From a virus, in IMG/VR virus record IMGVR_UViG_3300024358_000009, positions 124,001 through 188,000 of that record: a stretch of 64,000 nucleotides of DNA, one strand, 5' to 3'. The notes under the pieces were generated by a model. The model was not told the DNA's origin and made no database searches. It saw nothing but the letters and a program-made list of their open reading frames with translations. Position 1 is the first letter of the stretch; the number at the start of each line of letters is the position of its first letter. Of the stretch, positions 1-64,000 are shown piece by piece. The position numbers and the translations under genes are program-made.

Positions 1-1
1 C

Positions 2-859
2 GTATGATGAATAAACAAAACAATAAGATTCATCTTCTGGATTAAATTTTTCTGGATCTACAAACTCAACTCTTTTTTCTAATCCAAATCTTTCTAACCA
101 AATTTTTGTGCCAATAAAATTTATTTTAGTTTTAATTGGAAAAGCTATAATTTTACAAGCCGATTGTGCCAAGACAATAAGTTCTGCTGGAGATGAACCT
201 ACATAAACAACTTTTTTTTGATCAGCTAATTGATAAAGTTTTAAATAATCATCGGCTATAAAAGATTGATCTATTCCGTCTGGAAGAATTAAAGGAAAAT
301 CAAGTTCATCAAAATCAATTTTTTTATTATCAAAAAGTAAATTTAACTTAGGCCAAAAACAAACTAGGCTATAATAACGCATAAAAGAATTTATGCTTTC
401 TGTTATACTATTTTTTACTTCAAAATTTTTATATAGATCTTTTATGTATCTAGATGAAAATAAAAATGGACCAAATGTATTTTTTTCTAAAAAATTTGTA
501 ATGTTATAGTCAGGGCTTCTAGATTGAAAAATTGGTCCTACATAAAGTTTTAAAATTGCTACATCTATTTGATATCTAATTAATGGTTTCCATGTAGACA
601 GATTATTATAAAAAAATTTAGAAAGTTTTTGTTTTCCGTCTAAAAATAAAAAATATTCATAAGAGTCTAAAGATGAAGCTTCATATAAGAAACTTTCAAA
701 CAAATCTCTTCTGTTTTTTCCATTTATATATACTACTTTTCCGCCAAAGTCAGTTTCTTCTAAATTGCTTTTGTTTCTTGCGTTGTCAAAAACTACCAAA
801 TTGCTAAATGGTTTTGTTCCAACTTTTATTTCTGATACTCTAGGACTGCATATTTCCAT
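2..859 (-). CDS. Uncharacterised protein, 3' end beyond the window
   Basis: This is an open frame of at least 286 codons that runs off the left edge. It starts at an ATG with a strong Shine-Dalgarno (AGGAGG, complement of 867-872) seven bases upstream. I do not recognise the family. The N-terminal part contains FLFLDG, reminiscent of acidic motifs in GT-A glycosyltransferases. Around residue 220 there is a Rossmann-like stretch, VVYVGSSPAEL. It lies downstream of the capsid gene, behind a terminator. A sugar- or nucleotide-binding enzyme is possible, but this is a guess; that it is a coding gene is well supported. Confidence 0.7.
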   Translation of the reverse strand, partial: MEICSPRVSEIKVGTKPFSNLVVFDNARNKSNLEETDFGGKVVYINGKNRRDLFESFLYEASSLDSYEYFLFLDGKQKLSKFFYNNLSTWKPLIRYQIDVAILKLYVGPIFQSRSPDYNITNFLEKNTFGPFLFSSRYIKDLYKNFEVKNSITESINSFMRYYSLVCFWPKLNLLFDNKKIDFDELDFPLILPDGIDQSFIADDYLKLYQLADQKKVVYVGSSPAELIVLAQSACKIIAFPIKTKINFIGTKIWLERFGLEKRVEFVDPEKFNPEDESYCFVYSSY

Positions 860-907
860 AGTATATCCTCCTACTAATATATTATATAAAAAATCCATCA
901 ATGCAAC

Positions 908-935
908 AAAAAAGGGCAGAGCTTTCGCTCCACCC
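908..935 (-). terminator. Rho-independent terminator after the capsid gene
   Basis: On the minus strand this reads GGG-tg-GAGC-GAAA-GCTC-tg-CCC followed by TTTTTT: a stable hairpin with a GAAA tetraloop, one internal tg/tg mismatch and a U-tract. It lies 29 bases past the capsid stop and would isolate the heavily expressed capsid transcript from the next gene. Confidence 0.8.
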
Positions 936-963
936 TTTATTGATTTTTATATTGGAAGCTTTA

Positions 964-1953
964 TTAGAAAGCACCCAAAAGAACACGACGATTATCGAGA
1001 ACTGCAAAGCCATGTTCGCCGAAACCGTACATGCCCATTCTACGCTGACGATGGAAAGTAGGATCTTCAAAGATCTCAATTTCCTGACGAACAGGCATTA
1101 CAAAGCTGTCACGCTTCTCAAGGTCAAGACCAACAACCAACTCGCTCTTGCCAGACAAAGATCCAGACAAGGTAGAGGTATAGTACAGCTGGTATTCCTG
1201 ACCAACGCCAAGTTCATCGATCTCATGGAGATTTACGCCAAAGATCTGTGCCAAACCATTTTCTGGAGATACAAAGATCTCACGGCGGGTAAAGTCGTCA
1301 ACCTCATCAATATCCCAAGTGCGAATGTCTTCCATCGCCTCTGGAGATACATAAAGGTCAGTCAACTTACCACGATTAATCGAGGTGCTGTTACCACCAG
1401 CATTTCTACGCATTACGGTCTTCATCAAGGCAATAAGCCTCTTGCTGAAGTATCCAGAGGTAGCAACGCTGTCAGTTACAAGCAAGTTGCGACCCTTACC
1501 AGCAGCAATGATAACATGCCAGCCATCATTGTTATTCTTGCGGGTAAAAGAAGCTTCGAGAACTTGCATTGCACGACCTACGATATCCCAACGAGCATCA
1601 CGAAGATACTTGAGGGAGAAGTCGATGGAAGCACCAACTTCATAAGTCTGAACAGTCAAATAATCGCCTTCTACATGGCGTTCAGGAATACGACCCTGTG
1701 AAGGAATAGTATAAGCGATGAAATCCTTCTCAGAACCAGGAGCCAAGAAATCCAATGGGAATTCTACGGAAGTACCTGGTTGGAAAACAACCTGTTCAAA
1801 GATGTTTCCAAGAATATCGCCCTTCAAAACGCCCTGACGCAAAGGAAGAGTAAGAGCCTTTGCAAGTTCTTTCTGAGCAGCTACAGCAACTTCATAATTG
1901 TTGCTACCAGCCTGTTCAGCAAGTTTTACCATTTCTGGAGTTGGAGTCTTCAT
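964..1953 (-). CDS. Major capsid protein (HK97-like fold)
   Basis: This 329-residue protein forms the icosahedral shell. The call rests on its order in the module (portal, protease/scaffold, decoration, capsid), its length, and its sequence character: a helical N-terminal arm, a long mixed core with an FTRREIFVSPE segment, and a C-terminal part ending in RRMGMYGFGEHGFAVLDNRR, typical of phage major heads. Its codon use is visibly richer in C and G at third positions than the AT-rich flanks, as expected for the most abundant virion protein. It lies directly after the decoration-like gene and ends before a strong terminator. If cleaved like relatives, the N-terminal 20-60 residues would be removed by the upstream protease. 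Confidence 0.85.
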   Translation of the reverse strand: MKTPTPEMVKLAEQAGSNNYEVAVAAQKELAKALTLPLRQGVLKGDILGNIFEQVVFQPGTSVEFPLDFLAPGSEKDFIAYTIPSQGRIPERHVEGDYLTVQTYEVGASIDFSLKYLRDARWDIVGRAMQVLEASFTRKNNNDGWHVIIAAGKGRNLLVTDSVATSGYFSKRLIALMKTVMRRNAGGNSTSINRGKLTDLYVSPEAMEDIRTWDIDEVDDFTRREIFVSPENGLAQIFGVNLHEIDELGVGQEYQLYYTSTLSGSLSGKSELVVGLDLEKRDSFVMPVRQEIEIFEDPTFHRQRRMGMYGFGEHGFAVLDNRRVLLGAF

Positions 1954-1975
1954 AATTCTATTATCTCCTCTCTAA

Positions 1976-2437
1976 TTATACGATTGGAAGGTCAATGAAT
2001 ACTTTTGCATACCCATCTGCGTCAACTCCGCCGAGGAACTGACCGACCTTTGGAGTACCAGAGGTCTGGGTATCGGTAAGATTACCGTTAGAAGTAAGAT
2101 AAGCTGAGTCACCAGCTGCTGGTGAAACACCAGAAGCAATTTTATTGGTAACAACCCAACCTTTTGTGAGAAGAGGGAGCTTTTCACCAAGAAGCTGCTC
2201 ATCTTTGTGCCAATTTCTATGCTGACGAGTAATGTCAATAGAAACCATATCGGCCAAAGAAAGACCAGCTGGAACAAGGCCGGAAGGATTAGAAGCCCTA
2301 GTTACAGTAGCTACATCATCGTTCAACGCACCGGAACCGGAAACGCTGAAAACGAGTACTTCGCCCTTTTCGATAGCAATATTGCAGATATTGCTAATAT
2401 CAGTTACAACAATGTTACGATCTGGTTTAAGAGCCAT
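1976..2437 (-). CDS. Putative capsid decoration or stabilising protein
   Basis: This 153-residue protein lies between protease/scaffold and major capsid, where many phages encode a capsid cement protein. The sequence is beta-rich, Gly/Ala/Val-rich and lacks membrane segments. Its C-terminus (GQFLGGVDADGYAKVFID) has the small beta-barrel pattern seen in DUF2190-like and related head-stabilising proteins. Codon use matches the capsid gene, suggesting high expression. The family assignment is by pattern and position, not by a decisive motif. Confidence 0.55.
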   Translation of the reverse strand: MALKPDRNIVVTDISNICNIAIEKGEVLVFSVSGSGALNDDVATVTRASNPSGLVPAGLSLADMVSIDITRQHRNWHKDEQLLGEKLPLLTKGWVVTNKIASGVSPAAGDSAYLTSNGNLTDTQTSGTPKVGQFLGGVDADGYAKVFIDLPIV

Positions 2438-2451
2438 GAGAGTTTTTCTCC

Positions 2452-3093
2452 TTATTCTTCGTTCTTGCCAAGGTTTTCAATTTCAACACCAAGATATGAA
2501 GCAATCTGAGAAGCTACAGTCTGAATTGGATCTACATTATTAAGAGCAGGAGCGTTTAAAGCTACCTCTTCCTTAACTTCTGCATTTTCCAAAACTTCTT
2601 CGGTAGCAACTACTTCTGCCTTGTCTTCTTCAGCCATAGCTGCTTTTGGACAGGAGCAAGTTTCTTCTTTCTCATTCATGTCTTCTTTAGGCATCATTTC
2701 TGCTGCCTTCTTCAACATCATGAGTTCTTCATTCATCTTCTTGGCAGCTGCTTCATACTCTGCCATTTTCTTAGAAAGATAATCACTCTGTTTGGCAACA
2801 ACGCCAGCAAATGACTCATCTTCAAGGTTGTTAGTAAGAGCGACAATCTCTTCTGCTTCGGTCTTGGACATGCCAAGCTTTTCTGCAACAAGAGAAATTC
2901 GATCACTCTTCTTCTTTTCATCTTTCATCTTCTGCAACTCTTCGGTAGCTTTAGCAAGCTCCTGCTGCATAAGATTGGCCTTGGCAACAGCTTCAGAAAG
3001 TTCAGATTCAAGTTTTACTGTATTTTCAACAGCTACTTCAACCTTCTTTTCCATCTCAGTTGCCTCAACCTTTTCGACAATCTGTTCAGACAT
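2452..3093 (-). CDS. Free scaffold protein from an in-frame internal start
   Basis: Inside the protease-scaffold gene an ATG at 3093 (MSEQIVEK) is preceded by AAGGAG (complement of 3103-3108) nine bases upstream, an excellent ribosome site exactly at the junction between protease and coiled-coil domains. Translation here would give a 213-residue scaffold-only product, the arrangement known for lambda C/Nu3. The site is seen directly; its use is inferred. Confidence 0.5.
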   Translation of the reverse strand: MSEQIVEKVEATEMEKKVEVAVENTVKLESELSEAVAKANLMQQELAKATEELQKMKDEKKKSDRISLVAEKLGMSKTEAEEIVALTNNLEDESFAGVVAKQSDYLSKKMAEYEAAAKKMNEELMMLKKAAEMMPKEDMNEKEETCSCPKAAMAEEDKAEVVATEEVLENAEVKEEVALNAPALNNVDPIQTVASQIASYLGVEIENLGKNEE

Positions 3094-3894
3094 TGAAATA
3101 TTCTCCTTAACTTCTGGAGTCTCAAGACTTTCATACCCCAAATCGATAGTTTTTGCTTCGGTTTGGAGTATCACGCTTTCGGGGTTAGCCGGTTTTCGCA
3201 CAAGTCCTTTTCCAGAAAATATAATATTTCGTAAAACACGACCTATCTTCTGGTTACCGTAAACACCAGTACCGCCATACGCCCTTAAATATTTAGTTAA
3301 GAATGAAGTGGCTTCATTTCTAGCTATAATTCTAGTTCTTGCTCCATCAGTAACCGCATAATCAAAATTGCTAAACAAAGCTTCCATGGAAACAAACCAG
3401 CCACCTTTCGGTATTTCATTAACTATATTTTGTATTTGTAATTTTTTTTCTGGATTTTCCCATTCTTTATAAATTACAGCAGAAGTAACAATGTTGTAAT
3501 CTTCAGGTGCAGATTCAGCATTAATCGGCAATCCATTTTCATCTGCTGGATAACAACCAGTAATATGACCAATGATAATATCTTGATTGTGTTCTAAATT
3601 AAACGGTTTGTCTTCTGGGGTATTTCTAGCAGTCCACATTTCTTGAGAATCAAAAACATCATCGTTTTTATTCCAGCCAGTACTAACCAAAATAGACTTT
3701 AAATAATATAAGTCTTCTTGGTTTTTGTTTTCTGCTTTTGCTATTTCAGCTACTGTTCTATTAGATTTGTTTTTAACAAACTCTTGTTCTTGTGCAGAAG
3801 ATACAGAAGCCACCATATCAAAAGCAATAGAATTACTTGCTTTAACAAGTTCAGAAACACCGTCTTCAATTTCTGTTTTATATGCTTCAATCAT
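2452..3894 (-). CDS. Prohead protease with C-terminal scaffold domain
   Basis: A 480-residue fusion. Residues about 60-250 form a prohead-protease-like domain: LEHNQDIIIGH carries the candidate catalytic histidines and GGWFVSMEALF the candidate serine in the usual VSmE context of phage maturation proteases. Residues about 265-480 are acidic, Lys/Glu/Ala-rich and strongly coiled-coil, as in scaffold or core proteins, with a CSCP cysteine pair late in the tail. The protease would clear the scaffold and trim capsid subunits. It overlaps the next upstream gene by 4 bp. An internal start (separate entry) could make free scaffold. Confidence 0.8.
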   Translation of the reverse strand: MIEAYKTEIEDGVSELVKASNSIAFDMVASVSSAQEQEFVKNKSNRTVAEIAKAENKNQEDLYYLKSILVSTGWNKNDDVFDSQEMWTARNTPEDKPFNLEHNQDIIIGHITGCYPADENGLPINAESAPEDYNIVTSAVIYKEWENPEKKLQIQNIVNEIPKGGWFVSMEALFSNFDYAVTDGARTRIIARNEATSFLTKYLRAYGGTGVYGNQKIGRVLRNIIFSGKGLVRKPANPESVILQTEAKTIDLGYESLETPEVKENISMSEQIVEKVEATEMEKKVEVAVENTVKLESELSEAVAKANLMQQELAKATEELQKMKDEKKKSDRISLVAEKLGMSKTEAEEIVALTNNLEDESFAGVVAKQSDYLSKKMAEYEAAAKKMNEELMMLKKAAEMMPKEDMNEKEETCSCPKAAMAEEDKAEVVATEEVLENAEVKEEVALNAPALNNVDPIQTVASQIASYLGVEIENLGKNEE

Positions 3895-4646
3895 GGTTCA
3901 CCTCTTTTAAAAATTACACCAAACCAATTAAGTATTCTTTTATACCAAGGTATATAACCATTTATATATAAATATGTTGTGTCATTACAGTACTGAGGTT
4001 TGTCTTCAAATTCCGGTAAATACTCAGTTGTATTTTTACTTTCAAATAAAATATTATCTGAATATTTATTAACTTTTATTTTATTTTTTATATCATAACT
4101 TAATGACTTTGGCCAAGCAGATTCTAATACATCTCTATGATTATTGCTTAATACTGGTGGCCAAGAGTGTTTATTATTTGTTATTGCAAAAACAGCTGTT
4201 TTCCAAGCTTCTAAATAGTCATTATTCCATTTAAATACAGATGCTAAAAAACCATCATTAATTTGTTTTTCAAAAATTTTATAAGCAACTGGACTAACCC
4301 TTGTATCTGTAGCATGAACAATGATAAAGCAACTATCTCCGTGTTCTTGAAAAATAATAGGAAAAGCTTTTCTAAAATTTATACTCTCATAAAAACTGGT
4401 ATTTCCTACTTTGTCCAAAGTTTCTCTGTAAATAATATCATGAATCAATTTCCTTTTTTTTAAATCGTCTAAAATCCATTTTTTAGAAATTTCTGGATCA
4501 GCCCACAAAATATAAATAATGGGGCTGTGTTTAAAGAAAATTCTACATCTATAGATATGCTGAACATTATCTATTAGTTCGTGATATCTACGATGCAGAG
4601 TTATCAATATTATCGGTCTTTTGTAAGCCGATTGTGTGCATTGCAT
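3891..4646 (-). CDS. Uncharacterised protein within the head module
   Basis: A 251-residue protein that overlaps the portal gene by 59 bases at its start and the protease gene by 4 bases at its end, so it is embedded in the head operon. The N-terminal RPIILITLHRRYHELI and the later IIYILWADPE and FIIVHATDTR have the alternating strand pattern of a GT-A glycosyltransferase, but I see no clear DxD motif. The C-terminus ends in an aromatic, possibly membrane-associating segment (YIPWYKRILNWFGVIF). A glycan-acting role is a weak inference. Confidence 0.6.
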   Translation of the reverse strand: MQCTQSAYKRPIILITLHRRYHELIDNVQHIYRCRIFFKHSPIIYILWADPEISKKWILDDLKKRKLIHDIIYRETLDKVGNTSFYESINFRKAFPIIFQEHGDSCFIIVHATDTRVSPVAYKIFEKQINDGFLASVFKWNNDYLEAWKTAVFAITNNKHSWPPVLSNNHRDVLESAWPKSLSYDIKNKIKVNKYSDNILFESKNTTEYLPEFEDKPQYCNDTTYLYINGYIPWYKRILNWFGVIFKRGEP

Positions 4647-6720
4647 ATACAGAAGCTTGTATCTTTCTTGTTACTTCTGATGTTGGTAAATTTCCAGTTT
4701 TTTCTAAGTATTTAGCCATGCAAGTCTTAAAGAAATCTTCTACTTCAAAAGGTATTTCTATTTTTTCTTTTAATGAATTATGAACAAAAGCTTTTGTTAC
4801 TTTTTGATCTGGTTCAACTCTGCAAAGCAAAGCAAACTTTATATGTTCAAATTCATTTATTTGAGCAACAGAAAGATCCCTAAGAGTTTTCTTGTTAACA
4901 CTTTTTAAATATGCGGGCTGTACAATTTCAGCTATAGTTTTTTGGGTTTGCTCTGCCCAATTAAGTCTATCTACAAAATCTGATGCCATGGCTGGTTTAA
5001 TAGTTCTTCTCTTCCTTGGTAGCGTATCTGTCTTTCCTTGAGGTCTGCCTTGTCCAGATTCGCCCTTTGGTTGCTCTTCTGTATTTTTAGTTGGACTTGT
5101 TTGTATAGATAAACTTGCATTTGGATCTTTTATTCCAAAATATTCTGGAGATAACATACCTAATTGAGCAAATAACTTTTCAACACTTTCTTTGTGCTGT
5201 GGACTATGGAATGGTGAAGCTTTAGGAGGAAGCATATCTTGTTTTCTATAATCTCGTTCTCTGCGTAATCTAACGCTTTCTATTTCTGGTATAAGATTAA
5301 ATCTTTCCTGAACAGCTTCTTCGCTAATAATATCTCTATCTGCAAGTTCTATTAACAATCTCTTTTCAGCAGCTTCGTCGGATAAAGTTTGATGATCAAA
5401 GACTATTTGGGCTGGTAATTTAAACCCCATAGCCATTTGAACAAGTTTAATTTCTCTTTCCCAAAATTCAGTTACAACATCTCTGCCGTACTGAAGTCTT
5501 TCAATTAAAGTTCTCAAACTAATGTAGTTATTTGAAAATCCAGAACCTACTGGCAATCCTGTTAATGAAGGAGGAATACCAAGTCCTGCATAAATAGAGT
5601 TTAAGATAGGTTTATATTTTTCTTCGCCTAAGAAATTTACTAAATCTGTTTTTGTTTCAACAACATCTATTTCTGGACCCCAAATAAGATCCATGCTGCC
5701 ACCACCAACATTGTTCATAAGCATATCAGCAAGTCTGCTTATAGCTTCCTCAGTTGGTAAAATACGATGTTCTAACGAACCCAACTTCCAAAGTCTAATG
5801 TGACTGATAGCACCGTCTAATGCTGCTAAATCAGCAAGCTTCATTTTTTCTAACATTTGCAAATCTTTTAGCAAAGCATATAACATCGGCTTTGCCCAAA
5901 CTTGCCAGTCATCTCTTTTATAATAGAGGGCAACCGTTTTATTAACATCTAGTGGCATTAAAAAACCGCCACGAACAGCATAATCATCCATTTGAGTTGG
6001 CAATGATTTTATAATTTCTTTTTCAATATCAGACTTGGGATTTTTTAACTTCCTTGAAAAATTTTCTGTAACCCTAATGCCAAAACGAAAAGCTCTTGGT
6101 CCAATAAATGGGGCAATTTCTTCGCCGTATACCTCAATAGAGGTTGGATTATAAATTGTATATTCCCAAGGTACTTCTGATTGTTTGGGTTTTTTAATAA
6201 AATTCTTTTTGGTTTCAGCTGCCATTCCTTTTTGAATAATATCTATTTCTTCTGGTTTTAAAATTGCTGTTGCTCTTTTAATAATTACATTTCCAGCACG
6301 ATAAAGTAAATTAAGTATTCTTTCTGTTCTTTCGTTACCACGAATTTTTTTAAACCACTCTTTATAAAACTTTTCAATCTTTGGGTTTGGATGTACTAAA
6401 TCTACTCCTTGACAAGCAAACTCACTCATCATATCTATGGTATTACGAACTATACCTATACGCTCATACGCTTGCATACAAGCAGTCATAATATCTTTGT
6501 CTTTTACTGGTATTTGTTCATTCGGTCTAAAAAAATCGTAATCCCTACGATCAAAACCTTCACGCACAGAAATATTTGGGGATTCAACATTTTTAAAACT
6601 GCTAGAAGCAACTGTCTTCTTTACGACATGACCTTGATTATTGCTTTTTGCTATAGCTTTTTCTTTAGATTCAAGGCTGTTTTCTTCCCAAGTAACAAAA
6701 AGATCTTTTTTTTCGCTCAT
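4588..6720 (-). CDS. Portal protein
   Basis: At 710 residues this is a long portal, the dodecameric vertex ring through which DNA is packaged. Support: it lies between the large terminase and the prohead protease; residues about 60-130 carry a portal-type start (YDFFRPNE, then ERIGIVRNTIDMMSEFA); and YAGLGIPPSLTGLP followed by an aromatic/Ser region (GFSNNYISLRTLIERLQ) matches portal stem regions. The C-terminal 180 residues are charged and proline-rich, then fold again, and may be a species-specific extension. No frameshift seen. Confidence 0.85.
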   Translation of the reverse strand: MSEKKDLFVTWEENSLESKEKAIAKSNNQGHVVKKTVASSSFKNVESPNISVREGFDRRDYDFFRPNEQIPVKDKDIMTACMQAYERIGIVRNTIDMMSEFACQGVDLVHPNPKIEKFYKEWFKKIRGNERTERILNLLYRAGNVIIKRATAILKPEEIDIIQKGMAAETKKNFIKKPKQSEVPWEYTIYNPTSIEVYGEEIAPFIGPRAFRFGIRVTENFSRKLKNPKSDIEKEIIKSLPTQMDDYAVRGGFLMPLDVNKTVALYYKRDDWQVWAKPMLYALLKDLQMLEKMKLADLAALDGAISHIRLWKLGSLEHRILPTEEAISRLADMLMNNVGGGSMDLIWGPEIDVVETKTDLVNFLGEEKYKPILNSIYAGLGIPPSLTGLPVGSGFSNNYISLRTLIERLQYGRDVVTEFWEREIKLVQMAMGFKLPAQIVFDHQTLSDEAAEKRLLIELADRDIISEEAVQERFNLIPEIESVRLRRERDYRKQDMLPPKASPFHSPQHKESVEKLFAQLGMLSPEYFGIKDPNASLSIQTSPTKNTEEQPKGESGQGRPQGKTDTLPRKRRTIKPAMASDFVDRLNWAEQTQKTIAEIVQPAYLKSVNKKTLRDLSVAQINEFEHIKFALLCRVEPDQKVTKAFVHNSLKEKIEIPFEVEDFFKTCMAKYLEKTGNLPTSEVTRKIQASVYAMHTIGLQKTDNIDNSAS

Positions 6721-6769
6721 GATAATCCTACTTATTAAATTGTAATTGGATCATAATTGAATTACACCA

Positions 6770-8896
6770 TTATTCTTCGCCGGTTCTCCTAACTGCTTCT
6801 CCATAATTTCCAACTTTTTTAATACCTTGGTTAAACCATTCTGGAGCTATATACATAGACTTGTTTCCTTTTCTGCCAGATAAAGTATTAGAAAATCCAC
6901 CCAAAGCTGTATATTCTTGTTGAGTTACAGTTCTTTGAATTTGTCTGGCCGTCATATTAGCCATTAGCAAAGATGAATATCTATCTTTTCTGGTTTTGCT
7001 TCCTCTAATTTGATCCTTAAAATCAGGAGTATCCCAGCGATCTCTACCACCACCAGTTAATGTATGCACTATACTGGCAAGTTCGTCTTTCAGTTCTTCT
7101 ATTTCCATAACACAATCTTCTAGTGTGTCATATAGTTGTATATCTTTTCCTGCTGAATTGTCATATACAATACGCCCTTTATCTCTGTCATCTTCAAACG
7201 CTAAACCTAAAGAAACGCTATCAAAGAAAGGAAATAAAAGTACTTTATCTTCCATATCTTTGCGAAGTCCATGATTGGCTTCTACAACCCACTTTCCATC
7301 AGCAAAATTAACCATATTAAGAATGTGTTTTCCGGGTTTATCGTCAGAGTCTTTTCTTTTCTTAATGTCTGGATCTATAGTTCTCCAAAAAGCCACTTCT
7401 CCTGATTGGAGCTTTGAGTCATCGTGTAAAGCTTCTTCTACAGATATACCACCACCCTGACTATCTATAGCTATCTCTCTACATGGAAATAACTTAGCTA
7501 AATCCCTTATTTTTCTTGCACAATAAGAGTAGAAGTTTTGTTCCTTTGTTATGCCTCGTTTTAATTTTTCTCTATGTGCTGCCCTATTCGTTGTCCAGCA
7601 ATAGACAATCCTTCTAGTATTTTGATGTAAAGCCAAAATAATAACGGAAAAGTTATCTCTTTCAGAAGCTGGATCTACAGCCATCACATGTTCTATTCCT
7701 GGCTCACCAACTAAAGAGGCAGAAAAATTAATATCTGACAATGGACCATCAGGTTTTCCTACAACGCATGACTCTATCAAACTACGCTTGAAAAATCCTT
7801 CTGAATCAGTTGCAAATGTCGCCCCATACTCAATCATGTAATTCGCTCTTGTACTTGTCGCTTTCGCTGATGATATCTGTTTTTGATCCATGAAACCAAT
7901 TGGTAGTAACTCTACTGGTATTCTTATAATTGAGTAGTCACGCCAGTTAAAACCAGCAGGTATTGGTCCTTGGAAAAACTCTTCGAGCTTTTTTGTATCT
8001 CCGCCACTATTGATGATTGTGCGATAAGAGTTCCAGTTCTTATAGAAATGATTAAATGAATAGTAAGCTGTTCCTGAGATTATGTTTTGGTTTGCTCTTA
8101 AAGTTCTACTTTCTTCTTTTTCATTTTCTTCACTCCATAATCCAAGTTGTTTCATTAACCTAATTCTTGCTTGATCTTTAACAGATTGAGCAGGAGAAGC
8201 AGCTACTGATGAGAAGCCCCTAACAACATTCTGGTAAATTTCTTCTTTAATAGATGCGAATTCGTCAGCGATTGTATAGTTTGCTCTTTGACCACGGATC
8301 TTATCGCCATTACCTAAAGGAAGTGCAAATCCAACACTATCGCCAACGATCATGTCAAAACGATCTACTGATCTGCTTGGTCCTTGTTCACGATTGTTTT
8401 TGCCACGACCAGTTCCACATAAATCTCTATAGATATGTCCATTTACCCAAAGATTTTCCATGTATTCAAAAATAACTTTGGCCTGTCTAAATGCAGCACC
8501 AACGATTGCAATTTTACAACCTTGTGTAAATAAAAGTCGTAACATTGCATATAAACCTAAGATAAAAGACTTTCCACTACCACGACCAGCAATAAGCATA
8601 GGGAAGGGGCGATTCCAAAGCTCTTTCAAAATCAAATGCTGGAACGGCATAATTTCAATATCGAATAATAATTTACATGTAAAAGGAAAATAATCTGGAT
8701 TACGCATGATTTTTAAAAGATGCACATGCGGATTCTCTTTGTCATAATGCGTCATCACATTGAAAGGATGAATAGTTCCGATTGGCAAATCTAAAAGAGA
8801 CTCTATGTGCGAAATGTCCGCTCCGGGCCGAATGCCCTGAATTTCTTTTTCAGAAAGCATCCAAGCTTTATCAAGAACTTTCTTTAGTTTGTCCAT
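6770..8896 (-). CDS. Terminase large subunit
   Basis: This is the DNA-packaging motor, ATPase plus nuclease. The ATPase domain has Walker A AGRGSGKS (about residue 100), a Walker B-like strand ending in ADEFAS (about residue 215) and a coupling segment ISGTAYY. The nuclease domain has acidic strands VMAVDPASERD and REIAIDSQGGG, as in RNase H-fold terminase nucleases. I chose the ATG at 8896 (708 residues) over an upstream TTG at 8956, because the latter lies deep inside the neighbouring nuclease gene. The length is on the long side for the family. Confidence 0.92.
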   Translation of the reverse strand: MDKLKKVLDKAWMLSEKEIQGIRPGADISHIESLLDLPIGTIHPFNVMTHYDKENPHVHLLKIMRNPDYFPFTCKLLFDIEIMPFQHLILKELWNRPFPMLIAGRGSGKSFILGLYAMLRLLFTQGCKIAIVGAAFRQAKVIFEYMENLWVNGHIYRDLCGTGRGKNNREQGPSRSVDRFDMIVGDSVGFALPLGNGDKIRGQRANYTIADEFASIKEEIYQNVVRGFSSVAASPAQSVKDQARIRLMKQLGLWSEENEKEESRTLRANQNIISGTAYYSFNHFYKNWNSYRTIINSGGDTKKLEEFFQGPIPAGFNWRDYSIIRIPVELLPIGFMDQKQISSAKATSTRANYMIEYGATFATDSEGFFKRSLIESCVVGKPDGPLSDINFSASLVGEPGIEHVMAVDPASERDNFSVIILALHQNTRRIVYCWTTNRAAHREKLKRGITKEQNFYSYCARKIRDLAKLFPCREIAIDSQGGGISVEEALHDDSKLQSGEVAFWRTIDPDIKKRKDSDDKPGKHILNMVNFADGKWVVEANHGLRKDMEDKVLLFPFFDSVSLGLAFEDDRDKGRIVYDNSAGKDIQLYDTLEDCVMEIEELKDELASIVHTLTGGGRDRWDTPDFKDQIRGSKTRKDRYSSLLMANMTARQIQRTVTQQEYTALGGFSNTLSGRKGNKSMYIAPEWFNQGIKKVGNYGEAVRRTGEE

Positions 8897-9353
8897 AGTG
8901 CTCACATACTCTCTTGAATAAACTAGATGCAACTTCTTTTCCGTATTTTCCTGCAAGGATAATCTTGGTCTTATACTTTACTTCTATATCTAAAAGTGCT
9001 TTGACAATAAACTGCGGAGTTATTTTTATATACTTATACTTACTTGGCGGAATTTGTGTCGATTGTGGAAATTTGTAAATGTCTTCCATAGTAAATTCTA
9101 AAACTATAAATGGTAATTCAAATTCTTCAAGCCTTAATAACTCGTCGTGAAATCTTTGTTGCGTAATGTTGTTTGAAAACTCGCTAAGATCACCTTTGCG
9201 TTCTATGACAAATTTATTTTCAAAACCCTCTAATGAATAATCGCCGGTTTTTAGTGTAGCGATAGTCATTCCATCACAAGATGGACCTGGGTTAAACTCC
9301 CAACCAAGCTGTTCTCTAGTGTCTTTGATTACTTTATATTTTTTGCTGTTCAT
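8871..9353 (-). CDS. ERCC4/XPF-type nuclease domain protein
   Basis: A 160-residue protein with the ERCC4 nuclease core: DTREQ near the N-terminus, GDYSL at about residue 55 and the catalytic IERK at about 70, matching the GDX(n)ERKX(3)D pattern (here ERKGDLSEF). Such stand-alone domains cut branched or flap DNA. It sits directly upstream of the terminase with a 26-base overlap, so a role in resolving branches before packaging, like T4 endonuclease VII functionally, is a reasonable inference. Confidence 0.82.
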   Translation of the reverse strand: MNSKKYKVIKDTREQLGWEFNPGPSCDGMTIATLKTGDYSLEGFENKFVIERKGDLSEFSNNITQQRFHDELLRLEEFELPFIVLEFTMEDIYKFPQSTQIPPSKYKYIKITPQFIVKALLDIEVKYKTKIILAGKYGKEVASSLFKRVCEHYGQTKESS

Positions 9354-10329
9354 AAAGTTGATAGTCAGACATAACCATGTCTTTAACTAACTCTTCAAAG
9401 GTGAAGGTGGGTGTCCAACCAGTCACTTCCATGATCTTTGTAGGGTTTCCACGAAGGTGTTTTACTTCAGATGGTCTAAAAAGAGACTCATCTATATCAA
9501 CATATTGCTTGTAGTTGTCAATTCCTGCAACAAGGCAAGCTTCTTCTAGAAAATCTTGAACGGAATGGGTGTTACCAGTAGCTACTACATAGTCGTCTGG
9601 CTTGTCTTGATCAACAATTAGCTTCATCGCCCTAACATAATCCTTTGCATGACCCCAATCTCTTTTAGCTTTTAGATTTCCAAGACTTAATTTAGGTAAA
9701 TGAAGACCTCTTTCATAACAATACATGAACTTTGCTGCCCACAAACTGATTTTTCTGGTCACAAAGTTGTGTCCTCTGCGTGGACTCTCATGATTAAAGA
9801 GAATTCCGCAGCTTGCATGTATGTTATATGAGTTGCGATAGCAGTTTACGAAGTTGTGTGCTGCTACTTTTGCTACTGCATAAGGACTTTCTGGTACAAA
9901 TGGAGTAGTTTCGTCTTGAGTTCCGTCTTCTTCGACCATATTTCCAAATTGTTCGGACGAACTAGCCTGATAAAACTTCGCCCAAGGAGTAATTTCCTTG
10001 AAAGCTTGCAAAACATTGAAGCAACCTAGTGCAACTGAGTCAAAAGTTAGCTTTGGTTGGTCAAAAGATATGCGAACATGTGATTGTGCAGCTAAATTGA
10101 AGACATAGTCGGGCTTTTCAGCAGACAAAATGCTCTCAATCGAGTGATAATCGGTCACATCGCCATAAACTAGACTAAAATCGGACGAATTCATCGCATT
10201 TCTTATGCGAGAAATGTTTTCAAACGATGTTCTTCGTGTAACACCTACTGTTTTGATGTTATTTTCAAGCAAATGCTCGGCTAAATACGATCCATCTTGT
10301 CCTGTTACGCCAAAAATTACTGCTTTCAT
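9334..10329 (-). CDS. gmd: GDP-mannose 4,6-dehydratase
   Basis: An extended SDR enzyme of 331 residues that converts GDP-D-mannose to GDP-4-dehydro-6-deoxy-D-mannose, precursor of GDP-fucose, rhamnose and related sugars. Signature: the NADP-binding VTGQDGSYLAEHLL at the N-terminus, NLAAQSHV, the catalytic Ser region YQASSSEQFG, the YAVAK Tyr/Lys pair, and RRGHNFVTRKI. Full length for the family. Its place between terminase subunits is unusual. The downstream product is unknown; several glycosyltransferases elsewhere in the window could use it. Confidence 0.92.
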   Translation of the reverse strand: MKAVIFGVTGQDGSYLAEHLLENNIKTVGVTRRTSFENISRIRNAMNSSDFSLVYGDVTDYHSIESILSAEKPDYVFNLAAQSHVRISFDQPKLTFDSVALGCFNVLQAFKEITPWAKFYQASSSEQFGNMVEEDGTQDETTPFVPESPYAVAKVAAHNFVNCYRNSYNIHASCGILFNHESPRRGHNFVTRKISLWAAKFMYCYERGLHLPKLSLGNLKAKRDWGHAKDYVRAMKLIVDQDKPDDYVVATGNTHSVQDFLEEACLVAGIDNYKQYVDIDESLFRPSEVKHLRGNPTKIMEVTGWTPTFTFEELVKDMVMSDYQLYEQQKI

Positions 10330-11168
10330 GTGCTTTCCTTCTGTTCTTCCATAGTGTCAGCGTTCAAAATTGGCAAATCGGAGTTCCCATCCTCATAAAC
10401 ATGGGCAGATCCTAGTCTTTCCATCTCCTTAGATGACACATGCTTCATGATTTCCATGTGTCGCCCCATAAGTTCTCTGTTCTCTTCGTCTTGTAACTGC
10501 TTGATAATAGCTAAAAAGCTCTGTTTTGACGACTCAATTCTTGTAACTCTCTGCTCTCTAGTGGCTTTTAGGTCTTTTAGTAGTGCCTGATGCTTCTCTT
10601 CAAGCTTAATGAACTCACTAGATCGTGCTTGCTCTGCCTGTTTTGCTGCCTGAATCTGTGCTTCGAGCGATAAAACATACTCTCTGTCTTGTTCTGACAT
10701 TGCAGAACGGTCTGGAAAAGTAGAAAGATAGTCATTTTGCATAGAGACAAGCCTAGCTATCTCTTGTGCTGCACTGTATTTTGCTTTCGCATTACGGTGC
10801 ATCATAATTTCAAACTTTATAAGCAGAGAAATTTGAGTTTGTTCGGTCACTAACACATCATCTTTGAACTGAGCCATATACTGAGCGTACTTTTCTTCAT
10901 AATAAAGCAACTCATTGGGCGAAAGTTCTTCTGTTAACTGCTGCCAAGTCTTTGTTCTCTTAATATCCTTAGCTATTTCAACTTCTTTTTCGTTTAAAGA
11001 AGCCAATCGGCGATCAGCCTTGAGCATTAGTTCGCTCTGTTTAATCACTCTCTTTACTTGAGCCTCGCTCTTATTTAATAGAGTAGCAATTTCTGTAACG
11101 CCCATGGTTTTGGACAAGTTAAGAATTTGCTCCTTGTCATCACTCGTTACTGTCGTCTTCCTCGCCAT
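10326..11168 (-). CDS. Putative terminase small subunit (HTH plus coiled coil)
   Basis: A 280-residue protein with an N-terminal helix-turn-helix (MGVTEIATLLNKSEAQVKRVI, residues about 21-40) followed by long charged helices and a coiled coil to about residue 240. HTH plus oligomerising helix, and position upstream of the large terminase in the packaging operon, fit a DNA-recognising small terminase. It is longer than most small terminases. A transcription regulator cannot be excluded. It overlaps the dehydratase by 4 bases and the sigma gene by 29. Confidence 0.5.
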   Translation of the reverse strand: MARKTTVTSDDKEQILNLSKTMGVTEIATLLNKSEAQVKRVIKQSELMLKADRRLASLNEKEVEIAKDIKRTKTWQQLTEELSPNELLYYEEKYAQYMAQFKDDVLVTEQTQISLLIKFEIMMHRNAKAKYSAAQEIARLVSMQNDYLSTFPDRSAMSEQDREYVLSLEAQIQAAKQAEQARSSEFIKLEEKHQALLKDLKATREQRVTRIESSKQSFLAIIKQLQDEENRELMGRHMEIMKHVSSKEMERLGSAHVYEDGNSDLPILNADTMEEQKEST

Positions 11169-11772
11169 TAGTTCTCCACTCCGAAAGAATGTCTTTTATA
11201 TAAATTTCTAATTGTTTTTTCTTGGCCTTACTTATAGAAACACCCGCCCTCAGTTGTAAATATACCTGTCTTAATTCTACTGGAAGTTTTTCGTCTATTA
11301 ATTCTAACATTTCTTGAGTGGCGACATCATTAATAATATCGGAATCTCTTTCTATACTTTTGTCGCTAACGCTTGTGATATCACATGGTCGCATTAAGTT
11401 TTGCTTAGAGGAATTTCTTTTTTTCCAAGCTTTATATTTATCGCAGTACTCGCCATTTCCATGATCGCCCTCTTCATGACAAATTTTACAGGGCGGATCT
11501 GAGCGGTGAAATTTATCTCTTTTAAAATTAATCAGTCTGTTTTTTATATGTGAGTACAAGAAATTTTCTAGGGGGCGTTTGTTGTCGTAACGAGCCATAG
11601 CCTCCAAGCCAAATATTCTGGCTTCTTGCCTAATGTCATTTATATCGAAATAACCAAAGGAAAACCCTTGGCCTAAAATTGAAACTATCTTGTCTATTAT
11701 TGTAATTACTTCATCTACATCAAATTTTTTAGTTTTCAGTTTTAATGTTTTCTTCGATGATTTTTTCGGCAT
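11140..11772 (-). CDS. T4 gp55-like late sigma factor with zinc-binding insert
   Basis: This 210-residue protein carries a sigma-70 region 2 signature: FDINDIRQEARIFGLEAMAR, then NFLYSHIKNRLINFKRDKF, the core-polymerase-binding and -10-melting helices. Between regions there is a Cys cluster (CKICHEEGDHGNGEYC) suggesting a zinc knuckle. The C-terminal part (LPVELRQVYLQLRAGVSISKAKKKQLE) resembles a degenerate region 4. This matches the gp55-like late sigma of T4-type phages rather than a housekeeping sigma. It is a candidate reader of late promoters for the head operon or of the GCGAATAAG promoters to the right. Confidence 0.75.
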   Translation of the reverse strand: MPKKSSKKTLKLKTKKFDVDEVITIIDKIVSILGQGFSFGYFDINDIRQEARIFGLEAMARYDNKRPLENFLYSHIKNRLINFKRDKFHRSDPPCKICHEEGDHGNGEYCDKYKAWKKRNSSKQNLMRPCDITSVSDKSIERDSDIINDVATQEMLELIDEKLPVELRQVYLQLRAGVSISKAKKKQLEIYIKDILSEWRTNGEEDDSNE

Positions 11773-11869
11773 CTTTTGGATCTGTTTCTGTTAGTTCGGC
11801 CTTTGTTTTTTCTGCCAGATCTTCTTGTGCTTTCGTACTTAATACAGTTATAATATTTTCATCTGTCAT
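11729..11869 (-). CDS. Small acidic protein preceding the sigma gene
   Basis: A 46-residue Glu/Lys-rich protein (starts MTDENIITVL) with a strong ribosome site (AGGAGG, complement of 11873-11878). It overlaps the sigma gene by 44 bases in another frame and is the first gene of the leftward operon, 21 bases from the divergent rightward gene. No domain recognised. Confidence 0.6.
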   Translation of the reverse strand: MTDENIITVLSTKAQEDLAEKTKAELTETDPKDAEKIIEENIKTEN

Positions 11870-11890
11870 TAAAACCTCCTGAGATGTAAT

Positions 11891-12091
11891 ATGGCTAGAG
11901 TCAGTTGGACGGAATCAATGTTGAAATTCGTAAGAGAAAATCATCATAGCATGACTGACAATCAACTTGCTCTTGCTTTATCTTCTATTATAGGCGTTCG
12001 TGTGTCAAGTCATAGCGTCAGAAACATTAGAGAAGAAAAGGGTTATACAAAATGGAAAAGGTCTTCAACCAAAGATCACCCCACATCGTAG
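11891..12091 (+). CDS. Small helix-turn-helix-like protein
   Basis: A 66-residue basic protein whose middle (MTDNQLALALSSIIGVRVSSHSVRNIREEKG) follows a helix-turn-helix pattern like those that recognise phage or intron DNA. It starts 21 bases from the first leftward gene, so it occupies the divergence point and could regulate both arms. It overlaps the next gene by 40 bases. Confidence 0.6.
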   Translation: MARVSWTESMLKFVRENHHSMTDNQLALALSSIIGVRVSSHSVRNIREEKGYTKWKRSSTKDHPTS

Positions 12092-12642
12092 TAGTTGACA
12101 ACTTCTACAAAGATCCAGACTCTATAGTTCGTTTAGCAGAAGAACAGGAGTATCAGCCACAGAGCAAATACTACAAGGGCGTTAGAACGGCGGAACGCTT
12201 TTTATTTCCATATGTAAGAGAAGAGTTTCAAAGACTTCTCAATTTGGAAATTACAGATTGGTTAAACCAGCCAATGAATGGCATTTTCCAGAAGACTAGT
12301 AAGGATGACCCTCTAGTGTGGCATAGTGATAGTCAAGACTATGCAGCTGCTATTTATCTAACTAAAGATGCTCCTGTAACTATGGGAACATCATTTTGGC
12401 AAGATACAAAGTTTGGGTGTAGAAGACCGCCTAGCCATCCACTTGAGAATAAGTCCGTTCAAGAGAGTGAAATCTACACAGAGTACAATCTTTTGCATAA
12501 AGACAATTGGCAGTTAGTTGATAAAGTAGGGGCGGTTTATAATCGACTAGCTCTTTGGGATGCAAAATTAATACATTCAGCTAGTGAGTATGGTTCAATG
12601 GATCGTTTAGTACAACTTTTCTTCTTTAGCGTCAAAAGATAG
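12052..12642 (+). CDS. 2-oxoglutarate/Fe(II)-oxygenase-like protein
   Basis: A 196-residue protein. The stretch VWHSDSQDYAAAIYLT gives the HxD metal pair, and LWDAKLIHSASEYG followed by RLVQLFFF gives the distal His and the Arg that would bind 2-oxoglutarate. The double-stranded beta-helix order is as expected, and the overall pattern resembles DUF6445-type proteins. Substrate unknown. It is followed after 8 bases by a second oxygenase, so the pair is probably co-transcribed. Confidence 0.65.
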   Translation: MEKVFNQRSPHIVVVDNFYKDPDSIVRLAEEQEYQPQSKYYKGVRTAERFLFPYVREEFQRLLNLEITDWLNQPMNGIFQKTSKDDPLVWHSDSQDYAAAIYLTKDAPVTMGTSFWQDTKFGCRRPPSHPLENKSVQESEIYTEYNLLHKDNWQLVDKVGAVYNRLALWDAKLIHSASEYGSMDRLVQLFFFSVKR

Positions 12643-12650
12643 GGCGAACT

Positions 12651-13211
12651 ATGAGAGCCTTTTGGCAATTCTGGGGAAGTTATTTTAGCAAAGAACAATG
12701 TGATGAGATTATTAACAAGGCGTTAACTATTCCGTCTATACAAGCAAGTACTTATGGGGCGGTTTCCGACCTCCGAAGTTCAAGAGTCAGGTGGATACAT
12801 AGGGGCGATTTGAGTTGGAATTGGATGTTTACGCATATAGAGAACATATTTAGAAGGGCGAATGGAGCTTTTGGGTTTGATCTTAACTATTTTCACGAAA
12901 TCCAGTTCACAGAATACGATTCAGCCTATGGTGGCCACTACGGTTGGCATGAAGACCTATTATGGGTTCCCAGAAACGATTCAGCAATTCAGCGTAAGCT
13001 CTCAATAGTCATACAGTTATCAGATCCAGCTGAATATACAGGGGGCGATCTTCAGTTTGATATGGCAGAAGAAAAGCCTGACGCTAATCATTTAAAGTTT
13101 CAAGGATCTGCTATTGTATTCCCTTCTTTTGTTAAGCATCGAGTAACACCTGTCGAAACTGGTCGTAGATACAGCCTTGTAACTTGGTACGAAGGACCGC
13201 CTTTCCGTTAA
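12651..13211 (+). CDS. 2-oxoglutarate/Fe(II) oxygenase, prolyl-4-hydroxylase-like
   Basis: A 186-residue protein of the PKHD/P4H type: HYGWHEDLLW supplies the HxD pair, YTGGDLQFD is the typical mid-domain strand, FVKHRVTPV gives the distal His and GRRYSLVTW the 2-oxoglutarate-binding Arg. All key residues are present, so it is likely active as a hydroxylase. Related genes are widespread in T4-like and cyanobacterial phages with unknown targets. It is the last gene before a long non-coding block. Confidence 0.85.
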   Translation: MRAFWQFWGSYFSKEQCDEIINKALTIPSIQASTYGAVSDLRSSRVRWIHRGDLSWNWMFTHIENIFRRANGAFGFDLNYFHEIQFTEYDSAYGGHYGWHEDLLWVPRNDSAIQRKLSIVIQLSDPAEYTGGDLQFDMAEEKPDANHLKFQGSAIVFPSFVKHRVTPVETGRRYSLVTWYEGPPFR

Positions 13212-13471
13212 GGGGCAACCGAGGAAGTTTAGGTAGTACATTTTGTTGTGTGGGTGGGGATTATGTTTGAACCGCCCACCCCCCCGGGGCCGGGCCGGGT
13301 CGGTAAGCTGGGCAAGATAAATACCCTAGGCAAGCCGTCGCCGTAAAGCCTTATACAATAAGCACTTAAGAAAAATAAAAAAAACAAAAAAATTTTTATC
13401 GCCATAACCCCTTACGCCATAACAACTTAAAATTATTTTAAAAATATTTTATAAAAAAAGTATTTTTGCTA
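13212..13471 (+). other. Non-coding block: GC-rich hairpin, then AT-rich tract
   Basis: No credible gene. At about 13236-13265 GGGTGGG can pair with CCCACCC, and an unusual G+C run (CCGGGGCCGGGCCGGG) follows, the most GC-rich spot I see in the window. From about 13370 the sequence becomes A/T-only for long stretches. A 9-mer CGCCATAAC occurs twice, 16 bases apart, near 13400. The mix could be a terminator plus regulatory or replication-start DNA; nothing proves either. Confidence 0.4.
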
Positions 13472-13500
13472 TTGTTTTTTATTTTATTGGACGATATACT
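13472..13500 (+). promoter_or_regulatory. Sigma70-like promoter for the ECF-like sigma gene
   Basis: TTGTTT at 13472-13477 and TATACT at 13495-13500 are separated by 17 bases, a good host-type promoter about 55 bases ahead of the sigma ATG. The leader holds a direct repeat GCAATGC-acttc-GCAATGC. This promoter differs from the GCGAATAAG class used downstream. Confidence 0.55.
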
Positions 13501-13556
13501 AATTACATAAGCAATGCACTTCGCAATGCTAACAGTAGTGAAAAGGAATTAGAATT

Positions 13557-14045
13557 ATGACCACTTCAATCGACTATGCAAAGATTACTGAAAAGCTTGT
13601 TTCCGCACTTGGCAAGAAAATACGCAACTATGCGGACTGCCAAGACATAGCTCAAAATATCCTAGTGTATGCTTTGCAAAGTTATAACCCTGCTATGGGA
13701 TCGGCTTTTGAAACGCACTGCTTTACTGTTATGCGTGGCAAGTCCATTGATTTCCTGAGAAGTAAATCCCGCAAGGGTAATCTGGTAAGCTGGGATATCC
13801 TTGAAGCTAATGACAATAATTCAGAAAAAACACTAGCACAAGGTATAGAAATTGCCGAAAAAACCTCCAAGTATAACCTATTGGAGATTGCAGAAGAATA
13901 CTGCAACGAACAAGAATATTTTATCATCCAACGCAAGCTTGAAGGCTTCGATGGATATGAAATAGCCAATATGCTAGGGGTTAGCCCAGGATATGTTAGT
14001 CAACAATTGTCAAGAGCAATAGAGAAAATGAAGGGGGGGTTCTAG
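13557..14045 (+). CDS. ECF-like RNA polymerase sigma factor
   Basis: A 162-residue sigma-70-family protein with only regions 2 and 4. Region 2: YADCQDIAQNILVYALQSYNP followed by AFETHCFTVMRGKSIDFLR. Region 4: YFIIQRKLEGFDGYEIANML and SPGYVSQQLSRAIEKMK, a helix-turn-helix that would read a -35 box. It opens the cluster of genes preceded by the two-box GAATAAG promoter, and itself has a sigma70-like promoter, which is the layout of a relay: host polymerase makes this sigma, which then drives the small-gene region. Pairing with that promoter is inferred. Confidence 0.8.
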   Translation: MTTSIDYAKITEKLVSALGKKIRNYADCQDIAQNILVYALQSYNPAMGSAFETHCFTVMRGKSIDFLRSKSRKGNLVSWDILEANDNNSEKTLAQGIEIAEKTSKYNLLEIAEEYCNEQEYFIIQRKLEGFDGYEIANMLGVSPGYVSQQLSRAIEKMKGGF

Positions 14046-14126
14046 GCCGAAATCGCCGATAGGCGATCTATCCGTTAGGCGGGTACTGATGAGGCCAGGA
14101 GTCCTTAATAGAAAAGGGAATTGACT

Positions 14127-14294
14127 ATGTTGGAAAGTACTGAGAATGTAGCAACCATGGAATGCACAACTTGCGGGTTGACCATATCGGTAGAACGGTT
14201 GACCATGCGGGTCATATCTGAGAATGAAGTGCACCCCACATGCTGTATGTGCATGAGGGAATTGGAAGAATCTGAAACCCCATTGGGGGTTTAA
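14127..14294 (+). CDS. Small zinc-ribbon-like protein
   Basis: A 55-residue protein with MECTTCGL near the start and CCMCMRE near the end, a two-CxxC zinc-ribbon pattern. It begins 81 bases after the sigma gene. Its last codons lie in a short inverted repeat (AAACCCC-att-GGGGGTTT) that may act as a weak terminator. Confidence 0.6.
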   Translation: MLESTENVATMECTTCGLTISVERLTMRVISENEVHPTCCMCMRELEESETPLGV

Positions 14295-14395
14295 TCTAAA
14301 GGGTTTTAACCTAACCTGCCAGTCTTACCCAACCTGGCCGGACCAGCCTCGGTACGCACATAGGTAATTGTATTACTTGTACTATGCCCGCAAAA

Positions 14396-14492
14396 ATTGG
14401 ATATCTTTATCTTATTATCCAAATATCTTTTTAAAAATATTTTATTTTTATTGTAAATAAATCTGCAAGCGTAGCGAATAAGATTATATAAG
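14396..14492 (+). promoter_or_regulatory. Composite two-box phage promoter, copy 1
   Basis: Starts with the conserved ATTGGATATCTTTATC segment, then an A/T tract, the upstream box TTGTAAATAA (14451-14460), and GCGAATAAG (14474-14482) followed by ATTATATAAG. Spacing between TTGTAA and GAATAAG is 19. It precedes the gene at 14523. Confidence 0.75.
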
Positions 14493-14522
14493 AGAGAAGG
14501 GAATAAACAAAAGGAGAATAAA

Positions 14523-14681
14523 ATGGAAATTACTTGCTTGTGCGGAATTGATAATGAGGGAAATATAAACGATGGAATTATCTGCCATATGTGCGAAGGT
14601 CAACTGGCAGGGATGATAGAAAAATGGAATATCGAACAAGCCCTAATGGAAGAATATGAAAATAATTTAGAAAAGTTCTAA
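14523..14681 (+). CDS. Small Cys-rich acidic protein
   Basis: A 52-residue protein with CLCG near the start and ICHMCEG in the middle, a probable zinc-binding knuckle, followed by an acidic helix. An AAGGAG ribosome site precedes the ATG and a composite promoter lies 30 bases upstream. Confidence 0.65.
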   Translation: MEITCLCGIDNEGNINDGIICHMCEGQLAGMIEKWNIEQALMEEYENNLEKF

Positions 14682-14724
14682 ATATTTTCTGGTACAGGAC
14701 GAATAAGTATAAAAGGAGATAAAG

Positions 14725-14940
14725 ATGAACGATTTTGATTTTTGTGATTCTTATGACTACTCAGCATATGTAGAAGCCTTTGAGCAAGGCGTGGATGATG
14801 TGGATTTCCCCGATGATATAGGGGAAGACATGTCCGAATATGAGGGGGATCTAACCCCAGGCGAAGGGGATTATTCGGATATCTTCGACCCAGGTGATGA
14901 GATAGTCGATGATGATGGTGATTATTCGGATTGCGAATAA
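14725..14940 (+). CDS. Highly acidic small protein
   Basis: A 71-residue protein in which roughly 40 percent of residues are Asp or Glu, with almost no basic residues. Stretches such as DDVDFPDDIGEDMSEYEGD resemble DNA-mimic inhibitors of DNA-binding enzymes. That role is inference from composition only. A good AAGGAG site precedes the ATG. Confidence 0.7.
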   Translation: MNDFDFCDSYDYSAYVEAFEQGVDDVDFPDDIGEDMSEYEGDLTPGEGDYSDIFDPGDEIVDDDGDYSDCE

Positions 14941-15015
14941 CGCCAAGGTTTCCCAGTATATCCATAAAACTGGGGGGCAAATAGTCAACTATATTTTTAC
15001 AGAAAGGAAACGACT

Positions 15016-15315
15016 ATGTTTACGATTACTGCCGGATGTTTTAATCAGCCATGTGACCTCCAAGAGCAAATTGGGAAGTCTATTGTTATAGCTGACTACG
15101 CAAGCCCTGATGAGGCTGGCAAACAAGTTGCCAAACGAATAGGTAAAATAGTAGCGTTTAGGCGGTTTTGGCCTAAATATGTAGAGAAGGATGGTAAATG
15201 CAGAATGACTAACCTGATAACGGTTGAATATCAAAGCGATAATCATTATGCAGAGAAAACCATCTCTTCCTATCATCTAGGTAAGATTAGATCTGGGGTT
15301 ATCTTGCCAGTATAA
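15016..15315 (+). CDS. Hypothetical protein
   Basis: A 99-residue, mostly beta-stranded protein (starts MFTITAGCFN) with an AGAAAGG ribosome site. No family recognised. It is the last gene before a 565-base non-coding stretch. Confidence 0.65.
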   Translation: MFTITAGCFNQPCDLQEQIGKSIVIADYASPDEAGKQVAKRIGKIVAFRRFWPKYVEKDGKCRMTNLITVEYQSDNHYAEKTISSYHLGKIRSGVILPV

Positions 15316-15338
15316 ACAAAAAAGTTTTTCCTGTTTTT

Positions 15339-15380
15339 TCCTAAATAAAAGCAGGGGGCAAGCGAATAAGAGTATATAAC
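15339..15380 (+). promoter_or_regulatory. Two-box phage promoter ahead of a structured RNA
   Basis: TCCTAAATAA upstream box, 19-base gap, GCGAATAAG (15362-15370) then AGTATATAAC. No gene follows for 500 bases; the transcript would cover the structured segment below. Confidence 0.65.
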
Positions 15381-15381
15381 G

Positions 15382-15600
15382 CTAGGGCACTTGCTGATAC
15401 AAGAGGGCCACTTCCTTGGTGAAAATGGGCTTATCAGAGTCTAAGTAACCTTAAGAGGATGGGATAGTTCGAGACTATCTGGCGTAACCATATAATGATA
15501 GGTATGTTTGGTGTTTAGGTGCAATCCTCCGTGAGATACGGCAAAACGAAAAACACCGTTTTTAAACCTGTTAGTGGGGATGTCTTATCCCTGCTAACCC
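15382..15600 (+). ncRNA. Candidate structured non-coding RNA A
   Basis: No reading frame of note. The stretch folds into consecutive pairings that I can see by eye: CTGATA/TATCAG enclosing CCAC/GGTG; GATAG/CTATC; GGTGTTT (15510-15516) with AAACACC (15551-15557) enclosing CCGT/ACGG; and a final 12-pair hairpin, GTTAGTGGGGAT (15570-15581) with ATCCCTGCTAAC (15587-15598), two wobbles. It begins just after a two-box promoter and ends just before a composite promoter. It does not look like tmRNA, RNase P RNA or 6S RNA to me. Confidence 0.5.
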
Positions 15601-15605
15601 TACCG

Positions 15606-15697
15606 AAATTGGATATCTTTATCTAATTATATTCTTTTAAAATTTTTTTATTTTGTTGTAAATAATTTTACCCTGCCAGCGAATAAGATTATATAAG
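15606..15697 (+). promoter_or_regulatory. Composite two-box phage promoter, copy 2
   Basis: ATTGGATATCTTTATC, A/T tract, TTGTAAATAA (15656-15665), 19-base gap, GCGAATAAG (15679-15687), ATTATATAAG. First member of a tandem pair; the next copy begins about 60 bases downstream. Confidence 0.75.
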
Positions 15698-15757
15698 CTT
15701 GGTGGTAATGCTTAAACCATCTATGCGAATGAGTATAGAATGAGGGGAGCCTGGACT
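15698..15757 (+). ncRNA. Short putative RNA between tandem promoters, unit 1
   Basis: About 60 bases without a gene, bounded upstream by promoter copy 2 and ending in GAGCCTGGA (15747-15755) right at the start of copy 3. The same nonamer ends the two other such units, so the boundary is conserved while the interior is not. Confidence 0.35.
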
Positions 15758-15851
15758 ATAATTGGATAATCTTATCTTATTATATTATTTAAAATAATTT
15801 TATTTTTTTTGTAAATAAATCATAAGCACTAGCGAATAAGTATATATAAGA
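15758..15851 (+). promoter_or_regulatory. Composite two-box phage promoter, copy 3
   Basis: ATTGGATAATCTTATC, A/T tract, TTGTAAATAA (from 15809), 19-base gap, GCGAATAAG (15832-15840), TATATATAAG. Directs the gene at 15881. Confidence 0.75.
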
Positions 15852-15880
15852 GATAACGATAACAACAAAAGGAGATTAAA

Positions 15881-16069
15881 ATGAGCAACTACAATCCATT
15901 CGTTTGCAATTTTGAAAGAGAAGTTGAGATTGCAAAAGGGATGAGTAATCAAGGTTTAATTTCGGCAATCGCCGAATGTCTAGAATGTATTTCAATAGGC
16001 TGTAATACAGATAAATATGTGGATCAAGCCAAAGTGTATAGGCAAGAGTTGGCCAAAAGGGTAAGATAA
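15881..16069 (+). CDS. Hypothetical small helical protein
   Basis: A 62-residue protein (starts MSNYNPFVCN) with an AAGGAG site and a composite promoter 30 bases upstream. The helical middle has several Cys residues (AECLECISIGC). Family not recognised. Confidence 0.7.
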   Translation: MSNYNPFVCNFEREVEIAKGMSNQGLISAIAECLECISIGCNTDKYVDQAKVYRQELAKRVR

Positions 16070-16079
16070 AATAATTTTT

Positions 16080-16120
16080 TTATAAATATTTTAATCTTAC
16101 AAGCGAATAAGTTAGTATAA
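16080..16120 (+). promoter_or_regulatory. Two-box phage promoter
   Basis: TTATAAATAT, 19-base gap, GCGAATAAG (16103-16111), TTAGTATAA, overlapping into the ribosome site of the Gp88-like gene. Confidence 0.65.
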
Positions 16121-16131
16121 AGGAGAATGAT

Positions 16132-16815
16132 ATGAAAATGGAATTGAATACTGTTGAGATTAATACTTCTAAGACTCAGAAGATGCCATGGGAAAGTTGG
16201 GATTTACCAGCTTGGATGTGCAAGACTGGTGCTAAGTTAGTAAAGGTAAAGGGTTCTATATGTGAAGGATGCTATGCATTAAAAGGACGATACATATTTG
16301 GAACGGTGAAGAATGCAAACTTAAAAAGATTTGATCAAATAAAAGATATAAATAACTTGGAAGATTGGAAAAATTCTTTCATAAGCTTATTCAAGTCTAA
16401 GCTAAAAAGACTTTCAGCAGAAAAAAGGTTTTTCAGATGGTTTACTAGTGGGGATTTGCAATCCGTAGATATGTTAGTAGCAATTGTAAATATTGCAAAA
16501 GCTATTCCAGAAATTCAATTCTGGTTGCCAACAAAAGAACATGGCATAATAAGGGAATACCAAGCCATACATGGTGAATTCCCTGCAAATCTTAATGTTC
16601 GTGTTTCAATGTTCATGGTCAATCAGGAACCAAGTAAGGGCTTAGGTTTACCTACCAGTACAGTAGTTAATTCCCCTGATGATATGAATGATAAACATCA
16701 GAACTTGTGCCCTGCTAGTCTTGAACAATTCAACGGCAAAGCCGAGGTTAATTGTGGAGATTGCAGGAAATGCTGGGATAAGAATGTAGATAATGTGGCA
16801 TACATATACCACTAA
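16132..16815 (+). CDS. Gp88-family phage protein
   Basis: A 227-residue protein matching the phage Gp88 family pattern: MPWESWDLPAW near the start, then GSICEGCYALKGRY, a central FRWFTSGDLQSVD, FWLPTKEH, and a C-terminal Cys group (VNCGDCRKCWD). Family members occur in mycobacteriophages and others and have no established function; the conserved Cys and GDLQS motifs suggest a metal-dependent enzyme. All family motifs are present, so it looks intact. The start could also be the Met two codons later. Confidence 0.8.
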   Translation: MKMELNTVEINTSKTQKMPWESWDLPAWMCKTGAKLVKVKGSICEGCYALKGRYIFGTVKNANLKRFDQIKDINNLEDWKNSFISLFKSKLKRLSAEKRFFRWFTSGDLQSVDMLVAIVNIAKAIPEIQFWLPTKEHGIIREYQAIHGEFPANLNVRVSMFMVNQEPSKGLGLPTSTVVNSPDDMNDKHQNLCPASLEQFNGKAEVNCGDCRKCWDKNVDNVAYIYH

Positions 16816-16820
16816 GAATT

Positions 16821-16860
16821 CTGGAAATAATTTTCTTTGGGAAACGAATAAGTAAGTAAG
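16821..16860 (+). promoter_or_regulatory. Two-box phage promoter
   Basis: CTGGAAATAA (16821-16830), 19-base gap, ACGAATAAG (16844-16852), then TAAGTAAGAGG running into the ribosome site at 16859. Confidence 0.6.
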
Positions 16861-16868
16861 AGGTCAAT

Positions 16869-17240
16869 ATGTTTAAGTTAAGATTTCACTTGGCGAACGG
16901 TCCACATAAATATAAGTGGCAACTAAAAGATAGTGAAGGAAATGTTACCTATGTAGATCCTGAAAGTGTTAACTTCACAATGAAAAATTGTAAGTTGCAT
17001 AATAGCAAAAAGATAGCAGAAAGTATTTATTCAGGCAAAGAGAAGACCGTATGTTCTTGGATAGAATGCCAAGATATATCGATAAGGTTAAGTAGCGAAG
17101 AATTTCCTGACGAATTTTTTAATAACGAAGTAAGTTATAATCCAAGGTTGGCCCCCTTCTGGAGAAATGTAGAAGGAGAAAATATTGACGGTAAATTCTT
17201 TGAAGTGCTAGAGACAAAAGGAAGGAAGGTTTACGCATGA
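16869..17240 (+). CDS. Hypothetical protein
   Basis: A 123-residue protein (starts MFKLRFHLAN) of mixed strands and helices, no recognised domain. Its stop overlaps the start of the next gene (ATGA), opening a run of four translationally coupled genes. Confidence 0.7.
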   Translation: MFKLRFHLANGPHKYKWQLKDSEGNVTYVDPESVNFTMKNCKLHNSKKIAESIYSGKEKTVCSWIECQDISIRLSSEEFPDEFFNNEVSYNPRLAPFWRNVEGENIDGKFFEVLETKGRKVYA

Positions 17241-17362
17241 GTGTTGAAGAATGGTCAATCGCTGGTATGTTACTAGGTGCACTAATGATGAGCGGATCTT
17301 TACTTGTGCTAGGACTATCATGGGCAATTCAAAAGCTTGAAGAATACTGGGGGCCAATGTGA
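17237..17362 (+). CDS. Tiny single-pass membrane protein
   Basis: A 41-residue protein with one hydrophobic helix (MLLGALMMSGSLLVLGLSWA). It starts inside the stop of the preceding gene and its stop overlaps a GTG start of the next tiny frame. Size and topology allow a holin, holin-like or toxin role, none proven. Confidence 0.55.
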   Translation: MSVEEWSIAGMLLGALMMSGSLLVLGLSWAIQKLEEYWGPM

Positions 17363-17448
17363 TCTTTGAACAAACTATAGGTTACTTGATGTTTTTTCTT
17401 TGCGTAATGATCGCTAATTTTTTTCTTCTATTCTCAGGAGATAACTAA
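17359..17448 (+). CDS. Possible tiny membrane peptide with GTG start
   Basis: A 29-residue frame, almost entirely hydrophobic (IGYLMFFLCVMIANFFLLF), starting at a GTG that overlaps the preceding stop (ATGTGA). Its 3' end contains the ribosome site (AGGAG) of the next tiny frame. Reality rests on tight coupling. Confidence 0.35.
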   Translation: MIFEQTIGYLMFFLCVMIANFFLLFSGDN

Positions 17449-17517
17449 ATGACATTAGCAGTAACGCTATTTACAGTTTATTTAGTTATTATGGCATTCA
17501 TGGGGGCAAACAAATGA
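17449..17517 (+). CDS. Possible 22-residue membrane peptide
   Basis: MTLAVTLFTVYLVIMAFMG, then ANK: one hydrophobic helix. It has an AGGAG site in the frame upstream and an ATGA overlap with the next gene at 17514. It is the third tiny membrane frame in a row. Confidence 0.4.
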   Translation: MTLAVTLFTVYLVIMAFMGANK

Positions 17518-17732
17518 AAAATAAATTTTTGTATAAAAAGTGTATTCCGTATAGCATTGCAGTTGTTTCAATAAAAGAAGATAAGCTTGTCTTAATTAAA
17601 GATAAAAATATGGAAAAAGAATTAAATGAAATAAATGAAGAATTTGAATCTGATGAAATAGAATATAATGAATTCATTAAACAAACAAACGAATGCTTAG
17701 ATCATTATTTTAGCTTGTATTATGCAAGCTAG
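17514..17732 (+). CDS. Hypothetical acidic small protein
   Basis: A 72-residue protein, Lys-rich N-terminus and Glu-rich middle (EFESDEIEYNEF). Coupled by ATGA overlap to the preceding membrane peptide. Family unknown. Confidence 0.6.
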   Translation: MKNKFLYKKCIPYSIAVVSIKEDKLVLIKDKNMEKELNEINEEFESDEIEYNEFIKQTNECLDHYFSLYYAS

Positions 17733-17740
17733 ACTTGCCA

Positions 17741-17818
17741 AATTAGATATCTTTATCCAAATATAATTTTAAAAATTTTGTAAATAATTTTTTATATATA
17801 GCGAATAAGAATACAGAG
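17741..17818 (+). promoter_or_regulatory. Composite two-box phage promoter, copy 4
   Basis: ATTAGATATCTTTATC, shorter A/T tract, TTGTAAATAA (from 17778), 19-base gap, GCGAATAAG (17801-17809), AATACAGAGG. First of the second tandem pair. Confidence 0.7.
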
Positions 17819-17866
17819 GGTAAACCCGCCATGGGAAACTATGGGATGGGCAGAGCCTGGACTATA
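17819..17866 (+). ncRNA. Short putative RNA between tandem promoters, unit 2
   Basis: About 50 bases with CCATGGGAAACTATGGGATGG-like repeats of ATGGGA, ending in GAGCCTGGA (17853-17861) at the start of the next composite promoter. No gene fits. Confidence 0.35.
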
Positions 17867-17955
17867 ATTAGATAACTTTATCCGATTATCTTTTTATAAA
17901 ATTTTTATTTTTTTTGTAAATAAATTATAACTAATCACGAATAAGATTATATAAG
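17867..17955 (+). promoter_or_regulatory. Composite two-box phage promoter, copy 5
   Basis: ATTAGATAACTTTATC, A/T tract, TTGTAAATAA (from 17914), 19-base gap, ACGAATAAG (17937-17945), ATTATATAAG. Directs the gene at 17986. Confidence 0.75.
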
Positions 17956-17985
17956 AGGAAACAACTAAAACGAAAGGAAAAGAAG

Positions 17986-18162
17986 ATGGAACTTGTAAGG
18001 GAAATCAAAGATTGGGCTTTGGATAATTATGATGCTGGCGGTCATTGGATTGTTGAAACTTTTTCCGATGAGGAGATTGCCGAACAGTTCAAGACATTGA
18101 ACGAAGCTAAAAAGTATTGTGGTTTAATACAAGATAGGCACGAAGATATCTGCAACGCATAA
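17986..18162 (+). CDS. Hypothetical small protein
   Basis: A 58-residue helical, acidic protein (starts MELVREIKDW) with a GAAAGG site. First gene of a short operon with the two genes downstream. Family unknown. Confidence 0.65.
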   Translation: MELVREIKDWALDNYDAGGHWIVETFSDEEIAEQFKTLNEAKKYCGLIQDRHEDICNA

Positions 18163-18172
18163 GGAGAATGAA

Positions 18173-18511
18173 ATGGATTTTGTACTTGAGAATGTAGGCA
18201 AGATGGTAAAATTTTGGAACTTAATGCCAGAAACCTACCAAGGTTTTGGCTATGAAGTTGAAGGAGATTGGGATTACGATGCTGAAAAATTTCAGCCAAA
18301 GTGGTTTCAGTTGTATGACGAAGAACAGGTTTTGAGGTTAGGTTATTGTCCTCCCGACCTTTTGCAATATGTCGAAAGGGCTTGCAAAGAAATTGCTGCT
18401 GACCTTGAAGCGAAAGGTTTAATAGGTGATACATTAATCGAAGAAGACGAATACACATATGAGGATTATTTAGCTGACAAGGCAGACAAAGAATATTACG
18501 AAAGGAACTAA
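18173..18511 (+). CDS. Hypothetical acidic protein
   Basis: A 112-residue protein (starts MDFVLENVGK), strongly acidic towards the C-terminus (IEEDEYTYEDYLADKADKE). AAGGAG site. The following gene starts 2 bases after its stop. No family recognised. Confidence 0.7.
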   Translation: MDFVLENVGKMVKFWNLMPETYQGFGYEVEGDWDYDAEKFQPKWFQLYDEEQVLRLGYCPPDLLQYVERACKEIAADLEAKGLIGDTLIEEDEYTYEDYLADKADKEYYERN

Positions 18512-18513
18512 TC

Positions 18514-18945
18514 ATGTTTAAGTTTGTAGAAAAGCTATTTGGTTTTGATAGTGGTCGAATTGAGTATCTTGAATCGAAATGTTTGGAACAATCGGAGCTA
18601 ATTAAAAACCTTGCAGAAGGATTTAAAGAACAAACATTGTTATTGCAAAAGATAAGTGAACGAAAGCAAGATATTGACTATGACAGAATTGATATAGATT
18701 ACTACGATTTGGCAAACAAGATTAATTTAAAAGCCGTAGCTAGTGGAGTAGGTCTTAAATATCTAGCAGAAGAAATTGATCTTGGCGAATTAGCCAACAA
18801 TATCAGCCTAGATGATTTAAGTAGTTATTTCAATGTGGATGAAGTAGCAGCTAACTTAGACTTAAATGAGGATGATTTTGTAGATACTATTGCAGAAAAA
18901 GTTTTGGAAAAACTTGTAAATAAATATAGGGCGAAAGCCGAATAA
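18514..18945 (+). CDS. Coiled-coil protein with pseudo-repeats
   Basis: A 143-residue protein with an N-terminal coiled coil, then imperfect repeats of the type YLAEEIDLGELANNISLDDL and VDEVAANLDLNEDDF, each pairing a hydrophobic helix with Asp/Asn turns. The repeat architecture suggests a structural or binding role. Its final codons (Ala-Glu-stop) contain the GAATAA of the next promoter. Confidence 0.65.
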   Translation: MFKFVEKLFGFDSGRIEYLESKCLEQSELIKNLAEGFKEQTLLLQKISERKQDIDYDRIDIDYYDLANKINLKAVASGVGLKYLAEEIDLGELANNISLDDLSSYFNVDEVAANLDLNEDDFVDTIAEKVLEKLVNKYRAKAE

Positions 18946-18955
18946 GTATATAGAA
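18914..18955 (+). promoter_or_regulatory. Two-box phage promoter inside a gene end
   Basis: TTGTAAATAA (18914-18923), a 20-base gap (one longer than usual), CCGAATAAG (18938-18946), TATATAG. GAATAA is simultaneously the Glu-stop of the upstream gene. Confidence 0.6.
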
Positions 18956-18966
18956 AGGAGATGGTC

Positions 18967-19110
18967 ATGATTAAGTTTACTCTGACAACTAAACAATTTG
19001 AACGCAGAGGCGTTATGGCAAGAGGAAGCTCACGCTTTAAGGACGAAAGAAAAAATCCTAAAGGCGGTAGAAGTGGCGACAAAGTTAGATTTAAGAAGGG
19101 AGAATACTAA
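18967..19110 (+). CDS. Small basic Gly/Arg/Lys-rich protein
   Basis: A 47-residue protein rich in Arg, Lys and Gly (MARGSSRFKDERKNPKGGR), likely nucleic-acid binding by charge. GAAAGGAG site 8 bases upstream. Confidence 0.6.
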   Translation: MIKFTLTTKQFERRGVMARGSSRFKDERKNPKGGRSGDKVRFKKGEY

Positions 19111-19111
19111 A

Positions 19112-19312
19112 ATGGATGTTGATGTAACACTAAGTTTGGTTGAAATAAAACAAATTGTAGAATCTTTGAGATACGAAGTTAGGGTAAGCAATTACATGAG
19201 AAAACATCGTAGTGAATACGCAAACCATCTTATTGAACTATCCAATAGGTTGGAAAAAATAATGATCTATCATGCAAGGAAGGATGATAAAGTTAGATGC
19301 GAACAACCTTAG
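19112..19312 (+). CDS. Hypothetical helical protein
   Basis: A 66-residue helical protein (starts MDVDVTLSLV). I chose the ATG at 19112 with AGGGAG upstream over an earlier in-frame Met inside the preceding gene. Family unknown. Confidence 0.6.
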   Translation: MDVDVTLSLVEIKQIVESLRYEVRVSNYMRKHRSEYANHLIELSNRLEKIMIYHARKDDKVRCEQP

Positions 19313-19473
19313 TCAAGGTTAATGTAGAGTTTATCTTGCCAGCATATCTAAGAACTAAAGAAGAAGTGGCAAGCTATATCAACACACATCTTAAGAACAA
19401 CAACAATCTTAAGTATGTAATGCTTATCGAAGGCGATGTAGAAGATTTTAACATTCAAGCAGAAAGGTTTTAA
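19297..19473 (+). CDS. Hypothetical small protein
   Basis: A 58-residue mixed alpha/beta protein (starts MRTTLVKVNV) that overlaps the preceding gene by 16 bases. Family unknown. Confidence 0.5.
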   Translation: MRTTLVKVNVEFILPAYLRTKEEVASYINTHLKNNNNLKYVMLIEGDVEDFNIQAERF

Positions 19474-19475
19474 CT

Positions 19476-19568
19476 ATGATTGATTTTCTTTGCTCAATGT
19501 ATTTTGCTTTGGAGTTTTACCAAATGGAAGTAATCTTTAACTTGTTCGGTGATAGGATTTTGCTTTAG
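19476..19568 (+). CDS. Possible tiny hydrophobic peptide
   Basis: A 30-residue frame (starts MIDFLCSMYF) directly after the previous stop. Aromatic and hydrophobic. AGAAAGG lies upstream. Weak evidence. Confidence 0.3.
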   Translation: MIDFLCSMYFALEFYQMEVIFNLFGDRILL

Positions 19569-19870
19569 ACTTCTTAGAGGAATATTTCCTCTGCTAAAGA
19601 TTTTATCAACCCGCCCAAAATCCTGTCAAGAAAAATCCGTAAGGATTTGCAAAATAGATGAACTTTTATGAAACTTGGTTTGCTACTTTCCCAAGGGGCA
19701 AAAAAAGTAGCACTTTTAATAATGTGCTGACAGTAAGCACTTTGTTTTCATTTATTGATATAAACTCTTTGGGTTCAATGACTTATGTTTATTTTTTAAA
19801 TTCTTCTTGTAAGGAATACTGGTATGTTTTCCTTACAAATATAGTGGGTAGGCTTGTCCTACCCCTTCTA
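19569..19870 (+). ncRNA. Candidate structured non-coding RNA B
   Basis: A chain of clear hairpins: AGAGGAA/TTCCTCT near 19575; AAATCC/GGATTT near 19635; AGCAC/GTGCT near 19715; the ten-pair TTGTAAGGAA/TTCCTTACAA near 19810-19840; and GGGTAGG-cttgt-CCTACCC near 19850. A 72-codon frame (19658-19876) crosses it, but it has no ribosome site and its bases are dictated by the hairpins, so I favour RNA. It ends at composite promoter copy 6, as RNA A ends at copy 2. Confidence 0.45.
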
Positions 19871-19880
19871 AATTGACCGA

Positions 19881-19961
19881 AATTGGATATCTTTATCTAA
19901 TTGTAATTTTAAAAAATTTTTGTAAATAATTTTTATTAGCTGACGAATAAGTATATATAGA
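19881..19961 (+). promoter_or_regulatory. Composite two-box phage promoter, copy 6
   Basis: ATTGGATATCTTTATC, A/T tract, TTGTAAATAA (19920-19929), 19-base gap, ACGAATAAG (19943-19951), TATATATAG. First of the third tandem pair. Confidence 0.75.
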
Positions 19962-20042
19962 GAGGAGTAACTATTAAAATTTGAGTTATGAGTGGGAGTT
20001 CCTGCTTTCCAAAAGGAGAGGATGAGGGGAGCCTGGAAACTA
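19962..20042 (+). ncRNA. Short putative RNA between tandem promoters, unit 3
   Basis: About 80 bases without a convincing gene, ending in GAGCCTGGA (20029-20037) at the next composite promoter. Contains GGAG-rich segments. Confidence 0.35.
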
Positions 20043-20131
20043 ATTAGATATGTTTATCTTATTATCTATTTAAGAATTTTTTTATTTTTATATAAATAAA
20101 TCTGTATGGCCAACGAATAAGATTATGTAAG
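20043..20131 (+). promoter_or_regulatory. Composite two-box phage promoter, copy 7
   Basis: ATTAGATATGTTTATC, A/T tract, ATATAAATAA upstream box, 19-base gap, ACGAATAAG (20113-20121), ATTATGTAAG. Directs the gene at 20148. Confidence 0.7.
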
Positions 20132-20147
20132 AGGAAAGGAAAAGAAA

Positions 20148-20327
20148 ATGAAATATGAAATAACAAGAGAATTCATCGGTGGTTTATTGAATGGGTTAAT
20201 CATTACCCAAACCATGAATAGTGATTGTGGTTATTATGTTGGGCAAGTTGTGAAAAATCCATATGGTAACACTTCTCCATATAAAATTTTGGAAATTAGG
20301 AAATATTCTCCAATGGTCGGCGAATAA
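20148..20327 (+). CDS. Hypothetical small protein
   Basis: A 59-residue protein (starts MKYEITREFI), beta-rich. The Glu-stop at its end is the GAATAA of the next promoter. Family unknown. Confidence 0.65.
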   Translation: MKYEITREFIGGLLNGLIITQTMNSDCGYYVGQVVKNPYGNTSPYKILEIRKYSPMVGE

Positions 20328-20337
20328 GTCTATATAG
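20297..20337 (+). promoter_or_regulatory. Two-box phage promoter inside a gene end
   Basis: TAGGAAATAT (20297-20306), 19-base gap, GCGAATAAG (20320-20328), TCTATATAG. The spacer CCAATGGTCGGC is nearly repeated in the next promoter. Confidence 0.65.
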
Positions 20338-20353
20338 AAGAAAGGAAAGTAAA

Positions 20354-20626
20354 ATGGAAGTTAATGTAAGGGATTCAAGAAGCGTTGCAATTGGGGTCAA
20401 ATATATTGGCCCAACCAATACAAGAGGTGCAAAGGTTAAAGCCTTTGTAAGATCGGCGACAAGGATGATACATAAAATTGAAATGCCTTGGGATCATGAA
20501 TTCGATAATTCTGTAAATTACTGCAATGCAGCAAAAAAATTGGTAGAAAAGATGCATTGGAGTGGAAATTTGGTCGGCGGTTGGTTAGGCGATCAATATG
20601 TGTGCGTATTCGAAAAGTGGAATTAA
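20354..20626 (+). CDS. Hypothetical protein
   Basis: A 90-residue mixed alpha/beta protein (starts MEVNVRDSRS) with GAAAGG upstream. Family unknown. Confidence 0.65.
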   Translation: MEVNVRDSRSVAIGVKYIGPTNTRGAKVKAFVRSATRMIHKIEMPWDHEFDNSVNYCNAAKKLVEKMHWSGNLVGGWLGDQYVCVFEKWN

Positions 20627-20628
20627 TT

Positions 20629-20670
20629 TTGGAAATATTTGCCAATGGTTGGCGAATAAGTATATGTAAG
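20629..20670 (+). promoter_or_regulatory. Two-box phage promoter for the DUF932-like gene
   Basis: TTGGAAATAT (20629-20638), 19-base gap, GCGAATAAG (20652-20660), TATATGTAAG. The leader of about 50 bases before the ATG includes GGGCTGAAAGCCC, a short hairpin. Confidence 0.7.
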
Positions 20671-20721
20671 GTTGAGAGTTTTAATTTATAGGGCTGAAAG
20701 CCCAAGAAAGGTTTGGTCATC

Positions 20722-21858
20722 ATGTCTAATGGTAGCATCGGTATTCGTTCTGTGCGTGGTTTTTCCGGTTCGGCTTATGCTGGTGTAATCGAAAGATTCA
20801 ACAATCGTAAGGATCATTATCATGACAGTCTTTGCACTGTTGCCGGTGAATCCGCTAGGGTTCGTCCAGTTGTAGTCGATGGTAAGTTCCAGCTTCTGGA
20901 TAAGAAGAACGAAAAGTTCTATACTCCAACAAAACACGCTCTTAGTCAATTCGCTCAGAAGACTAAGTGGGGTTCTTATACAATCAATAAGTTGGCAGAG
21001 TCTAAAGATGTACGCCATCACAATATATTGCGTGACCTTCTTGATATTTCTTTCCAAGAGTTCGGAGGAGAATATCTCTTTAGGTTCAACGATCAGGATG
21101 ATACCTGTCGGGCGTTTTTGAGTGATCGTTACGCAATCATTAATAATGGATGGGTATTGGATGAAGTCCAGAAGTTCCTACCAGCTGAATGCAAAGATGC
21201 GGTAGCTATGGATAAGTCCGGCGAAGACTTTATCAACTTCATGGTAGTGCTACCAAGTAGCCTTAAGTCTTCCGATGATAGCGACTATCAAGGTTTGATC
21301 AAGGTTAAGAACTCTGAGATTGGCACTCATCGCCTTGATGTTACTGCCGGTGTCTTCCGCACTATTTGTTCTAATGGTGCAATCGGTTGGGTTAAGCATA
21401 ACGATGTAAGTGTAGTCCATCGTGGTAAGGTAGACTTCGAGCTTTTGGCTAATCATATTCAGTCGGCTATTAGCTCACATATTCAGGCTATGCCTACCAT
21501 GATTGAAAAGCTTTTAGGTACTAAGCAAATGGGTTGGGATGGATCAATGACCCCCCTGTTTGCCTCTGTCGCTCAAACCTATAAGTTGAGCAAGAACGAA
21601 GTGGAGTCCGTTCATACGGCATGGGGTGTAGAACGCAATGAGACTCCTCAATATGCCAAGACCCTGTTCGGCGTGGTTAATAGCCTAACAAGGGGTAGTC
21701 AACGGATGGTTGAGTCTTCTTGGGAAAAGCTTAACGACATTGGTGGTGAGTTGGCCAATTACGATGAAAGTGATTGGACTGGCCTTAAAGCCAAGGCTAG
21801 GGCAATGACCTCCAAGGATGTTGAGAATGTCTTGGGCAAGGAACTATCCTTCGCCTAA
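20722..21858 (+). CDS. DUF932-family phage/plasmid protein
   Basis: A 378-residue protein matching the DUF932 (phage/plasmid-like) pattern: LLDISFQEFGGEYLFR, CRAFLSDRYAIINNGWVLD, HRLDVTAGVFRTICSNGAIGW and a helical C-terminal half (PQYAKTLFGVVNSLTRGSQ). Function is unestablished; members are abundant on phages and conjugative plasmids and are often placed near recombination genes. Its codon use is richer in C/G than its neighbours, as for the capsid gene, suggesting strong expression. I prefer the ATG at 20722 (spacing 11 from AAGAAAGG) to a TTG at 20713. Confidence 0.8.
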   Translation: MSNGSIGIRSVRGFSGSAYAGVIERFNNRKDHYHDSLCTVAGESARVRPVVVDGKFQLLDKKNEKFYTPTKHALSQFAQKTKWGSYTINKLAESKDVRHHNILRDLLDISFQEFGGEYLFRFNDQDDTCRAFLSDRYAIINNGWVLDEVQKFLPAECKDAVAMDKSGEDFINFMVVLPSSLKSSDDSDYQGLIKVKNSEIGTHRLDVTAGVFRTICSNGAIGWVKHNDVSVVHRGKVDFELLANHIQSAISSHIQAMPTMIEKLLGTKQMGWDGSMTPLFASVAQTYKLSKNEVESVHTAWGVERNETPQYAKTLFGVVNSLTRGSQRMVESSWEKLNDIGGELANYDESDWTGLKAKARAMTSKDVENVLGKELSFA

Positions 21859-21868
21859 GATAACCCAA

Positions 21869-21942
21869 GGGGATGTAGACCAACAGGCAGAGTCAAAGGA
21901 CTTAAAATCCTTCCAGTATGGGTTCGACTCCCATCATCCCTA
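21869..21942 (+). tRNA. tRNA-Leu(UAA)-like, class I shape
   Basis: Acceptor GGGGATG/CATCCCT (G1-U72 wobble), D-stem GAC/GTC, anticodon stem AAGGA/TCCTT with loop CTTAAAA (anticodon TAA), T-stem ATGGG/CCCAT with loop TTCGACT, discriminator A. CCA is not encoded. The variable loop is only about 5 bases, whereas bacterial tRNA-Leu has a long variable arm. It shares its D, anticodon and T arms with the tRNA at 28052. Confidence 0.85.
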
Positions 21943-22045
21943 ATCCCCGCCTTACCTTTCGGGCGGGTTCCCCCATCCAGCTTGTTTCGTTTCCTTTCAG
22001 GCTGGATGCCGTCTAGGGGTGGCCTTGACCTCTCCATCCCTAGAC
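21943..22045 (+). other. Three consecutive hairpins after the tRNA
   Basis: CCCGCC/GGCGGG (near 21945-21967), CATCCAGC/GCTGGATG (near 21975-22010) and GTCTAGGGGTGG/CCATCCCTAGAC (near 22012-22046). Together they could be a terminator followed by a structured RNA, or a processed 3' trailer. No gene is present. Confidence 0.5.
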
Positions 22046-22049
22046 ATTC

Positions 22050-22090
22050 TTATAAATATTTTTACCTCTGTATCGAATAAGATTATATAG
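22050..22090 (+). promoter_or_regulatory. Two-box phage promoter ahead of non-coding RNA C
   Basis: TTATAAATAT (22050-22059), 19-base gap, TCGAATAAG (22073-22081), ATTATATAG. No gene follows until 22335. Confidence 0.65.
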
Positions 22091-22170
22091 AGGTAACCTG
22101 CTTGTCTTAGCAATGATAAGCGGGTCGCTGGGGTATTTTACCCATATTATCTAAGTCTATATAGGCGTAC
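22091..22170 (+). ncRNA. Candidate structured non-coding RNA C
   Basis: Begins a few bases after a two-box promoter. GAGGTA at the 5' end can pair with TACCTC near 22170; inside lie CCTGCTT/AAGCGGG and GGGTA-ttt-TACCC. No reading frame. A promoter on the other strand at 22249 points back into this stretch, so an antisense transcript is possible. Confidence 0.45.
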
Positions 22171-22232
22171 CTCATCCCCAATTCCCCTTATGGAAGGCCA
22201 AGTGGGCGGGTTTTCAGCGATTCCCTCACGCT

Positions 22233-22274
22233 CCTGTATATACTTATTCGTTATAGAAGCGGAAATATTTTTTT
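22233..22274 (-). promoter_or_regulatory. Two-box phage promoter on the minus strand
   Basis: Reading leftward: AAAAAAATAT-like upstream box, 19-base gap, ACGAATAAG (complement 22243-22251), TATATACAGGAG. It is the only clear copy on the minus strand and converges on non-coding RNA C. The upstream box is weak. Confidence 0.55.
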
Positions 22275-22281
22275 AATTTTA

Positions 22282-22321
22282 TTTAAAATATTTTTGGTTG
22301 GTGAGCGAATAAGACTATATA
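22282..22321 (+). promoter_or_regulatory. Two-box phage promoter
   Basis: TTTAAAATAT, 19-base gap, GCGAATAAG (22305-22313), ACTATATAAAGGAG leading into the ribosome site of the gene at 22335. Confidence 0.65.
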
Positions 22322-22334
22322 AAGGAGAAAGCAA

Positions 22335-22679
22335 ATGAAGACATATCCAAAAGAGAAAGTTATAGGCCAATTCAAGGTAAAAGCCGTGGATGGATGCATA
22401 GTTAAGCCTGAGAAATGGCCTTTTGGAAGGCTTTTGATGCCATCTAGCTGGGAACCGGCAGGGCATTACCTACAAAGAGGGTGGGGAGAACATGAAGGTA
22501 GCATAGCAGTTAATGTATATATAACAGGTAGAACCATAAAGTATAACTTTAAACATGGTCACCATATAGCTATCCTTTTAGAATTTGTCGGGGATTGTGA
22601 ACCAAGTACCTACACTTACGGAATCCTAGAAGTAAGATTAAACAACGGAAGCATGGAGAGAATTGATGTAAGTCCTTGA
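22335..22679 (+). CDS. Hypothetical protein
   Basis: A 114-residue beta-rich protein (starts MKTYPKEKVI) with an AAAGGAG site and its own promoter. No family recognised. Confidence 0.7.
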   Translation: MKTYPKEKVIGQFKVKAVDGCIVKPEKWPFGRLLMPSSWEPAGHYLQRGWGEHEGSIAVNVYITGRTIKYNFKHGHHIAILLEFVGDCEPSTYTYGILEVRLNNGSMERIDVSP

Positions 22680-22823
22680 GATATAAGGGTTTAAAAAATT
22701 TTAGAATTTTTATATTATGTGCGACCCAATTATATTGGAATATGCCCATAATACCCCCTTAAACCCTAGTCCTCTCTCCTCTGTATGGTATGTACTTACA
22801 TATACCTTATATATAAAGGAGTT

Positions 22824-22937
22824 ATGTCAAATGCTTATATTAAGAGGAGTGTTAAAAAGTGGAGAAAAGTGGTGAAAAAGCCCAAAGAAAACCCCTCAAA
22901 TAATACATCGAACAAAGTAAATAATTCACCCTCATAA
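22824..22937 (+). CDS. Small basic peptide
   Basis: A 37-residue Lys/Ser/Asn-rich frame (starts MSNAYIKRSV) after AAAGGAG. Its 3' third is also the upstream box of the next promoter. About 140 bases ahead of it carry no gene, only A/T tracts and CCCC runs. Confidence 0.45.
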   Translation: MSNAYIKRSVKKWRKVVKKPKENPSNNTSNKVNNSPS

Positions 22938-22955
22938 GCGAATAAGTATATAAGG
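22915..22955 (+). promoter_or_regulatory. Two-box phage promoter
   Basis: AAGTAAATAA (22915-22924), 19-base gap, GCGAATAAG (22938-22946), TATATAAGGAG. The ribosome site overlaps the end of the box, so the leader must be very short. Confidence 0.7.
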
Positions 22956-22963
22956 AGATAGAT

Positions 22964-23158
22964 ATGAAGGATGATTTAAAGCATAGATGTGAAGACCTAT
23001 ATATAGTCGAAGGGGCATCTGCTGTTTTTGACTATTGCCAGTCTATTGACCATAAAGACTATGGGGATTGTGACCAATGCCAGACTTATGTTCCTATATA
23101 TAAAGATTGTTGTCTTCTTTGCGGAACAGAATTAAAAAGAGTAAACAAAACTGTATAG
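22964..23158 (+). CDS. Zinc-ribbon protein
   Basis: A 64-residue protein with CDQC and CCLLCG separated by about 12 residues, a zinc ribbon at the C-terminus; the N-terminal half is a short acidic helix. Role unknown, perhaps an adaptor to transcription or translation machinery. Confidence 0.7.
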   Translation: MKDDLKHRCEDLYIVEGASAVFDYCQSIDHKDYGDCDQCQTYVPIYKDCCLLCGTELKRVNKTV

Positions 23159-23179
23159 ATAACGAATAAGTATATAAGA
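23139..23179 (+). promoter_or_regulatory. Two-box phage promoter
   Basis: GAGTAAACAA (23139-23148), 19-base gap, ACGAATAAG (23162-23170), TATATAAGAG, for the gene at 23205. Confidence 0.65.
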
Positions 23180-23204
23180 GAAGTTATACATAAGGAGATT
23201 AGAC

Positions 23205-23531
23205 ATGGCTTTTACTTGGAGTGCTTCAGAGTGTGATGAGAACAATATTAAAAATGTTCATAATACAGATCAGGATAGAATAGCTTGGGCTTGTTTAGAT
23301 ATTGGCCTGAGTGGTATTACCCTTAAGAACTATAAAGAGTTCTACAGAAGAATGAGGCTTAGGGGCGAACTGTTCAATATCTATAAGGAGTTGACGCTAA
23401 ATCACATATTTAACTGTATAGGTTTGGTCACATCTGCTGCTGATTTAAGCAAGTCTGATTTTCACAAGAAGACTATAGAGCTATTTAACTATCAGGTGGA
23501 AAGAGAAATAGCTTGTGGCCGTATCCCATAG
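23205..23531 (+). CDS. Hypothetical helical protein
   Basis: A 108-residue protein (starts MAFTWSASEC), mostly alpha-helical. AAGGAG site. Family unknown. Confidence 0.7.
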   Translation: MAFTWSASECDENNIKNVHNTDQDRIAWACLDIGLSGITLKNYKEFYRRMRLRGELFNIYKELTLNHIFNCIGLVTSAADLSKSDFHKKTIELFNYQVEREIACGRIP

Positions 23532-23571
23532 TGTTTTTGAATTGATATAACTTGTTATTTGATAAGGAGTT

Positions 23572-23787
23572 ATGGAAATGGTTACAAACAACACCAATAC
23601 ACATAGATACTTTGCCGAAGTCTTCTTCCGTTCTAAGAAGGGAAACCCCTGTGCATATCATCTGTATATGGATGGTAAAGATGAGGAGGAAGTATATGGG
23701 AATATAGTAGGGAAGGTAAAGAGACTTAAGTATTTTGACAGAGTAGATAGAGTGGACATAGTAAAAATGCAACCCCTTGATAAATAA
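23572..23787 (+). CDS. Hypothetical small protein
   Basis: A 71-residue protein (starts MEMVTNNTNT) with AAGGAG upstream; a second Met two codons on is also possible. Family unknown. Confidence 0.65.
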   Translation: MEMVTNNTNTHRYFAEVFFRSKKGNPCAYHLYMDGKDEEEVYGNIVGKVKRLKYFDRVDRVDIVKMQPLDK

Positions 23788-23800
23788 GGACTTATATCAA

Positions 23801-24019
23801 ATGAATAATGCACAATTCGACAATGATATTCCCCCAATGATCTTTGAATTTAGGTTCACTTCCTACAACAAACAAGGTCAAGCTTATGAATCCAATAGGA
23901 TGGTCAAGGCTTGTGGTATAGATCATGCAGTAGAGAAATTTAACGAGGAATTTACAGATTGGGGAGAAGAAGTACCAAAGTGGGATTTAATGAACATTAT
24001 GGCTATTGAAAGTAAATAA
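23801..24019 (+). CDS. Hypothetical acidic protein
   Basis: A 72-residue protein. I start it at the ATG at 23801 (MNNAQFDNDI) rather than an upstream TTG inside the preceding gene. Beta-alpha pattern, family unknown. Confidence 0.65.
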   Translation: MNNAQFDNDIPPMIFEFRFTSYNKQGQAYESNRMVKACGIDHAVEKFNEEFTDWGEEVPKWDLMNIMAIESK

Positions 24020-24050
24020 ATAGCTGTTAGGGCGAATATGTAAATATAAG
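24010..24050 (+). promoter_or_regulatory. Two-box phage promoter, variant
   Basis: AAGTAAATAA, 18-base gap, GCGAATATG (24032-24040), TAAATATAAGG. Overlaps the stop of the upstream gene. Confidence 0.55.
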
Positions 24051-24079
24051 GATGTAGCAAACATAAGGAGGGTCAAACA

Positions 24080-24352
24080 ATGGATGATTTCAAATATTAC
24101 ATTGGTGAAATTCTAGAGATTAATTGTGGTTTTGAATACGAAACAAAGTACATATTTAAAATATATGAAGATGAATCTACAGATGAACATACAGATAGAG
24201 TAGCAATGAATTGGAGGGGCGGTAGCAAGCATGATTGGGATGTAAATGAGGGCTGTTATAGATGTAGTCATACATTTATCTTTGATTCTGGATGTAAGGA
24301 AATAAGCAAAGAAGAATTCGATGTACTATCTGAACATCTTGCCATTGTATAG
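24080..24352 (+). CDS. Hypothetical protein
   Basis: A 90-residue protein (starts MDDFKYYIGE), beta-rich with two Cys near CYRCSH. AAGGAGG site. Leads a coupled run of four short paralogous or related genes. Confidence 0.65.
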   Translation: MDDFKYYIGEILEINCGFEYETKYIFKIYEDESTDEHTDRVAMNWRGGSKHDWDVNEGCYRCSHTFIFDSGCKEISKEEFDVLSEHLAIV

Positions 24353-24363
24353 AAAGGCAAATC

Positions 24364-24537
24364 ATGGATAAGTCTAAAAAAGAACTAATACATACTGTAA
24401 TTAAACAGATAGTCGATGATACAAAACATAACTATTATGAGGGTATAACAGCATTACTTAACCATATAGATACATACAAGCTTATAGCTTTTTTACCAGA
24501 AGAAATGCATGAGAAATGGAGGGGCGATGACTTTTAA
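24364..24537 (+). CDS. Tandem paralogue 1 (LPEExxEKW family)
   Basis: A 57-residue helical protein whose C-terminal half (ALLNHIDTYKLIAFLPEEMHEKW) is clearly related to the next two genes. It overlaps the next gene by 11 bases. A three-helix bundle is likely; function unknown. Confidence 0.65.
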   Translation: MDKSKKELIHTVIKQIVDDTKHNYYEGITALLNHIDTYKLIAFLPEEMHEKWRGDDF

Positions 24538-24706
24538 AATTTTTAGAGAAGAACTTGTACACGAAGTATTCGACATGGTTTTAAACCATATAGATAATGA
24601 TGACTATTCAGTCATATGGAAGATATTAGATCGTATGGACATATATGAGCTAGTGGCTTTATTGCCTAAAGAACAGCGTGAGAAGTGGGATAGTTCTATT
24701 GTATAA
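24527..24706 (+). CDS. Tandem paralogue 2 (LPKExREKW family)
   Basis: A 59-residue protein from the ATG at 24527, with GGAGGGG just upstream inside the preceding gene. The stretch KILDRMDIYELVALLPKEQR aligns with its neighbours. Confidence 0.65.
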   Translation: MTFKIFREELVHEVFDMVLNHIDNDDYSVIWKILDRMDIYELVALLPKEQREKWDSSIV

Positions 24707-24717
24707 AGGAGTAAACA

Positions 24718-24915
24718 ATGTCTTTGAATTTAAGACAACAAGTGACATACGACATATGGAACAAAGTATTTTCAAATGTAGGTAATGAACACTACCAAAC
24801 CATATGCAACATACTGGATAAACTAGATATCTTTGACCTGTTAGGCATCTTGCCCAAAGAACATCGTAAGAAGTTTGAAGGTTATGTTATTAATTCAGAT
24901 GTAATGGAGAAATAA
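24718..24915 (+). CDS. Tandem paralogue 3 (LPKExRKKF family)
   Basis: A 65-residue protein; NILDKLDIFDLLGILPKEHR aligns with paralogues 1 and 2. AAAGGAG site. The next gene begins one base after its stop. Confidence 0.65.
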   Translation: MSLNLRQQVTYDIWNKVFSNVGNEHYQTICNILDKLDIFDLLGILPKEHRKKFEGYVINSDVMEK

Positions 24916-24916
24916 C

Positions 24917-25168
24917 ATGGAAAGACAAGAAAAAATCAACATTTTGATGGCCCATGACATTATGCAAATTAGAGAAGATATAGAAAATGGAGATTATGAG
25001 CTTGTTTGTTCTATTCTACAGGGAGAAGGATGGGAGCAATACAATAAGCTTACAGACTACCAAATAGATGGTGAACTTGAGGACAGATTTGTTTATGTCA
25101 ATTTAAATGACAAGATTATTGATTTGGCTAATAGATTAAACGGCAAGCCTATCAAGTTAGAAACATAA
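24917..25168 (+). CDS. Hypothetical, possibly a diverged fourth paralogue
   Basis: An 83-residue protein. Its DIENGDYELVCSILQGE stretch echoes the hDDYxxIxxIL segment of the three preceding genes, but the LPKE motif is missing. Otherwise unknown. Confidence 0.6.
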   Translation: MERQEKINILMAHDIMQIREDIENGDYELVCSILQGEGWEQYNKLTDYQIDGELEDRFVYVNLNDKIIDLANRLNGKPIKLET

Positions 25169-25178
25169 TACCGCCACT

Positions 25179-25220
25179 TATTAAAATATGGAGGTATTTT
25201 GACGAATATATAAATATAAG
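25179..25220 (+). promoter_or_regulatory. Two-box phage promoter, weak variant
   Basis: TTAAAATAT-like box, 18-base gap, ACGAATATA (25202-25210), TAAATATAAG. Precedes the gene at 25234. Confidence 0.45.
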
Positions 25221-25233
25221 AAGGAGGACAGAC

Positions 25234-25410
25234 ATGAAGTTAGATATTAAAAATATGTGCGTAGTATCTGGAAAAAACAAATATCAAATTTCTTTTGATG
25301 ATATAAACATCGGCGATCAAGTATACAACCCATTATCAGATGTTCTAATTCATATAGATGAAGATGATGACATTGAATATGTAAATAATAATTATTTTAA
25401 AATCTGTTAA
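25234..25410 (+). CDS. Hypothetical acidic small protein
   Basis: A 58-residue protein (starts MKLDIKNMCV), beta-rich, with AGGAGG upstream. Its stop is part of the next promoter's upstream box. Confidence 0.6.
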   Translation: MKLDIKNMCVVSGKNKYQISFDDINIGDQVYNPLSDVLIHIDEDDDIEYVNNNYFKIC

Positions 25411-25444
25411 TATTTTTTAGTAAACTGCGAATAAATATATAGGA
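25404..25444 (+). promoter_or_regulatory. Two-box phage promoter
   Basis: CTGTTAATAT (25404-25413), 19-base gap, GCGAATAAA (25427-25435), TATATAGG. From here rightward the downstream box is usually GAATAAA rather than GAATAAG. Confidence 0.6.
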
Positions 25445-25457
25445 AAGGGGATTAGCA

Positions 25458-25661
25458 ATGAATGAAAAGCTAGAAGATTTGAAATGGTTAGATGGACGAA
25501 AGGTTTTAAACTTTGTTGGTATTTTACCAGACGATGAGCATCAAGAATGTATTGACTGCAAGTTCACAGGACAAGTTCATGCTGAGTTTGAAGTAGAAGG
25601 ATTGGAAGAAGCTGAAGTAGTTTGCCCAAAGTGTGCAAGCCTACATTACTACATTGTTTAG
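25458..25661 (+). CDS. Zinc-ribbon protein
   Basis: A 67-residue protein with CIDC and CPKC flanking an acidic beta-hairpin, a classic two-knuckle zinc ribbon. Role unknown. Confidence 0.7.
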   Translation: MNEKLEDLKWLDGRKVLNFVGILPDDEHQECIDCKFTGQVHAEFEVEGLEEAEVVCPKCASLHYYIV

Positions 25662-25686
25662 TACCTATACATGAAGGAAATCAATC

Positions 25687-25977
25687 ATGAAAATCAAAGT
25701 ATCGGACAGGGCGATATATGGATATATACCAACAGAAAATCCAAATGTATTTAATAGAAAAAGCGTAGTATTTATAAAAGACCGAGGTTATTTATTCCAA
25801 GAAAATTCAGTAAAGATCATTAAACAAATATTGGATGGCATCGTATATGAAATAGAAGAATCAACACCATATGATGCTAAAACGATTATGTTGGAAAATC
25901 CAAGAAGGTATAGCAAGAAAAGGTTGGGCGAACTTTTTGACATTCATGTAAAAGGAAATACCAATGAAGGAAATTAA
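25687..25977 (+). CDS. Hypothetical protein
   Basis: A 96-residue protein (starts MKIKVSDRAI) with AAGGAAA upstream. Overlaps the next gene by 14 bases. Family unknown. Confidence 0.65.
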   Translation: MKIKVSDRAIYGYIPTENPNVFNRKSVVFIKDRGYLFQENSVKIIKQILDGIVYEIEESTPYDAKTIMLENPRRYSKKRLGELFDIHVKGNTNEGN

Positions 25978-26134
25978 GTATATCTATGTAGATGTAACAG
26001 CTAGGGTTTGTATATCTACATACGAAGACGATAAAGAGAACTCCATCCGTGGACTTAAACCAGATTTTGTTTCTACAGTTGGTGATTATGTAGAGTGGGT
26101 AAAAGTTGAAAAAGTTAATGAATTGAAAGTTTAA
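25964..26134 (+). CDS. Hypothetical small protein
   Basis: A 56-residue beta-rich protein (starts MKEIKYIYVD), with AAAGGAAA ahead of it inside the previous gene. Family unknown. Confidence 0.55.
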   Translation: MKEIKYIYVDVTARVCISTYEDDKENSIRGLKPDFVSTVGDYVEWVKVEKVNELKV

Positions 26135-26143
26135 GGAGCAAAC

Positions 26144-26383
26144 ATGGAAAGTAATTTGAATGAAATCGCCCAAGGTGCAATTCATGGTGATTTTTTGGCT
26201 GATGTAAGTAAAGTTGGTGAAAACTTTGTTGTCAGCATTAAACACTATAAGCATGATGAAGACCATTGCCGTGGACAAAATCAAGTAGTTGGCGAACTAC
26301 ATAAGGCTATTGGGGCATTAAACCTCAATAAGCTTGAGAACATCACGCATGGTGGCGGTTTTGCTTGTGTAAAATGTAAGTAA
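26144..26383 (+). CDS. Hypothetical small protein with C-terminal CxxC
   Basis: A 79-residue protein (starts MESNLNEIAQ) ending GGGFACVKCK. The CVKC pair and earlier His residues could bind metal. AAGGAGC site. Confidence 0.65.
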   Translation: MESNLNEIAQGAIHGDFLADVSKVGENFVVSIKHYKHDEDHCRGQNQVVGELHKAIGALNLNKLENITHGGGFACVKCK

Positions 26384-26406
26384 TAAAAGTTTAAAAGGAT
26401 AGTATC

Positions 26407-26619
26407 ATGGCTAAAGTTTCTATCAATGCTGAAAACGCTTCTAACGCTTTTTTTAATGTGGCTGATGTAATTGAGTCATTAAAAAGGTTTGACAATGTTT
26501 TGGAATCCCCTATTTCAGATGACGATGATAATGGTTATTCCATCGGCGATTGTCTAGATGACATAAAAGCATTTCTTCAACAGCTAGATGAAGAATGTAT
26601 ATCATCTGACAAAAACTAA
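26407..26619 (+). CDS. Hypothetical acidic helical protein
   Basis: A 70-residue protein (starts MAKVSINAEN) ending just 11 bases before the split tRNA gene. Family unknown. Confidence 0.65.
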   Translation: MAKVSINAENASNAFFNVADVIESLKRFDNVLESPISDDDDNGYSIGDCLDDIKAFLQQLDEECISSDKN

Positions 26620-26667
26620 TAATAAAATTAGGGTCTGTAGCTCAATAGGTTAGAGCAAGCGACTCAT

Positions 26668-27418
26668 CTGAGGTTGTCTTCTTGGTTCAAATGGTGTAAT
26701 ATAATTACAGTATTACACTATAAGGAGACAACATGAAAAGCGATGTAAGAATCTTAAATGGTTATAGACTTATATTTTTGCCAGAACACTCAAGAGCTAT
26801 GAAAAATAGCAATTGGGAAGGATATGTTTATGAACATATCGTAGTTGCTGAAGAATGTGTTGGTCGTAACTTAAAAGATGAAGAAGTTGTGCATCATTTA
26901 AATGGCAAAAGAGATGATAATAGACATCAAAATCTATTAGTTCTCGAAAGAAGCCAACACGCTAAACTTCACGCTTGGATAGACTCAGGTGCTTCTGGTT
27001 TGGAAACTGCCAGAAAGAATCGGATGAATTCAATGAAAATGTCACATAATGAACCTAAATTTTGCAAAATTTGTTTTCGGACACTACAAGATAAACAATC
27101 AAAATTTTGTGGTATTGATTGTCAATCTTTAGGAACTCGTATTGTTAATAGACCTGAAAAAAATCAATTAAAAGAAGATATTGAAAAAATGTCTTTTGTA
27201 AAAATTGGTAAAAAGTATGGTGTTTCAGACAATACGATAAGAAAATGGGCTAAGCAATATGGAATTATGCCATCAACATTGAGCCAAGCCATTGGTACAC
27301 CAATGGAAGGTGCAGAGACTAGCGGAGAGGTAAAGCCCTCTTAATAACCGCACTAGCGTCCGATATCCTTATGGGATAATGATATAGTCCATGGAGGGTA
27401 GAAATACCCACAAACATG
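26668..27418 (+). mobile_element. Group I intron in the tRNA anticodon loop
   Basis: A 751-base insertion between T36 and A37. The 5' exon ends in U and the intron ends in G (27418), as required for group I splicing. GACTA at 27317-27321 within GCAGAGACTAGCGG can pair with TAGTC at 27385-27389 within GATATAGTCC, the typical P7. The HNH endonuclease frame runs from the 5' loop into the core, so its last codons overlap the P3-P7 region. I could not settle P1 by eye. Confidence 0.85.
26733..27344 (+). CDS. HNH homing endonuclease in the tRNA intron
   Basis: A 203-residue protein. The HNH_3-type catalytic core is EHIVVAEECVGRNLKDEEV followed by VHHLNGKRDDNRHQNL and SQHAKLHAW. A zinc ribbon follows (CKICFRTL and CGIDCQ), then a helix-turn-helix (FVKIGKKYGVSDNTIRKWAKQ) for target binding. 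It would cut intronless tRNA genes and drive intron spread. AAGGAG site; all catalytic residues present, so probably active. Confidence 0.9.
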   Translation: MKSDVRILNGYRLIFLPEHSRAMKNSNWEGYVYEHIVVAEECVGRNLKDEEVVHHLNGKRDDNRHQNLLVLERSQHAKLHAWIDSGASGLETARKNRMNSMKMSHNEPKFCKICFRTLQDKQSKFCGIDCQSLGTRIVNRPEKNQLKEDIEKMSFVKIGKKYGVSDNTIRKWAKQYGIMPSTLSQAIGTPMEGAETSGEVKPS

Positions 27419-27492
27419 AATCGCTAGGTTTTCGGTTCAAATCCGAACAGACCCATTAAATAAACATTCTTTATCAACGGAGATAAATAATA

Positions 27493-27660
27493 ATGCCCAG
27501 AACATTCCAAGCTAAGATTGTAATATTTGTCGAAGTTGATGTTCCTGACAATATGCCAGAATTAAATGTTGAAAGCTGGGTTAATTATGAGGCTAAACTT
27601 TTGGCAAATAAAATGTTGTGGGATGAAAAAACTAAATTTGAAATAGTTCATGTGGAATAA
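27493..27660 (+). CDS. Hypothetical small protein
   Basis: A 55-residue beta-alpha protein (starts MPRTFQAKIV). It begins 37 bases after the tRNA end, with a weak ACGGAG site. Family unknown. Confidence 0.55.
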   Translation: MPRTFQAKIVIFVEVDVPDNMPELNVESWVNYEAKLLANKMLWDEKTKFEIVHVE

Positions 27661-27664
27661 AAAT

Positions 27665-27832
27665 ATGACAAGAAAAGATTTCTTAGAACTGGTAGATAGA
27701 TCAAGGATGACAAACAGCGAAAGAATAAATGCTGGACTTCCTCTTGCAGAAGAAGATATTAGGCGAGTTCTAGATGAGTGTTATCCATATTTAAAGAAGT
27801 CAAAGGAATGGGAAAATGATAGAGATGGGTAA
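27665..27832 (+). CDS. Hypothetical small protein
   Basis: A 55-residue helical protein (starts MTRKDFLELV); I chose the ATG after the upstream stop rather than one inside the preceding gene. Overlaps the next frame by 17 bases. Confidence 0.55.
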   Translation: MTRKDFLELVDRSRMTNSERINAGLPLAEEDIRRVLDECYPYLKKSKEWENDRDG

Positions 27833-28061
27833 TGGCTGGACTGTTAGCTTAAAAGACAATTCGTGTTTGAATAAACTATCATATCAAGAAAAGAAAAAAT
27901 GGTGGAATGATATAAAAAAAGTAACACCAATTCAATTTTCAGTAAAGGAAAAGGCAGATACAGCGAAGATATTATTAGAGAGAAGAACGAAATTTGAGTG
28001 GATTGTTACTAACACTCTTTTTCTTGGTCACTATCACGAAAAGAGACAAAGGGGCGTGTAG
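27816..28061 (+). CDS. Hypothetical basic protein
   Basis: An 81-residue protein (starts MIEMGNGWTV), helical and Lys-rich, with AAAGGAA upstream. Its last three codons lie inside the acceptor stem of the following tRNA. Confidence 0.6.
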   Translation: MIEMGNGWTVSLKDNSCLNKLSYQEKKKWWNDIKKVTPIQFSVKEKADTAKILLERRTKFEWIVTNTLFLGHYHEKRQRGV

Positions 28062-28124
28062 ACCAATGGCAGAGTCAAAGGACTTAAAATCCTTCAAGTA
28101 TGGGTTCGACTCCCATCACGCCTA
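28052..28124 (+). tRNA. tRNA-Leu(UAA)-like, second copy
   Basis: Acceptor GGGCGTG/CACGCCT (G1-U72 wobble), anticodon stem AAGGA/TCCTT with loop CTTAAAA (TAA), T-stem ATGGG/CCCAT, discriminator A, no encoded CCA, short variable loop. The D, anticodon and T arms are nearly identical to the tRNA at 21869, but the acceptor stem differs at several paired positions in a compensatory way. Confidence 0.85.
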
Positions 28125-28148
28125 TCCTATTAAATGAAAGGATTAATT

Positions 28149-28367
28149 ATGGATGATTTTGTTTATGTGGTTAGACTTTCAGATCGTTACTACTTTGTGG
28201 GTTGGTGCAAAGTTGATGTTGTTAATTTCTGGAGAGAAATAAAGAGCATTGTAAATAAATTATATTTTGAAACCTATATAGAAGCAGAGGAAGTTGTAAA
28301 GCTTTTAAAAAGTAAAACAACTTTAAGTTGGGAAGTTAAACAAGTTAATCTGGAGGTCAAGCTATGA
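28149..28367 (+). CDS. Hypothetical small protein
   Basis: A 72-residue protein (starts MDDFVYVVRL), with AAAGGA seven bases upstream. Overlaps the next gene by 4 bases. Family unknown. Confidence 0.6.
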   Translation: MDDFVYVVRLSDRYYFVGWCKVDVVNFWREIKSIVNKLYFETYIEAEEVVKLLKSKTTLSWEVKQVNLEVKL

Positions 28368-28612
28368 AAATTGATGACGCTATTAAGATGTTGCAGGAAG
28401 CAAAAGCGGAAGGGAATAAAAATATTATTTTTGCATTCTGGACAGCAGATATATTTACAAAAGTAAACGACAAGGGAGTTACTAAGAGTTATAAAGAAGG
28501 AGAAGTTTGGAAAAACTTGGTTGAGTTTATTGATAAAAATATGGATTGGGGTTATACGCACGAAGCATTACAAGAGATTATTAATGCTGTAAGAGGTGCT
28601 AAAAATGCATAA
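28364..28612 (+). CDS. Hypothetical protein
   Basis: An 82-residue protein (starts MKIDDAIKML) with a ribosome site GGAGG inside the preceding gene. It resembles small immune-like or Imm-type phage proteins only in size; family unknown. Confidence 0.6.
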   Translation: MKIDDAIKMLQEAKAEGNKNIIFAFWTADIFTKVNDKGVTKSYKEGEVWKNLVEFIDKNMDWGYTHEALQEIINAVRGAKNA

Positions 28613-28922
28613 GAAACAAATTTTAGAATTTCTTGATGCAGAGACAGAGATAGAAGCTAGATCAAATATGTTTAGATATACAGAGTGCGGGGCGTTCATT
28701 GAATTCAAGGATGATCGTATTATAATTGGCTCAATTGTTGAAGGATCGGAAAATGGAACTGAATATTTTGAATTTGAATATGGCAAATTTACTGCAAATG
28801 AATTCCTAGATGCAATACAAGAAATTGAAAGACAGGCTAGTATAATCTGGGATTGGGCAAATAAAGAAGATGAGAATGGTCTTACAAATGCCGAGAAAGG
28901 ATATGATTGGCCACTACTATGA
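28605..28922 (+). CDS. Hypothetical protein, paralogue of next gene
   Basis: A 105-residue protein. FLDAETEIEARSNMFRYTEC and the central FEYGKFTANEFLDAIQEIE match the following gene. The start is the ATG at 28605, overlapping the previous stop region. Function unknown. Confidence 0.6.
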   Translation: MHKKQILEFLDAETEIEARSNMFRYTECGAFIEFKDDRIIIGSIVEGSENGTEYFEFEYGKFTANEFLDAIQEIERQASIIWDWANKEDENGLTNAEKGYDWPLL

Positions 28923-29134
28923 TCAAAGAAGATTTTTTAAAATACCTGAATGCCAGTAATGAATACAGAGCTAGTGTTAATTTCAATTCTTATACAGAAT
29001 ATAAAGTATTCTTAAGATTTGATAAAAACTCTATTTGTTTACATACAGCAGATAATAAAAAATCTCATGTATTAGAATATGGTAAATTTACTAAAGAACA
29101 ATTTGATTTGCTCGTAGATGAACTGGAGAAGTAA
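28919..29134 (+). CDS. Hypothetical protein, paralogue of preceding gene
   Basis: A 71-residue protein. FLKYLNASNEYRASVNFNSY and LEYGKFTKEQFDLLVDELE align with the preceding gene, so these two are a tandem duplication. Starts inside the preceding stop (ATGA) and shares its last base with the next ATG. Confidence 0.6.
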   Translation: MIKEDFLKYLNASNEYRASVNFNSYTEYKVFLRFDKNSICLHTADNKKSHVLEYGKFTKEQFDLLVDELEK

Positions 29135-29352
29135 TGCATACATATTATGCAATTAAACATTCAAATAAAAAACCATGCATTGTTGGTATGGTTCAAGCGT
29201 GGAGAAGGGATACAGCTAATAAAATAGCAGAGGTTTGTTTTGCAAAAAGAAACTCTGACAGAGTGTATTTATATGTACAACCAAAGGGTTTTGTAGATAA
29301 AAATACAAAAAAATATATTTGGAGTAAATTTAAAAAGGTTGCTGACGAATAA
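29134..29352 (+). CDS. Hypothetical basic protein
   Basis: A 72-residue protein (starts MHTYYAIKHS), start overlapping the previous stop (TAATG). Ends in Asp-Glu-stop, where GAATAA forms the next promoter box. Confidence 0.6.
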   Translation: MHTYYAIKHSNKKPCIVGMVQAWRRDTANKIAEVCFAKRNSDRVYLYVQPKGFVDKNTKKYIWSKFKKVADE

Positions 29353-29362
29353 ATATATATAG
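29322..29362 (+). promoter_or_regulatory. Two-box phage promoter inside a gene end
   Basis: GAGTAAATTT (29322-29331), 19-base gap, ACGAATAAA (29345-29353), TATATATAG, for the gene at 29380. Confidence 0.6.
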
Positions 29363-29379
29363 CAAGAAAGGAGTTTGAT

Positions 29380-29640
29380 ATGACCAGCATGGAAAACAAG
29401 AAAGATTCAAAAAACAAGAAACCAAGATTATCCGATGAGGATATTCTTACTCAAGTTTTTATTCAATGTGGCCGTCCTAAAGACATAATCAAAACTGCTG
29501 TCGTTAATGTTTTTGATAATAGATATAGAGTTAATGTATGGCAAAGCATTAACAATCCATTTCTGCCAAAAGCCGGAAAGATTGTAGCAAGTTTTTTTGT
29601 GGTTGTTACTGACGAACTAGAGGTGAAAGTAATTAAATAA
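29380..29640 (+). CDS. Hypothetical protein
   Basis: An 86-residue protein with a charged N-terminus (starts MTSMENKKDS) and a beta-rich remainder. AAAGGAG site. Family unknown. Confidence 0.65.
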   Translation: MTSMENKKDSKNKKPRLSDEDILTQVFIQCGRPKDIIKTAVVNVFDNRYRVNVWQSINNPFLPKAGKIVASFFVVVTDELEVKVIK

Positions 29641-29650
29641 AGGAAATACA

Positions 29651-29911
29651 ATGATTGAATCGCATGGAATGCTTTTAAATTATTTTTGTGTTGACCCATC
29701 TAATTATAAAAACGAAGTTCAAATAAACAACGATCTGTTTCCAGATGGCTTAACCATTAAAAAGGTTGACAATCTAACTGTTTTGTTAAAAGCAAAACAC
29801 GCAATGAAAATCTTGTTTTATCCAATTAAACTTAAAAAGTTAGAAACTGCTTGTAATAACTTAGCAAAAGAAATGAAGGAGGAATCCAATGAAATGGTTT
29901 CAAGATCATAG
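29651..29911 (+). CDS. Hypothetical protein
   Basis: An 86-residue protein (starts MIESHGMLLN), alpha/beta. AAAGGAA site. Overlaps the next gene by 23 bases. Confidence 0.6.
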   Translation: MIESHGMLLNYFCVDPSNYKNEVQINNDLFPDGLTIKKVDNLTVLLKAKHAMKILFYPIKLKKLETACNNLAKEMKEESNEMVSRS

Positions 29912-30095
29912 CAATGTTTGTGCATTAGCACGATGGCTGGCCGGACTTGGAGAGTGGGAAAATATTGGAGATATTGAACTTCCAAATGGACAAACTGTTG
30001 AGGACAATCCAGCCGATAGGCTTATTTACTTCTTTGAAAAACCTTGGAAATGGGATTCTGAATGGGAAGAATTTAAGAAATCTGGGCATTCGTAA
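29889..30095 (+). CDS. Hypothetical Trp-rich protein
   Basis: A 68-residue protein with 7 Trp (starts MKWFQDHSNV); AGGAGG site within the previous gene. Its end lies in the next promoter's spacer. Confidence 0.6.
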   Translation: MKWFQDHSNVCALARWLAGLGEWENIGDIELPNGQTVEDNPADRLIYFFEKPWKWDSEWEEFKKSGHS

Positions 30096-30115
30096 GACGA
30101 ATAATATAATATAGG
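30074..30115 (+). promoter_or_regulatory. Two-box phage promoter, variant
   Basis: TAAGAAATCT, 19-base gap, ACGAATAAT (30097-30105), ATAATATAGG, before the gene at 30130. Confidence 0.5.
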
Positions 30116-30129
30116 AAGGAGGATATAAA

Positions 30130-30309
30130 ATGATTATACAAATTGATAACCAGTCTAGGCATATATTTGCTGTTGCTGCAAATTACCTTGTAGTAGACGA
30201 AGATAAGATCATTGGTGCTTTTATTACTAAGCGTGAAGCTATTGCACAAGAAAAGGTATATAAAAATGCTAAAGATGATTGCATTGATCTTGTGTCTTAT
30301 GATGCTTAA
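30130..30309 (+). CDS. Hypothetical small protein
   Basis: A 59-residue protein (starts MIIQIDNQSR) with an AAGGAGG site. Its 3' part is overlapped in another frame by a lipoprotein gene. Confidence 0.6.
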   Translation: MIIQIDNQSRHIFAVAANYLVVDEDKIIGAFITKREAIAQEKVYKNAKDDCIDLVSYDA

Positions 30310-30421
30310 TGGGTGTGGAACTGTTGAGCAATCTGTATCAACCAGCATATCTCCCTATGATTCTAGAGAGATAGAAAAAGTAAATGTGAGTTTTAGATAT
30401 ACTTATACTTTTCCAAAATAA
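30266..30421 (+). CDS. Small lipoprotein in an overlapping frame
   Basis: A 51-residue protein with a type II signal: hydrophobic MIALILCLMMLNGC, lipobox Leu-Asn-Gly-Cys at residues 13-16, and a short mature part. It starts inside the preceding gene with GAAAAGG upstream. Size and out-of-frame nesting recall Rz1 spanins, but the overlapping partner is not an inner-membrane protein, so the spanin reading is weak. Confidence 0.6.
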   Translation: MLKMIALILCLMMLNGCGTVEQSVSTSISPYDSREIEKVNVSFRYTYTFPK

Positions 30422-30431
30422 GGAGAATAAA

Positions 30432-30644
30432 ATGAAAATGTATCTTATTAATGGTTATAAAGATAACCAAATTCGTGCCGGACTTCTTGAAAAAGAGTGG
30501 CAAAGTAAAAATGGCACTCCTCTTGTAACATTAAAAATTATTGACCATTACAATGAACATAAGACTGTTTACAGGACTTATCATAAAAATAAATTGGCGG
30601 TAATGAAAGTTCTTGAAATGGATGACAATCTTTTATCTAAATAA
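30432..30644 (+). CDS. Hypothetical basic protein
   Basis: A 70-residue beta-rich protein (starts MKMYLINGYK), AAGGAG site. Family unknown. Confidence 0.65.
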   Translation: MKMYLINGYKDNQIRAGLLEKEWQSKNGTPLVTLKIIDHYNEHKTVYRTYHKNKLAVMKVLEMDDNLLSK

Positions 30645-30678
30645 CTGTACTACTCATACTAGAAGGGTTGAAAATTAA

Positions 30679-30942
30679 ATGGCTAACAAAGGACAAAGCT
30701 GGAAACAAAATCGCTCTATTACTCCAGAAGAATTTGTAAAGGTATTTACCGAAAAGGATTCTTTTGAAGAAGTGGCAGAATATTTTGGCCTTAGTGTTTC
30801 TTCTGTAAAGAACAGGGCGTACTCCTTAAAAAGATCTGGCGTAAACCTAGTGACAAAAAAGAAAAATGCCAAACCATTTTTTGGAACTCAGGGATTTGAT
30901 GTGGATTCGCTAAATAAAATCATTCAGAAGGCGAATAAATAA
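30679..30942 (+). CDS. Helix-turn-helix protein
   Basis: An 87-residue basic protein. FEEVAEYFGLSVSSVKNRAY is a clear helix-turn-helix similar to those in sigma region 4 and phage regulators. It may regulate the following small secreted/membrane genes. Its last codons (Ala-Asn-Lys-stop) contain the next promoter box. Confidence 0.7.
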   Translation: MANKGQSWKQNRSITPEEFVKVFTEKDSFEEVAEYFGLSVSSVKNRAYSLKRSGVNLVTKKKNAKPFFGTQGFDVDSLNKIIQKANK

Positions 30943-30950
30943 ATAGAGGA
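30908..30950 (+). promoter_or_regulatory. Two-box phage promoter inside a gene end
   Basis: CGCTAAATAA (30908-30917), 19-base gap, GCGAATAAA (30931-30939), TAAATAGAGGAG. Confidence 0.55.
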
Positions 30951-30957
30951 GACTAAA

Positions 30958-31056
30958 ATGCCACTAAAGCCAACTGCCGGTGCTGACTATTTTTTAATCT
31001 TTGGTTGTATCTTAACTTTTGTTATAGGTCTTTTTAGGAGTAATAGATATGTATAG
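30958..31056 (+). CDS. Tiny membrane protein
   Basis: A 32-residue single-pass protein (YFLIFGCILTFVIGLF) after a GAGGAG site. It overlaps the next, exported protein by 8 bases. A lysis or membrane role is possible. Confidence 0.5.
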   Translation: MPLKPTAGADYFLIFGCILTFVIGLFRSNRYV

Positions 31057-31285
31057 AAGGTTCTTTATTACAACTGTAGCGTCTGTTCTTACAGCTGGCT
31101 TTGCTCTTGCAAAAAAGAAGGTTAGGCAAACTGTTAGCGGTTTTGGAAAAAGCCTTTCTGAAGCTATGACTGATTGCTATAGAAATGCTAGACTTGTTTC
31201 TACTTCATATCAGACTATTACTAGAAGTTCTTCTGGTAGCGGTTCTTCTTGGACTTACACTATGGTAATCGAATATGAAGACTAA
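31049..31285 (+). CDS. Small exported protein
   Basis: A 78-residue protein with a signal peptide (RRFFITTVASVLTAGFALA, probable cleavage after ALA) and a Ser-rich beta mature part (TRSSSGSGSSWTY). Expected in the periplasm or outside. TAGGAG site. Confidence 0.65.
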   Translation: MYRRFFITTVASVLTAGFALAKKKVRQTVSGFGKSLSEAMTDCYRNARLVSTSYQTITRSSSGSGSSWTYTMVIEYED

Positions 31286-31490
31286 TTTTGAAAAGTGGGT
31301 TTTACCTAGATCAAACTGGACAATGTATGTTATCCATGTTTGTTCTAGGAAAATGCCAGAACAAATCTGGATTGAAAGATGCGGAAAAGACAGGAAATTA
31401 ATGTTTGCACAAGGTGGTGCAGGAAAAAGAGGTGACATATTAACGGAACAGAAATTGCGGAGTATGGGCTACACACTATTAAAAAAATAG
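31275..31490 (+). CDS. Hypothetical basic protein
   Basis: A 71-residue protein (starts MKTNFEKWVL), overlapping the previous gene by 11 bases. Family unknown. Confidence 0.6.
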   Translation: MKTNFEKWVLPRSNWTMYVIHVCSRKMPEQIWIERCGKDRKLMFAQGGAGKRGDILTEQKLRSMGYTLLKK

Positions 31491-31687
31491 CGGTTGTAGT
31501 AGTTAATGAACACGGAGAAGTTTTTTCAAAAAAAGATAATACTCAGTTTAGCATTGACAAAAACAAGGCATTCGTATTTCATTGTTTAAATGAGGTTCAT
31601 GCCGATATTGTTGTAGAAAAAACAAAGGAGCATACAGGACTTCAAAATTTGCAATGGAGGGCATATGACGAGACAGGCGAAAGCTAA
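31439..31687 (+). CDS. Open frame with no standard start
   Basis: An 82-codon frame (contains IAVVVVNEHGEVFSKKD) that fills the gap before the next gene and reads like a real protein, but the only candidate start is ATT at 31439 with GAGGTG upstream. Either a rare start, coupling from the previous gene, or a frame shifted from it. Low certainty. Confidence 0.3.
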   Translation: MNGTEIAEYGLHTIKKIAVVVVNEHGEVFSKKDNTQFSIDKNKAFVFHCLNEVHADIVVEKTKEHTGLQNLQWRAYDETGES

Positions 31688-31850
31688 AAAGACAGCAATA
31701 AAAATAGCTAAAGTTATGGCTCGACAACTAGGAAGAAAGATAAAAAACATAAGTTTTGACGATGCTGACACTATTCGTGAAGATTATTTTTCTATTTTTG
31801 GAACAGATAGATTGACACGAAGATATGATTTGGTAAGTATTGTAGCTTGA
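31665..31850 (+). CDS. Small basic protein
   Basis: A 61-residue Lys/Arg-rich protein (starts MTRQAKAKKT), GGAGG nine bases upstream. Possibly nucleic-acid binding by charge. Confidence 0.6.
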   Translation: MTRQAKAKKTAIKIAKVMARQLGRKIKNISFDDADTIREDYFSIFGTDRLTRRYDLVSIVA

Positions 31851-31877
31851 ATTTTTAACACAAACCCAAAGGAGAGA

Positions 31878-32309
31878 ATGATGGAAAGTTTTAAGAAGAT
31901 TATGCCAGTTAGCCTTTTGCTTTGTTCTTTTTACATTATGGGAAGCACATTTTATATTGTGTATCAAAATGCACGATATAACTTTATGGCAAGCATTTAT
32001 AGTGCAGAATCTAGGATTTTGCGTGACGAACTAAATGAAGTTAGATACAAGCCAGATTATGAAAGTGGTTATCGTGATGCAGTAATTAAAATGGGTACTC
32101 CAACAAGCCCAGGAGCCTATACCGATGGATTTACTGCTGCTGCAAAGATTTATCAAAACTCTAGTTATGCAGAAGGATATCACAACGCAATCAAGCAGTT
32201 TGGGTATAACGAAATTCCAAATGCTAATACTAAATTGCCACTAGATAATATAAAAACATCTTCTATTAAAACAGAGGATGTTCCTGTGAGGTTGGCTGAA
32301 GAAAAGTAA
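31878..32309 (+). CDS. Membrane-anchored hypothetical protein
   Basis: A 143-residue protein with one N-terminal membrane helix (IMPVSLLLCSFYIMGSTFYIVY) and an outside or periplasmic helical part containing two GYxxA-like repeats (SGYRDAVIKMGTPTSPGAY and EGYHNAIKQFGY). Two adjacent ATGs are possible; GGAG precedes both. It ends at a strong terminator. Confidence 0.7.
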   Translation: MMESFKKIMPVSLLLCSFYIMGSTFYIVYQNARYNFMASIYSAESRILRDELNEVRYKPDYESGYRDAVIKMGTPTSPGAYTDGFTAAAKIYQNSSYAEGYHNAIKQFGYNEIPNANTKLPLDNIKTSSIKTEDVPVRLAEEK

Positions 32310-32324
32310 AATATAAAGTTAATT

Positions 32325-32350
32325 AATGCCCCTTAATTGGGGCATTTTTT
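32325..32350. terminator. Bidirectional terminator between convergent genes
   Basis: AATGCCCC (32325-32332) pairs perfectly with GGGGCATT (32339-32346), followed by TTTTTT; on the other strand an A-rich start provides a partial U-tract. It separates the rightward small-gene run from the leftward glycosyltransferase. Confidence 0.85.
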
Positions 32351-32978
32351 AATTATGGAACATCAATGGAAAATTAATAAAATGTATGTTAGTTTTATTT
32401 TCTTTTATAATTTTTGTTATGTATGAAAAGTCTGCTCCATATCCAAAAGATTTCCATTCAGTATTATTTACTAATTCCCTTTTTAAAAAATAACAACATA
32501 AATCAATAGTTCCATTTTTTGGAATTGGTTTTGTGGATTTTAATATTTTGTATAAATAAGGATCATTTTTTATTCTATGTATGCATTCAGATATAACTAC
32601 ATTGCACTCTTTTGTTAAAAATATATTATTCAATAAGTTTAATATTTTTGGATTATAGTAATTATCTTCATTTGTAAAACCAAGTATGTCACAATCTGTT
32701 TTAAGTGCATATTCTCTTCTATATTCATGGCCCCAATGATTTAATCTTTCATTAGACTCAAAACATTTTATTTTTTCCGATAAAAGTTCCAGTTCATAAT
32801 ATTTTTTTCTAATTTTTTCATCTGTTATTTTTCCATCATGAACTATATTTAATTTCCAATTTTCATAAGATTGAGATAAAAATGAATAAACTAAACAGTA
32901 TAATTTATTGATTCTATTTGGTTCATCGTTTAAATATGAAGCTACTGAAAAACCAAAACTTAAATTTGACATATGCAT
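32349..32978 (-). CDS. Family 2-like glycosyltransferase
   Basis: A 209-residue GT-A-type protein: LVYSFLSQSYENWKLNIVHDG is the typical nucleotide-binding start, followed by GHEYRREYALKTDCDILGF and TNEDNYY, the acidic (DxD-like) site. Shorter than many GT2 enzymes but intact in its core. Divergent from another transferase at 32999; both lie in very AT-rich DNA. Acceptor unknown. Confidence 0.75.
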   Translation of the reverse strand: MHMSNLSFGFSVASYLNDEPNRINKLYCLVYSFLSQSYENWKLNIVHDGKITDEKIRKKYYELELLSEKIKCFESNERLNHWGHEYRREYALKTDCDILGFTNEDNYYNPKILNLLNNIFLTKECNVVISECIHRIKNDPYLYKILKSTKPIPKNGTIDLCCYFLKRELVNNTEWKSFGYGADFSYITKIIKENKTNIHFINFPLMFHN

Positions 32979-32998
32979 CCTTGTTTTTTGGAATGTGA

Positions 32999-33658
32999 AT
33001 GATAAATCATTTTATCGAAACTAGATTTAATTTAAAGTATTCTTTTATAAAATATAAGAAGCATTTAAATGAAAATTGGTTAAATTATAGATTAGAATTA
33101 TTTAATAAATTCTGCGCCCCATCAGTTTTAGGACAAAAAAACAAAAACTTTTTTTGGATGATTAAATGTGATTCAGAAACACCAAATGAAATCTTAAACA
33201 AAATAAAAATAGATGATAGAATACATATTTATTTTAATAAAGATGAAAATTTAAATATAAGAAAAGAAATTTCTAATTTAAACCATCCATTTGTTTTCTC
33301 TAGATTTGACAGCGATGATATTTATAGAAATGATTTTACAGAAGAAATAAAAAATAATTCTTCAGTATATGAAGACGAATATCTTATAGATATAAATTAT
33401 TCATCTTTTGATTTATCAAAAAATTTATTTTGTCAAAAAAATATTTATCCTTCTCACTTTGTAAGTATAAAAACAAATAATATTGAAAAAGACATTTATG
33501 AAGATAAACATGTTAATTATTCAAGTAAATATAAAATATTTAAAATAAAAGAAAATTTAGCACTAGAATTAATACATGGAAAAAATATATCTAATAAATT
33601 TAATGAAAATGCAAAAAAAATAGATATAAATTTATCTGATTATAATATACTGCTGTAA
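32999..33658 (+). CDS. Rhamnosyltransferase-like glycosyltransferase
   Basis: A 219-residue protein with the pattern of the putative rhamnosyltransferase family: IETRFNLKYS near the start, WLNYRLELFNKFCAPSVLGQ, FFWMIKCDSETP and the acidic FSRFDSDDIYRNDF (DxDD). Could use a deoxysugar made from the GDP-mannose dehydratase product. That link is inference. Confidence 0.7.
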   Translation: MINHFIETRFNLKYSFIKYKKHLNENWLNYRLELFNKFCAPSVLGQKNKNFFWMIKCDSETPNEILNKIKIDDRIHIYFNKDENLNIRKEISNLNHPFVFSRFDSDDIYRNDFTEEIKNNSSVYEDEYLIDINYSSFDLSKNLFCQKNIYPSHFVSIKTNNIEKDIYEDKHVNYSSKYKIFKIKENLALELIHGKNISNKFNENAKKIDINLSDYNILL

Positions 33659-33694
33659 ATAATTACTGACAATTGGCGAATAAATATTAAGCAA
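33653..33694 (+). promoter_or_regulatory. Two-box phage promoter
   Basis: CTGTAAATAA (33653-33662, overlapping the upstream stop), 19-base gap, GCGAATAAA (33676-33684), TATTAAG. Confidence 0.6.
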
Positions 33695-33709
33695 CAAAAG
33701 GAGTTTATT

Positions 33710-34099
33710 ATGAAGATAGAAATGGATGGCGAAAAGTATCTTCTTTTTGCAAGTGAAAATGTGAAGCGTGTTTTTTTAAGCAATAAGGTAGCCATATTTG
33801 ATTTAGTAAAACTTTATAAAAATAAACCTTTTACTAAAACTGGCACATGTACAATTGTTAATGTTGGGAATACAAATGTCAGTATTTTAAATATAAAAGC
33901 TTTAGATTTTGAAACTCAGGAAAACATTAATTGTTTTGTGTTACATTGCGTAGGAAATTATAAAGAATTAACGCCAGTAGCAGCTAATAAATGGTCAGTA
34001 ACTCTTTATTGTGGACATAAAGCGATTATTGATGAAACAGTTGATTCGATTGATAAAGATCATAAAGTTCATTGTTTTTTATGTGAGAAGAAAAATTAG
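33710..34099 (+). CDS. CGH...CxxC zinc-binding protein, paralogue of 42015
   Basis: A 129-residue protein. The C-terminal KWSVTLYCGHKAIIDE and FLCEKK (Cys-Gly-His and CxxC) matches the end of the protein at 42015-42443, so the two are paralogues with diverged N-terminal halves. Zinc binding is likely; role unknown. Confidence 0.65.
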   Translation: MKIEMDGEKYLLFASENVKRVFLSNKVAIFDLVKLYKNKPFTKTGTCTIVNVGNTNVSILNIKALDFETQENINCFVLHCVGNYKELTPVAANKWSVTLYCGHKAIIDETVDSIDKDHKVHCFLCEKKN

Positions 34100-34108
34100 G
34101 AATGAGCT

Positions 34109-34321
34109 ATGTCAGAACTAATTATTGAGGAATTAAAAAAAAGAATTCAAGAACTTGAAGAAAAGAATAAAAAGCTGCGTAAAGCATGTCAAAGAGCGTT
34201 TGACTTCGTTGATGACGAAGACAACAATAAAATAGTAGTTAAAATGCCTTTCTCATTTGGTCTGCATTGTGATTTAGCCGAAGCTTTAGATATTCGTGAC
34301 CTAAAAAATTTGAAGGATTAA
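34109..34321 (+). CDS. Coiled-coil small protein
   Basis: A 70-residue protein opening with a heptad-patterned helix (ELKKRIQELEEKNKKLRKAC). Oligomerisation likely. Function unknown. Confidence 0.65.
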   Translation: MSELIIEELKKRIQELEEKNKKLRKACQRAFDFVDDEDNNKIVVKMPFSFGLHCDLAEALDIRDLKNLKD

Positions 34322-34322
34322 T

Positions 34323-34484
34323 ATGGAAAAGGAAATGATAAATTTAATTTTTGCGATGTATCAGTTGTCTGGTGGGAATAATGGAGAATTGTTTGCGAAG
34401 CTAACAGTAGAAGAACAAACTGTTTTAAGGTCTATCGTTTTTTCAAAGTTATTTTTTAATACAGAGATAAAAAATGGCAATTAA
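34323..34484 (+). CDS. Hypothetical small protein
   Basis: A 53-residue helical protein (starts MEKEMINLIF) starting one base after the previous stop. Overlaps the next gene by 11 bases. Confidence 0.55.
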   Translation: MEKEMINLIFAMYQLSGGNNGELFAKLTVEEQTVLRSIVFSKLFFNTEIKNGN

Positions 34485-34836
34485 AAGAAACTGCTTCTGC
34501 TGCAATAAAAAACTCAAAGGTTTATATACTAATATAGAAGATCCTCCGTATGACGCTGTATCTTTTTCATCAGATGGAAAATATGGAAGTTCTATATTTG
34601 ATCCATATGAAGAAAATGCACGAATAGAAATTTATATATGCGATGAATGTCTTAAAAAGAAAGCGAAGCTTTCTTATTATTATGAACTAGAACAAAAAAT
34701 AGAGATTAAAAATATTCAGTCTTTTGACAAGAAACTAAAACAGGATGAAGCTATTATTAAAGAAAGAACTAAAAAGTTAATAGCTGCCGTAAAGAAATTT
34801 AAGAGGATGAAGAAAAATGACAAGAGAAGAAGCTGA
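34474..34836 (+). CDS. Zinc-finger protein with basic tail
   Basis: A 120-residue protein: NCFCCNKKL and YICDECLKKK form a two-knuckle zinc site, then a Lys-rich helical tail. Similar to small phage HNH-like or zinc adaptor proteins, without catalytic His. Confidence 0.65.
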   Translation: MAIKRNCFCCNKKLKGLYTNIEDPPYDAVSFSSDGKYGSSIFDPYEENARIEIYICDECLKKKAKLSYYYELEQKIEIKNIQSFDKKLKQDEAIIKERTKKLIAAVKKFKRMKKNDKRRS

Positions 34837-35083
34837 AATTTATTGCGAAGAAATTGGAGCAAACCCTTTGTATGCAAATGGTTATGACGATTGTATAATT
34901 GGAGTTGGAAGAATATTTCATGATTATAAAATAATCTATGACACTAATAAGATTTTACATAAAATGGTAGAAGAACAAGGCATGACAACTGAAGAAGCTA
35001 TAGAGTTTTACGAATATAATATGGTTGGTGCATACATGGGCGAAGGCACTCCTATATTTTTGGAAAATCATAATGAACAATGA
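34817..35083 (+). CDS. Conserved phage protein of unknown function
   Basis: An 88-residue protein. The pattern MTTEEAIEFYEYNMVGAYMG plus GEGTPIFLE is one I associate with small conserved proteins of T4-like phages. No biochemical role known to me. It overlaps both neighbours. Confidence 0.65.
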   Translation: MTREEAEIYCEEIGANPLYANGYDDCIIGVGRIFHDYKIIYDTNKILHKMVEEQGMTTEEAIEFYEYNMVGAYMGEGTPIFLENHNEQ

Positions 35084-35249
35084 GCAGTTAAACAAAATAA
35101 AAGAAACATGGAAACCAAAAGTAGATAAGCATTATGGAGAATGCTATTTGGCAAATGCAAGATGTGCAATACATTTTCTTTTACTAGAAATAGAAAGGCT
35201 AAAAAATGACATTGCCACAAGAAAGAACAAGGAGTGTGATACAAACTAG
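35073..35249 (+). CDS. Hypothetical small protein
   Basis: A 58-residue protein from the ATG at 35073 (MNNEQLNKIK), helical. Overlaps both neighbours. Confidence 0.55.
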   Translation: MNNEQLNKIKETWKPKVDKHYGECYLANARCAIHFLLLEIERLKNDIATRKNKECDTN

Positions 35250-35493
35250 AGATTTTTTAATAGATTTAATTAATCCCAAAAAAACGCCAAAAGTTCCAAA
35301 ATACATAAGACTTTCAGCAAAAAGACTTTTAAGACATTTTCCTTGGGATTATCATTTAAAACAAATATCTAAAAAAAATCCTGATGTATTCGGTGACATA
35401 AATGACATATTTACTTTTTCTATTACTAATAATTTTAAGTTTTCTAACGATAAAAAGTATAAGAAAAAATCAAAAAATACTAAAAATCTTTGA
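35206..35493 (+). CDS. BPSL0761-family protein
   Basis: A 95-residue protein. PQERTRSVIQTRDFLIDL, then VPKYIRLSAKRLLRHFPWD, matches the BPSL0761 family pattern (ERTRAV..TREFL...LLRHYP). Function unknown; common in phages and proteobacteria. Confidence 0.7.
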   Translation: MTLPQERTRSVIQTRDFLIDLINPKKTPKVPKYIRLSAKRLLRHFPWDYHLKQISKKNPDVFGDINDIFTFSITNNFKFSNDKKYKKKSKNTKNL

Positions 35494-35587
35494 AGAAGAG
35501 GCGAATAAGATTATAGATGAAAAGTGCGGTTTAGAAATATTAAAAGTTATTTGTTCAATAGAAAATAAAATACGGAAAATAAAATGA
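35402..35587 (+). CDS. Small membrane protein
   Basis: A 61-residue protein with an N-terminal membrane helix (YLLFLLLIILSFLTI) and a charged cytoplasmic part. It overlaps the preceding gene by 92 bases, and a promoter-like box lies within it, so it is less certain. Confidence 0.45.
   Translation: MTYLLFLLLIILSFLTIKSIRKNQKILKIFEEEANKIIDEKCGLEILKVICSIENKIRKIK
35478..35519 (+). promoter_or_regulatory. Possible two-box promoter within coding DNA
   Basis: TACTAAAAAT, 19-base gap, GCGAATAAG (35501-35509), ATTATAG, ahead of the gene at 35584. The match lies inside a reading frame and could be chance, but the spacing is exact. Confidence 0.4.
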
Positions 35588-35781
35588 CAGATGAAGAAAA
35601 AATTAAATTAGTTATAGAAACAAGAGATGTTTTTGGAGATCCAAGAAGATTGTGTTTGCTTCTTGTTGATGAGATTAAAAATCTAAGATTAGAACTGGAA
35701 AAAGCAAAAGCATATGACTACAGATCCTATGCACCGAATGTTTGGACGCAAGCAGGAGAAAAATATGTTTTCCTGCAATAA
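35584..35781 (+). CDS. Hypothetical small protein
   Basis: A 65-residue helical protein (starts MTDEEKIKLV), ATGA overlap with the preceding gene. Family unknown. Confidence 0.55.
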   Translation: MTDEEKIKLVIETRDVFGDPRRLCLLLVDEIKNLRLELEKAKAYDYRSYAPNVWTQAGEKYVFLQ

Positions 35782-36043
35782 AAAAGATGGCAATGGATTT
35801 AAAATTGGTTTTAAGAATGGATATACTTTGTCAGTAAGATTTGGAGTAAGAAACTACTGCGAAAATTTAGGCAAAGAAGATAAGAAATTTTTAAAATCAA
35901 GTGATGCAGAAATAGCCATTATTGATCCAGCAGGAAAGCTAATGCAATTAAATGATCAAGATGCAATATTGGCAAATCAATCAGCAGAAGATTTAGTAGA
36001 AACGCTTTTTAAATATTTTATGATGAAAAATGAAACCTATTAA
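35765..36043 (+). CDS. Hypothetical protein
   Basis: A 92-residue protein; the ATG at 35765 (MFSCNKKDGN) has AGGAG nine bases upstream, so I prefer it to an earlier in-frame Met. Beta-rich, family unknown. Confidence 0.6.
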   Translation: MFSCNKKDGNGFKIGFKNGYTLSVRFGVRNYCENLGKEDKKFLKSSDAEIAIIDPAGKLMQLNDQDAILANQSAEDLVETLFKYFMMKNETY

Positions 36044-36275
36044 TGTTTTTTTATTAGTGATTTTAGCATTGGTTGGAAGTTATTATAAACAATATATTTA
36101 TCACAAGGAAATTGGTGAAAAATTAATGAATAACCTTTATGAGATGGAACAAAGAGTTATACCAGACGAATCTATTAATGATGTTCCTGCTTATTCAGAA
36201 AAACAAATGATAAAGATAAAAGTAATTCATGAGTGCCAACAACTTATTTATGAGGAGTTTAAGTTATGGAAGTAA
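36030..36275 (+). CDS. Membrane-anchored small protein
   Basis: An 81-residue protein with an N-terminal hydrophobic helix (VFLLVILALVGSYY) and a charged helix after it. Overlaps both neighbours. Confidence 0.6.
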   Translation: MKPINVFLLVILALVGSYYKQYIYHKEIGEKLMNNLYEMEQRVIPDESINDVPAYSEKQMIKIKVIHECQQLIYEEFKLWK

Positions 36276-36427
36276 CAGAAGAATTTATTCAAGAGATTGA
36301 AAAAGACATGCAATCCAATAATGGAAATTGGGTTTCTAATGAAAATGTTACCAAGCTTATTGCAGAAATAAGAAGATTGAAAGGGCTTATTAAGCCATGT
36401 TGTCAGAAAAAGAATTGCGTGAAATAG
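36266..36427 (+). CDS. Hypothetical small protein
   Basis: A 53-residue helical protein (starts MEVTEEFIQE) ending in a CCQKKNC cluster. TGAGGAG upstream. Confidence 0.55.
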   Translation: MEVTEEFIQEIEKDMQSNNGNWVSNENVTKLIAEIRRLKGLIKPCCQKKNCVK

Positions 36428-36720
36428 AAAATAGATTATACAGAGCAACTCCTGGTCCTTGGGTTTCTTCGTATTCTGAAAATGGAAAAACAAGCATATA
36501 TTCAGAAAGTAAGGAGCGAGCATATTTTTATCATGGAGAATGGATTGCAGATGTATCTACGGAAGAAGACTTAAAATTTTTAGTTAATTCTATAGAAGAT
36601 ATACAAAAGCTTTTGAAAGAAGTTTATAGGCTAAAGACTATTTTGGATAAAAACATGTATAAAGAAATTGTTGAAGCATTTTGTCATAAATTAAGTGGAA
36701 AAACAGATGACAAAAAGTGA
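36397..36720 (+). CDS. ATPGPW-motif phage protein (Ea22-like)
   Basis: A 107-residue protein with RATPGPWVSS near residue 16, a motif common to lambda Ea22-like and many accessory phage proteins, then a C-terminal helix pair. Function unknown. Confidence 0.65.
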   Translation: MLSEKELREIENRLYRATPGPWVSSYSENGKTSIYSESKERAYFYHGEWIADVSTEEDLKFLVNSIEDIQKLLKEVYRLKTILDKNMYKEIVEAFCHKLSGKTDDKK

Positions 36721-37021
36721 GTTATTCAAAAGATTAAATGACATTCACATATCAAAAGTATATGTAATGTTTTCTTATGAAAATAAAGAAATATCAATAA
36801 TAAGTAATGTAATTATCATGCAAGATCAAAGTTATGTTGTTGATTGGGGCGATGATGTTTATAGTGATAAATCATACATAGTAGAACCGATATATAAATA
36901 TGATTTTCAAAATTATGATAGTGTAGATGGATTATTAACATGGGATGTATTAAAGAATAAAGTTATTATAAGTGGTGAAAAAAAGATTGTTACTCTAGAA
37001 AAATTTTCTGAAGAAGTATAG
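36707..37021 (+). CDS. Hypothetical protein
   Basis: A 104-residue beta-rich protein from the ATG at 36707 (MTKSELFKRL), overlapping the preceding gene. Family unknown. It ends just before a structured RNA leader. Confidence 0.6.
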   Translation: MTKSELFKRLNDIHISKVYVMFSYENKEISIISNVIIMQDQSYVVDWGDDVYSDKSYIVEPIYKYDFQNYDSVDGLLTWDVLKNKVIISGEKKIVTLEKFSEEV

Positions 37022-37030
37022 TAAATATAT

Positions 37031-37101
37031 GGGCGGTAGTAGTTGATTCACTAGGCAGGGAAACTTCTACTAATTAGCCTTGTTGGCTAAACCGCCCACC
37101 A
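37031..37101 (+). promoter_or_regulatory. Structured RNA leader 1, tRNA-like ends with CCA
   Basis: Seven-pair stem GGGCGGT (37031-37037) with ACCGCCC (37091-37097), then A and CCA, as in a tRNA acceptor end. Inside: AGTAG/CTACT and a five-pair hairpin TAGCC-TTGTT-GGCTA. It is not a normal tRNA because there is no anticodon arm. It lies 13 bases before the DNA methyltransferase start. A sister element lies at 39045. Confidence 0.65.
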
Positions 37102-37114
37102 AACAAGGATTATC

Positions 37115-38023
37115 ATGGAAGAAACTTTAAAAGTTTATGATATGTTTGCTGGTATTGGTGGTTTTTCTCTGGCTTTTCAACAAGCTGGTAATTACGAAAT
37201 AACAGCCAACGCAGAAATAGACAAATATCCTAGCGAAGTATTAAAAAAGAATTTTCCATCTATACCAAACTTTGGCGATGTTACAAAAATAACATATCAA
37301 TCAAATCAGTTTGATGTGATCGTGGGCGGATTTCCTTGCACAGACATTTCTATAGCAAGTAAAACAAAGGACGGTATTTATGGAAAAAGATCTATTCTCT
37401 GGAAAGAATTCTTTAGAGCAGTCACAGAAGTCAGACCAAAATATTGTGTCATTGAAAATGTCTTTATGCTCCTTAGAAGAGGGCTTAACACAATTCTCTC
37501 AGACCTTGCCAAAATCGGGTACGATGCGACTTATACGACCATTGATGCACAATTCTGCGGAACACCACAAAGAAGACGCAGAGTTTACATTCTCGGAGTC
37601 CGTGATGGAATCTCCGCCAACGCCGATATCTTCCAACTTGGAGAGCGTAGTACAACAGAATGTGAACGAAAAGTACAGTCTGTCAAAAAAAGCTTTAAGT
37701 GGTATTTTGAGCAGAGCGAAAAAAGGGAACAAGCCTTTGCCTACTTTACTCGCCAAAGAAGTGATCAATTTGATGAATGCGGAGTATCCTCCACATTAAC
37801 TAAAAGAGATTATAAATCTTTTACAGATTTAGTAGTGTCTAAAGGAAATATACGAAGAGTAACGCCAACAGAAAGACTTAGACTGATGGGTTTTCCCGAT
37901 GATTGGCATTTAACTAATGCCTCAGATACAGATAAGTATAAATATTGTGGAATGCATGTTCCTTCAGTTAAATATATTGCGGAATGCTTAAATAAATATC
38001 ATAAGGAAACTATTAAGGATTGA
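37115..38023 (+). CDS. C5-cytosine DNA methyltransferase
   Basis: A 302-residue enzyme that methylates cytosine C5 in DNA. Motif I DMFAGIGGFSLAFQQAG, motif IV with catalytic Cys VGGFPCTDIS, motif VI IENV, motif VIII GTPQRRRRVYILG, and motif X-type TPTERLRLMGFPDDW are all in order. The target-recognition region is short (about 60 residues). No restriction enzyme is adjacent, so protection of phage DNA from host nucleases is the likely role. The gene is preceded by structured RNA leader 1. Confidence 0.92.
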   Translation: MEETLKVYDMFAGIGGFSLAFQQAGNYEITANAEIDKYPSEVLKKNFPSIPNFGDVTKITYQSNQFDVIVGGFPCTDISIASKTKDGIYGKRSILWKEFFRAVTEVRPKYCVIENVFMLLRRGLNTILSDLAKIGYDATYTTIDAQFCGTPQRRRRVYILGVRDGISANADIFQLGERSTTECERKVQSVKKSFKWYFEQSEKREQAFAYFTRQRSDQFDECGVSSTLTKRDYKSFTDLVVSKGNIRRVTPTERLRLMGFPDDWHLTNASDTDKYKYCGMHVPSVKYIAECLNKYHKETIKD

Positions 38024-38661
38024 TCATGTTTGATTTTGCAAAAGCAGCGCCAACTTTTAATGAACACATTAAAGGTCAATTATTTTGGCATGAAGATTTT
38101 TTAAGACATTTCTTGCCAGAAATTGCATCTGTATATATGGAACCAGATAGTGTGGTATATGATTTTGGGGCAAGTACAGGCAATGTTGGATTAGCATTAA
38201 GAGATAAAATAAAAGAAAGAAATATTGAGTTTTATGCTATTGAAAAATGTCAAGAAATGGAACCGTACTATATTGGTGATTATCAAAGTCTAATAATAGG
38301 CGACATGCTAGATATATGTATAAGAGAGTTTTCTTTCGCAACAAGTATTTTAGCATTGTGCTTTATTCATCCAAGTAAAAGAACTGACTTTATAGAAAAA
38401 CTTAAACACAAATGTAAGAATGGTGGAGCATTTTTAATTTTAGAAAAAATGATGCCTCATGGTGGCTATCTTGGTACTGCCTTAAATCGTATTACTTGGA
38501 GAAATAAATTAGAAAATGGCGAGTCTCTTGAACAAGTTGTATACAAAGAACTTTCTCTCAGCGGTGTACAATATCCATTGTGCGAAAAAGAACTAGAAGG
38601 ATTTAAACTTATTTGGGCGTATGGTGATTTTCGTTCTTATATTTGGACTAATGGCTTTTAA
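38020..38661 (+). CDS. CmoA-like SAM-dependent methyltransferase
   Basis: A 213-residue class I methyltransferase-like protein: HIKGQLFWHEDFLRHFLPEI, then VVYDFGASTGNVGLALRD (SAM-binding motif I) and YAIEKCQEM. Its order of motifs resembles CmoA, which makes carboxy-SAM for tRNA wobble uridines. Substrate here is unknown. Overlaps the DNA methyltransferase by 4 bases, so they are coupled. Confidence 0.7.
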   Translation: MIMFDFAKAAPTFNEHIKGQLFWHEDFLRHFLPEIASVYMEPDSVVYDFGASTGNVGLALRDKIKERNIEFYAIEKCQEMEPYYIGDYQSLIIGDMLDICIREFSFATSILALCFIHPSKRTDFIEKLKHKCKNGGAFLILEKMMPHGGYLGTALNRITWRNKLENGESLEQVVYKELSLSGVQYPLCEKELEGFKLIWAYGDFRSYIWTNGF

Positions 38662-38684
38662 TATATGGCGTATTTATATACGCT

Positions 38685-38777
38685 ATGGAATATAGACCTT
38701 ATATAGAACTGTTGATTTGGTATATAATTTATTTTTTAATTATGTACTCTATGGAAGAAGTTCTAAATGAAAAGTAG
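38685..38777 (+). CDS. Possible tiny membrane peptide
   Basis: A 30-residue frame (ELLIWYIIYFLIMYSM) without a good ribosome site, preceded by the short hairpin GCGTAT/ATACGC. Doubtful. Confidence 0.3.
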   Translation: MEYRPYIELLIWYIIYFLIMYSMEEVLNEK

Positions 38778-38801
38778 TTATTGTCGAATAAACTAATATA
38801 A
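38761..38801 (+). promoter_or_regulatory. Two-box phage promoter
   Basis: TTCTAAATGA (38761-38770), 19-base gap, TCGAATAAA (38784-38792), CTAATATAA, for the gene at 38822. Confidence 0.55.
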
Positions 38802-38821
38802 CCCTAACTCAAGGAGGATTT

Positions 38822-39040
38822 ATGTTCAAGTTTCTTAAGAATATATTTGTAAAGTCTGAAGATCAAATCAATTTAGCTATATTAAAAACAAAGTTGCAAG
38901 ATCTAGAAATAGATAACAAGGATTTTGAAATAGTAAATAATAACTTAAAAGATGAAAATAAGGAACTTACTAATAGAATAAAAGAACTAAACATTAAGCT
39001 TGATTCAATTAAAATTATATTGGATTCTATTAACAAATAA
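38822..39040 (+). CDS. Coiled-coil small protein
   Basis: A 72-residue protein (starts MFKFLKNIFV) with a long heptad-patterned helix. Its start resembles that of the coiled-coil protein at 18514 (MFKFVEKLFG), hinting at a common origin. AAGGAGG site. Confidence 0.6.
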   Translation: MFKFLKNIFVKSEDQINLAILKTKLQDLEIDNKDFEIVNNNLKDENKELTNRIKELNIKLDSIKIILDSINK

Positions 39041-39044
39041 TTAT

Positions 39045-39107
39045 GGGCGGTAGCAATTTACCGTGGTGGGATAAGTTGCGTGATCTTGTTGATCAAACCG
39101 CCCACCA
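39045..39107 (+). promoter_or_regulatory. Structured RNA leader 2, sister of leader 1
   Basis: Same outer stem GGGCGGT (39045-39051)/ACCGCCC (39097-39103) plus ACCA, an inner GCAA/TTGC stem, and TGATC-TTGTT-GATCA hairpin with the identical loop. Stem sequences differ from leader 1 by compensating changes, while loop and flanks (TTGTT; A-ACCGCCC-ACCA) are kept. It lies 15 bases before csrA. Confidence 0.65.
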
Positions 39108-39121
39108 AGATAGGAGATAAA

Positions 39122-39316
39122 ATGGAAACAGGGAATTTAGTTTTTACAAGAAATTTTGGAGAGTCTTTTACTATTTTCACTCCATCTGGAAACATAGTAA
39201 TAACACTTCTTGCAGATAAGATAAGCATAAATAAAGCAAAAGTAAAAATAAATGCTCCAAAAGATTTTAAAATTATGAGAAATGAAATTATCAATACAAC
39301 GAGGGATAAAAAATGA
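39122..39316 (+). CDS. csrA: CsrA-family RNA-binding regulator
   Basis: A 64-residue protein. LVFTRNFGESFTIF corresponds to the CsrA N-terminal strand (LILTRRVGE), and KVKINAPKDFKIMRNEI to the conserved INAPKEVxVHREEI end. CsrA dimers bind GGA in RNA hairpins and block or stabilise mRNAs. The start is the ATG after AGGAG (39122). The leader upstream contains GTGGGAT, a possible self-binding site. Overlaps DUF1501 by 4 bases, so the two are coupled. Confidence 0.8.
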   Translation: METGNLVFTRNFGESFTIFTPSGNIVITLLADKISINKAKVKINAPKDFKIMRNEIINTTRDKK

Positions 39317-40593
39317 ACAGGCGACACTTTTTACAGCATACAACAGAATTTGCTTCTCTTGCATTAGTATCTAATCTATATGCACAGCAAGAAACCATAA
39401 AGAAAAAGGGAAAAAGACTCATTGTGCTTTGGATGAGTGGTGGCCCAAGTCATATGGATTTATGGGATTTGAAGACAGGAGAATCAACTGGTGGAGACTT
39501 TAAACAGATCAAAACTTCTGCAAACGGAGTGCAGATTAGTGAGGTATTGCCAACAGTTGCTGAACAGTTCAAACACTTGGTGGCTATTAGATCTTTGGTT
39601 ACTAATGAAGGCAGTCATGAGCGTGGCACATTCTTAATGAATACGGCCAAGCAACCAAACCCAGTAGTGCAATATCCAGCTATGGGCGCAGTTGTATCTT
39701 CTATGATTGGCTCTAAAGAGTTGCCATTACCTAATTTTATTGGAATTGGTGGAACTGCACAACGCATTGGGCCAGGATTCCTTGGCGCAATGTACACTCC
39801 TTTTGTTGTGCAAAATCCTGGCGTTCCTCCAGAAAATATAAAGCCACCATCAGAAATTGGCAATGAAGAAGAGCGTCTTAGAAGAAGGCAGAGATTATTC
39901 TACGGAATAGAAGATGAGTTTGCTGCAAAGATAATGCCTCATGTAAAAGGTGCAAAAGACAGAGAAAGTTTAGGTAATGTCGCACAATCACATGCTTCTA
40001 TATATGGTAAAGCATTTGATCTAACTATTTCGCCACTTAGAACTGTATTTGAAATAAAGAACGAAAGCCAAGCGACTATAGATGCTTATGGCGGTAGGAT
40101 GAATCAGTTTGGCATGGGATGCCTTCTTGCAAGAAAATTAATTGAGAAGGGAGTTAGTTGTGTTCAAGTGGATCTCGGCGGATGGGATAATCATAATAAT
40201 ATCTTTTCTACTATTAGGAATGGTAATGGCCCTCGGCTTGATAAAGGTTTTGGAAACCTTGTAAAAGAACTAAACGATATTGGTCTTTGGAAAGATACTG
40301 TAGTTTTATGGATGGGCGAATTTGGTCGTACACCTAAGATTAATCAAAATGGTGGACGAGATCATTGGGCAAGATGTTGGTCTATAGTAGTAGGCGGAGG
40401 TTCCATTAAGGGTGGACAAGCTTATGGTTCTACTAGCAAAGATGGTTTAGACATTAAGGATAAGCCATGCTCAATAGGCGATGTATATGCTACTGTTTAT
40501 AAAGCTTTAGATATGGATCTATCTGCTCAAATTAGAGACAACATTGGACGACCCATGGCTATTACAGAAGGAAAACCTCTAGATATCTTTTAA
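39313..40593 (+). CDS. DUF1501 protein with Tat signal
   Basis: A 426-residue DUF1501 member, an alkaline-phosphatase-superfamily-like group of exported proteins typical of Planctomycetes. Seen: twin-arginine start NRRHFLQHTTEFASLALVSN, VLWMSGGPSHMDLWDLK, SHERGTFLMN, VDLGGWDNHNNI, MGEFGRTPKIN, GGRDHWARCWSIVVGGG, all hallmark blocks, and full length. Base composition looks less AT-rich than its neighbours, suggesting recent gain from a host. Exported by the host Tat system; role in infection unknown. Confidence 0.9.
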   Translation: MNRRHFLQHTTEFASLALVSNLYAQQETIKKKGKRLIVLWMSGGPSHMDLWDLKTGESTGGDFKQIKTSANGVQISEVLPTVAEQFKHLVAIRSLVTNEGSHERGTFLMNTAKQPNPVVQYPAMGAVVSSMIGSKELPLPNFIGIGGTAQRIGPGFLGAMYTPFVVQNPGVPPENIKPPSEIGNEEERLRRRQRLFYGIEDEFAAKIMPHVKGAKDRESLGNVAQSHASIYGKAFDLTISPLRTVFEIKNESQATIDAYGGRMNQFGMGCLLARKLIEKGVSCVQVDLGGWDNHNNIFSTIRNGNGPRLDKGFGNLVKELNDIGLWKDTVVLWMGEFGRTPKINQNGGRDHWARCWSIVVGGGSIKGGQAYGSTSKDGLDIKDKPCSIGDVYATVYKALDMDLSAQIRDNIGRPMAITEGKPLDIF

Positions 40594-40603
40594 AGGAACA
40601 ATC

Positions 40604-40768
40604 ATGCTTAAAAAAAATGCAAGGATGACAAAGTGTTTAGGGTGGTGCGATAAAGAATTTTTATCACAAAATCCAATTTATTATAGAATTTGCCCTAAGT
40701 GTAAAGATAGGTATAATAAAGCAGCAGAAATTAAATCAGTTGCTAAATATAAAAAAGAAAAAGATTAA
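40604..40768 (+). CDS. CLGWC zinc-finger microprotein 1
   Basis: A 54-residue protein: KCLGWCDKEFLSQNP and CPKCKDR. It shares this CLGWC..KxFxSxxP..R.CxKCK layout with the gene at 50010, defining a small paralogous family. Likely one zinc ion; function unknown. Confidence 0.65.
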   Translation: MLKKNARMTKCLGWCDKEFLSQNPIYYRICPKCKDRYNKAAEIKSVAKYKKEKD

Positions 40769-40846
40769 CTATCTTATCAAATGTTAAGATGTGTAATATT
40801 TTTATTTTTAAAATAGTCATAGCTGATATTGATAAAAAAAATAAAT

Positions 40847-40888
40847 CTGTTAATTTTTTGTCTTGGTTGTCGAATAAAAGAGTAGATG
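40847..40888 (+). promoter_or_regulatory. Two-box phage promoter
   Basis: CTGTTAATTT (40847-40856), 19-base gap, TCGAATAAA (40870-40878), AGAGTAG. Monocistronic with the terminator at 41172. The 80 bases upstream of it hold nothing visible. Confidence 0.55.
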
Positions 40889-40933
40889 GTTAGTGTGTTG
40901 CTAATCGTTGTTTTTTCTTTAGGAGGAAGTATC

Positions 40934-41161
40934 ATGTTGAGTTTTGTTATGGCTATTGCCATTGCTACGAGTTCTGAGACTTTGGATGGTATCAGGCTTC
41001 GTGGTGGTTCTTCTTGCTCTAATGGAAGTTGCGGTGTTGCTGCTGCTCCAGTAGTAGAAAAGAAGGCTGAAACTTCAACAAAGCAGGAAGTAGTTCAGAA
41101 CTCTTGTGGTTCTGGCGGATGCAGTTCAAGGCATCGTGCTTTTAAGCTTCGTTGTCGTTAA
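40934..41161 (+). CDS. Small exported Cys/Ser-rich protein
   Basis: A 75-residue protein with a signal-like start (MLSFVMAIAIATSS) and CSNGSCG and CGSGGCSS blocks that could form disulfides. Strong AGGAGG site, own promoter and terminator, and richer codon use: signs of high expression as a separate unit. Function unknown. Confidence 0.65.
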   Translation: MLSFVMAIAIATSSETLDGIRLRGGSSCSNGSCGVAAAPVVEKKAETSTKQEVVQNSCGSGGCSSRHRAFKLRCR

Positions 41162-41171
41162 TAAATGCAAG

Positions 41172-41200
41172 AAGGGGGCGAAAGCCCCCTTTAAGCTTTT
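41172..41200 (+). terminator. Rho-independent terminator
   Basis: AAGGGGGC (41172-41179), GAAA loop, GCCCCCTT (41184-41191), then T-rich sequence. Ends the unit of the exported Cys-rich protein. Confidence 0.85.
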
Positions 41201-41211
41201 AAGGAGCTATA

Positions 41212-41466
41212 ATGAACTGCAAAACATGCAATGAAGAAATTCCAGACTATATTTACTTAGAAGAAAGTACCATAGAATGGCAATGTTTTGATTGTTCTTT
41301 AAAAGAAAATATGAAATGTGAAATATGCAATGAAATTTTAAATATAAATAAGATAGATAAGGCGAATAGTATATTAGGTGACAGTTGGATAGAAATGTGT
41401 GACAGTTGTGCGGAGGAATTTAATGAAGGTAGGGAGACTTACAATATTAGAAGAAGTAGAATCTAA
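41212..41466 (+). CDS. Multi-CxxC zinc-binding protein
   Basis: An 84-residue protein with CKTC, CFDC, CEIC and CDSC, enough for two zinc sites. LIM-like spacing but too short to call LIM. AAGGAG site. Confidence 0.7.
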   Translation: MNCKTCNEEIPDYIYLEESTIEWQCFDCSLKENMKCEICNEILNINKIDKANSILGDSWIEMCDSCAEEFNEGRETYNIRRSRI

Positions 41467-41773
41467 AAAAATGCCATCTGGACAGATTTGCAAGATGGTT
41501 AAAGTTTTATGTGATTGTGGAAAAGAAAAAATTATTTATTTAAACAACATAATGAATGGAAGAACTGTAAGTTGTGGATGTTACAAAAAAGACTCTGTTA
41601 TTAAACAAAACAAAGCTAATAAAGAAACTACAATATGGGTAGAATACAAAGACGAAATAATAACATTCGTTGAATTTTGTAAAAAAAATAATCTTGATTA
41701 CTTCTTTGCTAAGAATAGATATATTATGGGGTGGGATTTGGAAAGCATCATACAAATACCAAAACTGAAATAG
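41423..41773 (+). CDS. AP2/HNH-associated-like DNA-binding protein
   Basis: A 116-residue protein. RLTILEEVESKKM, CKMVKVLCDCGKEK and GRTVSCGCYKK follow the CxCG...SCGC pattern that precedes AP2 or HNH domains in phage homing proteins; the catalytic HNH part is absent. Start at the ATG of 41423 (GGAGG upstream). Confidence 0.6.
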   Translation: MKVGRLTILEEVESKKMPSGQICKMVKVLCDCGKEKIIYLNNIMNGRTVSCGCYKKDSVIKQNKANKETTIWVEYKDEIITFVEFCKKNNLDYFFAKNRYIMGWDLESIIQIPKLK

Positions 41774-41775
41774 CC

Positions 41776-42015
41776 ATGTCATATTTTTTTAATGTTTGGA
41801 TAGAATACATCGGTTGTGATAATGTAAAGAAAAGAAAGTTTTTAAAAAAAATTAATGATTATAATGATTGTTTACCATTATTATTAGAAAGCGAGTATAT
41901 AAAAGAATACCTTTTTATGCCAAAATGCATTGTTATATTAGAGGATACATTTGGAAATGACATGAGACTAAAACCATTGTTTGAAAATGATAAGTTTTTT
42001 CTTTTGTGTGAATAA
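41776..42015 (+). CDS. Hypothetical protein
   Basis: A 79-residue protein from the ATG at 41776 (MSYFFNVWIE). Its stop overlaps the next start (TAATG). Family unknown. Confidence 0.55.
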   Translation: MSYFFNVWIEYIGCDNVKKRKFLKKINDYNDCLPLLLESEYIKEYLFMPKCIVILEDTFGNDMRLKPLFENDKFFLLCE

Positions 42016-42443
42016 TGAAAAATGTTTTTTTCAAATTAAATAACGAAAAGTTTTATGTTATAGCTGGAGATACAGCTAAACGAGAAAAAGAAAAATTAAA
42101 GTGTTCTTGGAAAACATTGCTTAGTGTTTTATGTAAAGAAAATTTTCCAAATATAAAAAAGGTGACAGAAAAAACAGAAAATAATCATATTGTTACAATA
42201 CCATTTTTTGAGGAGTTAATTTTTTTTGTAATGACAATTATGTATAAAGATAAAAAAATTTTTGTCGTAACAGCAAATGAAAAGGTTAAAAAGTTTAAAT
42301 TAAAAAAATTTGGTAAGTGGATAGCGGAATTAGAATGTGGGCATACTTTTTTAATGGATAGCGGAGTAGATGATTACAGATTTATAAAAAGAATATTTTG
42401 TCCTACATGTATGGAGAATACCGATGGTTCAGTTTTTAAATGA
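42015..42443 (+). CDS. CGH...CxxC zinc-binding protein, paralogue of 33710
   Basis: A 142-residue protein. The end WIAELECGHTFLMDSG and FCPTCMEN aligns with the end of the protein at 33710-34099. The N-terminal part is diverged. Zinc binding likely. Confidence 0.65.
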   Translation: MKNVFFKLNNEKFYVIAGDTAKREKEKLKCSWKTLLSVLCKENFPNIKKVTEKTENNHIVTIPFFEELIFFVMTIMYKDKKIFVVTANEKVKKFKLKKFGKWIAELECGHTFLMDSGVDDYRFIKRIFCPTCMENTDGSVFK

Positions 42444-42999
42444 ATTAAAAACATTTATAGAAAACAAAAGCGATGAATGCAAACTAAAACCAGAATTAAA
42501 AATTACTGAATCAAAAATTTTGTTTATTACATCAAATAACTATTTAATATCAAAATATTTTTTAGATGTATGCGAAAAGTTTTTGAATAATAAGAATTTA
42601 ATAATTACTGAAAATAAAAAAACTTGTTTGAATTTGGAAAAATCATTAGAAGATATTGTTTCTATTATAAAAGAATCGTGTCATTATGGATTTGATCATG
42701 CAATATTATTGAATAATTATGATATTTTTTTTGATGATGAAACATGTATTAGTGTTGCAAAAGAATTAATTGATTATTCTAAAAATTCAAATGATAACTT
42801 AAAAATGATTATAATTTTGACAAACAGATCAAAAACTATAGAGCCGTTTTTAATGCACAGTCCAAATCATTTAAAAGTAAATCAAGCATGGTGTCTCGGT
42901 AAATATATTTGTAGGAAAATCGAAGAAAAGAGTATGGAGCAAATACTTTCTGAAACGATTAATGCAGTTAATGATACTCTTAATTGTAAATATTATTAA
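42424..42999 (+). CDS. Hypothetical protein
   Basis: A 191-residue alpha/beta protein (starts MVQFLNELKT). The strand-helix rhythm (ESKILFITSNNY, HAILLNNYDIFF, KMIIILTNRSKTI) resembles a P-loop-like fold without a Walker A. No family recognised. Confidence 0.65.
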   Translation: MVQFLNELKTFIENKSDECKLKPELKITESKILFITSNNYLISKYFLDVCEKFLNNKNLIITENKKTCLNLEKSLEDIVSIIKESCHYGFDHAILLNNYDIFFDDETCISVAKELIDYSKNSNDNLKMIIILTNRSKTIEPFLMHSPNHLKVNQAWCLGKYICRKIEEKSMEQILSETINAVNDTLNCKYY

Positions 43000-43056
43000 A
43001 GGCATTTCTATTGGTGTGTTTATTTATTTTATGATTAAATTTTTAAGGAGAGGAAT

Positions 43057-43473
43057 ATGAAGTCTCTAAGATCTGATCTACACAGCGAAATTAGTACAAC
43101 CAGCGGTTCTTTGGTTTTAATACCTCTAGAAAAATTTCAAGAACTAATAGGTTTTTCAGACGATGAAGATTTTGAAATTGTATCTGAAATAATTGATAAC
43201 GGCGGAGATATTATAAACATAAATCCATATGTAAATTTAGAGGTAAGAAAAAGATTTACTTTAAATGCAGACGGCACAAATGATACGGTTATTCAAATAG
43301 CACCAAAAAATGAATCTAAAGACTTTGTAAGACTTTTAAACAAGGATGAAGAGACATTAGAAGAATTTTCTTTGCGTAAGAAAAAAGAATTAAAAATGAA
43401 TACCGAAGAAATGATTAAGTCATTTACAGATATTAGAAACGAATACTTAGAAAAGATGGATATAAATGATTAA
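43057..43473 (+). CDS. Hypothetical protein
   Basis: A 138-residue acidic protein (starts MKSLRSDLHS) with an AGGAG site; coiled-coil end. Overlaps the next gene by 8 bases. Confidence 0.65.
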   Translation: MKSLRSDLHSEISTTSGSLVLIPLEKFQELIGFSDDEDFEIVSEIIDNGGDIININPYVNLEVRKRFTLNADGTNDTVIQIAPKNESKDFVRLLNKDEETLEEFSLRKKKELKMNTEEMIKSFTDIRNEYLEKMDIND

Positions 43474-44080
43474 CAAAGAAAAAATAATGCATAGAATAAA
43501 AAAAGGAAATGAATTAGCAGAATATGTAGCTAAGTATCTGAATCATAGATATGGATATAATTTTAAAAAAGTGGGATTACAAGAAGATAAAGAATCAATG
43601 ATTGATTATAGGTGTGATAAATATAATAAAACTGCTCAATTTAAATGTCGTGATAACCAATCTGACATAATTTATGAATGTTGGAAATTTATACCAAGAG
43701 AAAACAATCAATTTGAAAATGTTCCTGGTAGAGATGTAAGGACAAAAGCGGATTTTTATATTTGTTTAAATTCATCTAAGACAAAGATAATTGTTGCAGA
43801 AACGAGCAAGATTAAAGAAATAGCAAAAAATTCTATTAATGAAAAAACAATAGAAAGCGTTGCTAATATATACAAAGAGGCTAAATTAAAACCGACAAAA
43901 AGTAAATTTTTAAAATCAAATTCAAATTTGTCTGAGGTTTGTTTTAAGATAGATGAAGGAAAAGATACAAATGAATATGGAAAAATATTAATTTTTATAC
44001 CATTTGATTCAATAAAAGAAGCAAAAGTAATCGACTTAAAACCAAAAGAAAACATATTAGATGAACGGAGTTGGAACTAA
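43466..44080 (+). CDS. Possible restriction-endonuclease-fold protein
   Basis: A 204-residue protein. MIDYRCDKYNKTAQFKCR could be a D-(x)-QxK catalytic strand, with upstream ELAEYVAKYLNHRYG as the first helix, an order seen in PD-(D/E)xK nucleases. The later WKFIPRENN...GRDVRTKADFYIC supports a DNA-handling fold only loosely. A cytosine methyltransferase lies 5 kb away, not adjacent. Confidence 0.5.
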   Translation: MINKEKIMHRIKKGNELAEYVAKYLNHRYGYNFKKVGLQEDKESMIDYRCDKYNKTAQFKCRDNQSDIIYECWKFIPRENNQFENVPGRDVRTKADFYICLNSSKTKIIVAETSKIKEIAKNSINEKTIESVANIYKEAKLKPTKSKFLKSNSNLSEVCFKIDEGKDTNEYGKILIFIPFDSIKEAKVIDLKPKENILDERSWN

Positions 44081-45321
44081 TGCCATACTTTTCAATAGTA
44101 ACACCTACGAATAATGGACAATATTTGCCAAGACTGTCTAGGTCTTTAGCAAATCAAGCTTTTAAAGATTTTGAATGGGTAGTTTTACCAAATGGCAATG
44201 CTACTATTGATTTGGATTCTTTAAGTTTAAAACCAAGAATTATAAATTCATCCAAACCAGATTCAAAACTAATAGGTTTATTTAAAAAAGAAGCGTCAAT
44301 GGCTGGGAAAGGTCATGTTATTGTCGAAGTTGATCACGATGATGAATTAACTCCAGATTGTTTAGAAGAGTTGCATAAGTGTTTTAATGAATCTGAATCT
44401 ATAGATTTTGTTTACTCAAATTGTGCAGAGATAGACTTTAATGGAAAACCATTTGTTTATTCTGATGTATATGGATGGAGAAATAGACCATTTGAATATA
44501 ATGGAAAAAAACTTTTAGAATTGATTTCTTTTGAACCTTCAGCAGCTTGCTTTTCAAAAATATGGTTTGCACCAAATCATGTTAGAGCTTGGAAGAAATC
44601 TTTTTATGAGAAAATCGGTGGACATAATGAAAAAATGGATGTCTTAGATGATCATGACATTCTTTGCAGAACATATATACATGGAAATGTAAAACACTTG
44701 GATAAATGTCTTTATATATATTATAGGCATAAAGGAAATACATGTTATGGAGAGAAAAACGCTTTTATTCAAGAGGAAACACTAAATATACACGATAGAT
44801 ATATATATCAATTAGCAGAAAAATGGTCAGACTTAAACGGTCTTTTAAAAATAGATCTATGTGGCGGTTTTAATAGTCCTGCTGGATATAAATCTGTTGA
44901 TCTAGAAAACGGAAATATCGTACACGATTTAAATAATCCTTGGCCTTTTGAAGACAATTCTGTTGGTGTTATAAGGGCGCACGATGCATTAGAGCATTTA
45001 AAAAACCCAATCCATGTTATGAAAGAAGCTTATCGTTGCTTATCTCCTTTGGGATGGTTTTTAACACAAACTCCATCAACTGACGGAAGAGGAGCTTTTC
45101 AAGATCCAACTCATATAAGTTTTTGGAATAGTAATAGTTTTTGGTATTATACTAAAGCAGAAACCGCAAAATATATTGGAACACCAGTAAGATTTCAATT
45201 AAATAGAATTAAAAATTTCTTCCCAACAGAATGGCATAAAACTCACAACATCTTATATGTTAAAGCGGACTTATTAAAAATATCAAACGATATAAGAATA
45301 CCAGGAGAAATATCTATTTAG
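44080..45321 (+). CDS. Glycosyltransferase-methyltransferase fusion
   Basis: A 413-residue two-domain protein. Residues 1-230 are a GT2 transferase: SIVTPTNNGQYLPRLSRSL start, VEVDHDDELTPDCLEEL acidic site, MDVLDDHDILCRTY. Residues about 265-400 are a SAM methyltransferase: LKIDLCGGFNSPAGYKSVDL, FEDNSVGVIRAHDALEHL. It could add a sugar and methylate it. Starts within the preceding stop (TAATG), and I chose this Met over one three codons earlier. Confidence 0.8.
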   Translation: MPYFSIVTPTNNGQYLPRLSRSLANQAFKDFEWVVLPNGNATIDLDSLSLKPRIINSSKPDSKLIGLFKKEASMAGKGHVIVEVDHDDELTPDCLEELHKCFNESESIDFVYSNCAEIDFNGKPFVYSDVYGWRNRPFEYNGKKLLELISFEPSAACFSKIWFAPNHVRAWKKSFYEKIGGHNEKMDVLDDHDILCRTYIHGNVKHLDKCLYIYYRHKGNTCYGEKNAFIQEETLNIHDRYIYQLAEKWSDLNGLLKIDLCGGFNSPAGYKSVDLENGNIVHDLNNPWPFEDNSVGVIRAHDALEHLKNPIHVMKEAYRCLSPLGWFLTQTPSTDGRGAFQDPTHISFWNSNSFWYYTKAETAKYIGTPVRFQLNRIKNFFPTEWHKTHNILYVKADLLKISNDIRIPGEISI

Positions 45322-45757
45322 CAATTTTTAAAAATGCTTCTTGTTGTTCTTTCGGGCCAGCAAATTTAATTGAATTTGATCCATACTTCCTTATTAAAAC
45401 AAGCATGTGTTTGGCTATATAATTTATTACAGATTTTCCTAATTCTGAATCAGATGCATTTTCCCACACTTCTTGACCTAGCATGTGGGCAAAACCAAGA
45501 TCATTTTGTTTTGGTGCTGGATAAAACATTAAACCAAGATTATTGGGTCTAATGGTTTCATCGCCTGGCAAAATACCTAAAACCCAAGAACAAGACCACT
45601 TTCTACATATTTCCGGTCTTGTATCATAAATCATACAGCCTTTGTTTTGGTGATGACAATTTGTATATTCTGGCTTGTTTAGTTCTTGAACAATTAAAAT
45701 TGTGCAACAAACATCACAATCACTACAATGTCTATCAGCCAATGGTAAATTGATCAT
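45314..45757 (-). CDS. YkgJ-family cysteine-cluster protein
   Basis: A 147-residue protein of the zinc/iron-chelating YkgJ type: CSDCDVCCTILIV, then NCHHQNKGCMIYDTRPEICR and WSCSWV. All cluster Cys are present. Function is uncertain in the family. Convergent with the fusion gene (8-base overlap). Confidence 0.8.
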   Translation of the reverse strand: MINLPLADRHCSDCDVCCTILIVQELNKPEYTNCHHQNKGCMIYDTRPEICRKWSCSWVLGILPGDETIRPNNLGLMFYPAPKQNDLGFAHMLGQEVWENASDSELGKSVINYIAKHMLVLIRKYGSNSIKFAGPKEQQEAFLKIAK

Positions 45758-45760
45758 ATA

Positions 45761-46273
45761 TTATCCATGCCAAATTTTTTCTTCTGGACCCAAAAGTCTA
45801 GCCAAGGTAAACAAAAAATCACTCAATCTATTTATATATACAACTATTTTCTTTAGGTTTTGATGAACTTCCATTAATTTGACTAAATCAATTTCAACCC
45901 TTCTACATACTGCTCTTGCTAGATGAATTTCACAATGATTAAAAGGTATTATAAAGTTTTTCAATGGCTTTAAAAGCTTAGTCATGTCGTCAATTTTGCC
46001 TTCTATTTCTTTAATATGCTTGTCATCTATTCTTGCTTCGCCCGTAGCTATTTCAGCGCCTATATCAAATAAATGTTTTTGTATGTCTACAATAAAATCA
46101 TAAGCGTTTTGAATTTTTAATTCTAAAACATATTTTTGATTTACTAAACCTATTGAAGCGTTAAGTTCATCAACACTTCCTAACAATTGAATGTGTGGGT
46201 CAGTTTTTGGAACACGCCCAACTTTAGGCAAAAAGGTTGTTCCATCATCTCCTGTTTTAGTATAAATTTTCAT
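45761..46273 (-). CDS. PduO-type cob(I)alamin adenosyltransferase
   Basis: A 170-residue enzyme that transfers adenosyl from ATP to cob(I)alamin to make adenosylcobalamin. Signatures: KIYTKTGDDGTTFLP at the N-terminus (ATP site), LGSVDELNASIGLV, HLARAVCRRVEIDL with the catalytic Arg region, and VYINRLSDFLFTLARL. Full length and intact. Its product is the cofactor of the class II ribonucleotide reductase at 61155, so the phage supplies its own cofactor maturation. Confidence 0.92.
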   Translation of the reverse strand: MKIYTKTGDDGTTFLPKVGRVPKTDPHIQLLGSVDELNASIGLVNQKYVLELKIQNAYDFIVDIQKHLFDIGAEIATGEARIDDKHIKEIEGKIDDMTKLLKPLKNFIIPFNHCEIHLARAVCRRVEIDLVKLMEVHQNLKKIVVYINRLSDFLFTLARLLGPEEKIWHG

Positions 46274-46913
46274 TCTTGCTCCATTCCATTATTTTTAATT
46301 TTGATTCCATACCTATTTTTGTAAATGGAAAACCATGAAAACCAAATGGTTTATCAAAAAACTCAGGTCTTTTATGTTCGATAGAAAATTTAAAAGCTGT
46401 TTTAATGTCTGGGAATTTAAAACCATTATCTACTAATTCATTATATGATTGATTGCATATTTCTAAATCTTCATTGAATATAATTTGTTTATCTTTATAT
46501 TTATTAGATATAAACTCTAAAAGTTTTTTTGATCTTAAACTAAATCCGCCATTACCAACTTTATTTATGTATTCATCATTTTTCCAAGGTGCGCCTATAT
46601 AATCATATTCTAAGAATGAATCATCCCATGAGTTTGGATTTATTATAAATCCATCGTGTTGAATCACTAAAACATACTTAGTATTAATAAATTTATTCAA
46701 ATCTACTAAAATAAATTTACTATATTCTTCTTTGCTTTTTATTTTATTGACTTGTATATGTTTTATTTTGTTTGTTTTTACTTTTTGTTCATCAGATATA
46801 AAAATAGATTCTTTAAAATTAAAGAATTGCATACTATACAACATAGCTGCAATCGCTTTTTTATGATTAACGCAATCTACAGAACAAATAGTTATGTCTT
46901 CAAAAAAATTCAT
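46257..46913 (-). CDS. DUF5672-family glycosyltransferase
   Basis: A 218-residue GT-A protein with the DUF5672 pattern: YVLVIQHDGFIINPNSW, EYDYIGAPWKNDEYINKVGN, GGFSLRSKKLLEF, FNEDLEIC. QHDG holds the metal site. Acceptor unknown. Overlaps genes on both sides in the leftward operon. Confidence 0.82.
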   Translation of the reverse strand: MNFFEDITICSVDCVNHKKAIAAMLYSMQFFNFKESIFISDEQKVKTNKIKHIQVNKIKSKEEYSKFILVDLNKFINTKYVLVIQHDGFIINPNSWDDSFLEYDYIGAPWKNDEYINKVGNGGFSLRSKKLLEFISNKYKDKQIIFNEDLEICNQSYNELVDNGFKFPDIKTAFKFSIEHKRPEFFDKPFGFHGFPFTKIGMESKLKIMEWSKNENLY

Positions 46914-47400
46914 AAAGACATATTAATCTTTTTCTATTAGAGTCAATAGATATTTTTTCAAAAGTTGGTTTTATTTCAAACCATTTCAATAATGTATTTT
47001 CATCTATATTATGATGACAGTTATTTGGTTTATTCCACTTATATGGAACTGATATTATAGCTTTGTTAACTATTTTTTTTATTTGATTAAATACTTCTGT
47101 TTGTTTGTTTTTAAAATGTTCAAAAGTTTGTAAACATATTAATAAATCAAATCTTTCTTTAAAATCCCAAGGGGTTTTTGTGCAATCAAAAACATGATTG
47201 ATTTCACTATTATATTTTGAATCTATTCTTGTTGAATTTAAACATAGCGGAAAAGATGAGCAACCTAATTCAAGAACAGACTGAGGACTTAAACTCTTTG
47301 CTAGTTCTATAGCATCATTATAATAATTCCATCTATTTATAAAATATTTATCTTCTAAACACTTTTTATTATAGTCTGCTTTTGTTATAAATTTAATCAT
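46900..47400 (-). CDS. SAM-dependent methyltransferase
   Basis: A 166-residue class I fold: SVLELGCSSFPL (motif I), FDLLICLQTFEHF, AIISVPYKW. Small for the family. Probably modifies a sugar or lipid with the adjacent transferase. Substrate unknown. Confidence 0.7.
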   Translation of the reverse strand: MIKFITKADYNKKCLEDKYFINRWNYYNDAIELAKSLSPQSVLELGCSSFPLCLNSTRIDSKYNSEINHVFDCTKTPWDFKERFDLLICLQTFEHFKNKQTEVFNQIKKIVNKAIISVPYKWNKPNNCHHNIDENTLLKWFEIKPTFEKISIDSNRKRLICLYEFF

Positions 47401-47789
47401 TTTTTAGGAGATTTAGTTTTAATGCCTAATTTTTTATATACATTTCTAGCTTTTGGATTATCATCTATAGCTAATATAATTTTATCTTTTATTGATTGTG
47501 CATGTTTTCTTTTAGACTCTAGCTGATCTTTTGGACTTCCACCAATGTTATTCATCATTAAGCGATTGTATTTCAATCCTGCTTTTTTTAATGATTTAAC
47601 AGTTTCTGATCTATTAGATTCTGGTCTTCCAGTAATCATATATATTTTATGATCTTTTGACAATTCATTTATATAATCAACCATTTTTTTTATTGGATAT
47701 ATACCATTTCTTAAAACGGTATTATCTATATCTACAATAACAACAGAAGATACAGAAAAAAACTGTTTAATTTGGTTTGCAATCGACAT
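47397..47789 (-). CDS. HAD-superfamily phosphatase
   Basis: A 130-residue HAD domain: VVIVDIDNTVLRNG (motif I, DxDxT), YMITGRPESNRSE (motif II) and IILAIDDNPKARNVYK (motif IV). Similar to the phosphatase domain of T4 polynucleotide kinase or sugar phosphatases. All catalytic Asp present. Confidence 0.82.
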   Translation of the reverse strand: MSIANQIKQFFSVSSVVIVDIDNTVLRNGIYPIKKMVDYINELSKDHKIYMITGRPESNRSETVKSLKKAGLKYNRLMMNNIGGSPKDQLESKRKHAQSIKDKIILAIDDNPKARNVYKKLGIKTKSPKK

Positions 47790-47985
47790 TTGTTCTTCCC
47801 ATAGTTATATTTTTTGTTGCAACAACATCCTTATTAGTAAATTCCCATATTAAGCCATTATTTAATATAACTGTAAATATTTTTTCTATCTCAGTACCAT
47901 ATTCAGTTACGAGCCAAATTCTTCCTCTTCCTTTAGGTGTTTCAACTTCTAATTCTTGTCTTGGCTCATATATTACAATTGACAT
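47767..47985 (-). CDS. Hypothetical small protein
   Basis: A 72-residue beta-rich protein (starts MSIVIYEPRQ), overlapping genes on both sides. Family unknown. Confidence 0.6.
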   Translation of the reverse strand: MSIVIYEPRQELEVETPKGRGRIWLVTEYGTEIEKIFTVILNNGLIWEFTNKDVVATKNITMGRTNVDCKPN

Positions 47986-48646
47986 TTTTTATCTCTATTA
48001 AAGAATCTCTCCTGCATAAACTTTGATAAAGTTCTTTATCGCTTGACCATTCTTTACCTGTCCACCATTCAAAGCCATTAAACTGATTTTTATAAAGAGA
48101 ACATTCTTCATAACCGCCCATCATATAATAATAAATACACCCAGATCTTTTTGCTAAAGTGCATTCTATTAGTGTACTTATACTTCCTAAAGATAAAGAC
48201 GGTTTTTCATAATCCCAAGCAAACTGAACACCTATGAATGATTTTTTAAATAGTTTATAACAAACAAATCCTATTAGATTTGATTCATAAAAATATTGTA
48301 TAGTATTTTCTAACATTAATTCATTGTCAAAAACATGTTCACTTATAAAACCTTTTTTAGATTGATATGAATTTGAAATTCTTAAAATATCTTCATTTGA
48401 AGGTTTTCCAATTTGATATTCTATTTTTTTTGCAAGTTTTTTTGTTTTTTTATGGAATTCGATTTTTGAAAGGTTGTATCTGACACTTCGAGATTGAAAC
48501 CAATAATTATCCCAAGGCAACCATCCTTGCTCAAGCAAATCATCAAAGTTATCATTTATATCTGGGTAAGCAAAAATAGGTGTATAAATCAAATCTTGAT
48601 TTGAAACTTTTCCAAAACCATTTATATGATCAAATATAATTTTCAT
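47966..48646 (-). CDS. Arginyl/leucyl-tRNA-protein transferase-like protein
   Basis: A 226-residue protein. The C-terminal half (LSLGSISTLIECTLAKRSG, IYYYMMGGYEECSLYKNQFN, GFEWWTGKEW) follows the ATE/Bpt aminoacyl-transferase pattern (SLGxxxIL..A...G..YvYLGY.i..c..MxYK..F.PxE....xxW), a GNAT-type fold. The N-terminal Cys cluster of ATE is not obvious. It could attach an amino acid to protein N-termini; this is a family-pattern inference. Confidence 0.6.
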   Translation of the reverse strand: MKIIFDHINGFGKVSNQDLIYTPIFAYPDINDNFDDLLEQGWLPWDNYWFQSRSVRYNLSKIEFHKKTKKLAKKIEYQIGKPSNEDILRISNSYQSKKGFISEHVFDNELMLENTIQYFYESNLIGFVCYKLFKKSFIGVQFAWDYEKPSLSLGSISTLIECTLAKRSGCIYYYMMGGYEECSLYKNQFNGFEWWTGKEWSSDKELYQSLCRRDSLIEIKNVNCNI

Positions 48647-48687
48647 AATAAATACTACACCCTAATAAGCGAATAAAATGTTAAAGG
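48646..48687 (+). promoter_or_regulatory. Two-box phage promoter, last copy
   Basis: TAATAAATAC (48646-48655), 19-base gap, GCGAATAAA (48669-48677), ATGTTAAAGGAG. The rightmost example I find, and it sits in a divergent intergenic gap. Confidence 0.55.
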
Positions 48688-48695
48688 AGTAAGTT

Positions 48696-49163
48696 ATGAA
48701 CATATTTGTGTTAGACAAAAACCCAAGACAAGCTGCTGAATGGCATGTAAACAAACATGTTGTTAAAATGCCTTTAGAAACGGCTCAAATGCTTTGTACA
48801 GTTCTTAATCAAAATGGAGTTAAAACACCTTATAAATCAACTCATGTCAAACACCCATGCACTATTTGGGCAGGAGAAAGCATGGGTAATTTTGTTTGGT
48901 TATGTGAATTAGGTTTAGAACTTTGTAGAGAATATACTTATCGGTATGAAAAAGTACATAAATGCGAAGCAATAATTAAAGAATGTTTAACATATGCTTG
49001 TAAAGTTCAAAATACTGAAATGACAGAATTTGTTCAAGCTATGCCAAATGAATTAAAGCAAACAAACCCAATAGATGGATATAAGAACTATTATATAAAA
49101 GCAAAATCTCATATTGCTGAATGGAAAAATAGAAATCAACCAAATTGGTATTATTTTGCATAA
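48696..49163 (+). CDS. Conserved phage protein, pyrimidine-dimer glycosylase-like
   Basis: A 155-residue protein with the phage-conserved start MNIFVLDKNPRQAAEWHVNK, HVVKMPLETAQML, and a C-terminal aromatic AEWKNRNQPNWYY. Proteins with this start are often labelled pyrimidine-dimer DNA glycosylase-like; the evidence for activity is thin. Confidence 0.7.
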   Translation: MNIFVLDKNPRQAAEWHVNKHVVKMPLETAQMLCTVLNQNGVKTPYKSTHVKHPCTIWAGESMGNFVWLCELGLELCREYTYRYEKVHKCEAIIKECLTYACKVQNTEMTEFVQAMPNELKQTNPIDGYKNYYIKAKSHIAEWKNRNQPNWYYFA

Positions 49164-49169
49164 AACCCC

Positions 49170-49436
49170 CATTATCTCCTAGATATTCTAAGAGATTTAA
49201 TTAAAACAGAGCCTTTTACCATAAGCCTCTACAGGGTGAATAGTAAATAGATTTGTAAAATCATCTAGGTTTGAGCGGACAGGGGGTAAGTCCATTCTCA
49301 ATTTTTGATTTACTATTACTTCTCTGCTCCATGTTGGTTTGGCTACCAACCAGAACCCTTGGGGTATTTACCCTTCGGTGATAAGCTTATTCCGGTGTAG
49401 GAATGGTCGAAAGAACCGGACATTTGAGTTTTTATT
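49170..49436 (+). ncRNA. Candidate structured non-coding RNA D
   Basis: No gene in 347 bases, and base composition less AT-rich than around it. A ten-pair long-range stem AATAGTAAAT (49239-49248)/ATTTACTATT (49308-49317) encloses TTGAG-c-GGAC...GTCC-att-CTCAA (49271-49301). Downstream follow GTTGGT/ACCAAC (49333-49350), GGGTA/TACCC (49362-49373) and TCCGGT/ACCGGA (49391-49420), then a T-rich run. Class not recognised. Confidence 0.5.
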
Positions 49437-49510
49437 TAACGCCATTACCTTTTGCTTATCGTCTGATAAAAGTATGTTAGAATGATACGCATTAAAAAGC
49501 GTGGTGCAAC

Positions 49511-50017
49511 ATGAAAAAAATAGCAGAAACAAAAATCGCCTTAAAAAGAAATATAGTTGATTTAGTCAGAATAGAAGAAGATTCAAATCTAATAGAAGAT
49601 CCTGATTTTGGGGTTTTAAAAACAAATAACGGCTGGAAAGAACAAGAATTTATTGATTATGTTAGAAAAAAGAATACATCTATATATATTTGTCAAGTTA
49701 GCAATACTATAATTGGATTTATTGCTTTTTCAAAAGAAGATGATTTTTTAATAATAAATAAATTAGTTATAGATCCAGTTTTAAGAAAAAACGGATTTGG
49801 TTCTACATTACTTAATTTTGTTGAAAATTTAAACTTTTCAAAAATAATTGCTTATGTTAAAGAAAATGATATGGAAAGTATAACTTTCTTTAAAAATAGA
49901 GGTTTTAAAGGAAAATTAAAGTTTGATTACTTTGGAAAAGATAAAGACGCAATAGTTTTTGAAAGAGAAACAAATGAAGAAAAAAAGTCAAAATCTGGCA
50001 AAAGGAAAAATGGTTAA
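49511..50017 (+). CDS. GNAT-family N-acetyltransferase
   Basis: A 168-residue protein: IIGFIAFSKED strand, then LVIDPVLRKNGFGSTLLNF (acetyl-CoA loop motif A) and the FFKNRGFK end. GNAT fold is clear, substrate unknown. Starts at an ATG after a 20-base A/G-poor leader. Confidence 0.8.
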   Translation: MKKIAETKIALKRNIVDLVRIEEDSNLIEDPDFGVLKTNNGWKEQEFIDYVRKKNTSIYICQVSNTIIGFIAFSKEDDFLIINKLVIDPVLRKNGFGSTLLNFVENLNFSKIIAYVKENDMESITFFKNRGFKGKLKFDYFGKDKDAIVFERETNEEKKSKSGKRKNG

Positions 50018-50156
50018 TTGTCTTGGTTGGTGTAACAAAATGTTTTTTTCTATAGATCCAATAAACATAAGATTTTGCAATAAGTGTAAAGACAAAAGAA
50101 GAGATATGGTTTTATCAAAATTTGAAACAAAAGAATTAAAAATAAACAATGATTAA
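50010..50156 (+). CDS. CLGWC zinc-finger microprotein 2
   Basis: A 48-residue protein: NCLGWCNKMFFSIDP and CNKCKDK, the same layout as the gene at 40604. Starts inside the acetyltransferase end with AAAAGGAA upstream and overlaps the next gene by 8 bases. Confidence 0.65.
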   Translation: MVNCLGWCNKMFFSIDPINIRFCNKCKDKRRDMVLSKFETKELKINND

Positions 50157-50454
50157 TTTTTTAAAATCAATATTCTTTGGAACTCCAAGATCAGGAAAAT
50201 GGTCATCGTTAAGAGATAAACTTATAAAAGAAAGCGGTGAGTGCTTGTCGTGCGGAGTAAAAAAGGAACTTACTTGTCATCACATAATACCATTTAGCAT
50301 AGATAAAACTTTAGAGCTTGAAGAATCTAATTTGGTAGTTTTATGCGAAACATGTCATTTTGTTTTTGGGCATTTGAAAAGCTGGAAATCATATAATAAA
50401 AATGTTATAAAAGACTGTAGAGATTATAGGTTAAAAGTGGAGTATCGACCATGA
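50149..50454 (+). CDS. HNH endonuclease
   Basis: A 101-residue protein: CLSCGVKKELTCHHIIPF (His-His of HNH with the first CxxC) and NLVVLCETCHFVFGHL (Asn and second CxxC). Complete minimal HNH domain. May be a free-standing homing enzyme or packaging-associated nickase. Confidence 0.82.
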   Translation: MINFLKSIFFGTPRSGKWSSLRDKLIKESGECLSCGVKKELTCHHIIPFSIDKTLELEESNLVVLCETCHFVFGHLKSWKSYNKNVIKDCRDYRLKVEYRP

Positions 50455-50816
50455 GCGAACCAGTACCTGGTATATTTCAAAAAGCTGTTAATTTTACAAA
50501 AGCAGTTGTTAAACATGCAGCTACTGGATTTCAGCGTGTTCCATTAAATGTATTTCATGACAGAATGAATATATGTAACTCTTGCGAAAATAAAACTCCA
50601 GAAGGAACATGCAAGCTATGTGGTTGTTTTTTAAATATCAAAAATACATGGGCTTCTGAAAAATGCCCTGCTGGAAAATGGGATATATTTAATGCTCCTA
50701 TTCCACAAAATATAGCAGGACAGGTTAATCAAGTTAATCAAGCACAACCAAAACAAGGTGGTTGCGGATGCAATAAAAGCGCTGTTAATTTTAGTAACCC
50801 AATAGGTCCAACTTAA
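50451..50816 (+). CDS. Cys-rich zinc-binding phage protein
   Basis: A 121-residue protein: MNICNSCENKTPEGTCKLC, then ASEKCPAGKWD and a GGCGCNKS tail. The C..C..C..C..KCPxGKW layout recurs in small phage proteins of unknown role. Gln/Asn-rich linker near the C-terminus. Confidence 0.7.
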   Translation: MSEPVPGIFQKAVNFTKAVVKHAATGFQRVPLNVFHDRMNICNSCENKTPEGTCKLCGCFLNIKNTWASEKCPAGKWDIFNAPIPQNIAGQVNQVNQAQPKQGGCGCNKSAVNFSNPIGPT

Positions 50817-50829
50817 ACAAGCAAATAAT

Positions 50830-50859
50830 CCTCTAGTATAGTGTATTTAATACTAGGGG
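50830..50859 (+). promoter_or_regulatory. Hairpin sequestering a ribosome site
   Basis: CCTCTAGTAT (50830-50839) pairs over ten positions (one G-U) with ATACTAGGGG (50850-50859). The GGGG part is the ribosome site of the nuclease gene at 50864, so the stem would hide it. Such stems restrain several T4 homing-endonuclease genes. Confidence 0.6.
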
Positions 50860-50863
50860 TATT

Positions 50864-51247
50864 ATGTCTAGAAAAGCATATAATAATTCAACAGTCGGAG
50901 AAATATCTGGTAAATATTGGGCTTTAGCTAAAAAAAACGCAAAAAAAAGAAATATAGAATTTAATATAACTAAAGAAGAAGCTTGGGATATTTTCCTAAA
51001 ACAAAATAGAAGATGTATTTACACAGGAATAAAAATAACTCATTTAAAATATTTATGCAGAAAAAACGGTAAAGAAATTTATCATTTAGGAACTGCTTCT
51101 ATGGATAGAATAGATAATGATTTAGGATACACTAAGGAAAATATTCAATGGGTTCACAAGGATGTAAATGCGATGAAATCTAATTTTAAGGAAAAATATT
51201 TCTTAAAAATTTGTAAACTTATAGTTAGGAGATTGTTATGCCATTAA
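50864..51247 (+). CDS. HNH-like phage endonuclease
   Basis: A 127-residue protein: CIYTGIKITH, then TASMDRIDNDLGYTKENIQW and VNAMKSNF. This matches a phage HNH-like group (SlDRID...GYt..Niqwv...N.mK). Metal-binding Cys partly retained. Translation may be repressed by the hairpin upstream. Confidence 0.75.
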   Translation: MSRKAYNNSTVGEISGKYWALAKKNAKKRNIEFNITKEEAWDIFLKQNRRCIYTGIKITHLKYLCRKNGKEIYHLGTASMDRIDNDLGYTKENIQWVHKDVNAMKSNFKEKYFLKICKLIVRRLLCH

Positions 51248-51747
51248 AAAAATGCAGCGACAATGGTAAAAACGGTTGGAAATGGGGCGATCAAGGCAAA
51301 TGCTATACTGGCAAAGAGGGAAAGAATCAAGCTATTAAACAAGGCGTGGCTATTGAAGGGCCAGAAAAGTTTGCAAAAATTATGCGTGAAAAAGCTGCTG
51401 AATGGGCTGGAAAAAGTCTTTACGATAGTTTAAGTGATGATGAAAAGGAATTAGCTAATGCATTGCTTTCTCTTGCTGAAAAAATTGGTCCTTTAGATAA
51501 AGGCGAAGGTATTTGGGTTGGTTATGAGGGCGCTTCTACTAACTCAACAAAAGATATTGGCGTAAAATGCGGTAATTGTGCGTTACATAAATCTGAAAAT
51601 GCATGTGCTATTTTAGATCAAGAAATAGAAATGGACGGAGCATGTAGATTTGCTGTAATACCACCAGGACTTGTTAAAACTAAACAGATAAATAAAGACA
51701 TAGAGGAATATTTGAATGAGGATTCTAACGGAAAATCCACTTCTTAA
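51238..51747 (+). CDS. Phage protein with C-terminal Cys motif
   Basis: A 169-residue protein (starts MPLKKCSDNG). KWGDQGKCYTGKEGKNQAIK near the start is a motif I associate with phage prohead-protease-linked or structural open frames; the end has KCGNCALH and ACAILD. Function uncertain. Overlaps both neighbours. Confidence 0.6.
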   Translation: MPLKKCSDNGKNGWKWGDQGKCYTGKEGKNQAIKQGVAIEGPEKFAKIMREKAAEWAGKSLYDSLSDDEKELANALLSLAEKIGPLDKGEGIWVGYEGASTNSTKDIGVKCGNCALHKSENACAILDQEIEMDGACRFAVIPPGLVKTKQINKDIEEYLNEDSNGKSTS

Positions 51748-52207
51748 GACAAAATGCAATTTTATAAACATAAAAGAAGGTAGAAAAATAGCAAGAAGAC
51801 TTGTTGTTTTTATACAAGATTTTAATAAAAAAAATAAGAATAAAGCAGCTGGAATAGCTGCTAATCAGCTTGGAATTAATGCTTCTGTAGTAGTTGTTTT
51901 AATAAAAAATAAACCGCTAATTTTGATAAATCCAGTAATTACAGATTTTTCAAAATCAAAGTTTGCTCATGAAGAAGAGTGTTTAAGTTTTCCAGATCAA
52001 AGACTCACCGTTTTTAGACATGATTGGATAAAAGTAAAATCTGATTATTCAAAAGAAGAAATGTTTTTTGGTCAACTTGAAAACATGGATATAAACAAAA
52101 CAAATCTTTTTGAATCGGCTTTAATACAACATGAAATAGCTCATCTTTTTGGTAAAACAATTCATGATTTTCAATGGGAAAATTCACCAAGTCCTAGAGA
52201 ATGGTAA
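51716..52207 (+). CDS. def: Peptide deformylase
   Basis: A 163-residue metalloenzyme that removes formyl from nascent proteins. The three motifs are present: GIAANQLG (GxGxAAxQ variant), EECLSFP (EGCLS variant, metal Cys) and QHEIAHLFG (HExxH; the usual D is A). Intact in length. Phage deformylases are known from marine phages, where they are thought to aid host photosystem or phage protein turnover. Confidence 0.85.
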   Translation: MRILTENPLLKTKCNFINIKEGRKIARRLVVFIQDFNKKNKNKAAGIAANQLGINASVVVVLIKNKPLILINPVITDFSKSKFAHEEECLSFPDQRLTVFRHDWIKVKSDYSKEEMFFGQLENMDINKTNLFESALIQHEIAHLFGKTIHDFQWENSPSPREW

Positions 52208-52383
52208 TGTTTAATTTTAAAGTAAAAACAGCAGAAGAAAATAATGACATTACTTTGTTTATAAATAAACATTCTTATAAATTAAACATAAGTGATTTAT
52301 ATGAGTTTATAACAGATTTAAACAAAGCAAAGTTTGATTTTTTAAGAAAAAAACAAAACACCGAAATAGACAAACCATCTTAA
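52207..52383 (+). CDS. Hypothetical small protein
   Basis: A 58-residue protein from the ATG at 52207 (MFNFKVKTAE), which overlaps the deformylase stop. Family unknown. Confidence 0.55.
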   Translation: MFNFKVKTAEENNDITLFINKHSYKLNISDLYEFITDLNKAKFDFLRKKQNTEIDKPS

Positions 52384-52418
52384 AATTTCTATAATGACTT
52401 CATAACGGAGGCAATGTT

Positions 52419-52697
52419 ATGAAGACACATTATGCAAAAAGAAATGGTAGAACTGGTCAAAAGTTTGATACATCAATCGAAAGCATTTTATATCAAATAC
52501 TTCCAGACGATTGCCTATTAACTAAAAATGAAATACAAGAAAAGTTAAATTTATACTTTAAGCAAAAACCATCTGAATCAATTGGTCGTTTTGGATCAAA
52601 AGAGTTAGACTCTTGTATATTCAATTTGTGTCAAAAAGGTTATCTAAAAGAAATTTTTGGCATAAAGTTAGAGAAGTTCATTAAAACATTGTCATAA
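52419..52697 (+). CDS. Hypothetical protein
   Basis: A 92-residue helical protein (starts MKTHYAKRNG) with an ACGGAGG site; winged-helix-like pattern but no clear family. Confidence 0.6.
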   Translation: MKTHYAKRNGRTGQKFDTSIESILYQILPDDCLLTKNEIQEKLNLYFKQKPSESIGRFGSKELDSCIFNLCQKGYLKEIFGIKLEKFIKTLS

Positions 52698-52739
52698 AAA
52701 AAAGTGTATTTAATAGCAGTCTCAATATAGGAGTCTGCT

Positions 52740-52913
52740 ATGTCCGTATACTATGAAATATGGGGCATTCTCCCAGACAAAAAGAAAAGGTCTTTAATAA
52801 TGACCTATGAAGAAGATAAATGGCAAAGAGCAGAAAAAAAAGCTGCTAGACTTATTGAAATGGAAATGTCTGGGGTTGTTTTGCTAGAAAAGAAGACGAA
52901 TGAAAAAGATTAA
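52740..52913 (+). CDS. Hypothetical small basic protein
   Basis: A 57-residue protein (starts MSVYYEIWGI), TAGGAG upstream, overlapping the next gene by 14 bases. Family unknown. Confidence 0.6.
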   Translation: MSVYYEIWGILPDKKKRSLIMTYEEDKWQRAEKKAARLIEMEMSGVVLLEKKTNEKD

Positions 52914-53952
52914 TATAGTATGTCCAGTTAACCAACTTGGATATGGAATAGTATCTACGAACATAGTTAAAGAAATTGCTAAAAAGCTCGATGTTTTTTT
53001 ATGGCCAATAGGACAAATAGACAAATCTATAAATGATTATCAATTTTTTGAAGATTTAAATAAAAAGTCTGATTTTTATGATAAAGATGCTTCAAGTTTA
53101 AAAATTTGGCATCAAAATGATTTATCTATGCATCCATCTAAAGGAATTAGAACTGCATTACCAATATTTGAATTAGAGCCACTACAAAAACATGAAGTTC
53201 ATCAAATGAATTGTATGGATATAATTTTTTTGCCAACTCAATGGGCTGTTGATATAGCTATAAACTCTGGTGTTAAAACAAAAATATTTAAAACTCCGTT
53301 TGGTGTTGATCATTCTATTTTTGATAAACCAAAGCAAGCATTAAACAAAAACAAATTTACATTTTTAAATGTTGGTAAATGGGAAATAAGAAAAGGTCAT
53401 GACATTTTAATAAAAGCTTTTCAAAAGGCATTCCCATCTGACAATGATGTTGAACTTATAATGCATTGTGACAATCCGTTTTTAAACGAAGAAGAAAGAA
53501 ATAATTGGGAAAGCTATTATTCTTCTGACAAAAGAATAAAGATTAGCCATAGATTTAAAACACAACAAGAATTATTTGAATTGATGTCATATGCAGATTG
53601 TGGTGTTTTTCCTGCTAGGGCTGAAGGATGGAATATGGAATTAGCAGAAATGCTTTCTATGGGAAAAAATTGTATAGCTACAAATGCTACTGCTCATAAA
53701 GAATTTATAAACAATGAAATATGTGAATTGGTAAATGTAGATAAATTAGTAAAAGCATATGATAATAAATGGTTTTTTGGTCAAGGATATTGGCCAAATC
53801 TTGATGACAATTTTATAAATCAATTTGCAAGTAAAATGATCAAGGTGAAAAACCTTAAAAATAATTTTAATAAAAAGGCATACGATGAAATGAAAAAATT
53901 AACATGGGAAAAAACAGCTTCGTTAATAACGGATTATATTTATGGAAATTAA
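52900..53952 (+). CDS. GT4-like glycosyltransferase
   Basis: A 350-residue GT-B enzyme: N-terminal NIVCPVNQLGYGIVSTN, C-terminal FLNVGKWEIRKGHDILIKAF and the nucleotide-sugar site PARAEGWNMELAEMLSMGK. Full length. Acceptor unknown; one of several transferases in the window. Confidence 0.85.
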   Translation: MKKINIVCPVNQLGYGIVSTNIVKEIAKKLDVFLWPIGQIDKSINDYQFFEDLNKKSDFYDKDASSLKIWHQNDLSMHPSKGIRTALPIFELEPLQKHEVHQMNCMDIIFLPTQWAVDIAINSGVKTKIFKTPFGVDHSIFDKPKQALNKNKFTFLNVGKWEIRKGHDILIKAFQKAFPSDNDVELIMHCDNPFLNEEERNNWESYYSSDKRIKISHRFKTQQELFELMSYADCGVFPARAEGWNMELAEMLSMGKNCIATNATAHKEFINNEICELVNVDKLVKAYDNKWFFGQGYWPNLDDNFINQFASKMIKVKNLKNNFNKKAYDEMKKLTWEKTASLITDYIYGN

Positions 53953-54358
53953 AGAATTGTCATTAAATGATATATACAATGGCTATTCTGATTGCCTTAA
54001 AGAAATAGGTGTATTTTTTATAGCTAAAATAGAACTAGAAAGATTTGTTCAATATTTGTTGAAAAAGAACAGCAAAATATTTTGTTTTTATATTAATAAC
54101 ATAGTAGCTGGAACTATAACTATAGATTTATTTTCTAAAAAAAATAAAAATAGTTGCTATATTACAAATCTTTGTGTTCAAAAAAAATACAGAGGACAAA
54201 ATATATCTTATGAACTATTAGAACATTGTTATAATTTTGCAAAAGATAACATGTGCCATGAATTGTGTTTACATTGTGAATCAAATATGATTTCTTTTTA
54301 TGAAAAGAACGGATTTTTTTGTGAAGGAAATTGTATGAGGAGAAAAATAAATGTCTGA
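53942..54358 (+). CDS. GNAT-family N-acetyltransferase
   Basis: A 138-residue GNAT: IVAGTITIDLF, TNLCVQKKYRGQNISYELL (acetyl-CoA loop) and MISFYEKNGFF. Overlaps the glycosyltransferase by 11 bases, so it may acetylate an aminosugar or be a protein acetyltransferase. Confidence 0.8.
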   Translation: MEIKELSLNDIYNGYSDCLKEIGVFFIAKIELERFVQYLLKKNSKIFCFYINNIVAGTITIDLFSKKNKNSCYITNLCVQKKYRGQNISYELLEHCYNFAKDNMCHELCLHCESNMISFYEKNGFFCEGNCMRRKINV

Positions 54359-54680
54359 TTTATCTTCTATAACTTTTTTCTTAGACAAAGAAGATGTTTA
54401 CTGTAAAGTTAACCTAGAAACACTAGAAAATAATAAGGACGAGCTTGATTTAATAAAAAGAACTGGCGACTTTTTTGCTTTATTAAGTGTTGGGGCTTTA
54501 AAGCCAGTTATAGTTCATGCTTTAGCAGAGTATGGAATATTAACAAACAATAAAAGAATGACAGAAAATATATTAATTTCCTTTGAACAATCTTTGAAAA
54601 GAATATCAAACCAAAACGAAACAAGGGAAAGGCCAGTAGTATTACCAACTGAAGCTTTTTTAATAAAGGAAAAACAATGA
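54351..54680 (+). CDS. Hypothetical protein
   Basis: A 109-residue helical protein (starts MSDLSSITFF), ATGA-type overlaps on both sides. Family unknown. Confidence 0.6.
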   Translation: MSDLSSITFFLDKEDVYCKVNLETLENNKDELDLIKRTGDFFALLSVGALKPVIVHALAEYGILTNNKRMTENILISFEQSLKRISNQNETRERPVVLPTEAFLIKEKQ

Positions 54681-55492
54681 TTTCTGCTGAAATAGTAGCC
54701 GATTCAATAAGCCCGTCCAATCAAAGAATAACAAGTTTTGTTTGTATTTTTCCTAGATTTATATTGTCTGAATTTAATACGCACAGAATGTTATCTAGAA
54801 ATGCTGCTAGTAGTCGTGCTATTCCAACAAAAAAGTTTTTAGAACAAATTATTAATGATCCTGTTTTTCCTGTTCATTGGGGAAAAAATCAATCTGGTAT
54901 GCAAGCATTTTTAGAATTGGATGAAGAAAAAAAAGAAAACGCTAAAAAAATATGGTTAGAAGCAAGAGATAAAATGATAGATAGTGTTTCAAAATTACAA
55001 GAACTTGGCTTACATAAACAAATAACAAATAGATTATTAGAACCTTGGTTTAATGCTACTGTAATTGTTACTGCCACAGATTATGAAAACTTTTTTAAAC
55101 TTAGAATAAATAAAAATGCTCAACCAGAAATATTTGAATTAGCTACTTTAATGAAAAAAGAAATAGATAAATCAATACCAAAAAAAGTTGACATTGGATG
55201 TTGGCACATACCTTTTGCAGATAAACACATCAATAATGTTCCAGAGGAAAAAAATCTTTTAAAAATTGGCGTGGCAAGGTGCGCTAGAGTTAGTTATTTA
55301 AATTTTGAAGGCGTAATAGATTATGAAAAAGATTATGCGTTACACGACCAATTAAAAAACGATGGTCATTGGAGTCCATTTGAACATTGTGCAACACCGT
55401 GTTCGGAATCAAATAGATCATATGGAAATTTTTCTGGCTGGAAACAATATAGAAAGTTTTTTAAAGAAGAAAATGGAAAATGCGAAAAATAA
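54677..55492 (+). CDS. thyX: Flavin-dependent thymidylate synthase
   Basis: A 271-residue enzyme making dTMP from dUMP with FAD and folate. The hallmark loop reads EFNTHRMLSRNAASSRAIP (the viral variant of RHRxxSxNxxSxR), followed by LRINKNAQPEIFELA, a substrate/FAD site. Full length. It works with the ribonucleotide reductase to supply DNA precursors. Confidence 0.9.
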   Translation: MISAEIVADSISPSNQRITSFVCIFPRFILSEFNTHRMLSRNAASSRAIPTKKFLEQIINDPVFPVHWGKNQSGMQAFLELDEEKKENAKKIWLEARDKMIDSVSKLQELGLHKQITNRLLEPWFNATVIVTATDYENFFKLRINKNAQPEIFELATLMKKEIDKSIPKKVDIGCWHIPFADKHINNVPEEKNLLKIGVARCARVSYLNFEGVIDYEKDYALHDQLKNDGHWSPFEHCATPCSESNRSYGNFSGWKQYRKFFKEENGKCEK

Positions 55493-56046
55493 AATGGTTA
55501 AAATGGGAAGACCCATTAACTCCTAAAACAAATAACGATATTAAAAATTTTGAAGAGCAAGAGCAAAAAGATAGTTTTGATCAAGAAAATGATTTTATTA
55601 AACATGTTAGAGTTATATCGACTCCGCAAGGAGTAATACCTTTGGCAGAGCATGGTCTTTCCAGCAATCTTTATAAACTTTGGGTTGGCCATACAAATTT
55701 TGACATTACTGATAAAATTGTATCTGCTATTGAAAAAATTAAAGGCGTTGAAATATTAAAAGTTTGGACTAGATATAGATTTTGGATTGGCATAGGAAAT
55801 ATGTTTGATGTCGAGAAAGTTCAAATAGAAATAGAAAATAAACTTTGTCATAAGTCTTTTCCTGCTAAAAACTTAGTTGTTAAATCATTATTAAAAGCCG
55901 TTAAGAACAAAGATGTTTCTTGGGCTATATGTTCAAATAACAAAGGTGTCTTAGAAACAATAACTGGAAAAAATGATTTAGATGTTAAAAAAGAAGTGTT
56001 GAAAAACAATTTATATGTTATAAAATGTAGTTGGCATTTTAACTAA
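55480..56046 (+). CDS. Conserved phage protein of unknown function
   Basis: A 188-residue protein. ISTPQGVIPLAEH and LWVGHTNFDITDKIV with WTRYRFWIGIGNMFD form a block I recognise from proteins of large marine phages (GVEtLdvfTRYRFRI), never characterised. Overlaps thyX by 13 bases. Confidence 0.65.
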   Translation: MRKIKWLKWEDPLTPKTNNDIKNFEEQEQKDSFDQENDFIKHVRVISTPQGVIPLAEHGLSSNLYKLWVGHTNFDITDKIVSAIEKIKGVEILKVWTRYRFWIGIGNMFDVEKVQIEIENKLCHKSFPAKNLVVKSLLKAVKNKDVSWAICSNNKGVLETITGKNDLDVKKEVLKNNLYVIKCSWHFN

Positions 56047-56057
56047 CAGGAGTAATC

Positions 56058-56318
56058 ATGTCTGATGTAAAAACTGCAATTAGTCCAGAACAAGTAGCTC
56101 GCTCTATTAGTCTTATTGTTTCCACTTTGAAGTGGATTACCACAATCATTCCTGGCGATAGCGATGACAAAATTGTTGCTGCTGTAGTCAAACTCACAGA
56201 AGAACCTTGGTTTATTTCTGCTCTAACTTTTCTTATTAATAAATTTGATGGCGATACAAATAAGATTACTGCCGATGACTTCATTCTTGCTGTAAAGAAG
56301 GCGCAAGGACAGAATTGA
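56058..56318 (+). CDS. Hypothetical helical protein
   Basis: An 86-residue protein (starts MSDVKTAISP) with CAGGAG upstream and richer codon use than its neighbours, suggesting good expression. Overlaps the next gene by 4 bases. Confidence 0.65.
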   Translation: MSDVKTAISPEQVARSISLIVSTLKWITTIIPGDSDDKIVAAVVKLTEEPWFISALTFLINKFDGDTNKITADDFILAVKKAQGQN

Positions 56319-56464
56319 TAAAAAAAATATTTTGGGAAGTAATTTTTGATATTGTAACTGTAGTTATATTTGGGGCAGCAATTACTGCCCTAATTTATAT
56401 TTCTAAAAATTTTCAACCACATAAACACACGGACAAATGTTTGATAGAGGAAAACAAAAAATGA
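56315..56464 (+). CDS. Small membrane protein with TTG start
   Basis: A 49-residue frame with one membrane helix (VIFDIVTVVIFGAAITALIYI) and a His-rich C-terminus (QPHKHTDKC). TTG overlaps the preceding TGA, and its TGA overlaps the next ATG, so coupling is tight. Confidence 0.55.
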   Translation: MIKKIFWEVIFDIVTVVIFGAAITALIYISKNFQPHKHTDKCLIEENKK

Positions 56465-57267
56465 AGATTATTTTGTCTTTTGCTTTAGCACTTGTTTTTT
56501 CCTTCAATGTTTTTGCAGAAAAATTTGTAATTCCAGATCAAAAAATTGTTGGTGCTGAAACACCAATTGCTCTTGGAGAACTTGTTGATTTATCTGTAAG
56601 CCCGATCAAAAGCCCTCCTCAATATTTAGTAGAAACTACTTATACTTGGAAAGTTCTTGATGGATATACCGAAAAAAGAGTTAGAGATTATAATGGCGGT
56701 GTTTTCTTTGGTGCTGGAATTCAGCCGAAAAGACTAAAAGCTCTTGTTGCCGTAACATATCTTTATGCAGTTAAAGAACAGGATAAAATTACCGAGACTG
56801 CTGCAAGAACAGCATTCTTATCTACCGATGTTCTTATCGGCGATGAAGCTCCTCCTGCACCAGAACCAAATCCAAACCCCAATCCTAATCCAGAACCAGA
56901 ACCAAATTTTCCAGAGGGAAAGTATAATCTTTCTCCATTTATTTATAATTTGACTAAAACGAAAATCAATTTATCTAAATCTGATAAGGCTAAACAGGCT
57001 AATGCTTTAGCCAAATCATTTGAAGGAATAGCTGCTGCTATTGCTGCTGGAACTATTGATGACCAAGAAGATATTTTGAAAAAGACAGCAGAAGCTAATC
57101 GCTCTTCAATTGCTGCTGTTGGTGGAGATAGGTCAAAATGGGAAATTGTTTTTAACGAAATCCAAGAAAAGCTTTATGGTCTTTACAAAGATAATAAGAT
57201 GGTAACTAAACAAGATTTTGCTTCTGCATGGCGTGAAATTGCTGCTGGATTTAAAGCTTTTAAATAA
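56461..57267 (+). CDS. Exported protein with Pro/Asn linker
   Basis: A 268-residue protein with a signal peptide (KIILSFALALVFSFNVFA), a beta-domain of about 110 residues, a linker of repeated Pro-Asn/Pro-Glu (PEPNPNPNPNPEPEPNFP) and a helical C-terminal domain. Linkers like this occur in planctomycete surface proteins. I chose the ATG at 56461 because the earlier Met adds charges before the signal. Confidence 0.7.
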   Translation: MKIILSFALALVFSFNVFAEKFVIPDQKIVGAETPIALGELVDLSVSPIKSPPQYLVETTYTWKVLDGYTEKRVRDYNGGVFFGAGIQPKRLKALVAVTYLYAVKEQDKITETAARTAFLSTDVLIGDEAPPAPEPNPNPNPNPEPEPNFPEGKYNLSPFIYNLTKTKINLSKSDKAKQANALAKSFEGIAAAIAAGTIDDQEDILKKTAEANRSSIAAVGGDRSKWEIVFNEIQEKLYGLYKDNKMVTKQDFASAWREIAAGFKAFK

Positions 57268-57278
57268 GGTGAATTAAC

Positions 57279-58229
57279 ATGTCAGATATTTCAAAGTTAT
57301 ATACAGATGGAACAGTTAATGGTTGGGCAGGAAAAAATAATCCCGATCTTGTCAAATCAGAATTTGATCTACTAAAAGATGATGGCTCTTTTAAAGATCT
57401 AAAAATTTTTAGTGCCAGCAGAGATACTAAAGGTAAAAAGCTAATGCTTTATGATGTAGTTCGTAAAGTATTGGGCAAAGATACTGAAAATTATGGCCAA
57501 GAAATTGGTGATTGCGTTTCGTTTGGCGCTAAAAACGCAATTGAATACTTAATGGCTACAGAAAAACTAATGAAGGGCGATAGAGAAGAGTGGAATCCTA
57601 TCTTTCCTCCATATTTATATGGTACGGGGCGAGTATTTATTGGGCGTGGACAACTTGATGGCAGCGATGGTTCACTCGGTAGTTGGATGGCAGATGCTGT
57701 TATTAAGTTTGGAGTATTACGATCTAACTTCACAAATGTTCCGAAATACTCAGGAAGAGTAGCCAGTAAGTGGGGCGATAAGCCAGGCCCACCTACTGAA
57801 TTCGTTAATGAAGCAAAACTCCATCCTGTAAAGTCTGCTGCTCTAATTAAGAGTTGGGATGATCTTCGTGACGCAATTGTAAATGGTTATCCATGCACTA
57901 CAGCTAGCGACATTGGATATAACATGGAACCATCTTCTGATGGCTTTCATCGTCAGACAGATAGTTGGGGTCATCAAATGTGTGTCATAGGAATTGATGA
58001 TGGGTATAAAAATGGTTCAGATCCTTACGCTATTATTCTTAATAGCTGGGGAGATTGTCACGGCAATCTTAAAGATTTTGATACTGGTGATAGCTTGCCA
58101 GCTGGTGTTCTTCGTGTTCGCAGGAAAGATATGGAAAAACATATTCGACAGGAAGAAACATTTGCCTACTCGAACTTTGATGGATTCCCAGAACAATTAA
58201 TTGACAAAAAACTATTTATGTTAATTTAA
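57279..58229 (+). CDS. Papain-like (C1A) cysteine peptidase
   Basis: A 316-residue protein with the triad in order: Cys in QEIGDCVSFGAKNAIEYL, His in SWGHQMCVIGIDDG and Asn in IILNSWGDC. No signal peptide. Good ribosome site after the exported protein. It may process virion proteins or act on host targets; the preceding Pro-rich protein and this enzyme may form a unit. Confidence 0.82.
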   Translation: MSDISKLYTDGTVNGWAGKNNPDLVKSEFDLLKDDGSFKDLKIFSASRDTKGKKLMLYDVVRKVLGKDTENYGQEIGDCVSFGAKNAIEYLMATEKLMKGDREEWNPIFPPYLYGTGRVFIGRGQLDGSDGSLGSWMADAVIKFGVLRSNFTNVPKYSGRVASKWGDKPGPPTEFVNEAKLHPVKSAALIKSWDDLRDAIVNGYPCTTASDIGYNMEPSSDGFHRQTDSWGHQMCVIGIDDGYKNGSDPYAIILNSWGDCHGNLKDFDTGDSLPAGVLRVRRKDMEKHIRQEETFAYSNFDGFPEQLIDKKLFMLI

Positions 58230-58230
58230 A

Positions 58231-58794
58231 ATGATAGAACAAATATATAAAAATCATTGTAACTCTGCTAGCGATATAAATGAACATCTCCCAATACTTA
58301 AAAAGTATGGAGAAAAATGCTCGCATATAACAGAAATGGGAGTTAGGGGTATAGTATCTACATGGGCATTTGTTGTTGCAAAACCAAAAAAGTTAACATG
58401 CATAGATATAAAACATCCGAGTTCTTTTGGAGCAGAAGAAAAATTTAATAATTTAATCAATGAATGCAATTTAAATAATATAGATTTTAAATTTATACAA
58501 GGAAATACATTAGATATAAACATTGAAAACACAGATCTTCTTTTTATAGACACTCTTCATAATTACGAACAAATAAAAACAGAATTATCAAAACATAATA
58601 TAAATGTTAATAAGTTTATGATTTTTCATGATACAGTAAGTTTTGGAAAAAGAAATGAAACTGGACATGGAAAAGGTATATTGGTAGCAATTAATGAATT
58701 TTTAGATGAAAATAAAAACTGGAAAGTTGTTGAAGATTTAAAAAACAATAATGGACTAATGGTACTAGAAAAAATTGGAGATAATAATGTTTGA
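58231..58794 (+). CDS. SAM-dependent methyltransferase (MT24-like)
   Basis: A 187-residue protein: ITEMGVRGIVSTWAFVVA, LTCIDIKHPSSFGAEEKF, DLLFIDTLHNYEQIKTEL, HDTVSFG. This is the pattern of CmcI/MT24-type methyltransferases often beside glycosyltransferases. Starts one base after the protease stop. Confidence 0.72.
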   Translation: MIEQIYKNHCNSASDINEHLPILKKYGEKCSHITEMGVRGIVSTWAFVVAKPKKLTCIDIKHPSSFGAEEKFNNLINECNLNNIDFKFIQGNTLDINIENTDLLFIDTLHNYEQIKTELSKHNINVNKFMIFHDTVSFGKRNETGHGKGILVAINEFLDENKNWKVVEDLKNNNGLMVLEKIGDNNV

Positions 58795-59686
58795 TCATAC
58801 AGAAGGTTTGCAGTATGGCCGTCCAGATAAAAACGATCCAAGAAAAAAACCTGCAAAACCAGAAGAAAGAAAAAGGGGTTCTAAAAAGAACCCAAAAGAT
58901 TCAGCCAGTAAACCAAATAAGAATATAGAAGTTTCTAAAGAAACTGAAGATAAAATTAGAAAATTAATGCAAGAACACAACGCAAAAAATCCAAAGTTTA
59001 AAGCTAATATGGCTCAGTTAAAAGCTGTATTTAGGCGTGGTGCTGGTGCATATTCCACAAGTCATGCCCCAGGAATGGATAGAACTAGATGGGGTCTAAA
59101 TAGAATTAAAGCATTTCTTTATCTATTAAGAAACAATCGTCCATCAAACCCAAACTATAAACAGGACAATGATCTTTTGCCTAATGGTCATCCACGAAGT
59201 TCAAAAAAGTCAAAGTCGGGGTATTTATGGGAAGAGGTTGAACTTTCAGATGTTTTAGCAATTGTAAAAAAACAAGTTGAGGAACATTATATGTCTGAAG
59301 ATAAAAAGTCAAAAGCCAAAAATGATATTGAAAATTATTTTTCTGAAGCTGCCGAAGGATATGATGCTCCTCAATCAGCAAGAAACAATGCTAAAAAAGT
59401 CTTAGAATGGAAGCGTAAGTACGGAAAGGAATGCAAAGGCATGACTCCTGTTGGCTGGGCTAGAGCTAGAGATTTGGCTGGTAATGCCAAGCTTTCTGCC
59501 GATACAGTAAAAAGAATGGCCCAGTTCAATCGTCATCGTGGTAATTACGAAAAAGCAAAATCTAAACCAGAATATAAAACCAAGCCTTGGACTATCCCTG
59601 CTGTAGTTGCTTGGTTGGGTTGGGGCGGAACAAGCGGAGTTGAATGGGCTATTAGAGTAAGTAATTCATTAAGCAAAAAAAAGTAA
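58787..59686 (+). CDS. Phage protein with RGAGAYSTSH motif
   Basis: A 299-residue basic protein. AVFRRGAGAYSTSHAPGMDR and, near the end, YKTKPWTIPAVVAWLGWGG are repeated in structural-gene neighbourhoods of large phages. The N-terminal 70 residues are charged and disordered. Function unknown; a DNA- or capsid-associated role is possible. Confidence 0.6.
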   Translation: MFDHTEGLQYGRPDKNDPRKKPAKPEERKRGSKKNPKDSASKPNKNIEVSKETEDKIRKLMQEHNAKNPKFKANMAQLKAVFRRGAGAYSTSHAPGMDRTRWGLNRIKAFLYLLRNNRPSNPNYKQDNDLLPNGHPRSSKKSKSGYLWEEVELSDVLAIVKKQVEEHYMSEDKKSKAKNDIENYFSEAAEGYDAPQSARNNAKKVLEWKRKYGKECKGMTPVGWARARDLAGNAKLSADTVKRMAQFNRHRGNYEKAKSKPEYKTKPWTIPAVVAWLGWGGTSGVEWAIRVSNSLSKKK

Positions 59687-60349
59687 ATGCATATTTATTA
59701 TAGGATAAGCGATAATAGTTATAAAAAGCCAAAAATGTGTGGCAAAGATAAATGCTTGTCTAATTTTCTTTCTAAATTTAATGATTGTTCTAAAACTTTT
59801 TTAGCTGATAATGTTTCGTCAGAAGATACTTTATCTTTAATAAAAAATATACCACATCAAAAAACATCTTTGGGCAATGCCGGTTCTTTTATGGCTTGTT
59901 TAGAGGATGCTATTAATAGATTTGATGATGACAAAGTAATATACTTTTTAGAAGACGATTACTTACACAATGGAAATGTAATAGATGCTTTAAACGAAGG
60001 ATTGCTTTTTGGAGATTATGTAACTTTATATGATCATCCAGATAAATATTCTAAATTGTATAATTTTGGAGAGGTTACTAAAGTTTTAAGAAAGAACTTT
60101 CATTGGAAATATACTATATCAACAACAATGACTTTTGCAACAAAAGTGGCTACTTTAAAGGATGACTATTCATGTTTTTTTAAGTGGACTAGAAACTTTC
60201 ATCCAGAAGATCATCAAATATTTTTAGATATAAATAAAAAAGCTAAAAAATTAGTAAGTTGTATACCAGGAATGTCAATTCATACAGACTTAACCGTGTA
60301 TAATAATATAGATAAGTCTTACATTGACAACTGGGTGCAACATGTATGA
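59687..60349 (+). CDS. Glycosyltransferase-like protein
   Basis: A 220-residue protein: GNAGSFMACLEDAIN and VIYFLEDDYLHN, a GT-A acidic EDD site, with late HPEDHQIFLDI. It begins one base after the previous stop. Substrate unknown. Confidence 0.72.
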   Translation: MHIYYRISDNSYKKPKMCGKDKCLSNFLSKFNDCSKTFLADNVSSEDTLSLIKNIPHQKTSLGNAGSFMACLEDAINRFDDDKVIYFLEDDYLHNGNVIDALNEGLLFGDYVTLYDHPDKYSKLYNFGEVTKVLRKNFHWKYTISTTMTFATKVATLKDDYSCFFKWTRNFHPEDHQIFLDINKKAKKLVSCIPGMSIHTDLTVYNNIDKSYIDNWVQHV

Positions 60350-60515
60350 GTTAATATTATTTCTTGTTGTCGGTATAAATAAAGAGTGTTTCAACTTAAT
60401 AGAAGATAAAAAAGTTTTTATTAAAAAAGAACAGCCGATAATTCAAAATAAAGAATGGATTTACGATAGAAATAAAAATCAATGGAAAATTTTCAGAGAT
60501 AGATGTTTTACATGA
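60342..60515 (+). CDS. Small membrane-anchored protein
   Basis: A 57-residue protein from the ATG at 60342 with a hydrophobic start (YELILFLVVGI). Overlaps the transferase by 8 bases. Confidence 0.5.
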   Translation: MYELILFLVVGINKECFNLIEDKKVFIKKEQPIIQNKEWIYDRNKNQWKIFRDRCFT

Positions 60516-60528
60516 AGGTAAAAAAATC

Positions 60529-60891
60529 ATGCAGTTGCATGAAAAATTAGAAAACGAATTTAAAAAATCAGAAGTATTCAAAAAATACGAAGCGGTTGGA
60601 ATTATAACTATACTAACTATAGTTAGCTTGGTTATAAACGCTATAAGGCTTTTAAAAGCTTGCCAATCACCAAAAGGAGTAGCTTTAATTATAAAAGCTG
60701 GCGGACCTTTAGTTAAATTGTATGTTAGAAGAAATATTTATAAAAAAATGTTATCAATAAATATCCCAGAAGAAGATGCAAAAATATTGTCACATAATAT
60801 AATTGATTTAATTCAATCAATGCCATTAGAAGATTTAGAAAATTTAATAGAAACAGTTTTTAATCAAAGTTCTGGTGAAGAAGATGAGTGA
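60529..60891 (+). CDS. Membrane protein, unknown
   Basis: A 120-residue protein with one helix (AVGIITILTIVSLVINAI), then a second amphipathic one and an acidic end. A holin-like topology is possible but unproven. Confidence 0.6.
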   Translation: MQLHEKLENEFKKSEVFKKYEAVGIITILTIVSLVINAIRLLKACQSPKGVALIIKAGGPLVKLYVRRNIYKKMLSINIPEEDAKILSHNIIDLIQSMPLEDLENLIETVFNQSSGEEDE

Positions 60892-61051
60892 TTACTATAT
60901 TTTTAATCGTTATGCGCCAATTAATAATGCAAGTGTTAAGTGTTCAAAATGTAAATTATCTTTTTTTATTTTAAAAGAAATTTTTGAAAAAAAAGAAGAT
61001 GTTAGCTGTCCTCATTGTAAATCAAATTTAATTAACACATCTAAAAAATAA
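60884..61051 (+). CDS. Zinc-ribbon microprotein
   Basis: A 55-residue protein with KCSKCKL and SCPHCKS, a simple zinc ribbon. Overlaps the preceding gene by 8 bases. Confidence 0.65.
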   Translation: MSDYYIFNRYAPINNASVKCSKCKLSFFILKEIFEKKEDVSCPHCKSNLINTSKK

Positions 61052-61154
61052 TCTTTGAAAAATTCATATTTCTTGATTGCCATCATTCAAAAGATGGTGT
61101 AAAAATTCCAGTCCAAACATAAGATCATAAAAAATTAAAAGGAAAAAAACTGCC

Positions 61155-63437
61155 ATGTCTATTACAGAGTTGCAGAAATATACAGCCATTTCTAAATATG
61201 CAAGATGGATCGAAAATGAAAAAAGAAGAGAAACTTGGGAAGAAAGCGTAGATCGTGTTAAAAACATGATGATAGAAGTATATCCAAGTCTTTCTGAAGA
61301 CATTGAAAAGTATTATGGAATGATTAAAGATCAAAAAATACTTGGATCTCAAAGAGCATTACAGTTTGGTGGCAAGCCAATACTTAAACATAATGCAAGA
61401 ATATACAATTGTTCAGCTAGCTATTGTGATCGACTTAGGTTTTTTCAAGAATGTTTTTATTTGCTTTTATGCGGTTCAGGAACTGGTTTTAGCGTACAAA
61501 AACACCATGTCGAACTTTTGCCCAGTTTTTCTGAAAACAGGCTTAAAAATCAAATTATAAGCCACAAAATACATGTTATAGATGACTCTATTGAAGGTTG
61601 GGCTGATGCTCTTGGAATACTGCTTTCTTCATATTTTGATAAACCGGTAAAAGAGTTTAAAGAATTTAAAGATTGTAATATTCATTTTGATTATTCTTCA
61701 ATTAGAAAGAAGGGCGAACCTTTAGGTTTTGGCATTGGAACAGCCCCAGGTCATGAACCTCTTGAAAAAGCTTTAAAGAATATTAAAGCATTGCTTGATA
61801 AATGCGTTTCTGAAGGATTATCTAAACTTCGTACTATTGATGCTTTTGATATAGTCATGCATTCTGCCGATGCCGTTATTAGTGGCGGTGTTCGTAGATC
61901 GGCTACTATAGCTTTATTCTCTGCTGATGATGAATTAATGATTAATGCAAAAACAGGCGATTGGTATTTTACTAATCCACAAAGAGGCAGAGCTAATATA
62001 TCTGCTCTTTTGCACAGAAAAGATTCTTCTAAAGAAGTATTTGAGAATTTATTTAAAGCTACTAAACAATTTGGTGAGCCAGGTTTTTTCTGGGCTGATC
62101 TTTATGATGCATTGTGCAATCCATGCTGCGAAATATCATGGGTAACAAGAGCTTATTATAAAAAAGATAGCGATGAATTAAAGCTTGCTTTGTTAAATTA
62201 TGATGGTCCAATTACTACAAAGGAAAACTGTAAAGACGATATGCCAGAAGATGAAGTTGGTCTTTCTGGTTGGGGATTTTGTAACCTTTCTACAATTAAT
62301 GGAAAAACGGTCACATGCCCAGAAGATTTTTATGAAAGGTGTGAAGCTGCTGCATTTATTGGAACGCTTCAAGCTTCATTTACTAATTTTTCTTATCTTG
62401 GAAAGATTACTGAACAGATAGTTAGAAAAGAAGCTTTGTTAGGTGTTTCGATCAATGGTATGCAGCATCATCCAGAAATACTTTTAAATCCAAAAATTCA
62501 ACAGCATGGAGCTAAAATAGTAAGACAAACAAATGAAAAATATGCAAAAGCATTGAAAATAAATCCAGCTGCCAGAACAACATGTATTAAACCAGAAGGA
62601 AATTCTGCTTGTTTATTAGGTTCAACATCTGGAATTCACCCAGACCATAGCCAAAAATATTTTCGTATAGTCCAAGCAAATACTAATGAAGCTCCGTATA
62701 AGTTTTTTAAATCTAAAAATCCACAAGCATGTGAAGAATCTGTTTGGTCAATAAACAAAACAGATGATTGCATTAGATTTTGTGTAGAAAGTCAAGAAGG
62801 CACAAGACTAAAAGAGTCTTTAAGCGCCACAGAACTATTAGATAATGTTGTGTCAACTTATAATAATTGGGTAATACCAGGAAAAAATGAACAATTATGT
62901 GTTTGCAAAGAAATCAATCACAATGTTTCTAATACAATACATGTGAATGAAAATGAATGGTCTATTGTGTGCGATTACATCTATAATAATAGATATTATT
63001 TGGCTGGAATATCTTTAATTGCTTCTAGTGGCGACAAAGATTATGAACAAGCACCTTTTACCGCTGTTTATACAATTGAACAGCAAGAAGAAATTTATGG
63101 AAAAGAATCTTTAGTTATAGCAAAAGAACTTTTTGATAAATATAAATCATACGAATTTAGTTCTTTGTGGAGTGCCTGTTCTTGTGCTTTAGGTTATTTT
63201 GAACCTAATAGTGATATGCAAAAAATTTATAAAAATCATATTATTAACTTTTCCAAAATGTTTAATAATGACATTAAAAAAGCTACATATGCTTTAAAAG
63301 ATATGTACAATATTGAATTATGGAATAAGTTGAAAGAAAGTTATATTAACATAGATTATAAAGATATGATCGAAGAAAGTTCTACTATTGATGTGCAAAA
63401 CGAACTGGCTTGCGCTGGAGGTTCTTGCATTATCTAG
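61155..63437 (+). CDS. nrdJ: Class II (B12-dependent) ribonucleotide reductase
   Basis: A 760-residue adenosylcobalamin-dependent ribonucleoside triphosphate reductase, similar in length to the monomeric lactobacillar enzyme. Seen: GSQRALQFGGKP, CLLLCGSGTGFSVQ-like block, ISGGVRRSATIALFS, NPCCEISW (N-x-C-x-E active site), GFCNLSTI, PEGNSACLLGSTSGIHP (phosphate loop) and the redox tail CAGGSC. The Cys thiyl/dithiol set is complete. Cofactor is made by the adenosyltransferase at 45761. Confidence 0.93.
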   Translation: MSITELQKYTAISKYARWIENEKRRETWEESVDRVKNMMIEVYPSLSEDIEKYYGMIKDQKILGSQRALQFGGKPILKHNARIYNCSASYCDRLRFFQECFYLLLCGSGTGFSVQKHHVELLPSFSENRLKNQIISHKIHVIDDSIEGWADALGILLSSYFDKPVKEFKEFKDCNIHFDYSSIRKKGEPLGFGIGTAPGHEPLEKALKNIKALLDKCVSEGLSKLRTIDAFDIVMHSADAVISGGVRRSATIALFSADDELMINAKTGDWYFTNPQRGRANISALLHRKDSSKEVFENLFKATKQFGEPGFFWADLYDALCNPCCEISWVTRAYYKKDSDELKLALLNYDGPITTKENCKDDMPEDEVGLSGWGFCNLSTINGKTVTCPEDFYERCEAAAFIGTLQASFTNFSYLGKITEQIVRKEALLGVSINGMQHHPEILLNPKIQQHGAKIVRQTNEKYAKALKINPAARTTCIKPEGNSACLLGSTSGIHPDHSQKYFRIVQANTNEAPYKFFKSKNPQACEESVWSINKTDDCIRFCVESQEGTRLKESLSATELLDNVVSTYNNWVIPGKNEQLCVCKEINHNVSNTIHVNENEWSIVCDYIYNNRYYLAGISLIASSGDKDYEQAPFTAVYTIEQQEEIYGKESLVIAKELFDKYKSYEFSSLWSACSCALGYFEPNSDMQKIYKNHIINFSKMFNNDIKKATYALKDMYNIELWNKLKESYINIDYKDMIEESSTIDVQNELACAGGSCII

Positions 63438-63449
63438 AAAGATGTATTT

Positions 63450-64000
63450 ATGGAAATCAAAGAATTAATTAATAACAATTTAAAAAAATGGAAAATAGAA
63501 CAAGCTCAAATAGATCCATTTGGTTATTGCAACGCTAAGTGTTGGTTTTGTCCTGTTAGATATTCTCCAAATCCATCTGAAGGCAAAGTTCAGATGCCCA
63601 TAGAATTATTTGAGAAGATAATAAACAATATTTTAGAAGAAAGATCAAAAGAAGATGGCATAGTTTCAAAAAAGTTTAATGGTTTATATACAGCCCATTA
63701 TAATGAAGTTTTATTGTATAAACACTTTGAGCAAATGTTGGAAATATTAAATAAAAATAACCTTTATACAATGATATTATCTAATGGAATAAATTTAACT
63801 CCAGACAAAACAGATATAATAAAAAAACACCAAAGAATAATAAGCGGAATATGTTTAAATATACCAGCTTTTGAAGCTGAGTTATGGGAAAAAAGATCTG
63901 GAATTAAAAAAGAGAAATTTGGACAACTTATAAGCAATATAAATTACGCAAGAATGACATTAAGAGATATGGTATCAAACAAGGCTTTTTCTATACAAAT
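63450..64000 (+). CDS. Radical SAM protein, 3' end beyond the window
   Basis: An open frame of 183 codons to the right edge. FGYCNAKCWFCPVRYSPNP has the CxxxCxxC iron-sulfur signature at about residue 26, followed by ILSNGINLT. It starts 12 bases after nrdJ, but resembles sugar- or peptide-modifying radical SAM enzymes rather than a reductase activase. Its target is unknown. Confidence 0.8.
   Translation, partial: MEIKELINNNLKKWKIEQAQIDPFGYCNAKCWFCPVRYSPNPSEGKVQMPIELFEKIINNILEERSKEDGIVSKKFNGLYTAHYNEVLLYKHFEQMLEILNKNNLYTMILSNGINLTPDKTDIIKKHQRIISGICLNIPAFEAELWEKRSGIKKEKFGQLISNINYARMTLRDMVSNKAFSIQ

Follow-up and report, generated by a model that had tools for sequence, protein, structure and literature searches.

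Two sigma factors of a 206-kb phage and the promoter classes they are predicted to read

The phage analysed here probably redirects the core RNA polymerase of its host by means of two sigma factors that it encodes itself, an ECF-like sigma that would read a two-box promoter and a region-2-only sigma that would read GGTGTA; we put the probability of this scheme at about 0.77. Host holoenzyme would first transcribe the ECF-like gene from a sigma70-like promoter, a step proposed from the conservation of that promoter. Region 4 of the ECF-like protein would then bind a -35 box of the GTAAATA type and its region 2 a -10 box, CGAATA, turning on about 30 promoters, most of them rightward, of small genes that are probably early or middle. 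We infer this regulon step from promoter architecture, presence and absence among relatives, and co-variation. On like grounds, the second sigma (210 aa) is predicted to read the GGTGTA box standing alone before virion genes.

Results

Genome layout and relatives

The window, i.e. the whole stretch of 64,000 nucleotides that was analysed, covers bases 124001-188000 of a phage record of 206,326 bases (~206 kb). The entire record was read piecewise, and ORFs were called with our own simple caller, which makes the calls approximate. Genes sit in long strand blocks: the virion block (record 69049-135869; 42 ORFs by this caller) is on the minus strand, and plus-strand blocks lie elsewhere. Pfam detected no multisubunit RNA polymerase in the 206-kb record, and its only Sigma70_r2 matches were the two sigma genes. 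A T4-type or bacterial sliding clamp was not recognised in the record, although the T4-family control was silent, as was the control for the T7-type polymerase family.

A search of bacterial genome contigs for the host found no relative, and a search of annotated phages with both sigma proteins gave no usable relative. To our knowledge, this group of large phages has no cultured member. Scanning viral contigs with the second sigma gave 56 loci, several of which are copies of the same phage. Within a low-GC group of these phages, an ECF-like gene lies divergently, ~0.6-1.8 kb upstream of the second sigma, whereas GC-rich relatives are without it. Among whole records carrying the second sigma, the ECF family was absent from G006 (93 kb), G007 (149 kb) and the shorter G008, G012, G013 and G014. 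In G007, a region 4 match was seen instead in an ORF of 327 aa.

The ECF-like sigma gene and its own promoter

The ECF-like sigma named in the initial annotation was recovered as an ORF of 162 aa at 13557..14045 on the plus strand, with Pfam matches to Sigma70_r2 (3.6e-7) and Sigma70_r4 (1.1e-5). As in ECF (group IV) sigmas, the protein consists of regions 2 and 4 only, joined by a linker. Its AF2 model has a mean pLDDT of 73, with low confidence in the linker (residues 74-103), and the best Foldseek matches in the PDB are the Mycobacterium ECF sigmas sigL and sigH; the predicted fold is that of an ECF sigma.

The sigma70-like promoter described for this gene was also found, TTGTTT-N17-TATACT at 13472..13500 (plus strand), read from the sequence and recurring in relatives. 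The pattern TTGnnT-N17-TAnnnT lies upstream of the ECF gene in 10 of 17 phages, the window phage included, against 0.84 expected by shuffling, which supports the proposed step from host sigma to ECF. The annotation had also pointed to a missing GAATAAG box and, in agreement, CGAATA is absent upstream of the ECF gene in the window phage. A two-box site does occur upstream of the ECF gene in 5/17 phages (0.02 expected), namely most type C phages (see below) plus L044 and L045, and its presence suggests ECF self-activation in those phages. Directly after the ECF coding sequence is a candidate type II hammerhead ribozyme (14045..14100, plus strand; Rfam RF02276), which scores 29.7 bits (E 0.015), below the gathering score of 37. 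Its MFE fold forms the three stems and the GAAA and CUGAUGA cores, although its stability is ordinary (z -1.6).

A two-box signal with fixed spacing

The regulon signal suggested earlier holds up as [AG]AATA[AT]-N14-CGAATA, with a fixed spacing and far above chance, and the genome of the window phage has 31 such sites. At a spacing of 14, the ECF-bearing records G000, G002, G004 and G003 gave 31, 31, 27 and 6 matches, and at any other spacing from 10 to 18 the same four gave no more than 2. When all 34 CGAATAAG sites of the record were aligned, a -35 box stood at a fixed distance. Computationally, the regulon has the two-box promoter of fixed spacing that characterises ECF sigmas. Counting T besides A or G at -20, the record has 33 two-box sites, of which 31 lie on the plus strand, frequently with a start codon 24-50 nt further on. 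Among 2.9 million viral contigs, the only ones with more than one exact match to the type A consensus were those of the window phage.

The first predicted promoter of the regulon, GTAAATAA-N14-CGAATAAG, is at 14453..14482 (position 0 is the C at 14475). Further motif matches in the window, like the first on the plus strand, lie at 14678..14707, 15341..15370, 16823..16852, 19922..19951, 20092..20121, 20299..20328, 20631..20660, 22052..22081, 22284..22313 and 22917..22946. Others come as upstream and downstream members of pairs (15658..15687 with 15811..15840, and 17780..17809 with 17916..17945), and the match at 16082..16111 is the putative promoter of a GP88-family gene (16132-16815), for which orthologous promoters were compared.

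The two-box motif was absent from every ECF-less locus examined, and G006 and G007 had zero matches at every spacing tested; those relatives without the ECF whose flanks are long enough are for the most part GC-rich, and this absence is therefore confounded with base composition and phylogeny.

The -35 box co-varies with ECF type

Promoters of the window phage read mainly GTAAATAA and CGAATAAG, and those of L031 read GTAAATA and GGCGAATAnATATA; relative to the window phage, the second sigma of L031 is 80% identical but its ECF only 33%. Type B promoters read TTGAATAA and ACGAATAAT, and type C promoters CTAAATAA and ACGAATA. At position -20, 93 of 95 sites of types A and C have A, compared with G at 86 of 89 type B sites. 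The region 4 helix differs by the same groups, with SPGYVSQ, STSTISK, SEGRISQ or SNGRISQ on one side and SLGSAHG or SQGSAFG (type B) on the other. Promoters of orthologous genes differ in step with ECF type; before one such gene, four phages share G at -22 but vary at -20 according to type. As far as these predicted promoters go, the -35 box is changed across the whole regulon together with the ECF type. Each of types A, B and C forms one group on the ECF tree, a grouping that the second-sigma tree does not contradict. Since each type is a single clade, the sites and phages are not independent, and the data amount to about two independent switches of specificity. The earlier claim that the ECF-like sigma controls the two-box regulon is thus backed by a fixed architecture, by presence only with the ECF gene among relatives, and by a -35 box that co-varies with type.

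L038 was considered as a natural experiment, because its second sigma is 82% identical to that of type B and its promoters are of type C. The trees do not bear out a conflict, as the second-sigma tree groups L038 with type C (support 90/95), and L038 as a case of conflict between sigma and promoters is at most suggestive.

Two closely related phages, L049 and L070, differ sharply in the ECF gene. Their second sigma proteins are 100% identical and their virion-arm DNA ~98%, whereas the ECF proteins, encoded in the same place, share 47%; both phages keep type B promoters. Finer alignment placed the boundary of divergence 170-220 bp ahead of the start codon of the ECF gene, ruling out a difference that begins exactly at that codon, and its position indicates that the ECF gene and its own promoter were exchanged together. 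It is conceivable, though we hold it at slightly under even odds, that the ECF sigma serves these phages as a specificity cassette that can be exchanged, with the -35 boxes of the whole regulon switching along with it over longer times. If so, these phages would hold a natural record of the co-evolution of a sigma and its regulon, perhaps pressed by host defence or competing phages.

The second sigma and its operon

The second sigma gene, at 11140..11772 on the minus strand, encodes a putative minimal late-type sigma of 210 aa with region 2 and a Cys-rich insert, identified by Pfam and profile comparison. Pfam matched Sigma70_r2 only, at 5.4e-4 and below its cut-off; region 2 alone was recognised, with no region 4, and the helical C-terminal half is not well resolved. 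In a profile comparison, this protein aligns with the ECF family across region 2 (E 7e-6). A CxxC...C stretch that follows region 2 is conserved in most members. The initial annotation had called the protein gp55-like, and as a functional analogy this stands. Homology was not detected: by hhalign the comparison with T4 gp55 was not significant (E 0.22), T4 gp55 structures were absent among the best 50 Foldseek matches, and the predicted late box, GGTGTA[AT], is not that of T4. As the profile matches ECF region 2 and not T4 gp55, we use gp55-like as a functional label only.

The sigma ORF was also said to head the virion operon. It is present there, but as the second gene, because a 46-aa acidic ORF (11729..11869, minus strand; read from the sequence) precedes and overlaps it, and most relatives examined have a comparable small ORF in this place. 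At the divergence point the start codons are only ~20 bp apart (11870-11890), leaving no free intergenic space for a promoter.

GGTGTA as the predicted late box

Upstream of virion genes, GGTGTA ranks first in enrichment among all hexamers in four genomes, G000, G002, G003 and G007 (the last without an ECF), with sense/antisense counts of 8/0 (P 1.6e-8), 7/0, 6/0 and 6/0, respectively, although it precedes a minority of these genes (8/42 in G000). Motif matches in the window include the minus-strand boxes at 6763..6768, 48 nt upstream of the portal gene (4588-6720), and at 3915..3920, 26 nt upstream of the gene at 2452-3894. Most gp55-like relatives with enough flank have GGTGTAA at the position equivalent to that before the portal gene. 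Inspection of the list of aligned GGTGTA sites revealed no shared upstream (-35) box, i.e. the class has the single-box, -35-less form of the late promoters of T4 gp55. The T4-type box itself, TATAAATA, was considered and rejected, since GGTGTA and not TATAAATA is enriched upstream of genes. As a predicted promoter, the GGTGTA signal fits a sigma with region 2 only.

Other readers of the two-box promoters, and the order of the two sigmas

Instead of the phage ECF, which would act elsewhere, a host alternative sigma (sigma28/FliA-like or a host ECF) might read the two-box promoters. The sigma28 consensus is TAAA-N15-GCCGATAA, and the two-box layout presumably resembles both sigma28 promoters and characterised ECF promoters. 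Type A sites, which read TAAA-N16-GCGAATAA, come near the sigma28 consensus. However, the spacer is 16 rather than 15, type B sites (TTGAATAA) retain CGAATA but almost all have a broken TAAA box, and the signal was found only alongside a phage ECF gene whose product has the matching two-domain anatomy, making a host reader improbable. Many sites also have a TATATA stretch 3' of CGAATAAG, as would be expected if CGAATAAG acted as a MotA-like activator box beside TATATA as a housekeeping -10, with a reader other than the ECF. The leaders speak against this, since in the shortest the C of CGAATA is followed by the start codon at a distance of 24-25 nt. With CGAATA as the -10 and transcription starting 6-9 nt further on, they keep a ribosome-binding site, which TATATA as the -10 would cost several of them. 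The downstream TATA is moreover less constant than the two boxes, whose rigid -35/-10 spacing is typical of one sigma, and we consider an activator box very improbable. An exchange or sharing of roles, with the gp55-like sigma reading the two-box signal, could build on the region 2 ancestry common to both proteins, but we consider it extremely improbable: ECF-less phages have the gp55-like sigma and GGTGTA without the two-box signal, and the gp55-like protein has no recognised region 4 with which to read a -35 box. We favour the ECF-like sigma as the probable reader of the two-box promoters and the gp55-like sigma as that of GGTGTA.

A stronger version of this assignment, and one compatible with it, is the strict linear relay from host sigma to ECF to gp55-like sigma put forward in the initial annotation. 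It draws on the support for the step from host to ECF, on a separate late promoter class and on the precedent of SPO1, a known two-sigma programme (PMC9429907). In an SPO1-type programme the first sigma gene is under a host-sigma promoter, for which the conserved consensus match before the ECF gene speaks, and the second is driven by a promoter that the first sigma reads. The latter arrangement was not seen: between the ECF and gp55-like starts, none of 17 phages (0/17) has a two-box site on the gp55-like strand, and L036, L040, L047, L062 and L067 have GGTGTA ahead of the gp55-like operon. The arrow from ECF to gp55-like is thus unsupported, and we consider a strict relay unlikely, although a more distant promoter and read-through may drive the gp55-like gene. 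The late box before the gp55-like operon of some relatives suggests self-amplification, which would follow basal or read-through expression.

Discussion

From sequence alone, this analysis derives a testable promoter code for each of the two sigma factors. The relatives add natural variants in which the -35-reading helix of the predicted ECF-like sigma and as many as ~30 promoters in each phage vary together, so that a joint change of specificity in a sigma and its regulon becomes testable in vitro with few purified proteins. Such compact pairs of sigma and promoter may also serve as orthogonal parts.

Together, the two proteins appear to be an instance of a familiar type of phage sigma pair (SPO1, phage 7-11), with new specificities. 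SPO1, the two-sigma programme that comes closest, encodes two phage sigmas, gp28 for middle and gp34 for late genes, with two promoter classes (PMC9429907); its sigmas belong to different families, and the window phage has no middle-sigma promoter directly before its late sigma gene. T4 gp55 is also a small sigma without a recognised region 4 that serves single-box virion promoters lacking a -35, but it is not detectably homologous to the gp55-like protein, and the predicted box of the window phage is GGTGTA[AT]. In phiEco32, gp36 lacks region 4 and reads a single element, tAATGTAtA (PMC8948821). Functionally this resembles the gp55-like sigma with GGTGTA, yet the boxes differ and homology between the proteins is undetectable (hhalign E 0.15). 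Bacterial ECFs (sigL, sigH, sigE) share with the phage ECF the architecture and fold of regions 2 and 4 and two short boxes ~16 bp apart, while the box sequences of the phage are its own. With phiEco32 gp36, gp47 of Salmonella phage 7-11 (SaPh711_gp47) is the closest parallel in function. It carries region 4 and, together with host core, recognises GTAAtg-(16)-aCTA (PMC8948821), a bipartite promoter comparable with the predicted GTAAAT-(16)-CGAATA of the window phage. E. coli core works with gp47. Homology between gp47 and the ECF-like protein is weak (hhalign E 3e-4, probability 40%) and confined to region 2. Phage 7-11 uses its one sigma for late genes, whereas the window phage would use an ECF for small genes and a second sigma for late genes.

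Additional features of the window

Three pairs of two-box promoters, the signal of the small-gene regulon ascribed to the ECF-like sigma factor, were found in the window (15658-15840, 17780-17945 and 19922-20121), with each pair placed ahead of one gene. The promoters within a pair are ∼130-190 bp apart, the intervening stretch is non-coding in all three cases, and the paired layout also occurs at the orthologous genes of relatives. Putative small RNAs are possibly produced from these stretches. A two-box-like site is also contained in the first 127 bases of the virus record (1-127), which are repeated as an exact copy at record positions 149318-149444 (window 25318-25444). Two tRNA-Leu (TAA) genes lie on the plus strand (21869-21942 and 28052-28124).

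Immediately 3′ of the ECF gene, a candidate type II hammerhead ribozyme (14045-14100, plus strand) was identified from an Rfam match below the gathering score (29.7 bits, E 0.015) and from its predicted fold, which has the three expected stems and both conserved core stretches. This candidate was not detected in the four loci of relatives examined (L031, L038, L044 and L054).

The start of the gp55-like sigma gene is overlapped by an ORF encoding 46 aa (11729-11869, minus strand). The predicted product is acidic, and a small ORF occupies the equivalent position 5′ of the gp55-like gene in most relatives examined. The 46-aa product is a possible partner or regulator.

Possible sigma factor and promoter signals in ECF-less relatives

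Two GC-rich, ECF-less loci (L063 and L062) carry their own strand-biased repeated words 5′ of the gp55-like gene (TGAGACAAT with ACAGGCACTCTG; AAGCGAAAAA), perhaps representing another, putative promoter system. In another ECF-less relative (G007), Sigma70_r4 is matched strongly (4e-11; G007:C1:100723-100872, in locus L102) by an ORF of 327 aa, whose product is perhaps a replacement sigma factor.
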